Virus record (IMG/VR): IMGVR_UViG_3300021347_000012
Coordinates: 1-38,374 of that record
From: a virus
Length of the DNA stretch: 38,374 bases
Reading direction: 5' to 3' (one strand)
The notes beneath the pieces are model-generated. The model had not been told where the DNA came from. It made no database searches and saw only the letters and a list, made by a program, of their open reading frames with translations. The translations under genes were made by a program, and so were the position numbers. Shown here piece by piece: positions 1 to 38,374 of this stretch; position 1 is the first letter of the stretch, and each line of letters begins with the position of its first letter.

Positions 1-192
1 ACTAGAACTAATCGTACATAAATCTGAGGTGTTACCACTACCAAACTGAGGTGCTATTGCACTAGGTGGCGGGCTTTCTACCTTAGTTGTCTGCGTACCG
101 TTTGTTGTAACAACACTTGTTGAGTCTGTAACAATAGGGTCTGCTGCAAATACCGAACTTGACAACAACAATACAACAAATAACTTTCTCAT
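1..192 (-). CDS. Exported protein, N-terminal part (runs off the left edge)
   Basis: The gene starts at the ATG complementary to 190-192 and is still open at position 1, so only 64 codons are seen. The first 16 residues (MRKLFVVLLLSSSVFA, then ADP) form a textbook Sec signal peptide with an AxA-like cleavage site. The mature part is Thr/Ser-rich and then contains PPPSAIAP and a Cys (DLCT). I recall similar PPSAIAP...DLCT segments in secreted proteins of uncultured marine phages; this is memory, not a search. The start overlaps the stop of the upstream gene as TAATG, so translation is probably coupled. It should act in the periplasm or outer membrane. It seems to belong with the exported genes at the right edge (36763-38374). 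Function unknown. Confidence 0.75.
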   Translation of the reverse strand, partial: MRKLFVVLLLSSSVFAADPIVTDSTSVVTTNGTQTTKVESPPPSAIAPQFGSGNTSDLCTISSS

Positions 193-803
193 TAGTCAGC
201 TACTAAACTCACAAATGCTGGGTCTACTTCATCCGTAGGGTTAGCAGTAAAGTGTGTACACATATCTATTTCTCTAGTGTGTGTAGTTGTTTCTGGTCCA
301 TATGTTTCTGTACCATCCTCAGCAGTATTCTTAACTTTTCTAGTTTCAGTATGAGGTTTATTCTCATAAGCAATAACTCCAGCTAAATCTGATATGGCAT
401 TAATAGCTGTCTTAATTGTTTCGTGTTCACTATACAAAGTAGTAGCGTATGTAGCTATATTGCTTGGCACAGCAGTACCACCTTTGGCTGCTCTTGACCA
501 ATACCAGTCTATGTCTGCTAATCTACTGGCTACAGCACTTCTAGCTTTCTCTAGCATATTAGCTTTAAGCGTAGCTACATCTCTAGCTGTTGAGGCATAT
601 GTGCCTACAACCTCTGAGCCACTTGTGTCTACAGTAAACTCACCATTCCAATAGTATCTGCTATCAGGAGTGACTTCTCTGTATGCCTTAATGCCTAGTG
701 AGGTAAGTGTTGTACTATCCTTAAAGATTGTTCTAGGATAAAGCACATCACTAATCTCCATAGATTTAGGTGTTTTAATTATCTGTCCGTTAAAGTACCA
801 CAT
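192..803 (-). CDS. Putative tail fibre assembly-like protein
   Basis: A 203-residue protein encoded directly after the large adhesin gene, 11 bp downstream of its stop, and overlapping the next gene by TAATG. The N-terminus (MWYFNGQIIKTP, then a Tyr/Trp-rich segment) and a central helical stretch with WYWSRAAKGG, followed by a charged Thr/Glu-rich tail, resemble small tail-fibre assembly or DUF4376-type proteins that follow fibre genes in many phages. The position beside the adhesin supports a chaperone or accessory role. There is no signal peptide or membrane segment. The family assignment is an inference from location and general character and is not secure; it may instead be a minor structural protein. 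Confidence 0.6.
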   Translation of the reverse strand: MWYFNGQIIKTPKSMEISDVLYPRTIFKDSTTLTSLGIKAYREVTPDSRYYWNGEFTVDTSGSEVVGTYASTARDVATLKANMLEKARSAVASRLADIDWYWSRAAKGGTAVPSNIATYATTLYSEHETIKTAINAISDLAGVIAYENKPHTETRKVKNTAEDGTETYGPETTTHTREIDMCTHFTANPTDEVDPAFVSLVAD

Positions 804-814
804 ATTTACTCCTG

Positions 815-3800
815 TTATCTCGCGTTACTATATTTAAAAGGTGTTTCTGCAAATGCGATAAAAATGTAATCGTAATCAAAATTGTAACTTGAATTATTTG
901 ATGCTCTGTATTTAAAGCCATTAGATGTAAAATCTAAAATACCGCTTGTGCCTACCCAGTTTTCTGCTGCTGAACTATTTGGATGCAAATAACTTCTTAT
1001 AGGGTTTCCAGCGTTACCGCCTTCATTTCTTTCGCTATCCATAATAAACCAGTTAGCTGAAGCCTCTGTGTTTTTCCACATAACCATTTTTGGCTTGAAT
1101 CCTGTGTACACAAATGTTCCGTCATCGGCTGAATTTCCGTGCAGTTTTCCGACCTTAGAGTAGCCATCTACAGAGTGGAAACAATAGGCTATGTAAGTAT
1201 TGCCATTTCTATTTATTACATCCCAACCACCTACTTTAAATGTAGAGGAGTTAGGTGCTGCGTTACCCCAAAGCATATTAGCATTGTTTGCTGTTGCAGC
1301 TGTGCTATTTAGCACTAAATGAGAGCCACTAGTCCACGGTGTCGAGCCTAGAAAGTCTGAACCCACATACCAACCACCACTACCTCTGTTCTTAGCTATA
1401 ATTAATTCAGGTGCTTCACTTAGTCCGTGTCCGATAGTCCAGTAATTACCACTATTATTAGATGAGTCTACTGTAGCATTTGTTGCACCAGAATAACTAA
1501 CAATACTAAACCCAGCATCTACATTAGCACTAACTGTAGAAGTTATAGAGCCATTAGTATTAGATGAGCCACTACCGTTTGCTTTCCAGTTCCAAGCTAC
1601 ATAATTTCCTCCACTTGTAGAAACTTTTACATTGCTTTGAGTTGTAAAACCATCTGAATTAAATGAAGTTAAACCAATACTTCCTTCTGCGTCAGTTCCA
1701 TTAGAATATAAGTTTTTAGTTGCTCCTCTTACAGCATCCATTAACATATGGTCCATACTAGCTGAACGCATTTTTATCCAAGTAAAGTCTGGCTGAAAAC
1801 CAATACCACTTACATTTTTATTTGAACCATTACCATTATATAACTTAACATTAAAATGCTCACTAGGCACAACATCTACATCAGGCAAGTTCTTTGTACA
1901 TAAAGCTAAGAAGCCTGTAGGTGGTGTGTAGTAGAAGTCACCTATGCTATTACCATCTTGATTGCCTTGTGCTGTCTTGTTACCAGCGAATGAGGAATCT
2001 TGACCGAAGTTCCAAATAAAAGTTGTTGTGCCACTAGCATTATTTTGACAAGTAAAAGTAAATGTATCACCTAAAGCAGTATTTAAATTTGTATAAGCTA
2101 CTCCTAAACTAACACCATTTTTATAAAAGGTACACTCACCACCATTGTCATCGCCATTGTAGGCAATTCCCATAATATCGCCTGTTGTCCAACTGGTATT
2201 ACTTCCATAAGTTACATAACCGCCATTTTGTCCTTTACGACCATCGTTATAAAATATAAGTCCTCTATTGCCTAAAGTATTTGTACCATCATTTAAGCCT
2301 ATCATTGGTTGTCCACCAGCATTTTCTGTCATTACAACTTCGGCATACCATTTACCGCTACTGTTTATATAAATAGTGCCATTAGCACCTACTTGATTTA
2401 CTGTAGAACCCGATACTTTTAAATTACCCTCACTAAGAGTTTTTCCTGTAAAAATAGGATTATTAGGATTCATCGTAGCAAAGTTATTCGTAGGACTATC
2501 AACAGATATATCTGACTCTGTTAGGTTATTACTTGTCCAGTCATTATTGTTACCACTTTGGTCTAGCCAGTATGCGTACTCTCGTTTGTCAGCGAATGCC
2601 ATATAGATGTAGTTATCACCATTTCCATTCATACCTCCACCACGAGCCTTTATTTGGAAACCATTAGAATCAAAATCAATACCTAATTCATAGTTTGTTG
2701 TTTGCTCTATAGTTTCTGCATCAGTTGTATTAGGTTCAAGAAAAGACCTTACTTCATTTGTAGGATTTCTAGTACTATCAAAAATAAGCCAATCAGCACC
2801 ACCGTTTGTTTTTCGTATAAGAACGAATGCGGGTTTAAATCCTAATGTCACACTCGGTCCTGCTAAATTACCTGTACCACTAAAACTTCCAAACGCACTA
2901 TACCCAGTTACACTATGGAAACAGTAGGCTATAAAAGCCTTAGTATTTTCGTTTACCCAACTACCATTACCGACAGTAAATACTGAATTTGTTGGAGCTG
3001 TGTTTTGCCACGAATTTCCAGTAGATTGAGTTTCTCTAGCAGCAGTTTCATTTAATTTTAATCTGTAATTTTGCGGAGAAGATGCGTCAACTCCTTCGTG
3101 ATAAACTTGCCAAGATTTTCCTGATTCAGTTCTAGCTTTTACAATAATCATTTCTGGTGCAGAAGATAACCCGTGTCCAATTGTATAAGCTTGGTCTGCA
3201 TCTCCAATGCCAGTATAAGAAACTATACTCTGTCCATAAGTAGGATTTGCTCTGACAGTTGAAGTAATACTTCCATCTGTGTTAGTAGCATTAGAGCCAC
3301 CCATATCCCAGTTCCAAGCTACAAATGTGCCACCATTCCTATTAACAGAATAGTTACCAACAGAATCATCTTTAACTATAAATCCATCAGAACTAAAAAC
3401 ATCTAATCCTTTATCAACACTTGTCCAGTCTGCTTCAGAAGCAGTAGAATCTGTTACTAATCTTTTATGCACACCCCTAACTGCATCAAATACAACATTA
3501 CTGTCAGCATTTGACCTTTGTTTTATCCATACTAAATCAGGCTGAAATCCAGTACCACCTATATATTGTGTACCACCATTACCCTTATAAGTAACCGTAC
3601 TAAAACCTTCTACTGTATAGTCTTGTTTAAACGGTAGGTAGAATCCATTAGTACCATAAGTGCCTGAATATTCTTTAGGCTTCCATTCACCGTAGTCACC
3701 TGTTTCTCCGAAGTCTGCTGGGGTTAAGGCTTGTCCATCTATGAAGTTTACTTCTGCTAGGTAGCCATCATAATAATTTCCCGAAGCACCATAAATTACT

Positions 3801-4294
3801 CTACTTGCAATATTATGTTCTTGTGCTTTATTAATTCCATACTCAAAGTTTTGCGATGGTAAGTCTGTTGATGAAAATGTTTGTTGTGTTCCATTTACAT
3901 AAACTTTTACTCTATTTGTGTCAGTACCTTGTGTTGTATCTATTGCCACTACTATGTGCATCCAAGCACTAGGGTCACGAAAAATTGCATTTGTAACTGC
4001 TGTGTTTCCATCACCCCAAGTTAAAACAATGTTACTACTTGCTCCACTATCTAATCGAATACCAAAATGGTCATCTTCTGTTAAGTCACCTGCTACAGCA
4101 GTAAAAAATAACATATGCGTAGCACTACTGTTACTTCTTTTAATCCAAGCACTCCAAGTCCAAGTTCTACGATTACCTGCACTAGCAAAAGTCTTACTTA
4201 AATAAGCTGAATCATCATTATTAAACCTAAGACTCTGCTCTAACTCGTAGTCAGTAGCACCACTAGGTATTGCAGTTGATTGTATTAATGCCAT
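815..4294 (-). CDS. Large tail adhesin with LamG-like, SPRY-like and duplicated beta domains
   Basis: This 1159-residue protein is the best candidate for the main receptor-binding tail protein. Residues of about 18-180 look like a LamG/concanavalin-type jelly roll (SLRFNNDDSAYLSKTF, WTWSAWIKRS, VKVYVNGTQQ, YDGYLAEVNFIDG). A long unit (about 225-590) has the signatures GTGFQPDLVWIKQRS, FVAWNWDMGG and YTIGHGLSSAPEMIIVKAR. A middle section (about 640-790) looks SPRY-like (GKWYAEVVM, MIGLNDG, CTFYKNG). The long unit then recurs (about 850-1157) with GIGFQPDFTWIKMRS, YVAWNWKANGSGS and YWTIGHGLSEAPELIIAKNR. Thus the protein contains an internal duplication. It lies just downstream of the shaft-like fibre gene and upstream of a possible fibre assembly gene. 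Carbohydrate binding on the host surface is inferred from the folds. Confidence 0.85.
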   Translation of the reverse strand: MALIQSTAIPSGATDYELEQSLRFNNDDSAYLSKTFASAGNRRTWTWSAWIKRSNSSATHMLFFTAVAGDLTEDDHFGIRLDSGASSNIVLTWGDGNTAVTNAIFRDPSAWMHIVVAIDTTQGTDTNRVKVYVNGTQQTFSSTDLPSQNFEYGINKAQEHNIASRVIYGASGNYYDGYLAEVNFIDGQALTPADFGETGDYGEWKPKEYSGTYGTNGFYLPFKQDYTVEGFSTVTYKGNGGTQYIGGTGFQPDLVWIKQRSNADSNVVFDAVRGVHKRLVTDSTASEADWTSVDKGLDVFSSDGFIVKDDSVGNYSVNRNGGTFVAWNWDMGGSNATNTDGSITSTVRANPTYGQSIVSYTGIGDADQAYTIGHGLSSAPEMIIVKARTESGKSWQVYHEGVDASSPQNYRLKLNETAARETQSTGNSWQNTAPTNSVFTVGNGSWVNENTKAFIAYCFHSVTGYSAFGSFSGTGNLAGPSVTLGFKPAFVLIRKTNGGADWLIFDSTRNPTNEVRSFLEPNTTDAETIEQTTNYELGIDFDSNGFQIKARGGGMNGNGDNYIYMAFADKREYAYWLDQSGNNNDWTSNNLTESDISVDSPTNNFATMNPNNPIFTGKTLSEGNLKVSGSTVNQVGANGTIYINSSGKWYAEVVMTENAGGQPMIGLNDGTNTLGNRGLIFYNDGRKGQNGGYVTYGSNTSWTTGDIMGIAYNGDDNGGECTFYKNGVSLGVAYTNLNTALGDTFTFTCQNNASGTTTFIWNFGQDSSFAGNKTAQGNQDGNSIGDFYYTPPTGFLALCTKNLPDVDVVPSEHFNVKLYNGNGSNKNVSGIGFQPDFTWIKMRSASMDHMLMDAVRGATKNLYSNGTDAEGSIGLTSFNSDGFTTQSNVKVSTSGGNYVAWNWKANGSGSSNTNGSITSTVSANVDAGFSIVSYSGATNATVDSSNNSGNYWTIGHGLSEAPELIIAKNRGSGGWYVGSDFLGSTPWTSGSHLVLNSTAATANNANMLWGNAAPNSSTFKVGGWDVINRNGNTYIAYCFHSVDGYSKVGKLHGNSADDGTFVYTGFKPKMVMWKNTEASANWFIMDSERNEGGNAGNPIRSYLHPNSSAAENWVGTSGILDFTSNGFKYRASNNSSYNFDYDYIFIAFAETPFKYSNAR

Positions 4295-4297
4295 ATA

Positions 4298-5320
4298 TTA
4301 GGTGTAGATTGCTGAGTTAGTCATATAAACATTTGTGCCATCTGAGAAATAAGACAGTAAATAAGTACCTGCTGTTGATACTGTAGACAATAAGTTAGCA
4401 TCGACTTTAGTGTTAGCGTGTGCTGATACTGTGTGTCCACCTGAGTTGACAAGAAGTATGTTTCCAGACTGAGCAACAATGTTTGTAAAGGTTAGTGTGA
4501 AGTTACCTGTCGGTGTACATTTAAAGTTGTTAGTATCTGACATACTGAATGAGCCATCATTGTCTGTAGTAACTGTTCCTACTGCGTTAGCTGATACTGT
4601 AACTGTGCCTGTTATAGTTCCACCTGCTTTAGGTAAGGCTGCGTTTGCAGTTGTTGTTGTACTCGTTAGTACAGCATCTCTTGCACCTACATCTACTCCA
4701 TCAAATGTAGAGTTAGTGGTAATAGCACCAGTCATTGCACCACCAGACTTAGGTAAGGCAGCATTAGCTGTAGTATTGGCTGTTACACCTGTGGCAATAT
4801 CGGTGTTGATTGAGTTGGCTAGTTTATCTGCTGTTACATTATCGTCTGCAATCTTAGCTGTAGTGACTGCATTATCTGCAATAGTTAGTGCTGTAGCACC
4901 TGTCACATCTCCTGTGTGAGTAGCGTTAGTTACTTTGGCTGTATTTGCTGCAATCTCAGTATTAATAGAGTTAGCTAACTTGTCTGCTGTAACCGCATCG
5001 TCAGCAATCATTCCTGTTTCTACTGCACCTGAGGCAATAGTTAGTTCTGTTGCTCCTGTAACATCACCAGTATGTGTAGCATTAGATGTCTTAGCGGTGT
5101 TAGCAGCAATAGCTGTATTAATTGCATTAGCTAGTTTAGCCTCAGTAACCGCATCATCTGCAATCTTAGCTGTTGAGATAGAGCCATCGGCAACTGATAC
5201 ACCTGCTAGTAGGTTTGTGGCTGTTACTTTCTTAGAAGTACCAGAGTCATTAATTAATAGTTCCTCACTACCTGCTAATGAGGTTTTTGCTGCTAAGGCT
5301 GATACTTTAGTTGTTGCCAT
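4298..5320 (-). CDS. Tail fibre shaft protein with tandem repeats
   Basis: A 340-residue fibre protein. Residues 48-152 hold two near-identical repeats of 52-53 residues (IADDAVTEAKLANAINT... and IADDAVTADKLANSINTE..., each followed by NATHTGDVTGAT), and a third degenerate copy runs into two ALPKSGG/ALPKAGG segments. Such repeats are typical of trimeric phage fibre shafts. The C-terminus (about 250-340) is a beta-rich domain with NFTLTFTN and a final YLLSYFSDGTNVYMT stretch, common at the end of marine phage fibre proteins. It lies 3 bp from the large adhesin gene, so fibre and adhesin are probably assembled together. Confidence 0.85.
   Translation of the reverse strand: MATTKVSALAAKTSLAGSEELLINDSGTSKKVTATNLLAGVSVADGSISTAKIADDAVTEAKLANAINTAIAANTAKTSNATHTGDVTGATELTIASGAVETGMIADDAVTADKLANSINTEIAANTAKVTNATHTGDVTGATALTIADNAVTTAKIADDNVTADKLANSINTDIATGVTANTTANAALPKSGGAMTGAITTNSTFDGVDVGARDAVLTSTTTTANAALPKAGGTITGTVTVSANAVGTVTTDNDGSFSMSDTNNFKCTPTGNFTLTFTNIVAQSGNILLVNSGGHTVSAHANTKVDANLLSTVSTAGTYLLSYFSDGTNVYMTNSAIYT
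4865..5179 (-). repeat. Tandem coding repeats in fibre gene
   Basis: Two adjacent units of about 156-159 bp encode fibre residues 48-100 and 101-152. They share the blocks AKIADDAV/GMIADDAV, KLAN.INT.IAANTAK and NATHTGDVTGAT. The DNA has diverged at third positions, so this is an old duplication; a third degenerate unit follows to about 4720. Confidence 0.75.
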
Positions 5321-5322
5321 AT

Positions 5323-5508
5323 TTACTCCGTAATAATGTAGTTAGGTGTAGCACTTGAGGATGCCTCAGTAATAATATAATAGCCACCTTGTTCAATTTC
5401 TATTTCTGCAGCAGACGATTCTGTAACGTCAAACTCTCTCTGCCATTGCCTTCTGTTTGTCAGCATTGCTAGAGTTTTTTGTTTTCTCCAAGGTAGTCTC
5501 TTGCCCAT
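5323..5508 (-). CDS. Hypothetical 61-residue protein
   Basis: A small protein with a strongly basic N-terminus (MGKRLPWRKQKT), a middle with WQREFDVTESSAAEIEIE and a polar C-terminus containing two YIITE motifs. It is coupled to the upstream gene (stop and start overlap at 5508) and ends 3 bp before the fibre gene start. Its place between capsid-region genes and fibres suggests a small virion or neck component, but I do not recognise it. Confidence 0.6.
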   Translation of the reverse strand: MGKRLPWRKQKTLAMLTNRRQWQREFDVTESSAAEIEIEQGGYYIITEASSSATPNYIITE

Positions 5509-6107
5509 TATATACCCTCTCTAAAGTGTCTGACACCTGCTGCTTGTCTTTCTGCTAGGCTTCTTAACTCGTCTTTAAACTGCTCAACTAAAGGAGCAAA
5601 AGCTATTTGTTGAGCCGTGGAAGTATCTCTTTTAATACTTTTGCCGGTAGGAATCTGAGGTGCTTTAGTAGCTGTTCTTTTTCTTTCGTCTGTCTTGACA
5701 CTAAACAATCCTCCCATCCTATCTTTATATTCTGTTGTCTCTACTTTAAGACCTGCTTCGTGAGACTTAGAAGAAGGTTCTGTACCTTTATATTCCTTAG
5801 GTTTGTTTTCCATAGATAAATCTGTAACAGGCTCTAGTACGTCTTGTTCTTCAGTTATACTATCTAACATTTCCATTAGATTGTCTACTTCGCTAGTTTC
5901 TTCATTAACACTATCGTCCGGAAACTCTAGACCATTCTCTTCAACATATGCTGCAACCTCTTCAGGACTAGCTCCGGGATTTTCTATCTTATATGTACGC
6001 TCTAGTATTTCATCATATAACTTTTTAATTTTATTCTTAAATGCCTCTAGCTCTAGACGACTAGAAGAATCTTCAAATAAACTTAAATGTTTTCTTTTAA
6101 TAGCCAT
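5508..6107 (-). CDS. Hypothetical charged protein of the capsid-fibre interval
   Basis: A 199-residue hydrophilic protein. The N-terminal third is basic and helical (KRKHLSLFEDSSSRLELEAFKNKIKKLYDEIL); the middle is acidic (NEETSEVDNLMEMLDSITEEQDVLE); the C-terminal third has a Lys/Arg-rich stretch (DERKRTATKAP) and ends in REGI. No membrane segment, cysteine motif or enzymatic motif is visible. It sits between a zinc ribbon protein and a 61-residue gene, in the same leftward unit as the capsid. A structural or assembly role is only inferred from position. Confidence 0.6.
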   Translation of the reverse strand: MAIKRKHLSLFEDSSSRLELEAFKNKIKKLYDEILERTYKIENPGASPEEVAAYVEENGLEFPDDSVNEETSEVDNLMEMLDSITEEQDVLEPVTDLSMENKPKEYKGTEPSSKSHEAGLKVETTEYKDRMGGLFSVKTDERKRTATKAPQIPTGKSIKRDTSTAQQIAFAPLVEQFKDELRSLAERQAAGVRHFREGI

Positions 6108-6108
6108 A

Positions 6109-6360
6109 CTATCCTGTGTAAGATTGATTCTTTTGACTTTCTGTCATCGACTTTCTTTTTTGTTCTCTCATATTCCATTTATGAGTATCAGCAGCAAAAG
6201 AACTATAGTTGCTACCGTATTGAAAATTAGTACAAAAACTTAATTTATAATGAGCAGGTTCTCCACATTCTTCACAAATCTGAGTCTCTTCTCTTTTACT
6301 GTAAGATACTAACATCTCTGTAGTATGTTTGTTCTTACATTCAAAATCATAAAAAGGCAT
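6109..6360 (-). CDS. FmdB-type zinc ribbon protein
   Basis: An 83-residue protein beginning MPFYDFECKNKH, the typical opening of FmdB-family zinc ribbons, with the second knuckle CEECG near residue 34. The first knuckle is incomplete: one Cys (ECKNKH) is followed by His rather than CxxC, so the metal site, if present, uses C-H-C-C or is degraded. The remaining residues are polar. It is the first gene after the capsid and its possible 3' hairpin. Small zinc ribbons of this kind occur near virion genes in many phages; the role is unknown. Confidence 0.7.
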   Translation of the reverse strand: MPFYDFECKNKHTTEMLVSYSKREETQICEECGEPAHYKLSFCTNFQYGSNYSSFAADTHKWNMREQKRKSMTESQKNQSYTG

Positions 6361-6385
6361 ACTTACTCCTAATTAATTCAGTGTA

Positions 6386-6405
6386 ACCCTCTCGTGAGAA
6401 AGGGC
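6386..6405 (-). terminator. Possible hairpin after the capsid gene
   Basis: On the leftward transcript CCC-TCT pairs with AGAGGG across a short CACG loop, with a two-base bulge, just after the capsid stop. There is no following U-run, so this is more likely a weak terminator or an mRNA-stabilising/processing hairpin than an efficient terminator. T7 also carries a terminator after its capsid gene, which makes the location suggestive. Confidence 0.35.
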
Positions 6406-6420
6406 TACTGCTCAATTAAC

Positions 6421-7356
6421 TTATGAGCCCGGTACTACGAAAGCAAGTCCTGCGTTATTACGCATTTCTCCAACACCATAAATAGTGTCAGAAGTAAACA
6501 AGTCTCCAAGGTACTCCTGCTTGTACTGAGTCTGGCTACGAACGCCAACCTGTTCAGCTAGAGCGATTGCATCTTTGTGTAGTAATACACCTACTCTATC
6601 CGCACCAGAGTTACCTGCTGCTGAAGGACAGTTAGATGAGATGTATACGTCTACACCGTAGATTTGACCAATCTTACCGGTTTTAATTGCGTCACCAGAA
6701 CCAATGAACTGTTGCTCAGTGAATCTGTTGATGCCTAGCAAGTCATTAGCACAGACTGGTGGAATGATTAATGAACGATTGTCCATTGGTACATCCGCAT
6801 CGTCAAGTTTTAGAAGCATAGCTCTAATACCTGCGTCTGTAATGTCTGCTGCGTTAGAAGAGTCACCAGTGTATAAAGTCGTACCTGAACCTAGGTATGC
6901 TTTCTCCCAAGATGAAGCTCCAGAACCGCCTACAGTACCGCCCTGTAAACCTTCAGTAAGGTTTAGTAGGTCAGTGTCTACTTGCTTAGCGAGAGCATAG
7001 CCCGCATCGTCAGTGTAGAACTTTCTGAGAGAGCTCAATGCTTGAACTTCTGTGATATCTTCAATCAATACAGAGTATTCATAGTGCTTATCAATCGAAA
7101 GATTGGTAGTACCGTGAGTATCACCCTGAATTGCTACTTTTGTATTTGCTGCCTTAGCTGTCGCAGAACCACGAGTCGGCGTTGGAATGTGAATAGTATC
7201 ACCTTTTTTACCTTTATGATTCAAGCGAGTAACTAATGGAGCGACCACCAAGTTCGATTTGTACGCTGCGATAGTCTCATCCGACCAAATTTCTGGGATG
7301 AAATTCGCACCCGTAGTAACCGTTTGATGGTTAGTGCCGATTGCACCTGATGCCAT
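6421..7356 (-). CDS. Major capsid protein
   Basis: A 311-residue protein directly downstream of the scaffold-like gene, in the canonical terminase-portal-scaffold-capsid order. The N-terminus has FIPEIWSDETIAAYKSNLV, followed by RLNHKGKKGDTIHIPTPTRG and later DKHYEYSVLIEDITEVQAL and DTDLLNL. This pattern is typical of HK97-fold coat proteins of marine podoviruses: an N-terminal arm, an extended beta E-loop region and a long spine helix. The C-terminal half contains VYISSNCP and a Gly-rich end. A strong Shine-Dalgarno (CAGGAG on the minus strand) precedes the ATG, as expected for the most abundant virion protein. Confidence 0.9.
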   Translation of the reverse strand: MASGAIGTNHQTVTTGANFIPEIWSDETIAAYKSNLVVAPLVTRLNHKGKKGDTIHIPTPTRGSATAKAANTKVAIQGDTHGTTNLSIDKHYEYSVLIEDITEVQALSSLRKFYTDDAGYALAKQVDTDLLNLTEGLQGGTVGGSGASSWEKAYLGSGTTLYTGDSSNAADITDAGIRAMLLKLDDADVPMDNRSLIIPPVCANDLLGINRFTEQQFIGSGDAIKTGKIGQIYGVDVYISSNCPSAAGNSGADRVGVLLHKDAIALAEQVGVRSQTQYKQEYLGDLFTSDTIYGVGEMRNNAGLAFVVPGS

Positions 7357-7387
7357 AATATTACTCCTGTGTTATAGTATAATCAAA

Positions 7388-8200
7388 TTATTTGACTCTA
7401 CCTTCAGCATAGGCATTGTATATTTCATCAGCTAAGTCTGCGTATCTATTAGGGTCTGTTGCTTTAAGACGTATTAGGTCTGCCCTACGATATGTTTTCT
7501 TACCTGCTGTAGTTTCGCTTGAACTTCTAGATTCAGTCTTGCTAGATTTTAGAGCTTTCTTTCTCGTTTCTGCTTGTTCTTGTTTAACTTCTGCAGTTTT
7601 ATCAATCATTGAACGCTCTTTCCAGTGTGTCAATAATTCATCTGCTGCGTCATAGTTATAAGAATCAGCTTCTTGAAATAAGTTAGTTCTAAATTTACTA
7701 GCTTTAACCCAGTCTTGAAATCCTGAATCTTGTACAATATCTATATAATCAGGATGAGTCTTTTCCAACTGTGCTTTGCTCGTGTTTTGTTGTTGTTGAG
7801 CTTGGAACTGTTGGAATTCTTGAAACTTAGGATGTTTTTCTATTAAAGAATTAACCGCTTTATTGGGGTCTTCAAAAAAATCTTCTTCTGTTTCGTTGTT
7901 TGAGTTTTGTGTCGTTTGACTTGTCTGTCCGTCGTTTCTAGATATTTCAGCTTTGAGAAAACTGTCTGATAAACTTCTTAACTCTCCAATTTCTTGACTC
8001 TTACGTCCAAGTTCTTGTTCTAAGTTTTGATAGCTCTTGACTATATCCTCTACACTTTTACCTGAGAATTTATCCGGGACTTCAAAAGCAGGTTCTTGTG
8101 TTTCTGCTTCCCCAGCCTCTAGGGTTTCTTCAGGTTCTACTGTGTTTTCTACCTCTACATCTGCTGATTCGTCAACAGGGTCTACTACTATATTGCTCAT
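7388..8200 (-). CDS. Scaffolding protein
   Basis: A 270-residue, very acidic, helical and low-complexity protein placed between portal and capsid. The first 50 residues are mostly Glu/Asp/Val (VEPEETLEAGEAETQEPAFE), followed by VPDKFSGKSVEDIVKSYQNLE, a recurring motif of phage scaffolds. A Gln-rich coiled coil (about 130-150) and a basic C-terminal part (KKALKSSKTESRSSS, KKTYRRADLIRLK) suit capsid binding. Scaffolds direct procapsid assembly and leave before packaging is complete. Assignment rests on position and composition. Confidence 0.82.
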   Translation of the reverse strand: MSNIVVDPVDESADVEVENTVEPEETLEAGEAETQEPAFEVPDKFSGKSVEDIVKSYQNLEQELGRKSQEIGELRSLSDSFLKAEISRNDGQTSQTTQNSNNETEEDFFEDPNKAVNSLIEKHPKFQEFQQFQAQQQQNTSKAQLEKTHPDYIDIVQDSGFQDWVKASKFRTNLFQEADSYNYDAADELLTHWKERSMIDKTAEVKQEQAETRKKALKSSKTESRSSSETTAGKKTYRRADLIRLKATDPNRYADLADEIYNAYAEGRVK

Positions 8201-8248
8201 ATCATTGTTCTCCGCCCGTTAGGGTTATGAAGTTGTAAAAAGATGACG

Positions 8249-8485
8249 CTAGTTGTCTAGTTCTGTCATCGCTGCTTTTGTTGCCTCTTCTAAAACAATC
8301 ATCTGTCTTAAAATTGACAACTGACCTCTGGCAAACCATAGGTCTTTTTCGTTATCAATAGATTCTATTCTCTTGACTGATTCAGACATAACCTTTAATT
8401 CTTCAATAAGGTCTGCCCATCCTTCAGTTTCTAACAATTCGATTCTATCTCTATAAAATTCTTCGTCTTCTTTCTTTGTAACCAT
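8249..8485 (-). CDS. Hypothetical 78-residue helical protein
   Basis: A short, charged, helix-rich protein (EFYRDRIELLETEGWADLIEELK, then FARGQLSILRQMIVLEE) encoded between two head genes. Its start overlaps the stop of the gene before it. No cysteines or membrane segment. Small helical proteins at this site in podoviruses are often minor head or assembly proteins, but nothing in the sequence fixes a role. Confidence 0.6.
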   Translation of the reverse strand: MVTKKEDEEFYRDRIELLETEGWADLIEELKVMSESVKRIESIDNEKDLWFARGQLSILRQMIVLEEATKAAMTELDN

Positions 8486-8775
8486 TAAGATTTTTTATGT
8501 CTATTGCAAAAATTCCTAGCTGCTGCTTCAGAGCTAAAGCCCCATTTCTTTAGGGCAAGAGCTTTACGGGTAGGCTTACCTTTCGCATCTATCATAGGTC
8601 CTGCCATACCGGCAAATCTACAAGCAAAAGATACACGTCTACTATCTGTTCCGCTTCCCTGTGGTGCTTTTAGATTGCCTCCTGTTTGTGCATTATAAGA
8701 AGCTCTACCTTTAGCATTTAATCCGCCTTTAGGATTTTGACCTTCTTTACGTTGCCACGCTGCTGTCTTAGCCAT
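8485..8775 (-). CDS. DUF6321-like small basic protein
   Basis: A 96-residue, strongly basic protein. The N-terminal part KEGQNPKGGLNAKGRASYN followed by VSFACRFAGM matches my memory of the DUF6321 family, found beside portal genes in marine phages. The C-terminal half (KPTRKALALKKWGFSSEAAARNFCNRHKKS) is helical and positively charged, suitable for binding nucleic acid. It lies 3 bp after the portal gene, suggesting a head-associated role. The family name is recalled, not searched. Confidence 0.7.
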   Translation of the reverse strand: MAKTAAWQRKEGQNPKGGLNAKGRASYNAQTGGNLKAPQGSGTDSRRVSFACRFAGMAGPMIDAKGKPTRKALALKKWGFSSEAAARNFCNRHKKS

Positions 8776-8778
8776 ATA

Positions 8779-10707
8779 CTATCCTTGTAACTTTTCTTGT
8801 GCTGTAGCTATATTTAATAATGTTTCAGATTGTAAATGCTCTACTTCTGGTATGTTTCTCATAGTTTCGCTATTTACATTTTCTGTATCTGCTCTCATCT
8901 TGTCAATAGAAGCTAAATCTTTCTGTAGTTTTATAAACTTCTCTTGTATTTTAAGCTCATCAGGTTGTGCTGCTCCTGCTTCTGCAGCATTCTTCATAGC
9001 TTTAGTCTGCTCTTCTTGAGCTTCTGCTACTGTTTTTTGTACATTAGCTTGTGCTTGTTGCAGTTGTAATTCCATAGCCATTTGTTTCATCTGGTCTTCT
9101 TGTGGATTACCTTGCATACCCTGCATAAGAGCTTGGACAATCTGGTCTCTGTTGTGCATACTAGAGTTTTGAAATATGGATACTAATATAATATTAAATG
9201 CTGGAGAATCTTTAGGTATAGCTTGCAGTAAACTAACCATTTGTTGTGCTTCTAGTTCTTTAGCCATAATACCCATAGTAGAATAAGGTACAAACTTATA
9301 ATCTACAATAGGATACCTGTCTACATCAAACTGTATTTTCCTCCACAAACATTTATTAACCATAGGAATAAGAAATGTGTTTTGAAAATTCATTAGAGTA
9401 CGTTTTTGCCTTTTAATTGCAGAAGATTGTTGCATAGACATACCTGCAGATGTAGCACGCTCAGCACTTCCTTGTGTATCAGCACTTCCAGTACCCATCT
9501 GTATCATATTCTGTAGGCTCTGTACTTGAGTATAAGTATTTTGGTCGGTGCTGCCTAAAGATAATGGCATTATTGCTTGCCTTGGGTCGCCATTAGTAAG
9601 TACAGTCTTACCCGGTCTAACCTCTAGTCTGACTCCACGCGGTAGTCGAGTCGCGTCGGCAGCCATCATTGGTGTAGTAGTCAGAGCTAACGAGTCAATT
9701 CGTGCTCTCATTTCTGCATCTAAAGCCTTTTGAGCGTTAAAGCCCTTCTCACAAATACCTCTACCCCAGAATTTGTTTGGTACAATATCGTGTTGGTAGT
9801 ATATAAAAGGTCTGTCTTCCATCATAAATGGATTACGTTCAGCCCTTAATATGTATTCGTCGTTAGCCATAGTAACTACAGCTTCAACTAATTCATCGTC
9901 GTTATACTCAAAATCATCCATATCCTCGTTTTCAGATAGGAATCTTGAGGGTACTTTACCCCAGTATTCTGTAATCTTTATTTGGTCAGAAGCATCTGCT
10001 CTAGATTGCTCGGGGTCAAATCCATCAAATCTTTCTTGATTGTAGCTGCCTTCTATAGGTATATCACGATAAGTACCGTTTTCTATACCTTCTATAATGC
10101 TGTGTCTAGGCTTTATTACTTCGTGTGCGACACCTAATGCTTCATCAATATTAACAGCAGAAGGGTCTATAAGAAATTCTTTAGGACTAATTGCTTCTAC
10201 CTTAACATCTATTACATTATCTTCTTGCAGTATTCTTTCACTAACCATAGTTCCTTCGATAGGAACTTCGACAGGATATCTCCAAGTGCTTTCTGCTACA
10301 GATACTTTACCAATGCCTGTTCCGTATATAGCACCGTTAAGAAATACCTCACACAGTGCGTCTTTACATCCTGTAGATTCTAAGTCTTCTTGAAGTAAGT
10401 TTCTAACATACTCAGCATCTCTAGGGTCTTGGTCTAGCATATCATCTTTGATATCAAACCACTTCCCTCTGCCAAATGTAGCCTCTTCGATTTCAGCAAC
10501 AGATGATTCTACTGCTTGTTGTAATGCAGGAGAGATTAATTGAGACTTTTCAGACGTTCTAGTTCTGTCTGATGCTTGCCATATACCACGCCATAGACGA
10601 TAATATTCATCCCACTTAGATTGATAGTTGGAATCCCTGTGGTCTCTCCACTCATCTAATCGAGTGTGCAACCAACCTGCTAAACCTTGATATTTATTTT
10701 CTTCCAT
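8779..10707 (-). CDS. Portal protein (head-tail connector)
   Basis: A 642-residue protein immediately after the large terminase (stop and start overlap), the standard place for the portal. It begins with a helical N-terminus (WLHTRLDEWRDHRDSNYQSKWDEYYRLW), contains GIGKVSV and ISPKEFLIDPSA in the wing region, and later PFIYYQHDIVPNKFWGRGICE and TSAGMSMQQSSAIKRQKRTL. The C-terminal 130 residues are a Gln-rich coiled coil (LQLQQAQANVQKTVAEAQEEQTKAMKNA). Length and layout resemble P22/T7-like portals, whose dodecamer docks terminase and conducts DNA. Confidence 0.9.
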   Translation of the reverse strand: MEENKYQGLAGWLHTRLDEWRDHRDSNYQSKWDEYYRLWRGIWQASDRTRTSEKSQLISPALQQAVESSVAEIEEATFGRGKWFDIKDDMLDQDPRDAEYVRNLLQEDLESTGCKDALCEVFLNGAIYGTGIGKVSVAESTWRYPVEVPIEGTMVSERILQEDNVIDVKVEAISPKEFLIDPSAVNIDEALGVAHEVIKPRHSIIEGIENGTYRDIPIEGSYNQERFDGFDPEQSRADASDQIKITEYWGKVPSRFLSENEDMDDFEYNDDELVEAVVTMANDEYILRAERNPFMMEDRPFIYYQHDIVPNKFWGRGICEKGFNAQKALDAEMRARIDSLALTTTPMMAADATRLPRGVRLEVRPGKTVLTNGDPRQAIMPLSLGSTDQNTYTQVQSLQNMIQMGTGSADTQGSAERATSAGMSMQQSSAIKRQKRTLMNFQNTFLIPMVNKCLWRKIQFDVDRYPIVDYKFVPYSTMGIMAKELEAQQMVSLLQAIPKDSPAFNIILVSIFQNSSMHNRDQIVQALMQGMQGNPQEDQMKQMAMELQLQQAQANVQKTVAEAQEEQTKAMKNAAEAGAAQPDELKIQEKFIKLQKDLASIDKMRADTENVNSETMRNIPEVEHLQSETLLNIATAQEKLQG

Positions 10708-11972
10708 TAGTATCCTGCAACTTCATCATATGGTTCCCACTCCTCTTCTAATTCTATTGTGTGCATAAAGTCTGCTACACTAACTTGGTCTATATAAGCG
10801 AGAGAGTCGATAATGTCGTCGTGTGTTCCTTTACTAGGAAACTCTATTAACTGTGTCTCTAACTCACCATTCCAATCAGAATTACGATTAAATGTAATCT
10901 TACCGTGCTCCATTCTACCTTGTAGAGCCCAAGTAATTCTATCTGCTTTCTTCTTACCACCGTGGGTTACGTCTGTTATAACTACCCATCTATTTTGTGT
11001 TCTCATCTCGTCTTGCAGATAAGGTAAGATAGCGTTTTTTAACGCTCCGGATTCTATTCCGACAGTCGTTGCCTGATTCTCAATTGCAGCCTGTAATATT
11101 TTAGAAGCAGTTTCTTTAATATTCCATCTACCGTGGAGTATATCTTTGACCCACCACTTATCACCGTGGATTTTAACGATTGATATAGCTGTTTCATCTA
11201 ACTTACTCCCTTTAAGACCACGTTCCTTTTCCACCGCTTCAAAGCCCGCAGGGTCAACCGCAATAACAAAATTGCCTTCCTCCGGTTCATTCTCATCGTA
11301 CTTAATCCACTCATTCTTAAATATACCACCAGTAAAACTTACAAACGACGCTTCAAATTCTTGTCTGAACGCTTGCGTCGACATCGTTCTTCTAGCAACT
11401 TCTACCTCTTTAGGGTCTATTAGAGGATTGTCTGTAGATGTATACTGAAATGCTTCCCAGTCCTCATCTTTTTCTGCTTCTAAAAATAAATCATAAAAGT
11501 GATTCTTCCCGGCTGGCGTACCAATAAAGAGTGCACCACCTTTTACATCTGAAAGTGTAGGTCTTATAATCTGTTCCCAGACTTCTACTTTCATACTTGC
11601 GTACTCATCGAGTACAACATAAGCAAGTCCCACGCCCCTCAGCGTGTCCGGTCTATCCGAACCCTTCAAGCTAATTCTTCTACCATTAACTAACTTCATA
11701 GTAGCTGTATTCTCGTGGGTAGTCTCTATAAGGTCTGTCCCGTGAAGGAGTTCCTTAAGCATATTCCACATAATATCTTTAGCTTGTTGGAACGTAGGAC
11801 CTATATAAAAGACATCCTTACTTTCCGACTGTAGAGCCTTGATGATAAGTATCCACGCTGCTAGTCTGGACTTTCCAAATCGCCTACCCGCACTTACTAC
11901 TTTAAATCGGGCAGTGCTATTGAAGATTTCTAGCTGTGCTGGATGTAGTTGTACATCTAACTCTTTAGCCAT
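10707..11972 (-). CDS. terL: Terminase large subunit
   Basis: A 421-residue packaging motor counted from the ATG at 11972; a TTG two codons upstream also opens the frame. The ATPase domain shows Walker A SAGRRFGKS (about residues 28-36), Walker B YVVLDEYA, and the coupling motif IGTPAGK. The C-terminal RNase H-like nuclease shows AVDPAG with the first catalytic Asp, and DDIIDSLAYID with the last acidic pair. The start overlaps the small-subunit stop by 8 bp, and the stop overlaps the portal start, so the three genes are translationally linked. The protein translocates DNA into proheads and makes the packaging cuts. Confidence 0.95.
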   Translation of the reverse strand: MAKELDVQLHPAQLEIFNSTARFKVVSAGRRFGKSRLAAWILIIKALQSESKDVFYIGPTFQQAKDIMWNMLKELLHGTDLIETTHENTATMKLVNGRRISLKGSDRPDTLRGVGLAYVVLDEYASMKVEVWEQIIRPTLSDVKGGALFIGTPAGKNHFYDLFLEAEKDEDWEAFQYTSTDNPLIDPKEVEVARRTMSTQAFRQEFEASFVSFTGGIFKNEWIKYDENEPEEGNFVIAVDPAGFEAVEKERGLKGSKLDETAISIVKIHGDKWWVKDILHGRWNIKETASKILQAAIENQATTVGIESGALKNAILPYLQDEMRTQNRWVVITDVTHGGKKKADRITWALQGRMEHGKITFNRNSDWNGELETQLIEFPSKGTHDDIIDSLAYIDQVSVADFMHTIELEEEWEPYDEVAGY

Positions 11973-12363
11973 TACCAATACTCACAATTGTTTTGTCAAT
12001 ATCAGCTTCTTCTATTATTACACCGTCTTCATATGTTAGTTCTTTCTGGTCTTTTTCTTCTATCTCTACTTTCTTAGCCTCAAGACCACCAACATTAATA
12101 ATTACATTGCCTTTATCTTCTCCGGACCTAAACTCTACTGCCTTAGTTGTAGGTATGATTCTATCCATACACATCTTAAGACAGGTCCTATCACCTTCGA
12201 GTGCTAAGTCTATAACCTTTTGTACAATCTCTGGTCCTCTATTAGACATCAACTCTCTACTCAGGGCTGTATACTTGTTGACACTGCCCTTAGGTCTCCC
12301 GTTAGGGTTTAAACTCTTCATACCCTTGTATAAGTTGGGTGAACCTTTATTTTTTTTAGACAT
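11965..12363 (-). CDS. Terminase small subunit-like protein
   Basis: A 132-residue protein, first gene of the leftward arm. The N-terminus has SLNPNGRPKGSVNKYTALS, the GRPKG motif of DUF5681-type phage proteins commonly annotated as terminase small subunits. A helical middle (MSNRGPEIVQKVIDLALEGD, then LKMCMDRIIPTTK) is followed by an acidic C-terminus. A strong Shine-Dalgarno (AAGGAG on the minus strand) lies before the ATG, and the likely late promoter is about 110 bp upstream. It would recognise phage DNA and recruit the large subunit. Confidence 0.8.
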   Translation of the reverse strand: MSKKNKGSPNLYKGMKSLNPNGRPKGSVNKYTALSRELMSNRGPEIVQKVIDLALEGDRTCLKMCMDRIIPTTKAVEFRSGEDKGNVIINVGGLEAKKVEIEEKDQKELTYEDGVIIEEADIDKTIVSIGNG

Positions 12364-12478
12364 CCTAACTCCTTAGTGATACTATAGTTTCAACTAAAAT
12401 GGTAAATTAGAATGATAATAAAAGGTTGTTTCTAAGAGAAGCCTTTTTAGGTGAATCTTTTTTTTAATCTATAGTAAT

Positions 12479-12507
12479 AGTATAGCATACTTTTCAATGG
12501 AAGTCAA
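12479..12507 (-). promoter_or_regulatory. Leftward sigma70-type promoter with extended -10
   Basis: On the minus strand the -35 TTGACT is followed by a 17-base spacer ending in TGC and the -10 TATACT. This is a strong match to an extended -10 promoter. Transcription would start near 12472 and read the terminase-portal-capsid unit after a leader of about 110 bases. Confidence 0.75.
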
Positions 12508-12748
12508 GGTTCTTTAGTAAATAAAGTCACTTAAGTCCCTCCCCGCACAAGTCATTTGTAGAAATTCTCTAGTAAACAACAGATTTTACCCAAATCCTCT
12601 CCAATCTGTGAGTGAGCCTATATATAATACACGCACGGTCCTATTGGGTCCCCGGGGTGTCACTTTGGAGCACGCGTGGAGCTGTCCGATTGTGCACAAA
12701 TGAGAGAAAAAAGAGAGCTCGAGTGTGAATCTTTAGAGCTCCAGTGTT

Positions 12749-12762
12749 TGTCACCGGTGACA
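12749..12762. promoter_or_regulatory. Palindrome copy 1 (TGTCACCGGTGACA)
   Basis: A perfect 14-bp palindrome, 31 bp upstream of the -35-like box of the rightward promoter. It is one of eight copies in the window. Position upstream of a promoter would suit an activator or a remote operator. Confidence 0.85.
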
Positions 12763-12793
12763 GACTCTAGAAAATTATTTTTATACGATTCTG

Positions 12794-12820
12794 TTTACAA
12801 GGCGTGCACTTATGTATAAT
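12794..12820 (+). promoter_or_regulatory. Rightward early promoter
   Basis: A perfect -10 TATAAT at 12815-12820 follows TTTACA at 12794-12799 (spacer 15) or the overlapping TGTTTA two bases earlier (spacer 17). The expected start is near 12827. It drives the first rightward gene. Confidence 0.65.
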
Positions 12821-12850
12821 GAACTCATCTTAAGCGGGATTGCTTAGGAG

Positions 12851-12873
12851 CCTAGATAGACAAAATATCTAGG
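12851..12873 (+). promoter_or_regulatory. 5' UTR hairpin of the first early gene
   Basis: CCTAGATA and TATCTAGG form a perfect 8-bp stem around a 7-base loop, lying between the predicted transcription start and the ribosome binding site (AAGGAA at about 12890). It could stabilise the mRNA or be an RNase III or protein target. Confidence 0.6.
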
Positions 12874-12900
12874 AATTACAATAACTTACAAGGAAATACA

Positions 12901-13473
12901 ATGAAAAATAAAATGACAGACCAACAACAAATAGCGAGCTTTATTGATACTTTAGGTAACATCCGCAAGGCAGAAGGACAAGTCACTGAGACCCTGAAAG
13001 CTGTAGCAACTAACACTAAGTTTAAGGGTGTGTTTCTTAAGGAAATGAATAAGCAACTCACTACACTAGAGAACGAAGAACTCAAGGAGTTTAAAGGACG
13101 CATTCACAAGATGCAGAAGCTCATCGCTAAGAAGAAAACTCAGGAATCTATCTTGACCGCTAGAGATAACGCGGAGCCTGATACTCATCACTACACTATA
13201 CGCCTAGTCAATGATAAAGACATCACTGAAAGGGGTACTCACAAGGAAGCTGATAGGGGTAAATTGAGAGAATTCTGCTTAGTCAAGCCGGAGCCTGAAG
13301 CTAAGAAAGAAAAGACTCTATTGGAAGTCATAGGAGACTGGCAAGAAAAGGCATTGGGAGATGATTCCACAATGTCAAAGGATGATTACGAAGGACAATT
13401 GCACGATGCTAAAGCTCATCTACTGCTAGAGACTGCAACTATCCCATTCAAGAAGCCGGAGGATAGAAAGTAA
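12901..13473 (+). CDS. First early gene, unknown charged helical protein
   Basis: A 190-residue protein I do not recognise. It is highly charged and mostly helical, with a predicted coiled region (FLKEMNKQLTTLENEELKEF, then KMQKLIAKKKTQES), a middle with HHYTIRLVNDKD and an acidic/basic C-terminus. No cysteines arranged as a metal site, no clear helix-turn-helix and no membrane segment are seen. It has its own promoter, 5' hairpin, Shine-Dalgarno (AAGGAA) and intrinsic terminator, so it is a separate transcription unit. Copies of the TGTCACC palindrome flank it on both sides. First-expressed phage genes often encode host take-over factors or regulators; that is an inference from position. Confidence 0.8.
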   Translation: MKNKMTDQQQIASFIDTLGNIRKAEGQVTETLKAVATNTKFKGVFLKEMNKQLTTLENEELKEFKGRIHKMQKLIAKKKTQESILTARDNAEPDTHHYTIRLVNDKDITERGTHKEADRGKLREFCLVKPEPEAKKEKTLLEVIGDWQEKALGDDSTMSKDDYEGQLHDAKAHLLLETATIPFKKPEDRK

Positions 13474-13490
13474 ATCACCGCAACCTAAAG

Positions 13491-13517
13491 AGCCCGGGTT
13501 TATCCCGGGTTTTTTTT
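13491..13517 (+). terminator. Intrinsic terminator after first early gene
   Basis: CCCGGG (13493-13498), loop TTTAT, CCCGGG (13504-13509), flanked by two further weak pairs and followed by eight T residues. This is a textbook Rho-independent terminator 18 bp after the stop codon. Confidence 0.92.
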
Positions 13518-13528
13518 CGTCTAAAGTT

Positions 13529-13542
13529 TGTCACCAGTGACA
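13529..13542. promoter_or_regulatory. Palindrome copy 2 (TGTCACCAGTGACA)
   Basis: One-base variant of the palindrome (A for G at the centre). It lies between the terminator and the next promoter, 16 bp upstream of the -35 TTGACA at 13559. Confidence 0.85.
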
Positions 13543-13558
13543 GATTATTGGTTAGCTG

Positions 13559-13587
13559 TTGACAATACCAAAGCAATAAATTATTAT
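13559..13587 (+). promoter_or_regulatory. Sigma70 promoter for the small early genes
   Basis: TTGACA (13559-13564), a 17-base spacer and TATTAT (13582-13587) match the consensus very well. Transcription would start near 13594, which excludes the TTG at 13587 as a start codon of the next gene. Confidence 0.85.
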
Positions 13588-13619
13588 TGGCACAAATCAA
13601 CAACAGACCCGGAGGTCAT

Positions 13620-14219
13620 ATGCAAAAAGTAAGAATCGGAGAGAAGGAATATTCTAGGACAGTGATTAAGAATAATATCCTTAAGGTATACAAAGTATCT
13701 GCAGATTATGAGCGTAATGATTGGTATAGAGAAGCTCATAATTTTGGCGTTGAGGTGTCTAGCTTTATGAAGTCATTCCGAAAGTATAATATCACCGTAA
13801 ATCAAGTTCTAGGCGTTGTGAGTGCCTTGTCTCCACTTAAAGAGTGGGAGAAAAACAAGGAGATTGCAGTTGACTTTATTTTGACAGGTGATTGCGGACA
13901 TATGGGAGCCAACAAGCGTAAAGCTAGGAAGATTTTAGATTGCGATGGCTCCGACTCTAAAATACTGGAGATTCTAAGCGGTCCGAAGACATCACGCTTT
14001 TATATGAATATGATGTACCCGGATGGAACCGGGGTGACAGTGGATAGACACGCGATTGCAATTGCTATCGGTCGGACCGCAACAGATAAAGAGCAGTCTC
14101 TAACACCTAAAGCCTATGAATTCATAGAAAAGTGTTATACAATGACCGCTGAAACATTAGGACTGGACCCGTTACACCTCCAGTCTATAACGTGGCAGAC
14201 TTGGAAGCGTATCAAATAG
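13620..14219 (+). CDS. HhH-GPD (DNA glycosylase)-like early protein
   Basis: The start is the ATG at 13620, which has GGAGG 4 bp upstream; a longer TTG-start version would begin before the predicted transcript start. The 199-residue protein contains VVSALSPLKEWEKNKEIAVDF, then KARKIL, and a key region LSGPKTSRFYMNMM followed by VTVDRHAIAIAIG. The order GxKT...VDRH parallels the hairpin and catalytic loop of endonuclease III-type glycosylases (GRKTA...VDTH), with Lys about 120 and Asp about 140 in equivalent places. There is no iron-sulphur Cys cluster at the C-terminus. I recall similar uncharacterised phage proteins. Base-excision or DNA-binding function is an inference from this motif only. 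Confidence 0.7.
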   Translation: MQKVRIGEKEYSRTVIKNNILKVYKVSADYERNDWYREAHNFGVEVSSFMKSFRKYNITVNQVLGVVSALSPLKEWEKNKEIAVDFILTGDCGHMGANKRKARKILDCDGSDSKILEILSGPKTSRFYMNMMYPDGTGVTVDRHAIAIAIGRTATDKEQSLTPKAYEFIEKCYTMTAETLGLDPLHLQSITWQTWKRIK

Positions 14220-14221
14220 TT

Positions 14222-14235
14222 TGTCACCGGTGACA
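14222..14235. promoter_or_regulatory. Palindrome copy 3 (TGTCACCGGTGACA)
   Basis: Perfect copy starting 2 bp after the stop of the glycosylase-like gene and ending 13 bp before the Shine-Dalgarno hairpin of the next gene. No convincing promoter follows it. Confidence 0.85.
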
Positions 14236-14248
14236 TAATTTTAATCAA

Positions 14249-14264
14249 AAGACTAGGAGGTCTT
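14249..14264 (+). promoter_or_regulatory. Shine-Dalgarno hairpin 1
   Basis: AAGAC and GTCTT form a 5-bp stem with TAGGAG as the loop, directly before the GTG start at 14265. The ribosome binding core therefore sits in a hairpin loop. The same 19-bp element (CAAAAGACTAGGAGGTCTT) recurs before the next gene. Confidence 0.7.
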
Positions 14265-14495
14265 GTGGAAAAAACAATATCAGTACAAAAATCTTGGGGT
14301 GACGGTGAAGTCGATGTCACCCTTGAGGAATTTCGGAAGAAATTTCAGGACCATCACCAACTTTATCTATTAGTTGACTACACTGAGCTTGATTCTATGA
14401 CGAAATATCTTGACAGAATCAAGAAAATGATAGATAATCTAGCTACTCGGAAGTTTGATATACTTTACGAGCGACAAAATAAACCAAAAGACTAG
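14265..14495 (+). CDS. Hypothetical 76-residue early protein
   Basis: Starts with GTG at 14265 immediately after the Shine-Dalgarno hairpin. The protein begins MEKTISVQKSWGDGEVDVTLEEF and continues with a helical, charged C-terminal half (DSMTKYLDRIKKMIDNLATRKFD). Not recognised. No Cys motif or membrane segment. Its stop codon TAG falls within the loop of the second Shine-Dalgarno hairpin, so translation termination here could open that structure for the next gene. Confidence 0.7.
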   Translation: MEKTISVQKSWGDGEVDVTLEEFRKKFQDHHQLYLLVDYTELDSMTKYLDRIKKMIDNLATRKFDILYERQNKPKD

Positions 14496-14503
14496 GAGGT
14501 CTT
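14488..14503 (+). promoter_or_regulatory. Shine-Dalgarno hairpin 2
   Basis: Identical in stem and loop to the element at 14249-14264 (AAGAC, TAGGAG, GTCTT), directly before the ATG at 14504. The upstream gene's TAG stop is part of the loop. Confidence 0.7.
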
Positions 14504-14827
14504 ATGACACAGGAAGAATTAACCGTAAAACGCGAGGATTTATACAAATCTTGGGGCTATGACATAGAAAAGCTACCATTCGGAGCCCATATGTGGCTTG
14601 AACCGGAGAAAGGAACCAGACAGAACCCATATTCTGGGGTCATTGTCGAACTGGACCCGGTAGAGATGGCTATTTATGACCATACTATGATGTCTTATCA
14701 CGACCATATAGAGCTTGGCACTGGCGGTGACTATGTAGAAGCTAGAAAACTGTATAAAGACTTTAACAAAGGCAAGAATTGGTTCATTGAGAACAATGTA
14801 GAAGCCTATATGGAGTTAATTGACTGA
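14504..14827 (+). CDS. Hypothetical 107-residue early protein
   Basis: The protein has a central YSGVIVELDPVEMAIYDHTMMSYHDH segment and ends NNVEAYMELID. I recall small marine phage and cyanophage proteins with the same GVxVxLDPxExAIYD...AYMxLxD pattern, of unknown function. It is soluble and acidic. The end overlaps the next gene by one base as TGATG, so the pair is translationally coupled. Confidence 0.75.
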   Translation: MTQEELTVKREDLYKSWGYDIEKLPFGAHMWLEPEKGTRQNPYSGVIVELDPVEMAIYDHTMMSYHDHIELGTGGDYVEARKLYKDFNKGKNWFIENNVEAYMELID

Positions 14828-15021
14828 TGAGTGGCAGAGATTGGACCCCTCTCAAGGAAATTATGCTAGTTGACACTGCGGTAGAGCTGAAAAGAGTCGT
14901 TAGGCTCTACCAAGATGCAGATTTTGAGGATAATCACCGCTTAGCTAGGCGTTATAAGGGTCAAGCTGAGCATTTACAGTCTCTCGTTGATGCGGGAGTC
15001 GAATACACTGTTAATTTTTAG
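14827..15021 (+). CDS. Hypothetical 64-residue early protein
   Basis: Starts at the ATG overlapping the previous stop (TGATG). The protein is short and helical (LVDTAVELKRVVRLYQDADF, then RRYKGQAEHLQSLVDAG). No recognised domain. Its stop region contributes the ribosome binding site (TAGGAGA) for the next gene. Confidence 0.65.
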   Translation: MSGRDWTPLKEIMLVDTAVELKRVVRLYQDADFEDNHRLARRYKGQAEHLQSLVDAGVEYTVNF

Positions 15022-15029
15022 GAGATATT

Positions 15030-15275
15030 ATGGAAATAAGTATATATTCAAGCGATGTTAGGGACTTTGACGAGCAAGTTGAATCATTTTTTGACATCAG
15101 ACACAGAATAGGCAAGGAAATTTTTGATGATGATGGTAGATTAAGCGAAGAAAATTATCCCTACGCTATTGAGCCTGACACATATCTTGCTATAATGGTT
15201 GATATGCAACAGCAGATTAATGACCTTGTTACAGAAATCAAACAACTTAAACAAGACGGATGGAGTACGAAATGA
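15030..15275 (+). CDS. Hypothetical 81-residue early protein
   Basis: Preceded by TAGGAGATATT, a good ribosome binding site overlapping the previous stop. The protein is acidic in the first half (FDEQVESFFDIRHRIGKEIFDDDG) and ends in a predicted short coiled coil (VDMQQQINDLVTEIKQLKQDG). Not recognised. It overlaps the following small gene as ATGA. Confidence 0.65.
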   Translation: MEISIYSSDVRDFDEQVESFFDIRHRIGKEIFDDDGRLSEENYPYAIEPDTYLAIMVDMQQQINDLVTEIKQLKQDGWSTK

Positions 15276-15427
15276 CAAACCCTAACAACAATCAAAATGC
15301 CTACAAGCAGGCGTTACAAATTAACAGGGACCTCAAGCGTGAGAATGACCGTCTTGAGGAGAAAATTAAATTACTATTAGAAATCATAGAGGAGCAAGTA
15401 AATGCACAAAAAACCACTGATAAGTAG
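15272..15427 (+). CDS. 51-residue coiled-coil protein
   Basis: A short ORF overlapping the previous gene by 4 bp (ATGA) and the next by 26 bp. It encodes an Asn/Gln-rich N-terminus (MTNPNNNQNAYKQALQ) and a clear leucine heptad coiled coil (RDLKRENDRLEEKIKLLLEI). Tight packing on both sides and the leucine spacing support a real gene. A dimerisation or scaffold role is possible; function unknown. Confidence 0.6.
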   Translation: MTNPNNNQNAYKQALQINRDLKRENDRLEEKIKLLLEIIEEQVNAQKTTDK

Positions 15428-15683
15428 ACTAGCACAGGTATATGAAGACACAAAACTACTGTACTTTGTGACTGACGGAGAAGGCAACTGTATGCTAGAC
15501 AATGTCACTCAGGCTGACGCATACATATATGCTATGAAGAATGGTTGGTCTGTCGGTAGACACGATTATGTGTCACCGGTGACAGATTATGAGCCCAATC
15601 CTGACTTACCTTTTTATAATGACGATGGCACTGCTATCACTTATGAGAACAAAGACATACTTAATGAGGAGGATTTACAATGA
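15402..15683 (+). CDS. Hypothetical 93-residue protein carrying a palindrome copy
   Basis: The protein has LLYFVTDGEGNCMLDNVTQADAY and an acidic, Pro-rich C-terminus. The palindrome at 15571-15584 is translated in frame as V-S-P-V-T (residues about 57-61), between a Gly/Trp segment and the acidic tail. Not recognised. Overlaps the upstream coiled-coil gene, and its end overlaps the next start (ATGA). Likely soluble. Confidence 0.7.
   Translation: MHKKPLISRLAQVYEDTKLLYFVTDGEGNCMLDNVTQADAYIYAMKNGWSVGRHDYVSPVTDYEPNPDLPFYNDDGTAITYENKDILNEEDLQ
15571..15584. promoter_or_regulatory. Palindrome copy 4 (TGTCACCGGTGACA)
   Basis: Perfect copy inside the 93-codon gene, read there as VSPVT. Followed by GATTATGAG, which partly recurs after copy 5 (ATTATGAG). 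Confidence 0.85.
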
Positions 15684-15859
15684 AGTGTAAATGTTGCGAT
15701 GTTTTGCTCAGTGAGTGGGAGTCTAAGGCTAAAGACCCTGCAGATAGAACACAATATTTAGACTTATGTTCTACCTGTAGATACCATTCCAATCCTTATT
15801 CTTTCTTAGATGATGATTGGGATATAAAAAAAGAAGATATTAATGTTGACATCGGTTGA
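15680..15859 (+). CDS. 59-residue zinc ribbon protein
   Basis: Starts at an ATG overlapping the upstream stop (ATGA), with GAGGAGG upstream. The protein opens MKCKCCDVLLSEW and has LCSTCRYH about 26 residues later: two cysteine knuckles (CxCC and CxxC) of a likely single-zinc ribbon. The C-terminus is acidic. Small zinc ribbons in phage early regions often bind DNA or RNA polymerase; that is only a possibility here. The last 14 bases overlap the tandem promoter for the SSB leader. Confidence 0.7.
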   Translation: MKCKCCDVLLSEWESKAKDPADRTQYLDLCSTCRYHSNPYSFLDDDWDIKKEDINVDIG

Positions 15860-15885
15860 CAAATAGATTAAAATATTACTATAGA
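15846..15885 (+). promoter_or_regulatory. Tandem sigma70 promoters upstream of SSB
   Basis: First promoter: TTGACA (15846-15851), 17-base spacer, TAAAAT (15869-15874), start near 15881. A second TTGACA (15856-15861) lies 10 bp downstream and pairs with TATAGA (15880-15885, spacer 18). The two -35 boxes form the direct repeat TTGACATCGGTTGACA. Confidence 0.78.
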
Positions 15886-15983
15886 TTCAATTAAAGAGAT
15901 AACCATAATGATTATCACTTTAGTTGAGTCTAAAGTATGTTTGGCTGTTGTGATTTCGAGTCCGTCACAGCAGTCTTTTTTTT
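15881..15983 (+). ncRNA. Structured leader RNA or small RNA with three hairpins
   Basis: From the predicted start the transcript contains three successive hairpins. The first is GATAA/TTATC (15898-15916). The second is ACTTTAG/CTAAAGT with a 6-base loop (15917-15936). The third is an 11-bp stem (15943-15953 with 15965-15975) that ends in eight U residues. If termination is efficient, the product is a small RNA of about 100 nt; if it is conditional, this is an attenuator in front of SSB. A 33-codon ORF (15908-16009) crosses the terminator. No known RNA family is recognised. Confidence 0.55.
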
Positions 15984-16009
15984 CAGGGCTCCGAGGAAAC
16001 AAACTATGA
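15908..16009 (+). CDS. Possible SSB leader peptide, 33 residues
   Basis: An ATG at 15908 opens a 33-codon frame (starts MIITLVESKVC) that reads through the second hairpin and the terminator hairpin and ends with TGA overlapping the SSB start codon (ATGA). The upstream AAGAGA is a weak ribosome binding site. The arrangement would let translating ribosomes disrupt the terminator and couple to SSB. It could equally be a chance frame; codon evidence is too short to judge. Confidence 0.35.
   Translation: MIITLVESKVCLAVVISSPSQQSFFSGLRGNKL
15943..15983 (+). terminator. Intrinsic terminator or attenuator upstream of SSB
   Basis: An 11-bp stem with two G-T wobbles (GGCTGTTGTGA with TCACAGCAGTC), an 11-base loop and T8 (15976-15983). 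It lies only about 60-100 bases after the promoters and 22 bp before the SSB start codon, so it must be bypassed or regulated for SSB expression from these promoters. Confidence 0.82.
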
Positions 16010-16413
16010 TAACTAAAGGTATAGCAAAGTATGTCTATCTAGACAGTACAGAAAAATTCAACGGTGAGGATACTGGTAAGTACACACTTACTGTCGCTGT
16101 TGATGACAAAGAAGCCAAAGCACTAGAGTCAGCAGGTGTTAAGGTCCGCACTATTCAGACAGAGGACGGAGGGTCTTACAAGGCACGCAAGTTCTCCACT
16201 AAGTATCCATTGTCTTTTGAGATGGTGAAGACTGGCGACGGTGAAGCAATCGGTCACGATTTCGGAGCAGAGTCAGAAGTACAGGTACTTTGGAAAGCAG
16301 GAAACGAGCACCCTCAACACGGTGTCGCAACCTACCTCACTGCAGTTAAAGTATTGAAGCGTACCGAAGGGTACAAATCACAGGATGCTGAGACTAGTGA
16401 GTTCTTCGCATAA
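16006..16413 (+). CDS. T7 gp2.5-like single-stranded DNA binding protein
   Basis: The start is set at the ATG at 16006 with GAGGAA upstream; the longer frame from 15937 would begin inside the terminator hairpin. The 135-residue protein begins MITKGIAKYVYLDSTEKF, contains GKYTLTVAVDDKEAKALE and a central FSTKYPLSFEMV region typical of an OB fold, and ends with an acidic tail closed by an aromatic (DAETSEFFA). T7 gp2.5 has the same plan, in which the C-terminal acidic tail and final Phe contact polymerase and helicase. It coats single-stranded DNA in replication. The end overlaps the primase gene. Confidence 0.88.
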   Translation: MITKGIAKYVYLDSTEKFNGEDTGKYTLTVAVDDKEAKALESAGVKVRTIQTEDGGSYKARKFSTKYPLSFEMVKTGDGEAIGHDFGAESEVQVLWKAGNEHPQHGVATYLTAVKVLKRTEGYKSQDAETSEFFA

Positions 16414-18049
16414 CCCCTCTACGTTTGTAGAACACAAGCCCTGCCCTGCCTGTAGAGATACAGGTGGGGACAGAGCAGGTGATAACCTAGCTATCTATTC
16501 TGATGGTCACGGTTATTGTAATGCCTGTGGTCACTATGAGAAAAGTGTCACCGGTGACAAACATTATGAGGAGGAAACATTTATGCAAACAATTACACCG
16601 AGAGGTGTGGCTAATGCGTCAATTAAGGACAGACGCATATCATCTAACATAACATCTAAGTTTGGTGTCACTGTTAGTTACGACAAGACCGGTCAGATAG
16701 AGAAACATTACTATCCATACTACGACTCTAACGAGAGCAATAGGCTCCTCGGATATAAAGAGAGAACTGTCGCAACTAAAGAGTTTCAGATTATTGGAAC
16801 GAACAAAGGCTCCGGGCTATTCGGACAGAACGCTAACCGCTCCGGTGGTAAGTATCTGACTATCTGTGAAGGCGAAATTGACGCCCTCTCGATTTCAGAA
16901 ATGTTCGATGGCAAGTGGCAGGTGGTCTCCCTAAAGAATGGGGCGTCTTCTGCGTCACGAGATATCAAAGACAATCTAGAATACATAGAGTCTTTCGATA
17001 ATGTAGTGCTTTGTTTCGACCAAGACCAAGCCGGGTTCGATGCGGTCAAAGCCTGTCAAGATATTATATCTGTCGGCAAGCTCAAGGTTTGTAAGCTACC
17101 TATGAAGGACGCTAGTGATATGCTAGTGAACGGAAAGGTTAAAGAGTTTACTAATGCTTGGTGGTCTGCTGAGTCTTATACTCCTGCAGGTATCATCAGA
17201 GGTAAGGATACTTGGGAACATCTACTTAAGGATGAAGACTTACTTACTATTGACTATCCGTGGCAAGGTCTTAACACTTTGACTTATGGATTCAGAGCGA
17301 AAGAGCTAGTAACTATCACCAGTGGCTCAGGTATGGGCAAGACCAGTGTCGTTAAGGAATTGGAGTCTTACATACTGAACAACACTGAGGACAACCTAGC
17401 TATCATTCACTTGGAAGAATCTATCGAGCGTACTGTTAAGGGTCTGATGTCTATCGAAGCCAATGCTCCTATCCACATACCTCAGTACGAAAGAGAGCTG
17501 AGTGATGCGGACAAGAAAGCACTGTGGCAGAAGTCAGTAGGCGACAAGAATGTATTCTTCTATGACCACTTCGGTAGTATGTCTGAGGACTCACTACTTA
17601 ATGTGATTAGAACGTATGCTAAATCCTATGATTGTCAGTGGATTGTACTGGACCACTTGTCTATCGTAGTCAGTGACCAAGACGGTATAGCTGACGAGCG
17701 TAAGGCAATTGATGCCATTATGACTAAGCTCCGCAAGATAGTACAGGAGACTGGCGTAGGCTTATTCCTTATATCTCATCTTAGGAGACCTCAAGGTAGG
17801 GCTCACGAAGAAGGTGGACAGGTGAGCTTATCAGAGCTTAGAGGTTCCGCAGCAATTGCTCAGTTGTCTGACATTGTAATAGGCTTGGAGCGTAACCAAC
17901 AGGACGATGACCCTATCATCCGTAACCAAACAACACTACGGGTTATAAAGAATAGGTTCTCAGGTCTGACTGGTCCCGCTTGTAAGCTACAGTATGACAG
18001 TGACACCGGAAGATTGACGGAGGTAGATGATGAACACAGCTTTTTTTGA
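16385..18049 (+). CDS. Primase-helicase (T7 gp4-like)
   Basis: A 554-residue bifunctional protein. Zinc-binding domain: CPAC (residues 20-23) and CNAC (45-48). TOPRIM primase: CEGEIDALS (about 161) and CFDQDQAG (about 211). RecA-like helicase: Walker A GSGMGKTS (about 317-324), HLEES, Walker B WIVLDH (about 427), ISHLRRP and LSELRGSAAIAQLSD, then an acidic tail ending in FF. It unwinds duplex DNA and makes primers for the polymerase. The start overlaps SSB by 29 bp; GTG at 16397 is an alternative start. The palindrome at 16546 encodes VTGD just after the zinc domain, in the interdomain linker. Confidence 0.95.
   Translation: MLRLVSSSHNPSTFVEHKPCPACRDTGGDRAGDNLAIYSDGHGYCNACGHYEKSVTGDKHYEEETFMQTITPRGVANASIKDRRISSNITSKFGVTVSYDKTGQIEKHYYPYYDSNESNRLLGYKERTVATKEFQIIGTNKGSGLFGQNANRSGGKYLTICEGEIDALSISEMFDGKWQVVSLKNGASSASRDIKDNLEYIESFDNVVLCFDQDQAGFDAVKACQDIISVGKLKVCKLPMKDASDMLVNGKVKEFTNAWWSAESYTPAGIIRGKDTWEHLLKDEDLLTIDYPWQGLNTLTYGFRAKELVTITSGSGMGKTSVVKELESYILNNTEDNLAIIHLEESIERTVKGLMSIEANAPIHIPQYERELSDADKKALWQKSVGDKNVFFYDHFGSMSEDSLLNVIRTYAKSYDCQWIVLDHLSIVVSDQDGIADERKAIDAIMTKLRKIVQETGVGLFLISHLRRPQGRAHEEGGQVSLSELRGSAAIAQLSDIVIGLERNQQDDDPIIRNQTTLRVIKNRFSGLTGPACKLQYDSDTGRLTEVDDEHSFF
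16546..16559. promoter_or_regulatory. Palindrome copy 5 (TGTCACCGGTGACA)
   Basis: Perfect copy inside the primase-helicase gene, read as S-V-T-G-D-K in the linker after the zinc-binding domain. The reading frame differs from that of copy 4. Confidence 0.85.
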
Positions 18050-19847
18050 TATAGAAACTGATGGACTCAACGCTACCAAAGTACATTGCATTTGTGCGAT
18101 GCTTGATAATGGTGAGTCTACTGTTTACAATTTTATAGGAGGAGAAGCCAATGGACTTTTTAGAAAATGGTTGGCATCGGAGGATGTTGACACTCTTGTT
18201 GGACACAACATTATTAATTTTGATATTCCTGTTCTGCGTAGGGTTACTGGGATGGATTGGTCTTTTAATTTACGGGACACTCTCGTACTTTCTAGACTAC
18301 ATAACCCTAGCCTTGATGGTGGGCACAGCCTGAGGTCTTGGGGTGAGAGGTTAGGTAACTACAAGGATGACTATCAAGGTGGTTGGGAAGAGTATAGCCA
18401 CGAGATGTTACAGTATTGTCAACAAGATGTACGAGTAACTAGAGCCTTGTATCACCATCTTGTCACCAGTGACAAAGATTCTCCCGCAGTAGAGATAGAA
18501 CACAGAACTGCGGACATCATAAGAGAGCAGACCGACAACGGTATGATACTCAATGAGGAGCGTGCTTATGAACTGCTCGCTGAGATGAAGGAGAAGGTAC
18601 TAGACATAGAGGATGAGGTACACGAGAGATTTAAACCTCTGCCTGTGTGGGTAGACTTGCCACATCCCGGTGATAAGACTCACAACAAGGATGGGAGCAT
18701 ATCTAAAAGATATCAAGCACAGTTAGATAAAGGTGCACACTGGTTAGATGAGGGTGATGAGATAATTGATATAGATAATGACTGGGGATACAAGAAGTGG
18801 GGATACTACGACTACCCGGAGTTTAACTTAGGCTCCCGCCAACAGATAGCTAAGTATCTACAGCACTTCGGTTGGAAACCTAAATCATTTACTGAGAAGG
18901 GCAACCCTATCGTAGATGAGAAGGTACTTAAGACTGTTAAGATACCCGAAGCACAATTGATTGTAGATTACCTCACATTGACCAAGCGTATAGCTATGGT
19001 AAAGAGTTGGGTAGATGCAATAGATGAGCGTACTGGTCGAGTACACGGTAGGGTAAACCCTTGCGGTGCTGTGACTGGTAGGATGACACACTCTAAACCT
19101 AATTGTGCTCAAGTCCCTGCGACTAAGCACGACAAAGATGGTAAAATACTTTGGGGTTTTGAGGGTGGCTATGGAGCTGACTGTCGTAACCTGTGGACCG
19201 TGCCTGATGGCTACAGTCTAGTAGGTTGTGACGCTAGTGGACTAGAACTTAGAATGCTCGCCCACTATATGAATGATGAAGCATACACTAACGAGATACT
19301 CAACGGTGATATACACAGTGCTAATCAGAAGTCAGCAGGACTACAGACTAGAGACCAAGCCAAGACTTTTATCTATGCTTTCCTTTACGGAGCAGGAGAT
19401 GGTAAGATTGGTGAGGTAGCAGGAGGTGGTCCGAAGCGTGGTCGTATACTTAAGAAGAACTTTCTTGACAATACTCCCGCATTAAAACACTTGCGTAGTA
19501 AGGTTGCAGACTCCAGTAAGAAGGGGTGGGTGACAGGACTAGATGGTAGAAAGCTACACATACGCTCAGAACATTCAGCACTTAATACTCTATTGCAGAG
19601 TGCAGGTGCAGTTGTTATGAAGAAAGCGTTGGTGCTACTAGATACATATGCTAAGCAGTACAACATAGACTATAAGTTTGTACTAAATGTGCACGATGAG
19701 TTTCAGTGTGAGGTCAGAGATGACCAAGCTGATTTCTTCGGTGGTCTAGCGGTAGGAGCTATCATCAAAGCAGGTAAATCTTTTAACCTAAACTGTCCAT
19801 TGGACGGTGAATATAAGGTAGGTAGAACGTGGCAACAGACACACTAG
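18027..19847 (+). CDS. DNA polymerase, family A, with 3'-5' exonuclease (T7 gp5-like)
   Basis: About 606 residues; tandem ATGs at 18027 and 18030, with GGAGG at 18019. Exonuclease motifs: FFDIETDG (8-13), LVGHNIINFDIP (about 57-68), YCQQDVRVTRAL (about 130-141). Polymerase motifs: A LVGCDASGLELRML (Asp about 401), B RDQAKTFIYAFLYGAGDGKIG (about 442-462, close to T7), C NVHDEFQCE (about 553-561). The motif B residue equivalent to E. coli Pol I Phe762 is Tyr, as in T7. No N-terminal 5' nuclease. It overlaps both neighbours by about 20 bp. Palindrome copy 6 encodes LVTSDK after exonuclease motif III. Confidence 0.97.
   Translation: MMNTAFFDIETDGLNATKVHCICAMLDNGESTVYNFIGGEANGLFRKWLASEDVDTLVGHNIINFDIPVLRRVTGMDWSFNLRDTLVLSRLHNPSLDGGHSLRSWGERLGNYKDDYQGGWEEYSHEMLQYCQQDVRVTRALYHHLVTSDKDSPAVEIEHRTADIIREQTDNGMILNEERAYELLAEMKEKVLDIEDEVHERFKPLPVWVDLPHPGDKTHNKDGSISKRYQAQLDKGAHWLDEGDEIIDIDNDWGYKKWGYYDYPEFNLGSRQQIAKYLQHFGWKPKSFTEKGNPIVDEKVLKTVKIPEAQLIVDYLTLTKRIAMVKSWVDAIDERTGRVHGRVNPCGAVTGRMTHSKPNCAQVPATKHDKDGKILWGFEGGYGADCRNLWTVPDGYSLVGCDASGLELRMLAHYMNDEAYTNEILNGDIHSANQKSAGLQTRDQAKTFIYAFLYGAGDGKIGEVAGGGPKRGRILKKNFLDNTPALKHLRSKVADSSKKGWVTGLDGRKLHIRSEHSALNTLLQSAGAVVMKKALVLLDTYAKQYNIDYKFVLNVHDEFQCEVRDDQADFFGGLAVGAIIKAGKSFNLNCPLDGEYKVGRTWQQTH
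18461..18474. promoter_or_regulatory. Palindrome copy 6 (TGTCACCAGTGACA)
   Basis: One-base variant inside the polymerase gene, read as L-V-T-S-D-K between exonuclease motif III and the following helix. Confidence 0.82.
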
Positions 19848-20710
19848 TAGACGATATATATCGTATGATAGACACCAAAGAAATTCCTGATGGTGTACCT
19901 ATAGAACAAGTAATCAATGACTTCGGTGAGAATGTCAAACAGATACTTAGAAACAATATCACAGAGAGCAAGTTCGATAAACGCAAGCTCCGTATGTCTA
20001 ACATAGGCAAGAAAGATAGACAGTTGTGGTATTCTTACAACGGATACAAGGGTGAGGAGCTTATGCCACACACTAGAATCAAGTTTCTTTATGGTCATTT
20101 AATTGAAGAGATGGTACTAGCACTTACTAAACTTTCCGGTCACGATGTGACACACGAACAGAAGCAAGTAGAAGTACAAGGTATCAAAGGTTCAATGGAC
20201 TGTAAGATTGATGGTGTACTTACTGATGTTAAGTCAGCGTCACCATATGGGTTCAAGAAATTCAAGGACGGTTCTCTAATTAATGATGACCCCTTTGGAT
20301 ATGTGGACCAAATCAAAGGCTATGCTCACGCAGAGAACACAACAGATGTAGGTTGGTTAGTTATGGACAAGACCAACGGACACCTGACGTATCTTAAGTA
20401 TGATATGGCTGATGAATCTCAGTGGTACTGGGCTAAGCTAAACTTCTTCTCAATAGTAGAGCGTATCAAAGCTATCAAGAATATAGTTAAGCTGAGCAAA
20501 CCACCAAAGAGATGCTACGAACCTGTGCCTGATGGCAAGTCAGGTAATATGAAGTTGCCTGTAGGATGTAGCTACTGTGCTTACAAGTATGAATGTTGGG
20601 ATGGACTTAGAACATTTATATATGCTAATGGACCGAGGTACTTAGTTGAAGTTGAGAACTTACCTAATGTAATAGAGGTAGATAAAGATGGCAACAAAGT
20701 TTCGGAGTAA
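19829..20710 (+). CDS. Cas4/RecB-like PD-(D/E)XK exonuclease
   Basis: Starts with GTG at 19829 (AGGTAGG upstream), overlapping the polymerase end; 293 residues. The nuclease core is seen as HLIEEMVL (Glu about 91), GSMDCKIDGVLTDVKSAS (Asp about 127, and the DxK pair about 133-135) and a Gln (VDQIKGYA) in the position of the Cas4/RecB QxxxY motif. Near the C-terminus Cys residues in KRCYEP and CSYCAYKYEC could bind an iron-sulphur cluster or zinc as in Cas4/AddB-like nucleases. In T7 the same genome position carries gp6 exonuclease, so this is the likely functional equivalent for host DNA degradation and recombination. Confidence 0.85.
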   Translation: MATDTLVDDIYRMIDTKEIPDGVPIEQVINDFGENVKQILRNNITESKFDKRKLRMSNIGKKDRQLWYSYNGYKGEELMPHTRIKFLYGHLIEEMVLALTKLSGHDVTHEQKQVEVQGIKGSMDCKIDGVLTDVKSASPYGFKKFKDGSLINDDPFGYVDQIKGYAHAENTTDVGWLVMDKTNGHLTYLKYDMADESQWYWAKLNFFSIVERIKAIKNIVKLSKPPKRCYEPVPDGKSGNMKLPVGCSYCAYKYECWDGLRTFIYANGPRYLVEVENLPNVIEVDKDGNKVSE

Positions 20711-21053
20711 GCTAGAGAAAGAATGTGCGGAAGCACTGGGCAGAGAATGGAAGTATGAACCCTGTAGGATTGCCTATACGATACGAAAGAACTACACCCC
20801 TGACTTTGTTAAGGGTAGGTATCATATAGAAGTCAAAGGGTTCTTTAGGAGTGGTGACAGACAGAAGTATAAATCAATTGCTGAGCAGTTAAGTTTTGAA
20901 GGCAAGACATTAATCTTCTTGATGCCACGCCCCGACTCCAAGGTAGCCAAGGGTAATAAGATTACTTATCGACAGTGGTGTGATAAGTATGATATTAAAA
21001 TATTTTCAACTAAAGAAATTAAGGAGCTTAAGAAGTGGACGAAGATAACATAA
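20688..21053 (+). CDS. Endonuclease I-like Holliday junction resolvase (T7 gp3-like)
   Basis: 121 residues, overlapping the exonuclease end by 23 bp. The catalytic signature is E (RSKLEKECAEAL), YTPDF (Asp about 39), then HIEVKG (Glu-x-Lys about 48-50), the arrangement of T7 endonuclease I. The C-terminal half (KTLIFLMPRPDS, YRQWCDKYDIKIFST) fits the family. It cleaves branched DNA, clearing junctions before packaging and breaking host DNA. Length is slightly shorter than the 149 residues of T7. Confidence 0.88.
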   Translation: MATKFRSKLEKECAEALGREWKYEPCRIAYTIRKNYTPDFVKGRYHIEVKGFFRSGDRQKYKSIAEQLSFEGKTLIFLMPRPDSKVAKGNKITYRQWCDKYDIKIFSTKEIKELKKWTKIT

Positions 21054-21256
21054 ATCCTAACCATTATAAGCAGGGTAATATTGAGGTCATAGACTTTATC
21101 TTAGACCAAGATATGGATTACCTAACCGCCTCTATAACCAAGTATGTCTGCCGATGGCGATTCAAGAATGGTATAGAGGACTTAAAGAAAGCTCGATGGT
21201 TCTTAGATAAACTTATAGAACACGAGGGAGGACAGTATGGCTCTAACTTTAAATGA
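21035..21256 (+). CDS. DUF3310 protein
   Basis: 73 residues from a GTG start at 21035 with AAGGAG 8 bp upstream. The sequence INPNHYKQGNIEVIDFI, then ITKYVCRWRFKNGIEDLKKARWFLDKLI is the DUF3310 pattern (HYxxG...EVIDFI...KYxxRxxxKNGxEDLxKAxWYLD). The family is widespread in phages and related in part to T7 gp1.7, which affects nucleotide metabolism. It lies among replication genes. Overlaps neighbours on both sides. Confidence 0.88.
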   Translation: MDEDNINPNHYKQGNIEVIDFILDQDMDYLTASITKYVCRWRFKNGIEDLKKARWFLDKLIEHEGGQYGSNFK

Positions 21257-21404
21257 ATTAAAAGAGCGTATTGTTAATGTAGGACTAGACCCTTGTACTC
21301 TGTGTGAGGTATTGGATATAACAACAGAAGATATCTTACACGAGTTCGAGGATAAATTAATGGACAAGAGAAAGGAGTTTGAAGATGTTGACGATAACGA
21401 CTGA
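21237..21404 (+). CDS. Hypothetical 55-residue acidic protein
   Basis: A small frame overlapping the DUF3310 end by 20 bp, with GGGAGGAC as ribosome binding site. The protein begins MALTLNELKERIVNVGLDPCTLCEVLDI and becomes acidic (FEDVDDND at the end). The LDPCTLCEVLDIT segment followed by a DILHEF helix looks like a small helical domain. Not recognised. It overlaps the next gene by 20 bp. Confidence 0.65.
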   Translation: MALTLNELKERIVNVGLDPCTLCEVLDITTEDILHEFEDKLMDKRKEFEDVDDND

Positions 21405-21603
21405 GAACTTTATCCTAATGATGGTAGCAATCTTAGCACTGGGTTCAGTAATGATATGGAGACACGGAGCTAGATGTTATGACAGAGGGATAACAGATGC
21501 AATACTTATGCACAGGAACGGAAGACTTAAATATAATACTTACTTAGATGACGATGGAAAGAAAATGGTAAACATCGAAATCGACCCACTGGAGGATGAA
21601 TGA
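21385..21603 (+). CDS. Small membrane protein, 72 residues
   Basis: The ATG at 21385 is chosen because AGGAG lies 7 bp upstream; a TTG two codons earlier is less likely. Residues about 9-25 (FILMMVAILALGSVMIW) form one transmembrane helix, followed by a basic stretch (RHGARCYDRG) and an acidic C-terminal domain, which predicts a cytoplasmic C-terminus. Overlaps the reductase start as ATGA. Could be a lysis or membrane-modifying protein; unknown. Confidence 0.65.
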   Translation: MLTITTENFILMMVAILALGSVMIWRHGARCYDRGITDAILMHRNGRLKYNTYLDDDGKKMVNIEIDPLEDE

Positions 21604-23567
21604 ATCAATTACCAAACGATTACCAAAACTTCATTGCACTTAGCAGGTACGCACGATGGCTACCTGAGAAGAAGCGGAGAGAGACTTGGAAAGAAACTGT
21701 TGCTAGATACTTTGACTTTATGGAGCAACACTTAAAAGAAAATACGAACCAAGAGTTAGTACCTAAGACTAGGAAGATACTTGAGGAAGCAGTATGTAAC
21801 TTAGAAGTTATGCCTAGTATGAGAGCATTGATGACCGCAGGTCCGGCTCTTGCTAAGAATAATATAGCAGGGTACAACTGTGCCTACCTTAGTGTAGACC
21901 ATCCTAAAGCATTTGATGAGTGTCTATTTATATTGATGCACGGTACTGGTGTAGGGTTTAGTGTAGAGAGACAACACATAAGCAAGCTACCTGATGTGCC
22001 TGAAACTATGGTAGATGTAGAGGATGTGATTGTCGTACAGGATAGTAAAGAGGGATGGCAGTCTGCGTTCCGTAAACTTATCACTTACTTGTATGATGGT
22101 GAGATGCCTAAGTGGGACTTCTCTAAGGTGAGACCTAAGGGTGCTAGACTTGCTACCTTTGGTGGTAGAGCCAGTGGTCCTGAACCTCTACTTGATTTGT
22201 TTAACTTCTCTACTAACATATTTAAAGAAGCAGGTGGGCGTAAGCTGACTAGTTATGAGTGTCACCGTATGATGTGTAAGATAGCAGAGGTTGTAGTTGT
22301 GGGCGGTGTACGTAGGTCTGCACTTATCTCTTTATCTAATCTAACTGACGAGCGTATGCGTAATGCTAAGAGTGGTCAGTGGTGGTCAGATACACCAGAG
22401 ATGGCACTGAGTAACAACAGTGTTTGCTATACAGAGAAGCCTGATATGGGTATCTTTATGAAAGAGTGGACATCACTGTACGAGTCTAAGTCAGGTGAAC
22501 GTGGTATCTTCAACAGAGAAGCCGCGATTAAACAAGTAGAGTCTATTGGTAGACGTGATACAGACCACGACTTTGGTTGTAATCCTTGTAGTGAAATCAT
22601 TCTGAGAGACGGACAGTTCTGTAACTTGACTGAGGTTGTAGTCAGAGCAGAAGACACGCAGAAGGATATACTCCGTAAGGTTAGACTTGCTAGTATACTA
22701 GGTACATTCCAAGCATCACTGACTAACATCAAACGATTACGCCCTAAGTGGGTACACAATACAGAAGAGGAAGCACTACTAGGTGTATCTCTTACAGGTA
22801 TTATGGACAACGCATTTATGAATGGCAGTAATGATGACAGTAGAGGTTACTATGGTAAGAAGAGCTTAGCTGATTTCTTAGTAGAGCTTAGAAAAGAATC
22901 TGTTAAGACTAATGCTCATTGGTCAGAGCTATTAGGTATTCAACAAGCTACTGCTACTACTGCTATTAAACCTAGTGGTACAGTCAGTCAGCTAGTAGAT
23001 AGTGCTAGTGGTATACACACTAGACACAGTGACTACTATATCCGTAGGGTTAGAGCAGACGCTAAAGACCCTATCGCTCAGCTTATGGAAGACCAAGGTA
23101 TACCTGCGGAAGCTGATGTAATGAAACCTAACAGCGTTAAGGTATTCTCTTTCCCTATGAAAGCTCCTAAGGGTGCAGTAACTAGGAACGAGAGGAGTGC
23201 TATCGAACAGCTAGAGTTGTGGCTTACATATCAGAGGTACTACTGTGAGCACAAGCCTAGTGTTACTGTTAGTGTTAGAGAACACGAGTGGATGGATGTA
23301 GGTGCGTGGGTATACAAACACTTTGATGAAGTATCAGGTGTTAGTTTCCTACCACACTCAGACCATACATATCAGCAAGCACCATACGAGGAGTGTGATA
23401 AGAAGACACACGATGCACTAGCTAAGACTATGCCCAAGCAAGTCAACTGGGATTTAATTAGCGAGTATGAACTTACAGATTCTACAGTAGGTACTAAGAC
23501 ACTAGCCTGTACTGGTAGTGTATGTGAGCTTGTTGATTTAGTAGAAGAAGAGAGGGACATAGAATGA
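21600..23567 (+). CDS. Adenosylcobalamin-dependent (class II) ribonucleotide reductase
   Basis: 655 residues, coupled to the upstream gene (ATGA). The N-terminus MPSMRALMTAGPALAKNNIAGYNCAYL and HGTGVGFSVERQHI match monomeric B12-dependent ribonucleoside-triphosphate reductases. The active-site motif NPCSE (about residue 328) and FCNLTEVVVR are present, and TATTAIKPSGTVSQL corresponds to the phosphate-binding segment. C-terminal ACTGSVC supplies the CxxxxC redox pair that re-reduces the active site. No separate small subunit is needed. It makes deoxynucleotides for phage DNA from host ribonucleotides and needs B12 from the host. Confidence 0.95.
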   Translation: MNQLPNDYQNFIALSRYARWLPEKKRRETWKETVARYFDFMEQHLKENTNQELVPKTRKILEEAVCNLEVMPSMRALMTAGPALAKNNIAGYNCAYLSVDHPKAFDECLFILMHGTGVGFSVERQHISKLPDVPETMVDVEDVIVVQDSKEGWQSAFRKLITYLYDGEMPKWDFSKVRPKGARLATFGGRASGPEPLLDLFNFSTNIFKEAGGRKLTSYECHRMMCKIAEVVVVGGVRRSALISLSNLTDERMRNAKSGQWWSDTPEMALSNNSVCYTEKPDMGIFMKEWTSLYESKSGERGIFNREAAIKQVESIGRRDTDHDFGCNPCSEIILRDGQFCNLTEVVVRAEDTQKDILRKVRLASILGTFQASLTNIKRLRPKWVHNTEEEALLGVSLTGIMDNAFMNGSNDDSRGYYGKKSLADFLVELRKESVKTNAHWSELLGIQQATATTAIKPSGTVSQLVDSASGIHTRHSDYYIRRVRADAKDPIAQLMEDQGIPAEADVMKPNSVKVFSFPMKAPKGAVTRNERSAIEQLELWLTYQRYYCEHKPSVTVSVREHEWMDVGAWVYKHFDEVSGVSFLPHSDHTYQQAPYEECDKKTHDALAKTMPKQVNWDLISEYELTDSTVGTKTLACTGSVCELVDLVEEERDIE

Positions 23568-23698
23568 AATATTTATTAATTGTTTTTGTTTTTGCAACGG
23601 GATGCTCTGAGTTGCAAACTAAGTTTGATATGCACAAGGATGAACAACTAACTTGCAGAGCAGAAGATGAATCGCTATGTGCGGGGTGGAAACTATGA
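23564..23698 (+). CDS. Small lipoprotein, 44 residues
   Basis: A short frame overlapping the reductase stop (ATGA). It begins MKYLLIVFVFATGCSEL: a short basic start, hydrophobic core and lipobox ATGC, so Cys14 should be lipidated. The mature part is about 31 residues and has two more Cys. It overlaps the next tiny gene as ATGA. The size and lipobox recall outer-membrane spanin subunits (Rz1-type), but the Pro-rich feature typical of Rz1 is absent. Confidence 0.65.
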   Translation: MKYLLIVFVFATGCSELQTKFDMHKDEQLTCRAEDESLCAGWKL

Positions 23699-23814
23699 GA
23701 AAATTAGAAATAGTTCTACAGTGTACGCTTACAATAGCGACAATAGTTTCTACGAGTTGCCTAGTCTATGTAGTTATGTGGCTAGATGCTCTTAGAAAGG
23801 GGTGGCTTGTATAG
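23695..23814 (+). CDS. Tiny membrane protein, 39 residues
   Basis: Starts within the stop of the lipoprotein gene (ATGA). One transmembrane helix (about residues 12-31, LTIATIVSTSCLVYVVMW), a basic N-terminus and a KGW near the end. Tight coupling to both neighbours supports expression. It may be part of a small lysis or membrane cassette with the genes around it. Confidence 0.55.
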   Translation: MRKLEIVLQCTLTIATIVSTSCLVYVVMWLDALRKGWLV

Positions 23815-23844
23815 CCAATGTTTTACATTAATATAGGAGACAAT

Positions 23845-24087
23845 ATGTTAGAGAAAGTAAAGAACGGTGCTGATGGTGCGATTGACGTTGGCATTAAACT
23901 GATTAGCTTATCAATTATATTACAGATTATCTTTGGTCCAAAGGTAGCCTTCCTAACTGGAGATGTAATTGGTTCTATCTTAGGTATAGTATGGACCTTA
24001 GGCAATGGGGGATTGGCAGGTATAATCGCAGCCCTTATTATTTGGAGACTACTCGACAAAGATATAGTCGATGAGCTTAAAGACTAA
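23845..24087 (+). CDS. Holin-like membrane protein, 80 residues
   Basis: The ATG at 23845 is preferred over 23818 because AGGAGA lies at 23835-23840. The protein has an N-terminal amphipathic stretch (MLEKVKNGADGAIDVG), a hydrophobic segment (KLISLSIILQIIFG), a Gly-rich second segment (DVIGSILGIVWTLGNGG) and a third (LAGIIAALIIWRLL), then an acidic tail. Two or three transmembrane helices, small size and charged ends fit a holin, but many phage membrane proteins look like this. A candidate only. Confidence 0.65.
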   Translation: MLEKVKNGADGAIDVGIKLISLSIILQIIFGPKVAFLTGDVIGSILGIVWTLGNGGLAGIIAALIIWRLLDKDIVDELKD

Positions 24088-24220
24088 GGCTAACAAAACT
24101 TGGGGTCTCGTCCGTATGGATGGGACTTCCAAGCTATACTACAAATTAAAGAGTGACAAGAAATCTGTCACCGGTGACAAAGTTAATCCAAGACTTTGGC
24201 GAACTGACTGGAGGAAGTAA
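24071..24220 (+). CDS. 49-residue basic protein carrying a palindrome copy
   Basis: The frame starts at an ATG inside the end of the holin-like gene and ends exactly one base before the next start. The protein is basic (MSLKTKANKTWGLVRMDGTS, then LYYKLKSDKKSVTGDK and LWRTDWRK) and soluble. The palindrome at 24166-24179 is read as SVTGDK, the same frame as in the primase gene. No known family. Confidence 0.6.
   Translation: MSLKTKANKTWGLVRMDGTSKLYYKLKSDKKSVTGDKVNPRLWRTDWRK
24166..24179. promoter_or_regulatory. Palindrome copy 7 (TGTCACCGGTGACA)
   Basis: Perfect copy inside the 49-codon gene, 41 bp before the GTG start of the following nuclease-like gene. Confidence 0.85.
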
Positions 24221-24655
24221 GTGAACGAGAATAAAGTTATTAAAGCACTTAACAGTATGAAGTATAACTTTGAACCTATGGATGATAGGTTCTCAAGGTA
24301 CGATGCTTTTGATAAAGAGCACGGGATTATGCTAGAGATTAAGTGTAGGAATAAACACTACCCCGACACATTAATAGAGAAGATGAAGTATGATTGGAAC
24401 AAGAACTTTGCAGAGGAGAACAACTTAGAGTTTTGGTACGCAGTATCAATGCCTAACAAACCCGGCAGTCATACAATATATATCTTTGACCCCGCTAATT
24501 TAGAATCAGACGAAGACGGATATGATTTTAAGTGGCACATAAAAAAACTCCCAGAGAACACAGAGTTCAAAGGGAGTCAATGGATAGACAAAGAAGTTGG
24601 TTATCTACATATAGATGATTGTCTAATATCTTTTGAAGAACGTACTAATCATTAG
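24221..24655 (+). CDS. Small PD-(D/E)XK nuclease-like protein
   Basis: 144 residues from a GTG start at 24221 with GGAGG upstream. The segment RYDAFDKEHGIMLEIKCRNKHY has the spacing of a D...ExK nuclease core (Asp about 27, Glu about 38, Lys about 40). The rest is beta-rich (FWYAVSMPN, HTIYIFDP) with an aromatic C-terminus, as in small phage endonucleases and VRR/Holliday-type folds. It is the last rightward gene; its stop overlaps the end of the converging leftward gene by 11 bp. Enzyme activity is inferred from the motif. Confidence 0.6.
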   Translation: MNENKVIKALNSMKYNFEPMDDRFSRYDAFDKEHGIMLEIKCRNKHYPDTLIEKMKYDWNKNFAEENNLEFWYAVSMPNKPGSHTIYIFDPANLESDEDGYDFKWHIKKLPENTEFKGSQWIDKEVGYLHIDDCLISFEERTNH

Positions 24656-24658
24656 TAC
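24642..24658. other. Palindrome at the convergent gene ends
   Basis: GTACTAAT-C-ATTAGTAC, an 8-bp inverted repeat around one base. Both stop codons (TAG on each strand) lie in it, so the two arms end symmetrically. There is no U-run on either side, so it is at best a weak bidirectional terminator. Confidence 0.6.
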
Positions 24659-26417
24659 CTGTAGGCATAGCCATAAGTCCTATACCGTAAGCCTGTTTCT
24701 GCCTAGCTTTTTCATAGGCTAGGTTAGAAGCCTTAGGTTTATAATTAATAACCTTGTCTAACATCTGTTGGTAATCACTACCACCTGCTTCAAATAAAGG
24801 ATTAGCTTTGTTAATATCCTCAACCATTTTTTCTTTTCTCATATTATAACCCAATGCTTTTGGGTCATAACTTTTTGGTTTTCTTTTACTAGACACAGCA
24901 GACCAAGTTTTAATATTATCTATATTAGGAACTGTCATCATTACTACTCTGTTGGGTAACATCTTAGAAACACCCGGGACCTTCTCTATAAAGTTATGTT
25001 CGTCACTAACTACAGATACCATACGACCTGATGGCTGAAAACCTACCAAAGAATTAACTCCCCCTTCTGTAATAGAACTACCTTTAAAACTAAAGTTTAC
25101 CCAGACGTTACCAGAATCTTTATCTACTTTAAAATTAGGAGTATACTTTTCTCTTGGTGCGTTTGCTAAAGTATCCCAAAATTCTTTAGTCCAAAATCTT
25201 TTGCCCGGATTCTTAGGTCTAGTATATTCTAAACCTTTTAGGTAATCTGCTAACTCATCTAAATTCATTTTACTTACAGCAGGATTATCAAACGCTTTTT
25301 GTATGATGGCTAATTCACCTTCTTTTTTACCTAAAAGCCTTCTCATATCATTAGCGTGATTACCTCCTACGGTACTACTATCAGCCTTAGTAAATAGAAG
25401 AGCATTCTCTGAGCTACCTATAGAGGTCCCTTCTTTACCTGTTAGCTTTTGAAACATAGTCTTTCCTGCTTTCCATTGCTCTCCTACTATAGCTTGTATA
25501 GCATCTGTTTCAGCTTTGGTTGCAGGTCCGGAAGAACCTTTCATTACAGTGTGAAATCCTTCTACTGCATCTGTATATGCTCCGGGTTTTAACGGTACAT
25601 ATCCTGCGTTACCTAGTCTAGACATAAAGTCTGACAACAATTGCCTAGAGCCTGTAGAACCTGTTTGCTGAGTAATGTGCATATTATATAAAGCTCTATG
25701 AACATACTCTATGTTTGTATCTGCTTTATCAGACAGAGCCTTACTAGTCATAAGACCTTTATTAATCCCTTCGCTTCTATATATAGCTCGATTCTCAGGA
25801 CTAACAACATTCTTAGCTACATTCTTACCGCCTTCTAATATGGTCTTACCTATCCCTAGTCCTTTTTGTGCTACCTCATAAGATGCAACAGACACAGGTT
25901 TCTTAAGTCCTTCGTTTACATTGGCTAAGTATTTCTTTTGGAAAGGAGTAGCATTGTCTAGCGATTTAAAAAATAAACCACGTTTCATATCTCCAACAGT
26001 AGCTTGGGTTGTTTTACTTACACCATAAAACTCAGGTATATAATTAGGTACTGAAGATAAAGCAAAACCTTTCATTGCTCCTTCTTGTACATCAGCTCCG
26101 GCTTTAACTGCCTTCTCTGCACCTTTTAATCCTTTGGTAAATAAACCTGCACCTACTAAATTAAGAGGGTCGACAATAAGATTCGCAGCTCCGAAAGCCA
26201 TATACTTTAATCTATCTGCACCACTTCTTTCGTAGTAACCTTTCTTAGCTAAGTCTTCGTCTAATATCTGTTCAAAGTCATAGTTCTCTTCTTGGTTCCA
26301 ACCACGCTTAAGACCTTCCATAGCAGTCTCATCATCCCTACTAGCACCTACAAATAAACCTTGTACAGCATTAGAAGGCTTATCTAAAGCCTGCATTACA
26401 TCAGTAAACCAACCCAT
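24645..26417 (-). CDS. Internal virion/ejection protein candidate, 590 residues
   Basis: A large protein at the end of the leftward arm, following another large gene (overlap at 26417). The N-terminus contains MQALDKPSNAVQGLFVGASRDD and then a membrane-active-looking hydrophobic stretch YMAFGAANLIVDPLNLVGAG followed by LKGAEKAVKAGAD. The remainder is mixed alpha/beta with basic segments and no enzyme motif I can name. Location after the tail tube and core proteins matches T7 gp15/gp16-type proteins ejected into the host with DNA. Assignment is from position and character. Confidence 0.65.
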   Translation of the reverse strand: MGWFTDVMQALDKPSNAVQGLFVGASRDDETAMEGLKRGWNQEENYDFEQILDEDLAKKGYYERSGADRLKYMAFGAANLIVDPLNLVGAGLFTKGLKGAEKAVKAGADVQEGAMKGFALSSVPNYIPEFYGVSKTTQATVGDMKRGLFFKSLDNATPFQKKYLANVNEGLKKPVSVASYEVAQKGLGIGKTILEGGKNVAKNVVSPENRAIYRSEGINKGLMTSKALSDKADTNIEYVHRALYNMHITQQTGSTGSRQLLSDFMSRLGNAGYVPLKPGAYTDAVEGFHTVMKGSSGPATKAETDAIQAIVGEQWKAGKTMFQKLTGKEGTSIGSSENALLFTKADSSTVGGNHANDMRRLLGKKEGELAIIQKAFDNPAVSKMNLDELADYLKGLEYTRPKNPGKRFWTKEFWDTLANAPREKYTPNFKVDKDSGNVWVNFSFKGSSITEGGVNSLVGFQPSGRMVSVVSDEHNFIEKVPGVSKMLPNRVVMMTVPNIDNIKTWSAVSSKRKPKSYDPKALGYNMRKEKMVEDINKANPLFEAGGSDYQQMLDKVINYKPKASNLAYEKARQKQAYGIGLMAMPTGTND

Positions 26418-29347
26418 TAGTCTGCCCTCTTAAGTGCTTGTCCTGCTTCTTTACTTATCCTCTTTAATTCTTTCTTAAGTCTAGTCATCTCTGCTTTATA
26501 CTTGTCGTTGTCTACTCTACCGCCTGCTCTATCTCTAGCCATACGGTTTATCTTTTTGTTTAGAGAGCTTATCTTATTCTGATACTTGTAGTTTACACGC
26601 ATCTTCATCTTCTGCTCGTCATAAGTTTTAACCTTAATACCGATAGCTCCAAGAAGTGCTTCATTTAAACTCTTGTCATCTTTAGTTGGATGCCTCTTAC
26701 CATTAGCTTGATAAGCATTATATATGCTAAACCCTTGATGAAAGAAAGGTAAGAACTCTTTACCTATGATGTTAGCCCTAGCTTTTAACTCATCCTCCAT
26801 AACTCCTGAACCTACTCCCGGTTCCATCTGTTGTGTGAATGTGTCAAATCCTGTGACTGCTTTAGCTATACCACCAATAGCACCACCTGATGGCTGTAAA
26901 GGTGCGGGAAGACCCGGTACGCTAAACCCTTGTTGGCTTGTGCTGAACACATCACCCGCAGGAATCCACCTCGATACGTCTAGATACTTCTCATTAGGAA
27001 GTTTAATCATTGTATTAGCCCCAGGAATTCCTAGTACATCGAAGCCCATATTCAGCTCCTCGTATCTCTTCCTCTCTGTCCTGTACTCCTCATCGTCCGC
27101 AGCTAAATCGTTAGCAGCATTTAAGATTAGACCCCATTTAGCTATCTTCCAAGGTCTCTTCATTACTGTTTCAGCTACGATAGGTGCAGCTCTATATGTA
27201 TAAGAGATAAATGGCATAGCAGTCTCACGCATTAGTTCTACTGCAGGTGCATCAATCTCATAGTCAAGCATATACTTACGAGCAAAAGCTGCTGCTTCTG
27301 CGTACTGGTCATCAGTAGGTGTAATACCTTCTCTAACATTCTTAGCTAAGTGGTCCTTAAATAAAGCTAGACGGAAGACACCGTCCTCTGCACTGTATAG
27401 CTTATCTAGTGGAGTTTTACCTGCGTGTTTCTTTGTGCTCTCCCACATATTATCTAACAGCTTGTCATCATTCTGAGCACCTATCTTCATATACTTCTTG
27501 TAGGTGTCCACCTCAAAGTCTGTTAGTTCTCTCTTCATCATATCAGCATTAAAGACTCCTAACTTCTCAGCCATTTTAAAGTCTTCACTCTTAGTCTTGT
27601 TACCTAAAGGAGTAAACGCGTTAAAGAAATCTTTACCTGCTGAGCCTAAGTGTTTGTACTGACCATCAACTAAATCATACAGAACTACGTTAGACATAAC
27701 ATTGTTCATATGTACTACTGGGTTAAGAGATGTCTTAGTTCTCTTCCAAAACTGTAGTGCCTTGTGGTGTAACGTAGAAAATCCTCCGTACCTACCTTGT
27801 CGATACTTCTTCATTCTGTTAGCCCACACTAAATCCCTATGAACTTCTGGAGATACATACCTACCTGCTAAGTTTCCAAACTCTCGAACTCTAGTTCCTT
27901 TCTTTCCTACCTTAACAAAAGTTTCAGGCATCTTTATAAAACCTTCTGGCACATTTTCTGGTGCTACATTCTTAGGTAATACAACATCGTTTCCCATTTT
28001 AGTTATATCATCATAGAATTTAAACGTAGCTACATCGTTAGTCATTAGCTTACCAGTCTTAGCCATAGCAAATGTAGAGCTTATAATCTCACCCATCTTT
28101 GCTCTTTCTTCGGGAGTGTAATCTTTGTTCATAAGGACTTGACCCTTACCTTCTTTAATTACTCTGTATCCGTTGGCTTCTTCTTCTTTAATTCTAGCAG
28201 CTAATGTCTGACCCTTTCGTGGTCTAAATGTTTTATCTCTACCTCTACGGACAAACTCTGACGCAATAACTCCTACATTATTTTCGTCTCGTATTATTCT
28301 TTTCTTCCTAGGGTCAGCAGTTTTTTCGTAAGAACGATATAAATATTTCTTTTTGTTAGCATTAAAAACATTTTTATCTAACAAACCTAAGTCTACTAAT
28401 TGTTTACCTAGACCATTAACAATATTTCTACCTTCTTTTCCTAACGCTTTAACATCAGGAGTCATAAGTTCCATTTCAGACTTAGCTAACTTCTCGTCAG
28501 TCATAAGTTTGTATAGTGCTCTGTCTTGTTCCGGAGTTAGCTTCTCAAACTTTTGAAGAACTTCATTAAAGTCTCCTGCCCATTTGTTTTCTAGTATCCT
28601 TCTGTTACCTTTGGCTTTAACGTAAGTATCAGGAAGACCATAGTTTTCTATAATCCAACCACCCATAGTCTTACCAAATCTAGTCTGTCCAAATTTGTCA
28701 GCAGCTTTCTTACCAGCAGAATAAGCTGGACGTATAGGAGCAGCTACACTACGTTGAAATATGTTTAATTCTTTAGCAAACTCTCCGTCATCTATAGCTT
28801 TACCTATGTTAGAGTAACCACTCTTAAGAGCAGGAACCATAGTCTTGTTGAATTTGTACATAGCAGGAGACAGAGCAGTACCACCGGCAATACCTATAAG
28901 AGTATTGTTAAGCCTAGTCATACCTTCTTCTTCATCTACATATCCTAGAGGTGCAGAAAGACCTCCGGCAATAGCTCCTGCTTTTGCTGCGGATGCAATG
29001 TTCTTTGCTTTCATTCCGGGGATAAACCAACCGATAGGGTCTCCAAACAAACCTGCAGTATAAGCAGCCATCATAGAACCACCATACTCTTCGTTTTGTA
29101 AATATGTATTTAACCTTCGTTGGTCTGCAGCCATTTGTTCTTCATCAGTACCAAGTAGTTGCTTGACTCCACGCCAAGTATCTTGCATACCCATACGAGC
29201 AACAAAAGCTAGTTTGTCTTGATAAGTTTCTTCTTCATACTCAGGAGATATATTTCCTCTAAGACCTGCAGTAGATTTATTTATATAGTTACCTGAGGAT
29301 ATCGACTTACCTTCTTTCCAAGCAGCTAGTTCTTCTTCATAAGTCAT
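26417..29347 (-). CDS. Large internal virion (DNA ejection) protein, 976 residues
   Basis: The second longest gene here. After a charged N-terminus come helical segments and a hydrophobic, Gly-rich part (YTAGLFGDPIGWFIPGMK, then IASAAKAGAIAGGLSAP) that resembles the hydrophobic motif in the neighbouring 590-residue protein. The middle (about 240-700) is helical and basic; the C-terminus is a charged coiled coil (INRMARDRAGGRVDN, MTRLKKELKRISKEAG). Size, helical nature and gene order fit the T7 gp16-like core protein that forms a channel across the cell envelope. No lytic transglycosylase catalytic motif is recognised, unlike T7 gp16. Confidence 0.7.
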   Translation of the reverse strand: MTYEEELAAWKEGKSISSGNYINKSTAGLRGNISPEYEEETYQDKLAFVARMGMQDTWRGVKQLLGTDEEQMAADQRRLNTYLQNEEYGGSMMAAYTAGLFGDPIGWFIPGMKAKNIASAAKAGAIAGGLSAPLGYVDEEEGMTRLNNTLIGIAGGTALSPAMYKFNKTMVPALKSGYSNIGKAIDDGEFAKELNIFQRSVAAPIRPAYSAGKKAADKFGQTRFGKTMGGWIIENYGLPDTYVKAKGNRRILENKWAGDFNEVLQKFEKLTPEQDRALYKLMTDEKLAKSEMELMTPDVKALGKEGRNIVNGLGKQLVDLGLLDKNVFNANKKKYLYRSYEKTADPRKKRIIRDENNVGVIASEFVRRGRDKTFRPRKGQTLAARIKEEEANGYRVIKEGKGQVLMNKDYTPEERAKMGEIISSTFAMAKTGKLMTNDVATFKFYDDITKMGNDVVLPKNVAPENVPEGFIKMPETFVKVGKKGTRVREFGNLAGRYVSPEVHRDLVWANRMKKYRQGRYGGFSTLHHKALQFWKRTKTSLNPVVHMNNVMSNVVLYDLVDGQYKHLGSAGKDFFNAFTPLGNKTKSEDFKMAEKLGVFNADMMKRELTDFEVDTYKKYMKIGAQNDDKLLDNMWESTKKHAGKTPLDKLYSAEDGVFRLALFKDHLAKNVREGITPTDDQYAEAAAFARKYMLDYEIDAPAVELMRETAMPFISYTYRAAPIVAETVMKRPWKIAKWGLILNAANDLAADDEEYRTERKRYEELNMGFDVLGIPGANTMIKLPNEKYLDVSRWIPAGDVFSTSQQGFSVPGLPAPLQPSGGAIGGIAKAVTGFDTFTQQMEPGVGSGVMEDELKARANIIGKEFLPFFHQGFSIYNAYQANGKRHPTKDDKSLNEALLGAIGIKVKTYDEQKMKMRVNYKYQNKISSLNKKINRMARDRAGGRVDNDKYKAEMTRLKKELKRISKEAGQALKRAD

Positions 29348-29356
29348 AGCTTATCC

Positions 29357-31066
29357 TTATTTATTTGTGTACCAAACACCGCCCATTTGTTTAATCTCTC
29401 CTTTGGCTACAGCTCTTTTTTCTTGAGATACAGTTTGATATCTAGAATCGCCCGGTTTTATTTTTGTCCACTTAGTTTCACTAGTATTATCAATTTGTTT
29501 TTCTCTGCCAGTGTTTTCTACTTTTTTAAGATTCTCTTTAAACTCTCCTGATAGAGTAGCTGCAAATTCTTCAGCTTCTCCTGCTTTTCCTTGCCTTAAT
29601 AAAGAAGTAAGAATCTGACCATTACTTAATTTATTGTCTTTGCCATTAAGTTTAGCAGGAACTATATCAAATTGTTTTTTGTTTATGTTATATTTGTCTG
29701 ATAAGAAATTTGGTTCTACGTCAGCAACAACAACATCTTCTCGTAGTTCTCCTGATACTTCGTCTACAGATTCTACCGTAACAGCAACAGCACTATTGTC
29801 TGTAATTCTTTCATTGTTAAAGTTTTCTTCTAATTTATTATTATAAGTTTTTCTTGTACCGCCTTGACCTATCCTAATAATATCTAAACCTTCTTCACCA
29901 GTAACATTACTTTCAGCCCAAGATAAGAATTCAGGAGTATCCTCTTTCCAGTTGCCTTCTCCCGGGAATGCTCCCGATACAAAGAACCTTTGTTTATATT
30001 GGTCCCATATCCTATCGTATACTCTAGCTTGTGCTGCGGTTAATCCATACTCCGCAGCTTCAATTTCTTTAGGGTCAGTAATTGTATCGTATTCTCCTGT
30101 CTCTACATTGTACTTACTAATAATCTCCCTGTCTCCATCATTAGTAACTAAGAACATACCCTTCGGAGGCATCTCTAATCCTTTTTCTGCAAGTTTAGTA
30201 GCCATTAATTGAGCTTCGGTATCAGCTTCTATCTTAGCATTTCTGATATCATTATTGTATGTATAGTTTTCAGTTTCAATTACAATATTATCTTTCTGTG
30301 CTAACTTAAGTTCTCTTTCTGCTTTAGAATTAAGTTCTTCTAGATTGTAAGACTGCTGCCACTGGTCTTTTTGTATATCTACTTTTTGTTGTTCAAACAT
30401 CTTAGTAAATTCAAACTCATTCTCAGCTAACATTTGTCTTGCTCTAGCTATATCAAGGTCTCCGTTTCTAATTTCATTAAGAATTGCATCTTGTGTTTTA
30501 GCATACTCATCTTTAGCTAGTAACCTTTCTTGTTCGCTTGTTGCTAAATCATAATCTCTATCTTGTTGATATTTAAGATTTTCAAATTTACCAAAATCTA
30601 ATTCAAGACGACTTTCTTGAACACCTATGTCAGACTTAGTCTTAGCTTCTTCACTAACAACTTGTCTTTCTAGTAAGTCAGTCTTTCTAGTTTCTAAATC
30701 AAAAGTTCTATCTTGAGTTTGCATTGTTCTAGCTTTATCTAAAAACTTTTGACCTATGCCCGGAAGACCTGCCTGAATAAATTCATTAGCAATATTTCTT
30801 AAAGTGTTAGGATTGTTTTGGTCCATACCCTGAGCACCTTTTAAAATATTAGTTATAGTCTCAGCCTTTTCTTGTTGTGCGGTTTTCATTCCTGCCATTC
30901 CAGCGAGGTTTTGCATAAGCATACCTCCGGCTTGAGTTGCTCCATATACAGAAGCACGACCCGGTTGCAGTTGAGCTACCTTTAATGCTCTATCTCTAAT
31001 ACCTACATTATCTGCTGTAGCTGAATCAAAGATATTAGCTATACCAAACATACTTTCTTCTGCCAT
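29357..31066 (-). CDS. Internal virion protein with long coiled coils, 569 residues
   Basis: The N-terminus (FGIANIFDSATADNVGIRDRALKVAQLQPGR, in two parts, then GGMLMQNLAGMAG) is followed by extended Gln/Glu/Lys-rich coiled coil from about residue 110 to 270. The C-terminal half is more globular (AQARVYDRIWDQYKQRFFVSG, GKAGEAEEFAATLSGEF) and ends with WYTNK. It lies between a gp14-like gene and the two giant internal proteins. A core or ejection protein similar in role to T7 gp15 is likely, by position and composition. Confidence 0.7.
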   Translation of the reverse strand: MAEESMFGIANIFDSATADNVGIRDRALKVAQLQPGRASVYGATQAGGMLMQNLAGMAGMKTAQQEKAETITNILKGAQGMDQNNPNTLRNIANEFIQAGLPGIGQKFLDKARTMQTQDRTFDLETRKTDLLERQVVSEEAKTKSDIGVQESRLELDFGKFENLKYQQDRDYDLATSEQERLLAKDEYAKTQDAILNEIRNGDLDIARARQMLAENEFEFTKMFEQQKVDIQKDQWQQSYNLEELNSKAERELKLAQKDNIVIETENYTYNNDIRNAKIEADTEAQLMATKLAEKGLEMPPKGMFLVTNDGDREIISKYNVETGEYDTITDPKEIEAAEYGLTAAQARVYDRIWDQYKQRFFVSGAFPGEGNWKEDTPEFLSWAESNVTGEEGLDIIRIGQGGTRKTYNNKLEENFNNERITDNSAVAVTVESVDEVSGELREDVVVADVEPNFLSDKYNINKKQFDIVPAKLNGKDNKLSNGQILTSLLRQGKAGEAEEFAATLSGEFKENLKKVENTGREKQIDNTSETKWTKIKPGDSRYQTVSQEKRAVAKGEIKQMGGVWYTNK

Positions 31067-31097
31067 AATTGTATCCTATTTATAAATTACTAAAATT

Positions 31098-31943
31098 TTA
31101 TTGTCTAAATAAATCACTTCTTCTAGCATTGTCTTGAGCACTACTAAAACCTGTTCCATTTCTTATTGCGTTAGTTCTAGCTGCATCTGTAAGCATACTA
31201 TAACCACTTTTTATATCTTGTATTAAAGGTTTAAAATTATAATCTTGTGCTTGACTTGCTAATCCTGACCAAAATCCTGCTTTAGTATCTGCAGTATTGC
31301 TTCCTGCTGTAGATACTCCTCCCATATTACCAGTAGCATTAGAACCTTGACCTACCATTCTTCCCAAATCTGCTTGAGGTCTTAACATACCCGCTACATT
31401 CATAGCTCCTTCACCCATACTAAGTGCTTCAGCTCTAAGCATATTTCTGTAGTCCATACCAGTTTGCATAGCTTGCATCTGACCTCTCATTCTATCTCTA
31501 CCAATAGCATCTTCAATAGCCATTTGGTCGTAGTAACCTTGTGTCCCAGTCCTACCTTGTGCTATAGCTTGCTCTTGTTGTGCTAGTCTCTGTTGGTTAT
31601 AAGCATCAGCATTAAAGTCTTCAAACCTTTTAAACTGTTGTTGCTCCATAGCATATGGGTCGCCCATCATACTTTGTAATTCTTCGTTTGCCATAGCAGA
31701 AGAACCTAAAAACCCTTGCATCATAGCCTGATACTGTGGGTCTAAAGTTTGTAATATTTGTTTTGTTTCCGGGTCAAACTCAACATTACCTGCAGGACCA
31801 TAGTTGCTCCAAGGTAATGACCTATCGTAAGCTAAGTTCTGTTGGTCTACTTGAAACTGCTGATTAGCTTCTGCAGCTTTCTTTTGTTGGAATCCTGAAA
31901 GCAAACCAATTCCTGCCTTTGCTAAAAATGCTCCTATTGCCAT
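31098..31943 (-). CDS. Internal virion protein, gp14-like, 281 residues
   Basis: The N-terminus has a short hydrophobic helix (IGAFLAKAGIGLLSGFQQ) followed by KKAAEANQQFQVDQQNLAYDR, a signature of gp14/gp7-type injection proteins of podoviruses. The rest is Gln/Met/Ala-rich (MQGFLGSSAMANEELQSMM, RMRGQMQAMQTGMDYRN) with a Gly/Asn-rich section near 200. Internal proteins of this kind leave the capsid first and form a pore in the outer membrane. First of the internal protein block. Confidence 0.75.
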   Translation of the reverse strand: MAIGAFLAKAGIGLLSGFQQKKAAEANQQFQVDQQNLAYDRSLPWSNYGPAGNVEFDPETKQILQTLDPQYQAMMQGFLGSSAMANEELQSMMGDPYAMEQQQFKRFEDFNADAYNQQRLAQQEQAIAQGRTGTQGYYDQMAIEDAIGRDRMRGQMQAMQTGMDYRNMLRAEALSMGEGAMNVAGMLRPQADLGRMVGQGSNATGNMGGVSTAGSNTADTKAGFWSGLASQAQDYNFKPLIQDIKSGYSMLTDAARTNAIRNGTGFSSAQDNARRSDLFRQ

Positions 31944-31946
31944 TAT

Positions 31947-32801
31947 TTAATCTCCTGTCCTTGTAAATCCGTTATTGTCTATTGCTGTTCCTGCACTACC
32001 GCCTGACCCACCAGAGCCTAGTCCATCACCTGATTGACCGCTTTGTCCAGAAGAACCGTTATTACCTACTGAGCCTCCAGAACCACCAGAGCCAGCAGTT
32101 GTTGTTCCTCGGCTTCCACCTGCTATTGCACCGATACCACCACCGCCAGCACTAGTTAAAGTACCTGCTCCACCGTTACCTGATTGTCTTACACATCCAG
32201 AGCCACTACATTCAGCGTTTCTTAAACCACCAGAGCCGAAGGATTGTCCGCCTCCGCCTCCACCGCCACCAGCATAATCACGGTCAGAGAAACTTTGGTC
32301 ATCAGTCGAACCACCGCCTCCTCCACCGCCTCCTCCTCCACCGAGGATAGAGCCATTGTTGTCTAAAGTAATGTTTTTTTCTAGCTTTAAAGCTGTGCCA
32401 CCACTACCACCAGACGAGCCATTAGCAGAAGCAGCACCTCCACTACCTCCTGCCCCTCCAGCACCGTAAATATAACCATTGTTAATAATAGTGAGAACAC
32501 CTGCAACACCATTTCCAGTAAGTAGGGCAGGGGTGCTAGTTGAGTCTGAATAAACATAAACACCAGAGTTAATAACTACATCTACATCACCTAATTTTTG
32601 GTCAGAAGTAAGTACAGTATCTAAATCTAATTTATTAACATTACTTGAAACTGTATAAGTATATTTTTTTTGATAAAAAGGCTTCCAAGAACCATCATCT
32701 TTAACACTAGCAGTTAATACTTCTTTCCAAGCACCGCCATCTTTAACAGAAACCTTTGTAGGTTCTTTCCAAGTTCCTGAATCGTTTATCTTTAAAGTCA
32801 T
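31947..32801 (-). CDS. Glycine-rich tail adhesin candidate
   Basis: 284 residues. The N-terminus has three short repeats of a WK(E/P) type (SGTWKEPTKVSVKDGGAWKE in part, then DGSWKPF), then a beta domain (about 45-115). From about 113 the protein is dominated by glycine: GAGGAGGSGG, a run of eleven Gly near 155-165, a run of eight Gly, and many GSGG motifs, ending in NGFTRTGD. Gly-rich tracts of this kind form polyglycine-II helical sandwiches in phage adhesins such as S16 gp38; that comparison is by composition only. Two Cys lie close together (AECSGSGCVR). Confidence 0.7.
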   Translation of the reverse strand: MTLKINDSGTWKEPTKVSVKDGGAWKEVLTASVKDDGSWKPFYQKKYTYTVSSNVNKLDLDTVLTSDQKLGDVDVVINSGVYVYSDSTSTPALLTGNGVAGVLTIINNGYIYGAGGAGGSGGAASANGSSGGSGGTALKLEKNITLDNNGSILGGGGGGGGGGGSTDDQSFSDRDYAGGGGGGGGQSFGSGGLRNAECSGSGCVRQSGNGGAGTLTSAGGGGIGAIAGGSRGTTTAGSGGSGGSVGNNGSSGQSGQSGDGLGSGGSGGSAGTAIDNNGFTRTGD

Positions 32802-32802
32802 A

Positions 32803-33138
32803 TTAGCTTGCTACTTGATACCAAATATCTCCATCAGAGCCACCACTTGCAGCAGAAGTGCTAACTGTTCTAGCCCCATCTCCGTTCGTACCTAAGTTAC
32901 CTATTTCTGTTTGTACATAAGCTGTTGTAGCTACTTGTGTTGTGTTTGTATTTGCTGAAGCAGTAGTCGCACTAAATGCTTCTGAGGCATCTCCATTAAT
33001 GTCTGCCTTAGTATTTACTGCTGCTTCAACTGCTGTGAATTCAGTATGAAAATCTGCACCTGATATTATTTTTGCTGCACTTGAGTCAGCCAAAGCATCT
33101 TTACCTGACCAAGCTATAACTTTTGAATAGTCTGCCAT
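32803..33138 (-). CDS. Short tail fibre-like protein, 111 residues
   Basis: Low-complexity Ala/Thr/Ser-rich protein with FHTEFTAVEAAVNTKADI near the N-terminus and ATTASANTNTTQVATTAYVQ in the middle, both common in phage fibre proteins (the TQVATTAYV motif often ends a fibre shaft). The C-terminus SGGSDGDIWYQVA resembles the end of many fibre repeats. It lies between the gp12-like tube gene and the Gly-rich adhesin, 1-2 bp from each, so it may link adhesin to tail. Confidence 0.75.
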   Translation of the reverse strand: MADYSKVIAWSGKDALADSSAAKIISGADFHTEFTAVEAAVNTKADINGDASEAFSATTASANTNTTQVATTAYVQTEIGNLGTNGDGARTVSTSAASGGSDGDIWYQVAS

Positions 33139-34757
33139 TATCTTATTTTCCCTTGTTTATGTAAAAGTGTTAAGTCTTGTAAAGACGCATCATAACCATT
33201 ACTTTGAATGCTTATAGATATTTTTAAATTTTTTGCTGAGCCTGTAAGTGATGTCCTATATTCTGTTAGTCCATATACAGGTTTATAAGTAACCCCTGAA
33301 TTTCCATACAGAGATGTACTAGCTCCCCATAGAGCAGTAGAACCTGTAGTAGTAGGATTTAAAGTTATAGATGTAGTTTTAGACGGAGAAGAACTAAAAT
33401 CTTTATACCATTTTAATGCTAAGTTAGCACCAGAGCCGCCTTCTATAACCATAAATAATCTCTTTAACAAAGACGCACCTACAGACTCTCCTAAGTTTAC
33501 CCAAGTAGTTTCAAAGCTACCTGTATAAGAAGCATAGCTGTATGTAGACCCGTCAGCTGCTAGGTCTGAATCATAATATCCTTCATAAGTAGCAATACTT
33601 CCGTCTTTCTGTCCTACTAGCATACCATAAGTATCTGTATATGCTATGCTTGCAGGCTCTCTATCTAAATCAAATGTCCAAGTAGTTATTCTAGGAGCTT
33701 GATTAGGAGTTAAATGTTTAAAGTCAAAGACATAAGTAATGTTACTAGCAGTAAAAGTCATTACATATATTCCTTCGTTCTCTATATAAGCTGACTTAAC
33801 TTCTGTGCTTTGACCTATGTTTCTAATTAATGTGTCTTTAACATTTACTGATAAATCAGTTAGAGGTACTTTATCTTTTTCAGATGTACGAGCTAATGAC
33901 CTAAGACCAGTAGAAGATAAAAATACTAAATCATCTCCAATGTGTTGTACTGAATCTCTAGCTACACAACCTACTCCTCGTATAACTTCATTAAGTTTCA
34001 TACTTCCTACAACATCAGGACTTTCATATATAGCTATGTTGTTCTTACCAAATACAGCAAGTTGCCCATAAAATGGAGCAATAGCTATTATATCGTCTCT
34101 ACCCCAAACTTTCTTTAAATCAAAAGAACCACCACCACTACTGTGAGTATAGTCATCAGCATCTAACAGAGCAGAATAATGTAATACATCTTTTTCTTCT
34201 GCTACACCACCGACCCACATACGACCATAGAATCCTACACCACAACTAGGCTTAAATTCTCCTGACGTTACTGTAGGAGGTCTATCGTGGTCTGAAAATG
34301 CTGCCCATTTAGAACCTGAACTTTGTGAGCCATCATATCTTTGCGGTACTGTGTCTTCGTGTAGACAAGTAAGCCTGCCATTAAAATTTATAAACTGCCA
34401 ATCACCGTTTGTACCCGTAACTGTGTGTTTTGTGTCCGCACTTCCTGTAGGAAACGCAGCATCAGGTGTTGTAAAATCTACAGTGTATATACTTGTACCG
34501 TGACTAGCAAATATTTTTTTAACTTGACCGTCTTGATGTTCTACAATACTTTTAATAGCAACTCCATTAGGAGCTGGAACATTAGGTGCTATTTTTTGTT
34601 TAAATCCTTTGCGTAGAGATATACGACCTGATTCTCTAATCACAACATTTTCTGCCTTAGTTAAATAAGATGGGTCTAATGACGCAGGATTAGCTTGTGT
34701 GTTTAATCCGTTAAGACCTATGTTAGTTAAGGACTGATACTGTAATTGCTTAGCCAT
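33138..34757 (-). CDS. Tail tubular protein B-like (nozzle, T7 gp12-like)
   Basis: 539 residues. Recognised by the opening GLNGLNTQANPASLDPSYLTKAENVV region and RISLRKGFKQK, followed by beta-propeller-like repeats (WQFINFNGRLTCLHE, GFYGRMWVGGVAEEKDVLHYS, IAPFYGQLAVFGKNNIAIYE, DLVFLSSTGLRSL). These are typical of podovirus nozzle proteins that form the distal tail tube. It directly follows the gp11-like gene with overlapping stop/start, the same order as in T7. Confidence 0.85.
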   Translation of the reverse strand: MAKQLQYQSLTNIGLNGLNTQANPASLDPSYLTKAENVVIRESGRISLRKGFKQKIAPNVPAPNGVAIKSIVEHQDGQVKKIFASHGTSIYTVDFTTPDAAFPTGSADTKHTVTGTNGDWQFINFNGRLTCLHEDTVPQRYDGSQSSGSKWAAFSDHDRPPTVTSGEFKPSCGVGFYGRMWVGGVAEEKDVLHYSALLDADDYTHSSGGGSFDLKKVWGRDDIIAIAPFYGQLAVFGKNNIAIYESPDVVGSMKLNEVIRGVGCVARDSVQHIGDDLVFLSSTGLRSLARTSEKDKVPLTDLSVNVKDTLIRNIGQSTEVKSAYIENEGIYVMTFTASNITYVFDFKHLTPNQAPRITTWTFDLDREPASIAYTDTYGMLVGQKDGSIATYEGYYDSDLAADGSTYSYASYTGSFETTWVNLGESVGASLLKRLFMVIEGGSGANLALKWYKDFSSSPSKTTSITLNPTTTGSTALWGASTSLYGNSGVTYKPVYGLTEYRTSLTGSAKNLKISISIQSNGYDASLQDLTLLHKQGKIR

Positions 34758-35437
34758 TATTGGTAATTAGTAGTTACAAACCATTCGTTTTCATATTGAG
34801 TGTTTCCACTGTCTAACATAACTGCTTGTGCTAAAGAGCTTGCTGCTTCTTGTGCAGCTATAGAAGATTGTGTTCCTCCATCTTCTCCACGCTCTGCAAT
34901 TGCACGAGCATAAGCACCTAAGATTACAGGCTTAGACGGTATTTTAATACTTGTAGTAGCTGACGTTAATTCGTCTTGATACTTAACTATATCAAAAGAT
35001 ATTGTCTGTGCTTCTGTAGGTATAGGAGATAAATCTACTTTAAGATTATTAGAACTATCTGCCCCGTTAAAAGCATAGTAACTAGGTTCTCCTGTAGGGT
35101 CGGTAGGATACTTAATACTGTTTATGTAATGTTGTGTCACCGGTGACAAACTATTACCAGTAGAATTGTTAGTTACGTCTAACACTTTAAATTCTTGACC
35201 GGAAGATAAATTGTAATTCTTTGTAGCTGCTACAGTAGAAACATTAACTGTCTCTCTTAGAACTAACCAATCGTGGTAAGACTCTATACTTCTCTTAGCG
35301 TCGTTAATTAAAGAGCCTATAACTTTCTGATAGTCATTCACTGTAGAACTATCGTTAATAGCCCCAGACCAATCAGAAGCTACTGTGTCTTCTCTTAGTC
35401 TTATTAATACTTGATTTATTAGTTCTCTGTATGTCAT
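34757..35437 (-). CDS. Tail tubular protein A-like (adaptor, T7 gp11-like)
   Basis: The start is the ATG at 35437 (AGGGGAAATAATG on the minus strand: Shine-Dalgarno plus overlap with the previous stop), giving 226 residues; a longer frame upstream is not needed. It begins MTYRELINQVLIRLREDTV and has LINDAKRSIESYHDWLVLRE, the usual N-terminal helices of gp11/gp4-type adaptors, a beta-rich middle and PVILGAYARAIAERGEDGG. It connects the portal to the nozzle. Palindrome copy 8 falls within the gene and encodes SPVT. Confidence 0.85.
   Translation of the reverse strand: MTYRELINQVLIRLREDTVASDWSGAINDSSTVNDYQKVIGSLINDAKRSIESYHDWLVLRETVNVSTVAATKNYNLSSGQEFKVLDVTNNSTGNSLSPVTQHYINSIKYPTDPTGEPSYYAFNGADSSNNLKVDLSPIPTEAQTISFDIVKYQDELTSATTSIKIPSKPVILGAYARAIAERGEDGGTQSSIAAQEAASSLAQAVMLDSGNTQYENEWFVTTNYQ
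35135..35148. promoter_or_regulatory. Palindrome copy 8 (TGTCACCGGTGACA)
   Basis: Perfect copy in the adaptor gene on the opposite arm, 11 kb from copy 7 and the only one in the leftward genes of this window. Read on the minus strand as L-S-P-V-T-Q, the same frame as copy 4. Confidence 0.85.
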
Positions 35438-35874
35438 TATTTCCCCTTGGCTAATTGTGCACCAAAATAAAATTCTATAATCATTGTAGCCCAAGCAAAC
35501 ACTTCATCAAACTTAAGCACTGCTCCTGCCTGTACTGTAACATACTCTATTGTATCTGGTGTAAGTTCAAAGCCAAGTAAACTTGCTCCTTCAATTACAG
35601 TAGGTACAACAGTAGGCACGTTAAAAAACACTGGAGCTACTTGAGTAAATATAATTAAAGACAATATGACAAATATAATTACTCGTCTATTAAGAGCAGC
35701 CATTGGACTTTCTTTGTCTGCAGCAGACCTAGCATCATTAATTGATTTGTCTCTGACTGCAAACTGTTGCATCATTAACTTTTGATTTTCTGCTGCTGCT
35801 TGGCTCTTAAGTGCAAACAACTTACCAATAAACCCTAAGGCTATAGGTGCTATGTTTGTTAAAAGTGCTATCAT
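35437..35874 (-). CDS. Holin-like membrane protein, 145 residues
   Basis: Start placed at the ATG at 35874, which overlaps the preceding stop (ATGA) and has GGAG upstream. Hydrophobic segments: residues 1-20 (MIALLTNIAPIALGFIGKLF), about 62-84 (RRVIIFVILSLIIFTQVAPVFF) and the C-terminal EVFAWATMIIEFYFGAQLAK. The three-segment layout with a charged helical spacer and the IEFYFG ending resembles three-helix phage holins. It follows a small coiled-coil membrane protein, which is a usual holin partner. A strong candidate, not proven. Confidence 0.65.
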   Translation of the reverse strand: MIALLTNIAPIALGFIGKLFALKSQAAAENQKLMMQQFAVRDKSINDARSAADKESPMAALNRRVIIFVILSLIIFTQVAPVFFNVPTVVPTVIEGASLLGFELTPDTIEYVTVQAGAVLKFDEVFAWATMIIEFYFGAQLAKGK

Positions 35875-36080
35875 AATACTACTCCTAATGCTTCCATAAG
35901 ACCTACGTTTGCAATAACATAAAAGATAATTGCACCGTAGACGCCCCATTTAATTTGTAATAGTGAGGTATTTATCTTAGCTATACATTTGTTTGTGTCG
36001 TCAATTTTGCTAAACAACTTTGCTATTTGACCTGCGTGTTTGTCTAGTTGTACTTGCATTCTTCTAAGCTCGTCTTCCAT
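35871..36080 (-). CDS. XhlA-like coiled-coil membrane protein, 69 residues
   Basis: The N-terminal 45 residues form a coiled coil (LRRMQVQLDKHAGQIAKLFSK), and the C-terminus is a single transmembrane helix (WGVYGAIIFYVIANVGLMEAL). This is the architecture of haemolysin XhlA-type accessory lysis proteins. The end overlaps the holin-like gene by ATGA. Start at 36080 is preceded by the stop of a 49-residue gene. Confidence 0.7.
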   Translation of the reverse strand: MEDELRRMQVQLDKHAGQIAKLFSKIDDTNKCIAKINTSLLQIKWGVYGAIIFYVIANVGLMEALGVVL

Positions 36081-36230
36081 TTACTTCCCCACATTTTTCA
36101 TAGCTACTCTATGTGACTCAGTAAAGCTCAAGCCTTTTCTCATAAGCCTTTTCATCTCTTCCATATGTTTCTTGCTATGATGTTTTTTATGTTTATCTAG
36201 AGTAGCTAATTGTCTTTTAGTAAGTGCCAT
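36081..36230 (-). CDS. 49-residue His/Lys-rich small protein
   Basis: ATG at 36230 (minus), overlapping the stop of the 18-codon gene as TAATG; ends TAA at 36081-36083. The product begins MALTKRQLATLDKHKKHHSK and continues KHMEEMKRLMRKG...FTESHRVAMKNVGK. I recall a conserved marine phage small protein with this KH..HHSKKHM...M..G.xF..AH..A pattern. Helical, strongly basic; may bind nucleic acid or structural proteins. Confidence 0.7.
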   Translation of the reverse strand: MALTKRQLATLDKHKKHHSKKHMEEMKRLMRKGLSFTESHRVAMKNVGK

Positions 36231-36286
36231 TACTTCTTCTTCTTCTTGCCTTTAGATTTTTTATAAGGTGTTTTACCGTATCCCAT
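36230..36286 (-). CDS. 18-residue Lys-rich micro-gene
   Basis: ATG at 36286 with GGAGATATT directly upstream (a strong ribosome binding site), stop TAA overlapping the next start (TAATG). The peptide is MGYGKTPYKKSKGKKKKK. The good ribosome binding site and coupling argue that it is translated. Tiny basic peptides with MxYGK and a poly-Lys end occur beside the 49-residue gene in marine phages as far as I recall. Confidence 0.6.
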   Translation of the reverse strand: MGYGKTPYKKSKGKKKKK

Positions 36287-36295
36287 AATATCTCC

Positions 36296-36763
36296 TTAGT
36301 TTGCTAGTGGATTGTCTAATGATTCTTGTATCCGTTTGTTTATGTCCTCTTTAGTTTTCTCTACTTTTATCTCAAACCTATCTAACTTTGTATCATAGTT
36401 AGTAAGTTTAGTATCTACTGATTGTAACTTAGTATCTACTTTAGATTCTAAAGACCATTGACTGTTTCTTAGGTCTGTCATATCTTTCTTAAGTTCTATC
36501 TTTATAGCGTCAGCGTGTTGTTCTATTCTTTCTACATCACTAGATGTCTTTTTCATCTGTGACTCTATAGCTCCAAGGTCCAAATTTGCGATTCCTTCGA
36601 CTTTCTGATACATAAGAAAGCCACCATATAGAGTACCAATAATTGTCGAAATAAAGGCAAATGCTGCGACTATACTCGTACCACTTAAACGTAGACCAAA
36701 CAGCTTGAGTTTCTTATCCTTAATGCCTTTGCCTTTACTTACTAATTCTTCTAGGTCAGCCAT
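36296..36763 (-). CDS. Membrane-anchored coiled-coil protein, 155 residues
   Basis: A charged cytoplasmic N-terminus (about 1-28, LVSKGKGIKDKKLKLFG), one transmembrane helix (about 30-52, SIVAAFAFISTIIGTLYGGF), then a long coiled coil to the end (SQMKKTSSDVERIEQ, KLQSVDTKLTNYDTKLDRFE). The topology is that of an inner-membrane spanin or of a tethered structural protein. It overlaps the start and end of neighbouring genes. Spanin is a reasonable guess, as exported proteins follow upstream, but no partner is certain. Confidence 0.65.
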   Translation of the reverse strand: MADLEELVSKGKGIKDKKLKLFGLRLSGTSIVAAFAFISTIIGTLYGGFLMYQKVEGIANLDLGAIESQMKKTSSDVERIEQHADAIKIELKKDMTDLRNSQWSLESKVDTKLQSVDTKLTNYDTKLDRFEIKVEKTKEDINKRIQESLDNPLAN

Positions 36764-37185
36764 CAGTTTTCAAATCCACCGTCTTGTAATTGTCTTAAGT
36801 ATTCTATTTCTTGTTTAAGTTTTTGTACTTCTAACCTTCTACGTTGTAATTCTAATTGGTATAGTGTATTACAATTAATTCTTTCTTTAGGTCCATCAAG
36901 AGGAATTATTATTCTAGCATACAAACCTATATCTTTAGTTTGTGGTCTATCTCCTTCTTTACCTATAATTGGTGTGACTGCGTTATTTATTATTCCAGTC
37001 ATACCTAACTCAAAGTTAGTAGTACCACCTATGCTATTCTTACAATCTAAATCACCGGCTCTAATACTATCTGTACCGCTACTGTATCCAGCACTTGGCA
37101 AGGAGAAGGTCATAGAGTTACTGTCTGCTATAACCTGTGTGCTAAGAAAAAAGGCGTAGCAACACACATACCTCAACCACTTCAC
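36763..37185 (-). CDS. Exported protein with C-terminal coiled coil, 140 residues
   Basis: A signal peptide is seen (MKWLRYVCCYAFFLSTQVIA, cleavage before DSN). The mature protein has SAGYSSGTDSIRAGDLDCKN, then NFELGMTGIINN and LYARIIIPLDGP, ERINCNTLYQLELQRRR, and ends in a coiled coil (EVQKLKQEIEYLRQLQDG). Two Cys (about 48 and 104) could form a disulphide. I recall DSIRAGDLDC and YARIxIPL motifs in exported proteins of uncultured marine phages. It overlaps the gene upstream by 4 bp. Function unknown. Confidence 0.7.
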   Translation of the reverse strand: MKWLRYVCCYAFFLSTQVIADSNSMTFSLPSAGYSSGTDSIRAGDLDCKNSIGGTTNFELGMTGIINNAVTPIIGKEGDRPQTKDIGLYARIIIPLDGPKERINCNTLYQLELQRRRLEVQKLKQEIEYLRQLQDGGFEN

Positions 37186-37553
37186 TTAAACCTCGAACAT
37201 ATTCTTGATGCTATCATTGTCTTAGTTTTTTTACTTCCTCTTAGTTTAGACAAGGAGCATATGTATTCTGCTCTGTCTACATTCTTTGAACTAATATACA
37301 CATCAAATTTAACGTGGCTTAAGTAATCTAACTTTAATATCTTATAATCAGTTACAAAAGGTATTGGCTTCCACTCTCTGTCAAATACGCCAATCTCATA
37401 ATATTTAACATCTTCTCTCTTGTTGAACATAGCCATTGTAGTTTTGTGTACCCCTTCTATTTGAGTTACAGACCACTTTGGATATGTCGGTGTCATCTCG
37501 TGAGCTGCTACAGATGTACATAGCAATACCCACAGTATTACTGAGCGACACAT
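37182..37553 (-). CDS. Exported chaperone-like protein, 123 residues
   Basis: A signal peptide opens the protein (MCRSVILWVLLCTSVAA, then HEM). The mature part is beta-rich: KWSVTQIEGVHKTTMAMFNK, then VKYYEIGVFDREWKPIPF, HVKFDVYISS, and ends with ICSLSKLRG and ICSRFK. The pattern of a beta-sandwich with T.x.MFN.r.. and later strands recalls the N-terminal domain of periplasmic pilus chaperones, but without the conserved Arg/Lys pair confirmed; I rate this as a resemblance. Two C-terminal Cys may pair. It overlaps both neighbours, so it is cotranslated with the pilin-like lipoprotein. Confidence 0.6.
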   Translation of the reverse strand: MCRSVILWVLLCTSVAAHEMTPTYPKWSVTQIEGVHKTTMAMFNKREDVKYYEIGVFDREWKPIPFVTDYKILKLDYLSHVKFDVYISSKNVDRAEYICSLSKLRGSKKTKTMIASRICSRFK

Positions 37554-38056
37554 TCAGCAACTACTACTGCTGTATAAGAACCACCGGGAAATGCTTTTTG
37601 TTGTCCACCACCATATGTAGCCTCTGACTGGACATCTACCCATAAAGTTCCAGCGTGTGCCATAGCGTATTGTCTTAGAGCACCCGTAGTTGTACTGGCT
37701 GTTTGGTATCCATCAAAGTCACTTCCTGATGACTGTGCTACTGCTACTGCTCCTGTCCAAGCAACTGTGTCACTTAGGCTAGGGCTAGAGCTAAAAGAAG
37801 TAGGGTAACTAACCTGTGCGTAATAAGCATTAGCAAGCGATACGTCAAACCTTACTATAGGTTTCTGACCACCACTAGCAGGTGTTGTTGTTAGAGTATA
37901 TGCGTTAGGGTTTCCGTAGACTCCCGGAGTGTCTGTGTTAACTATACATCTAGACTCTACTGAGCCTGTAATATCTGCGTTGGCTTCTACCTTACTAGCG
38001 AACAAAGAGCAACCAGTAAGACTAAGAACTAAAGCTGTTAATAATAATTTATTCAT
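37538..38056 (-). CDS. Pilin-like exported lipoprotein candidate, 172 residues
   Basis: N-terminus MNKLLLTALVLSLTGCSLFA: a lipoprotein signal with lipobox LTGC, lipidated at Cys16. The mature protein is beta-rich (ADITGSVESRCIVN, IVRFDVSLANAYYAQVSYP, AVAVAQSSGSDFDGY) and ends FPGGSYTAVVVAECVAQ, resembling the terminal donor-like strand of DUF4402 or Csu-type pilins. Cys37 and Cys near the C-terminus could form a disulphide. It is adjacent to a chaperone-like gene, which would suit a secreted beta-sandwich. Pilin relationship is inference; the lipobox is not typical of pilins. Confidence 0.6.
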   Translation of the reverse strand: MNKLLLTALVLSLTGCSLFASKVEANADITGSVESRCIVNTDTPGVYGNPNAYTLTTTPASGGQKPIVRFDVSLANAYYAQVSYPTSFSSSPSLSDTVAWTGAVAVAQSSGSDFDGYQTASTTTGALRQYAMAHAGTLWVDVQSEATYGGGQQKAFPGGSYTAVVVAECVAQ

Positions 38057-38374
38057 TTGTATTGTTCCTCTATCATTTGATTCATTAAATTGTCTTGGGC
38101 TAAACTTTGTAGTGCTCTTCTGTTATCAACCACCTCTCCTCCGTCCAATGAAATAGATTCCCTGTATACTCCTCCGGGAACTGTCGCTGCGTAGTAAGAC
38201 CTTACATTAGTAGCGTTATTTATTGTCTGTAGTAAAGCAGATTGAGATACTGTGTTAGCTATCGTTAGAGCATTTTCAGATGCAGCCAAAGCCGTTTCTA
38301 GTCTGCCTTCATCTTCCTCGTCTTCTTCTCTCTCTTCCCTCTCTTCTTCTTCCTTCTCATACAAGTCACTATCG
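38053..38374 (-). CDS. Hypothetical acidic protein, C-terminal part (runs off the right edge)
   Basis: The frame is open to the window edge, so the start is outside; a TTG at 38364 is not convincing as a start. The visible part begins DSDLYEKEEEEREEREEDEE and continues ALAASENALTIANTVSQSAL, a helical segment, with GGVYRESISLDGGEVVDNRR and ending MIEEQYK. It resembles, from memory, exported or virion proteins of marine phages with the ALAASENAL motif. The stop overlaps the pilin-like gene start (ATGA). It probably continues the operon that begins at 192 on a circular map. Confidence 0.7.
   Translation of the reverse strand, partial: DSDLYEKEEEEREEREEDEEDEGRLETALAASENALTIANTVSQSALLQTINNATNVRSYYAATVPGGVYRESISLDGGEVVDNRRALQSLAQDNLMNQMIEEQYK

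Follow-up and report, generated by a model that had tools for sequence, protein, structure and literature searches.

An early gene coupled to dispersed, type-switching palindromes in apparently lytic phages: a putative stoperator-like system

In a group of related phages, the first early gene is strictly coupled to a short palindrome repeated across the genome; gene and palindrome switch type in concert, and copies of the palindrome that lie in coding regions are conserved. The gene product, a protein of 190 aa (g190), likely binds the palindromes, although physical binding is inferred and we have no binding data. In our overall reading, g190 is the cognate palindrome-binder of a stoperator-like system that provides early shut-off and immunity to superinfection by phages of the same type. 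We hold this reading with a probability of roughly 0.6; binding, dimer formation, transcription block and immunity are all inferred. Taken separately, the part that makes g190 a repressor or roadblock with type-specific immunity, a function that is likewise inferred, could as well be wrong as right.

The source sequence is the virus record IMGVR_UViG_3300021347_000012, analyzed at its full length of 38,374 bp and called the window here. Its gene layout is divergent. The minus strand carries the late genes, for terminase, portal, major head protein and tail, in two blocks: one extends leftward from about 12.4 kb, and the other covers the stretch between about 24.6 kb and the end. Early genes (ssDNA-binding-like, primase-helicase, polA-type DNA polymerase, Cas4-like exonuclease and ribonucleotide reductase) occupy the plus strand between the late blocks. 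No integrase, repressor or RNA polymerase gene was found among the window genes searched, and no lysogeny gene either; this uncultured phage and its relatives appear to be lytic. The closest DNA polymerase from a cultured phage is that of Pelagibacter phage HTVC103P (47.5% identity). The host is unknown, and a marine setting is likely, as inferred from the relatives. The last early gene (24221-24655, 144 aa), which has palindrome site 7 (see below) closely upstream, contains a D...ExK-like stretch, the encoded sequence being YDAFDKEHGIMLEIKCRNKHY. It had no match in PHROG or Pfam, and it is possibly a PD-(D/E)XK nuclease.

The window contains eight exact copies of TGTCACCRGTGACA, seven of them in the early region, where random sequence with matching dinucleotide composition would be expected to give about 0.01, and near-misses do not exceed background. 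The sites are perfect 14-bp palindromes, except for an A at the centre of some, and have no strand. Site 1 (TGTCACCGGTGACA, 12749-12762) precedes the -35-like box of g190 by 31 bp, and site 2 (TGTCACCAGTGACA, 13529-13542) falls between the terminator of g190 and the promoter that follows. Site 3 (14222-14235) is directly 3' of a DUF7178-family gene on the plus strand (13620-14219). The open reading frame of that gene could alternatively begin at TTG 13587 (13587-14219); ATG 13620, which is preceded by GGAGG, is the likelier start. The remaining five sites are inside coding sequence, far from promoters: site 4 (15571-15584) in a 93-aa early ORF (peptide VSPVTD), site 5 (16546-16559) at residue 54 of the primase-helicase in a linker past the Cys-rich N-terminal stretch (SVTGDK), site 6 (18461-18474) at residue 145 of the DNA polymerase (LVTSDK), site 7 (24166-24179) in a 49-aa ORF near the end of the early region (SVTGDK), and site 8 (35135-35148) in a tail-protein gene of the late region. 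Across most of the early region the sites are spaced at about 0.7-2 kb. A role as RNA hairpins was rejected, because the 2-nt centre is unable to form a loop.

The g190 gene (12901-13473, plus strand) is a real ORF, conserved with 79-95% identity in six close contigs and with about 35-43% identity in an additional set. A sequence-only reading had described it as a gene with its own promoter, an 8-bp hairpin in the 5' UTR, a strong intrinsic terminator and flanking palindromes. Every element was found at its position, the two palindromes being exact and lying 31 bp before TTTACA and 16 bp before TTGACA. Some of its points need qualification. The promoter of g190 (promoter 1, 12794-12820, plus strand; TTTACA at 12794-12799, 15 bp, TATAAT) counts merely as promoter-like on account of its 15-bp spacer, which also kept it off the promoter scan list; the -10 box is nevertheless conserved, and its TGTATAAT is well conserved among relatives. 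Promoter 2 (13559-13587, plus strand; TTGACA at 13559-13564, 17 bp, TATTAT) was strong in the scan (11/12, 17-bp spacer). Moreover, the arrangement had been described as typical of a regulatory gene under the control of its own sites. This held only in part, as both flanking palindromes lie clear of the promoters and five of the eight copies are intragenic.

The g190 leader holds two stem-loops on the plus strand rather than one: a 9-pair stem (12828-12849), overlooked in the sequence-only reading, and the 8-bp hairpin noted there (12851-12873). Together they fold with a z score of -4.5, and they covary between lineages, with 11 of 17 pairs altered on both sides. Rfam gave no match for them. 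The tandem stem-loops, present at 12821-12900 of the window and in relatives, may be an mRNA-stability or regulatory element. The terminator (13487-13515, plus strand) folds at -18.3 kcal/mol, and its stem differs in sequence between lineages with pairing retained; the scan tool missed it, probably because the stem runs into the T-run.

The sequence-only reading would have been refuted by related phages having the palindromes without the gene. We looked for this case in 53 contigs from a TerL-anchored scan that span the junction between TerS and the early genes (TerL about 85-100% identical where present), and found none. All 36 contigs with palindromes carry a member of the g190 family (palindrome types A, B and C) or of the g7 family (type D; 168-200 aa) in an early position beside the palindromes, the 17 contigs without such a gene have no palindromes, and the gene without palindromes occurs in 0 of 53. 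A further small ORF comes before the family gene in L139/L140 and L136. The contigs are metagenomic, many of them fragments, and several of the gene-less ones are short beyond the junction. Genomes lacking both the gene and any site come as near as 98% TerL identity. No other early gene was common to all palindrome-bearing contigs yet missing from the rest. The DUF7178 protein and an 81-aa ORF (g3) were rejected as binders, since each is missing from some palindrome-bearing genomes and g3 is also present in the palindrome-less L175. In the parts examined of the control genomes HTVC103P and CRP-125, neither the gene nor a repeated palindrome was found.

Because near sites travel with the gene, sites far from it are the real test of linkage. 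We set the boundary at 200 bp beyond the gene and considered contigs with 1.2 kb or more of further DNA. The near and far types were identical in 20 of 21 gene-bearing contigs, and the nine contigs without the gene had no sites. Only L149 departed from this, with type A sites close to the gene and a single type C site at a distance. Tree-independent pairs are few (at most five per type); sign tests miss 0.05, and no pair is opposite.

Among the relatives, gathered by searches with g190 and with the primase, we found four palindrome types: A (TGTCACnnGTGACA), B (TGACACnnGTGTCA), C (GTTCACnnGTGAAC) and D (GTTAAAnnTTTAAC). Read from the centre outwards, the half-sites of A and B are one base apart (GTGACA, GTGTCA), and those of C and D share the outer three bases (GTGAAC, TTTAAC). 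Close relatives keep the palindromes of the window in position, and other lineages hold TGACACnnGTGTCA, GTTCACnnGTGAAC or GTTAAAnnTTTAAC at those positions. Near-identical phages (TerL 98%) can differ in type, and the TerL tree shows 22 changes of type. Of the 243 sites in all contigs, 231 agree with the majority type of their contig (shuffled mean 136, maximum 149). The sites cluster in the early region, with 143 in 223 kb, whereas the TerL side has 0 in 172 kb. The sites in the primase and polymerase linkers follow the type, so that the encoded peptide varies (VTGD, DTGV, FTGE, VKHLTF); in genomes without the gene there is no palindrome at these linkers, and the linker sequence is unrelated. 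In type A contigs, the 14-bp primase site is invariant in six distinct rows and the polymerase site varies at the central G/A only, both with more variable flanks. These two palindromes sit at permissive linker positions. One or two off-type sites occur in some genomes (L149, L028, L036 and L104), and odd sites occur in ten contigs; these odd sites, and a late-region site of type A found in one genome of type D, are likely traces of recombination. The latter site corresponds to site 8 of the window, which is possibly passive.

Two further cases bear on the pairing of protein and palindrome. L210 was found only via its protein, in a search with the g7 profile (38% identity), and is an unrelated, otherwise different virus of 30% GC. 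Its palindrome, GTTAAGnCTTAAC, occurs four times in the record, with one copy about 80 bp upstream of the gene; GTTAAGACTTAAC, with four copies in the record, precedes this family member. The g190/g7 family, which we define by an early gene beside repeated palindromes of its own type, is thus found in L210 as well as in 36/36 junction contigs. The other case, L076, encodes a chimeric protein, A-like over residues 36-130 and B-like over residues 131-190 (73%), and its palindromes are type A, which suggests that palindrome specificity follows residues of about 36-130. It is possible that this part of g190 tracks the palindrome type and that residues 131-190 are an exchangeable C-terminal part; this rests on a single natural chimera, and binding is inferred. 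Apart from this, the C-terminal residues 144-178 of the L210 protein (3914-4474) have a weak match to the MvaT xenogeneic silencer family (E 0.013), which is a lead only. In L210 and in most type D genomes that are long enough, a gene of about 170 aa (g8 family; e.g., L080 6230-6745, L210 4524-5027) lies directly 3' of the family gene. It had no match in Pfam and could be an enzyme, given its conserved C..V.....AFD and GH motifs.

The g190 protein had been described as unknown and highly charged, and both descriptions held: K, R, D and E account for 70 of 190 residues (net charge +2), and no match was found in Pfam, PHROG or NCBIfam or to PDB folds. In the AF2 model of g190 (pLDDT 83.7), the central stretch that tracks specificity comprises a long helix (58-76), a shorter one (78-87) and a unit of two strands; the models were built on shallow alignments. 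Foldseek with two models gave no match in PDB and one match to a viral model (A0A516M4L5, E 1.8e-3). Neither the profile searches nor these comparisons with PDB revealed an HTH family or another recognizable DNA-binding domain. No ParB-family match was obtained for g190 or the other genes searched, though palindromes are present, no nuclease motif or match was seen in g190 or g7, and no defence family matched g190. By hhalign the g190 and g7 families are related (E 4e-5), as are type C members to A/B (2e-6), and the models of the two families agree in the predicted succession of helices and strands. Neither tblastn of 50,697 phage records with g190, g7, the type C protein and the proteins of L149 and L210 as queries nor searches of bacterial and archaeal genomes with g190 and g7 profiles gave a match. 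Family members had only weak matches in PHROG, Pfam, NCBIfam and PADLOC, which were not relied on; Csx21 weakly matched one type B protein (4e-4). From the absence of matches we infer that g190 belongs to a previously undescribed protein family of unknown fold. We found neither an earlier description of the g190-palindrome system nor a demonstration of direct g190 binding in the literature searched.

The sequence-only reading had named g190 the leading candidate for the palindrome-binding or host take-over factor. The former is supported by the coupling and the type switching, with binding itself inferred; the latter found no support. Direct binding is the best explanation because one early protein pairs with dispersed, exactly conserved, type-switching palindromes. 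In the mechanism that we propose, g190 would be a sequence-specific DNA-binding protein, probably a dimer, which is made first during infection and occupies the palindromes by its own promoter, by the next promoter and within the downstream replication genes. Bound g190 would most likely block transcription and so silence the gene that encodes it along with the early genes of the same genome, and it would do the same to the early genes of an incoming phage of the same type. A transcription block fits the data because the sites concentrate in the early genes, by the first two promoters and within the primase and polymerase genes. Lineages have swapped gene and palindrome type repeatedly, which fits selection to escape the repressor of another phage; repeated switching among near-identical phages suggests, by inference, selection to differ from competitors. 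Several points speak against this reading. g190 has no recognizable DNA-binding domain, the flanking sites are off the promoters, so that repression of initiation in the classical manner is not evident, some genomes have off-type sites, independent tree pairs are few, and near sites are linked to the gene. In addition, immunity would have to act in lytic infection, because no lysogeny gene was seen.

Other explanations of the same data can be considered. The palindromes may be bound by g190 for DNA organization or segregation, in the manner of bridging by ParB, Noc or SlmA, or as genome marks. Dispersed, exact and unoriented palindromes, many of them intragenic, resemble parS and Noc sites, which is no more than a lead, and the spacing through most of the early region would suit such a role. 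However, the sites are concentrated in early genes and nearly absent from late genes, a ParB-like domain was not found, and fast type switching at 98% TerL identity suits conflict more than housekeeping; we regard this possibility as unlikely but not excluded. It also seems improbable that g190 acts as an activator or antiterminator and depends on the palindromes for early expression. As the product of the first early gene it would be in place for this, and sites 1 and 2 could be used by an activator, which is not excluded. However, the five coding-region sites are not adjacent to promoters, and about one third of the related genomes manage without the system.

There is still less to be said for a host transcription factor that binds the palindromes, with the type mirroring the host and the g190 module as a passenger. 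No host is known, and phages that differ in type could also differ in host, but this explanation is opposed by the strict coupling in 53/53 contigs, the independent case of L210, the L076 chimera and the gene-less genomes without sites at 98% TerL identity. More remote still is the possibility that gene and palindromes form a selfish or antagonistic module, such as a nuclease, or the guide of one, directed against rival genomes with the palindromes as self-marks. The module is indeed dispensable, swapped and type-specific; however, g190 and g7 show no nuclease motif or match and no defence-family match was found, and the eight self sites would need sparing.

Some gene-less relatives contain repeats of other kinds. 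L170 has two clustered, iteron-like arrays in opposite orientation (CTATTAAG/CTTAATAG), at roughly 31-143 and 3728-3832 bp downstream of the start of TerS (reverse complement), and these may belong to another regulatory or replication system that replaces the g190 system. The leader of L130 has five tandem 11-bp repeats (GGGACTAAGCA) at about 362-415 bp after the TerS start (reverse complement). The L170 arrays, the L130 tandem and a two-copy palindrome in L147 were rejected as equivalents of the g190 palindromes, as they are clustered or too few and of a different kind.

To return to the proposed stoperator-like system, what is new here is a protein family of unknown fold with at least five palindrome specificities, and near-identical phages of different type offer a natural series for the joint change of regulator and site specificity. 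DNA sites here dictate the sequence of linker peptides in essential replication proteins. The system is a testable explanation for mutual exclusion of co-infecting, probably marine phages. A bolder reading is that a new DNA-binding family provides these seemingly lytic phages with an exchangeable immunity specific to type, in which the linker palindromes would let a resident phage silence the replication genes of a same-type newcomer and frequency-dependent selection would drive the joint switching; we lean slightly against it at present.

Parts of this arrangement can be recognized in known systems. ParB-parS, Noc and SlmA sites are exact dispersed palindromes tolerated within genes; the g190 system differs in having no ParB-like domain found and in sites that are mostly early and differ between near-identical phages. 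The early protein p4 of phi29 binds inverted repeats and switches early transcription in a lytic phage. Its sites are few and promoter-proximal, with none known to be dispersed in genes, whereas g190 sites are dispersed and intragenic, and the two proteins are unrelated as far as is known. Immunity repressors of the lambda type have symmetric operators near their own gene, and heteroimmune types are swapped as a module. The g190 system likewise combines symmetric sites near the regulator gene with module-wise type swapping, and the half-site TGTCACC of the window is loosely similar to the lambda half-site TATCACCG. However, operators of the lambda type are few and overlap promoters, whereas g190 sites are dispersed and off promoters (31 and 16 bp upstream of -35), and g190 has no HTH family match.

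The cluster A mycobacteriophages, such as L5 and Bxb1, have a repressor and stoperators (PMC6550527, PMC9283540). L5-type sites are 13 bp, asymmetric and oriented with transcription, lie in promoters or short intergenic spaces, and block transcription, and the repressor is a monomer with an N-terminal HTH in temperate phages (PMC6550527, PMC9283540). The g190 system is unlike these in its symmetric 14-bp sites, about half of them intragenic (5/8 in the window, at linker positions), and in that no HTH-like match, no Rep homology and no lysogeny gene were found. What the two have in common, if g190 binds as inferred, is a single phage regulator with many dispersed, genome-specific sites, most of them off promoters, and site sequences that differ among related phages together with the specificity or gene variant of the regulator. 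Thus, heteroimmunity based on dispersed operators is known from temperate mycobacteriophages, and a comparable arrangement is seen here in phages that appear to be lytic.

Follow-up and report, generated by a model that had tools for sequence, protein, structure and literature searches.

A recurrent Shine-Dalgarno hairpin at the borders of variable early genes in a group of marine podoviruses

Two consecutive small genes in a viral sequence are preceded by the same 19 bp, in which a Shine-Dalgarno (SD) sequence stands between complementary arms directly before the start codon. We asked whether this repeat is a structured start signal, an ordinary ribosome binding site that happens to be repeated, or a trace of DNA exchange. 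The sequence is IMG/VR record IMGVR_UViG_3300021347_000012, of which 38,374 bases (positions 1–38,374, referred to as the window) were analysed. Genes for terminase, portal and major capsid proteins are located on the minus strand of the window, and the plus strand encodes a primase/helicase, DNA polymerase, a Cas4-like exonuclease, an endonuclease and ribonucleotide reductase. The repeats lie at the left of the plus-strand block amid small genes. According to the primase/helicase, the nearest cultured relatives are marine Pelagibacter and Roseobacter phages with an identity below 60%, and blastn of positions 12800–16500 against a phage collection gave no match. The relatives carrying the hairpin are contigs of uncultured marine podoviruses of lytic type.

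Three hairpins in the early block of the window

The first-pass annotation had placed the 19-mer CAAAAGACTAGGAGGTCTT at 14246–14264 and 14485–14503, each time directly before a start codon. This was confirmed, copy 1 leading into the GTG at 14265 and copy 2 into the ATG at 14504, as was the position of the stop codon TAG (14493–14495) of gene 14265 within copy 2. No other occurrence was found in the window even when 3 mismatches were allowed (0.05 expected). The arms had been drawn as 5 bp closing a 6-nt loop that exposes TAGGAG. Pairing of the arms is indeed predicted, with AAGACU and GGUCUU forming 6 bp, but the predicted fold adds one innermost U-G pair to the drawing, so that the loop is reduced to an AGGA tetraloop and TAGGAG is exposed only in part. 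Minimum free energies of the 22-mers are −5.2 and −5.1 kcal/mol (z −2.4 and −2.6). In a context of 51 nt the value is −6.3 kcal/mol, and in a context of 101 nt the folding energy is ordinary (z −0.45 and −1.45).

Speaking of twin hairpins proved too narrow. A diverged third copy precedes gene 13620 (Table 1). When the SD-bearing starts of the window were scanned, a compact hairpin of this kind was found only at these three consecutive genes. All three copies are located in the early plus-strand block, with the structural genes on the minus strand. Promoter-like matches precede only two of the three copies, one near gene 13620 and one inside gene 14265. A search of the window against Rfam 15 gave no match at the gathering score. 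For the conserved protein encoded upstream at 12901–13473 a structure was predicted with a mean pLDDT of 79.9, and comparison of this structure with the PDB gave no useful match.

Table 1. Features surrounding the three hairpins in the window.
Feature	Position	Strand	Remark
Palindrome TGTCACCAGTGACA	13529..13542		upstream of the promoter-like site of gene 13620
Sigma-70-like promoter match TTGACA-17-TATTAT, 11 of 12	13559..13587	+	consensus match only; close to the third hairpin on its upstream side
Third, diverged SD hairpin GACC-CGGA-GGTC	13606..13617	+	before ATG 13620
Gene 13620 (cluster c6), DUF7178 / phrog_3842	13620..14219	+	
Palindrome TGTCACCGGTGACA	14222..14235		directly upstream of hairpin copy 1
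SD hairpin copy 1, AAGACT-AGGA-GGTCTT	14249..14264	+	
Gene 14265 (cluster c7)	14265..14495	+	76 aa, GTG start
Sigma-70-like promoter match TTGACA-17-GATAAT	14410..14438	+	consensus match only; inside gene 14265
SD hairpin copy 2, AAGACT-AGGA-GGTCTT	14488..14503	+	contains TAG 14493-14495
Gene 14504 (cluster c0)	14504..14827	+	107 aa, ATG start

Position and recurrence of the hairpin in relatives

We compared gene maps of 27 chosen loci among the contigs of relatives and found up to three joints that bear the element. Joint 1 follows the DUF7178 gene (c6) and carries palindrome and hairpin in all 13 mapped contigs with c6, the next gene belonging to cluster c7, c25, c14, c8 or c10. Addition of c6 relatives outside the map raised the number of contigs for this joint to 21, of which 16 have both elements and five (L142–L146) have neither. 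Joint 2 precedes the relatives of gene 14504 (c0): here the form GACY..GGTC is present in 13/27 contigs and GTCC..GGAC in 6/27, with neither in 8/27. At joint 3, behind c0, the hairpin was found in 9 of 26 contigs and was missing in 17. One and the same leader bears either hairpin type, contig by contig. As both copies of the window occupy conserved, separate joints in relatives, the recent duplication of a translation signal that had been considered is not supported.

The hairpin accompanies position rather than gene and is located immediately upstream of different gene families, at three genes in the window and at many clusters in relatives. Genes of cluster c7 are hairpin-borne in 2 of 13 mapped contigs, and only where c7 is the first gene after c6. 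For c11 this applies to 3 of 5, and the core clusters c2, c3, c4, c5 and c9 never carry the hairpin in the 27 mapped contigs. A Pfam search with ten hairpin-borne genes gave one DpnD/PcfM-like match below the cut-off and a few weaker ones, with no RNA-binding family among them. The predicted structure of the gene 14504 product (pLDDT 88.8) has the antirestriction protein ArdB as first PDB match (Foldseek E 0.078; Z 5.8), KlcA also being among the matches (Z 4.9). With such low Z values for a mostly helical protein, this weak structural similarity may be due to chance. An N-terminal KISKEFLEVSEK is common to a c7 protein (L058, 4135–4422) and a c0 protein (L032, 6027–6386), as though unrelated genes had traded their start regions.

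Exact matches to the 16-mer were found in 33 contigs of the virus collection, by our estimate about what chance alone could give in a collection so large. Five contigs carry two copies each, and gene neighbours are common to these contigs and the window. A less biased test was obtained by fixing GGAGG and the start codon and asking for the left arm, using 122 non-redundant contexts from relatives. At GGAGGTC starts the arm GACY closes a loop of 3–6 nt in 12 of 13 cases (0.89 expected), and at GGAGGAC starts the arm GTCC is present in 2 of 10 (0.28 expected). For the remaining dinucleotides arm matches are near expectation. This test replaces an earlier count of 37 stems with at least 6 pairs (about 10.7 expected, 328 contexts), which was dropped because the contexts were not independent. 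We also considered a general enrichment of SD hairpins and rejected it, as 58 were observed against 51.3 expected in 294 contexts of the early region and 26 against 23.2 in 122 contexts of the later region.

Among the matches listed, other viruses show little of the GACY/GGTC start hairpin. When right arm and start GGAGGTCTTATGAA were fixed, at least 4 pairs formed in 16 of 106 distinct contexts (7.8 expected), drawn from 119 loci among the matches listed. Of the 16 contexts, three come from the phage group studied here, and another three are repeated in tandem within a single other contig. A scan of stretches of HTVC115P and CRP-125 for AGGAGG and GGAGGT detected no hairpin of this kind, and stretches of SPO1 and Staphylococcus phage K, taken as a baseline, contained 0 and 1 GGAGGTC starts, too few for use. 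On the minus strand of contig L274 three AGAGCTTCAAAAGGCCGGAGGTCTTATGAA repeats are spaced about 80 nt apart (near 5495, 5575 and 5652) before short ORFs, possibly another start-associated repeat.

Conservation of the arms and competing explanations

Stem bases that change without compensation in relatives had been set beforehand as the observation that would speak against the hairpin. We aligned 30 chosen stems (26 distinct), the inner four pairs being largely the rule by which rows were selected, and obtained a covariation score of 0.213 compared to 0.118 in shuffles, with none of 500 shuffles as high. Among the distinct rows the inner pair of columns 10 and 21 is A-U in 23 and U-A in 3, and the pair 8–23 is A-U in 15, U-A in 3 and unpaired in 8. 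The outermost pair is unpaired in 13 rows, and the innermost pair is U-G in 19 and C-G in 7. Compensated changes thus affect one inner pair in 3 of 26 rows and one outer pair in 3 of 26. Overall the outcome is mixed. At joint 3 the Ile codon preceding GAC is ATA when combined with GTCTT and ATT when combined with GTCAA, pairing being maintained here by a synonymous substitution. Several losses at this joint are uncompensated, with GAC facing GATATT in L011 and GGAC in L085, and a hairpin-free form is common to L067, L068, L027 and L079.

Loops vary in length from 3 to 6 nt with the arms kept, taking the forms GGA (L058), NGGA, AAGGA and AAAGGA (L032/L053). SD-containing GAC-N6-GTC dyads with a fourth pair were found in 57 rows, which count nested matches twice and correspond to about 35 separate sites; all of them have the SD in sense orientation and none is reversed. 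Co-varying arms, variable loop length and the exclusive sense orientation of the SD favour an RNA structure. Translational control by a structured SD, as suggested in the first-pass annotation, is supported at the level of comparison: the arms persist or co-vary, even though the loop differs in length and both the flanks and the genes downstream are variable. The RNA-binding protein named there as an example may act on the hairpin in trans.

Taken together, the comparison shows a recurrent hairpin with position-dependent occurrence and co-varying arms. The explanation we favour, at about an even chance, is that the repeats represent a translational hairpin linked to gene starts and positioned at the boundaries of variable slots for early genes. 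Its core would be GACY-(N)GGA-GGUC with a stem of 4–6 bp, the GGA of the SD being looped and the start codon following 2–4 nt past the core. The marine podovirus group would keep this hairpin behind the DUF7178 gene, ahead of gene 14504 and, in some relatives, past gene 14504 as well, and any gene inserted behind such a joint would receive it as its start signal. Since the hairpin is weak (about −5 kcal/mol), the 30S subunit could start binding at the looped AGGA and then open the stem. The stability would be close to the point where structure starts to repress initiation, a threshold reportedly described by de Smit and van Duin. With a weak hairpin near this threshold, translation of accessory early genes could be set uniformly and be shut by a factor. 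Binding or cutting of the looped GGA by such a factor, with RegB as the model for cutting, could close all genes of this kind together. Where the upstream stop codon lies inside the loop, as in copy 2 and the copies at joint 3, termination should open the hairpin, and terminating ribosomes would then couple the neighbouring genes. We infer this function for a start hairpin that is real, recurrent and specific to the group, and that borders swappable early genes. Its placement suggests that the production of accessory proteins is governed by a common switch.

Part of the evidence would also fit a recombination joint, i.e. 16–19 bp kept mainly as shared border DNA for cassette exchange by homologous recombination in the manner of PeSL, the hairpin being incidental or secondary. 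The hairpins do flank variable slots, with five different clusters behind the c6 joint, a single leader can bear either type across contigs, and the five core clusters are never hairpin-borne. A pure DNA joint should, however, keep sequence identity rather than pairing, whereas joint 2 has two stems, the arms co-vary and the loop varies, and any translation signal sits at gene borders anyway. We regard this explanation as rather unlikely; it is compatible with the translational hairpin. It is unlikely that the repeats are simply a strong SD inherited by common descent with a stem that has no role of its own. Such an origin would agree with the many near-identical, related copies, with the hairpin-free SDs at the same joint in close relatives and with the lack of overall enrichment of SD hairpins, but would explain neither the matching arm in 12 of 13 GGAGGTC sites nor the alternative stems at one joint.

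More specific readings concern what might recognise the site. Early mRNA cleavage of the RegB type at GG*AG of the looped SD is very unlikely. As in the T4 RegB sites, which are GGAG motifs of early SDs, the GGA is unpaired and the fourth G constrained, here in a closing U-G or C-G pair, an arrangement described as favourable in the available part of PMC3014915. The same part states that RNA structure is protective in most cases and that strong sites carry A-rich sequence on their 3' side, a feature missing here, and a search for the family gave no match in the window, nor in the control genomes. We consider it highly unlikely that AAGAC-N6-GTCTT is a DNA operator to which a dimeric protein binds at the starts of genes. 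In its favour, the sequence has dyad symmetry, which compensatory changes would preserve in DNA as well, and copy 1 has a palindrome of clearly DNA-like character immediately upstream. Against this, the spacer between GAC and GTC varies (N5, N6, N8), the inner pair is often T-G, and the SD-containing dyads are all in sense orientation, none reversed, and fixed to the start codon. A CsrA/RsmA-type site in the SD loop is extremely unlikely. The SD hairpin does expose GGA in a short loop, and the GTCCAAGGAGGAC variant contains A-N-GGA, the CsrA consensus being A(N)GGA in the available part of PMC4066749. In the main form the tetraloop model gives AGGA, but the first hexaloop position, where A is preferred, is a pyrimidine (U/C); only the GTCC variant fits the consensus fully. 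A phage-encoded CsrA was not found in the window, compared to 3 positive genomes out of 14 controls.

The palindrome set and comparison with known systems

The palindrome next to copy 1 belongs to a set of eight 14-bp TGTCACC[G/A]GTGACA copies in the window (12749, 13529, 14222, 15571, 16546, 18461, 24166 and 35135). For the 12-bp core 0.53 copies are expected within 2 mismatches, and several copies are located inside coding regions. Across clades the set, represented by TGTCACCGGTGACA in the window, changes its type jointly, coding regions included. The TGACACCGGTGTCA type occupies 6/6 sites in L038, L080 and L081, 3/3 in L079, 5/5 in L077 (one with a changed centre) and 5/6 in L045. L075 has GTTCACCGGTGAAC at 5 sites together with one site of the window type and one unrelated match, and in several further relatives, L105 and L121 among them, a TTAAANNTTTAA set takes its place. 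Types are mixed in L011 (2 and 2) and L073 (6 of 8). In the linker of the primase/helicase the encoded residues change along with the palindrome type. The palindromes look like a putative operator set with a clade-specific switch. About 25 nt past one copy the primase/helicase gene has an in-frame internal ATG (16583) preceded by the SD GAGGAGG, from which a shorter form of the protein could be made.

The closest known kind is the SAS/ESAS system (start-associated sequences and extended SAS) of cluster K mycobacteriophages, which are unrelated to the phage group of the window. SAS were without an assigned role in 2011 (PMC3203893) and are still described so in 2024 (PMC11373665), as far as the available parts of both papers go. 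According to these parts, SAS are, like the hairpins, short SD-containing repeats with complementary outer parts (GGG...CCC in SAS) a few nt before start codons, confined to the non-structural region, common to unrelated genes and sometimes holding the upstream stop codon, as does copy 2. The ESAS subset is described there as having upstream inverted repeats that differ by subcluster; likewise, the palindrome upstream of copy 1 (16/21 contigs) differs by clade, the sequences themselves not being alike. A promoter belongs to the ESAS arrangement as well; in the window promoter-like matches lie only near gene 13620 and inside gene 14265. Differences are found in sequence and number: the 13-bp SAS consensus GGGATAGGAGCCC is not in the window (allowing 3 mismatches gave 2 matches, where chance predicts 4.15), and 11–19 SAS copies are given per genome in the available text, compared to two exact and one diverged copy here. 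Folding of SAS would give a stem of only 3 bp with a 7-nt loop at −1.9 kcal/mol, and in the available part of their section the SAS authors propose no hairpin.

SAS copies are near-identical, and the comparative evidence that they cannot give is supplied by an independent phage group in which the element is looser and co-varies. This evidence points to an RNA hairpin. Such an element would also explain how control is retained over accessory genes that phages exchange all the time. One may go further and imagine early control in two layers, a DNA operator dyad that changes specificity across the whole genome from clade to clade and a looped-SD hairpin by which a phage factor would govern translation of any gene placed in the early slots, an SAS/ESAS architecture reached independently. 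This reading is possible but rather unlikely. If true, SAS would themselves be SD hairpins. The window also contains a DUF3310 gene (21035–21256, E 1.4e-15), which deserves attention because the 2024 Adephagia paper, in its available part, offers the speculation that SAS genes are acted on by a protein with DUF3310 (PMC11373665). The gene was found in 21 of the 33 loci searched, including two without the hairpin core (L105, L121), and is therefore not diagnostic.

Literature searches returned no papers on boundary sequences together with stem-loops in phage mosaicism and none on SD stem-loops in early genes of marine phages. In the PeSL cassettes of T4-type phages short repeated regulatory units likewise border shuffled early genes, as far as described in the available part of PMC4503421. 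A PeSL consists of an early promoter and a stem-loop, whereas here the SD itself lies in the loop; the stem-loop studied here is repeated at shuffled borders, with promoter-like sites before two of the three copies only. In the T4 genes e, soc, 49 and I-TevI the SD is part of an RNA helix at the start site, as here, according to the available part of PMC3014915. In the phage group studied here the structure is instead a recurrent small hairpin with half of the SD in the loop, placed before many genes.
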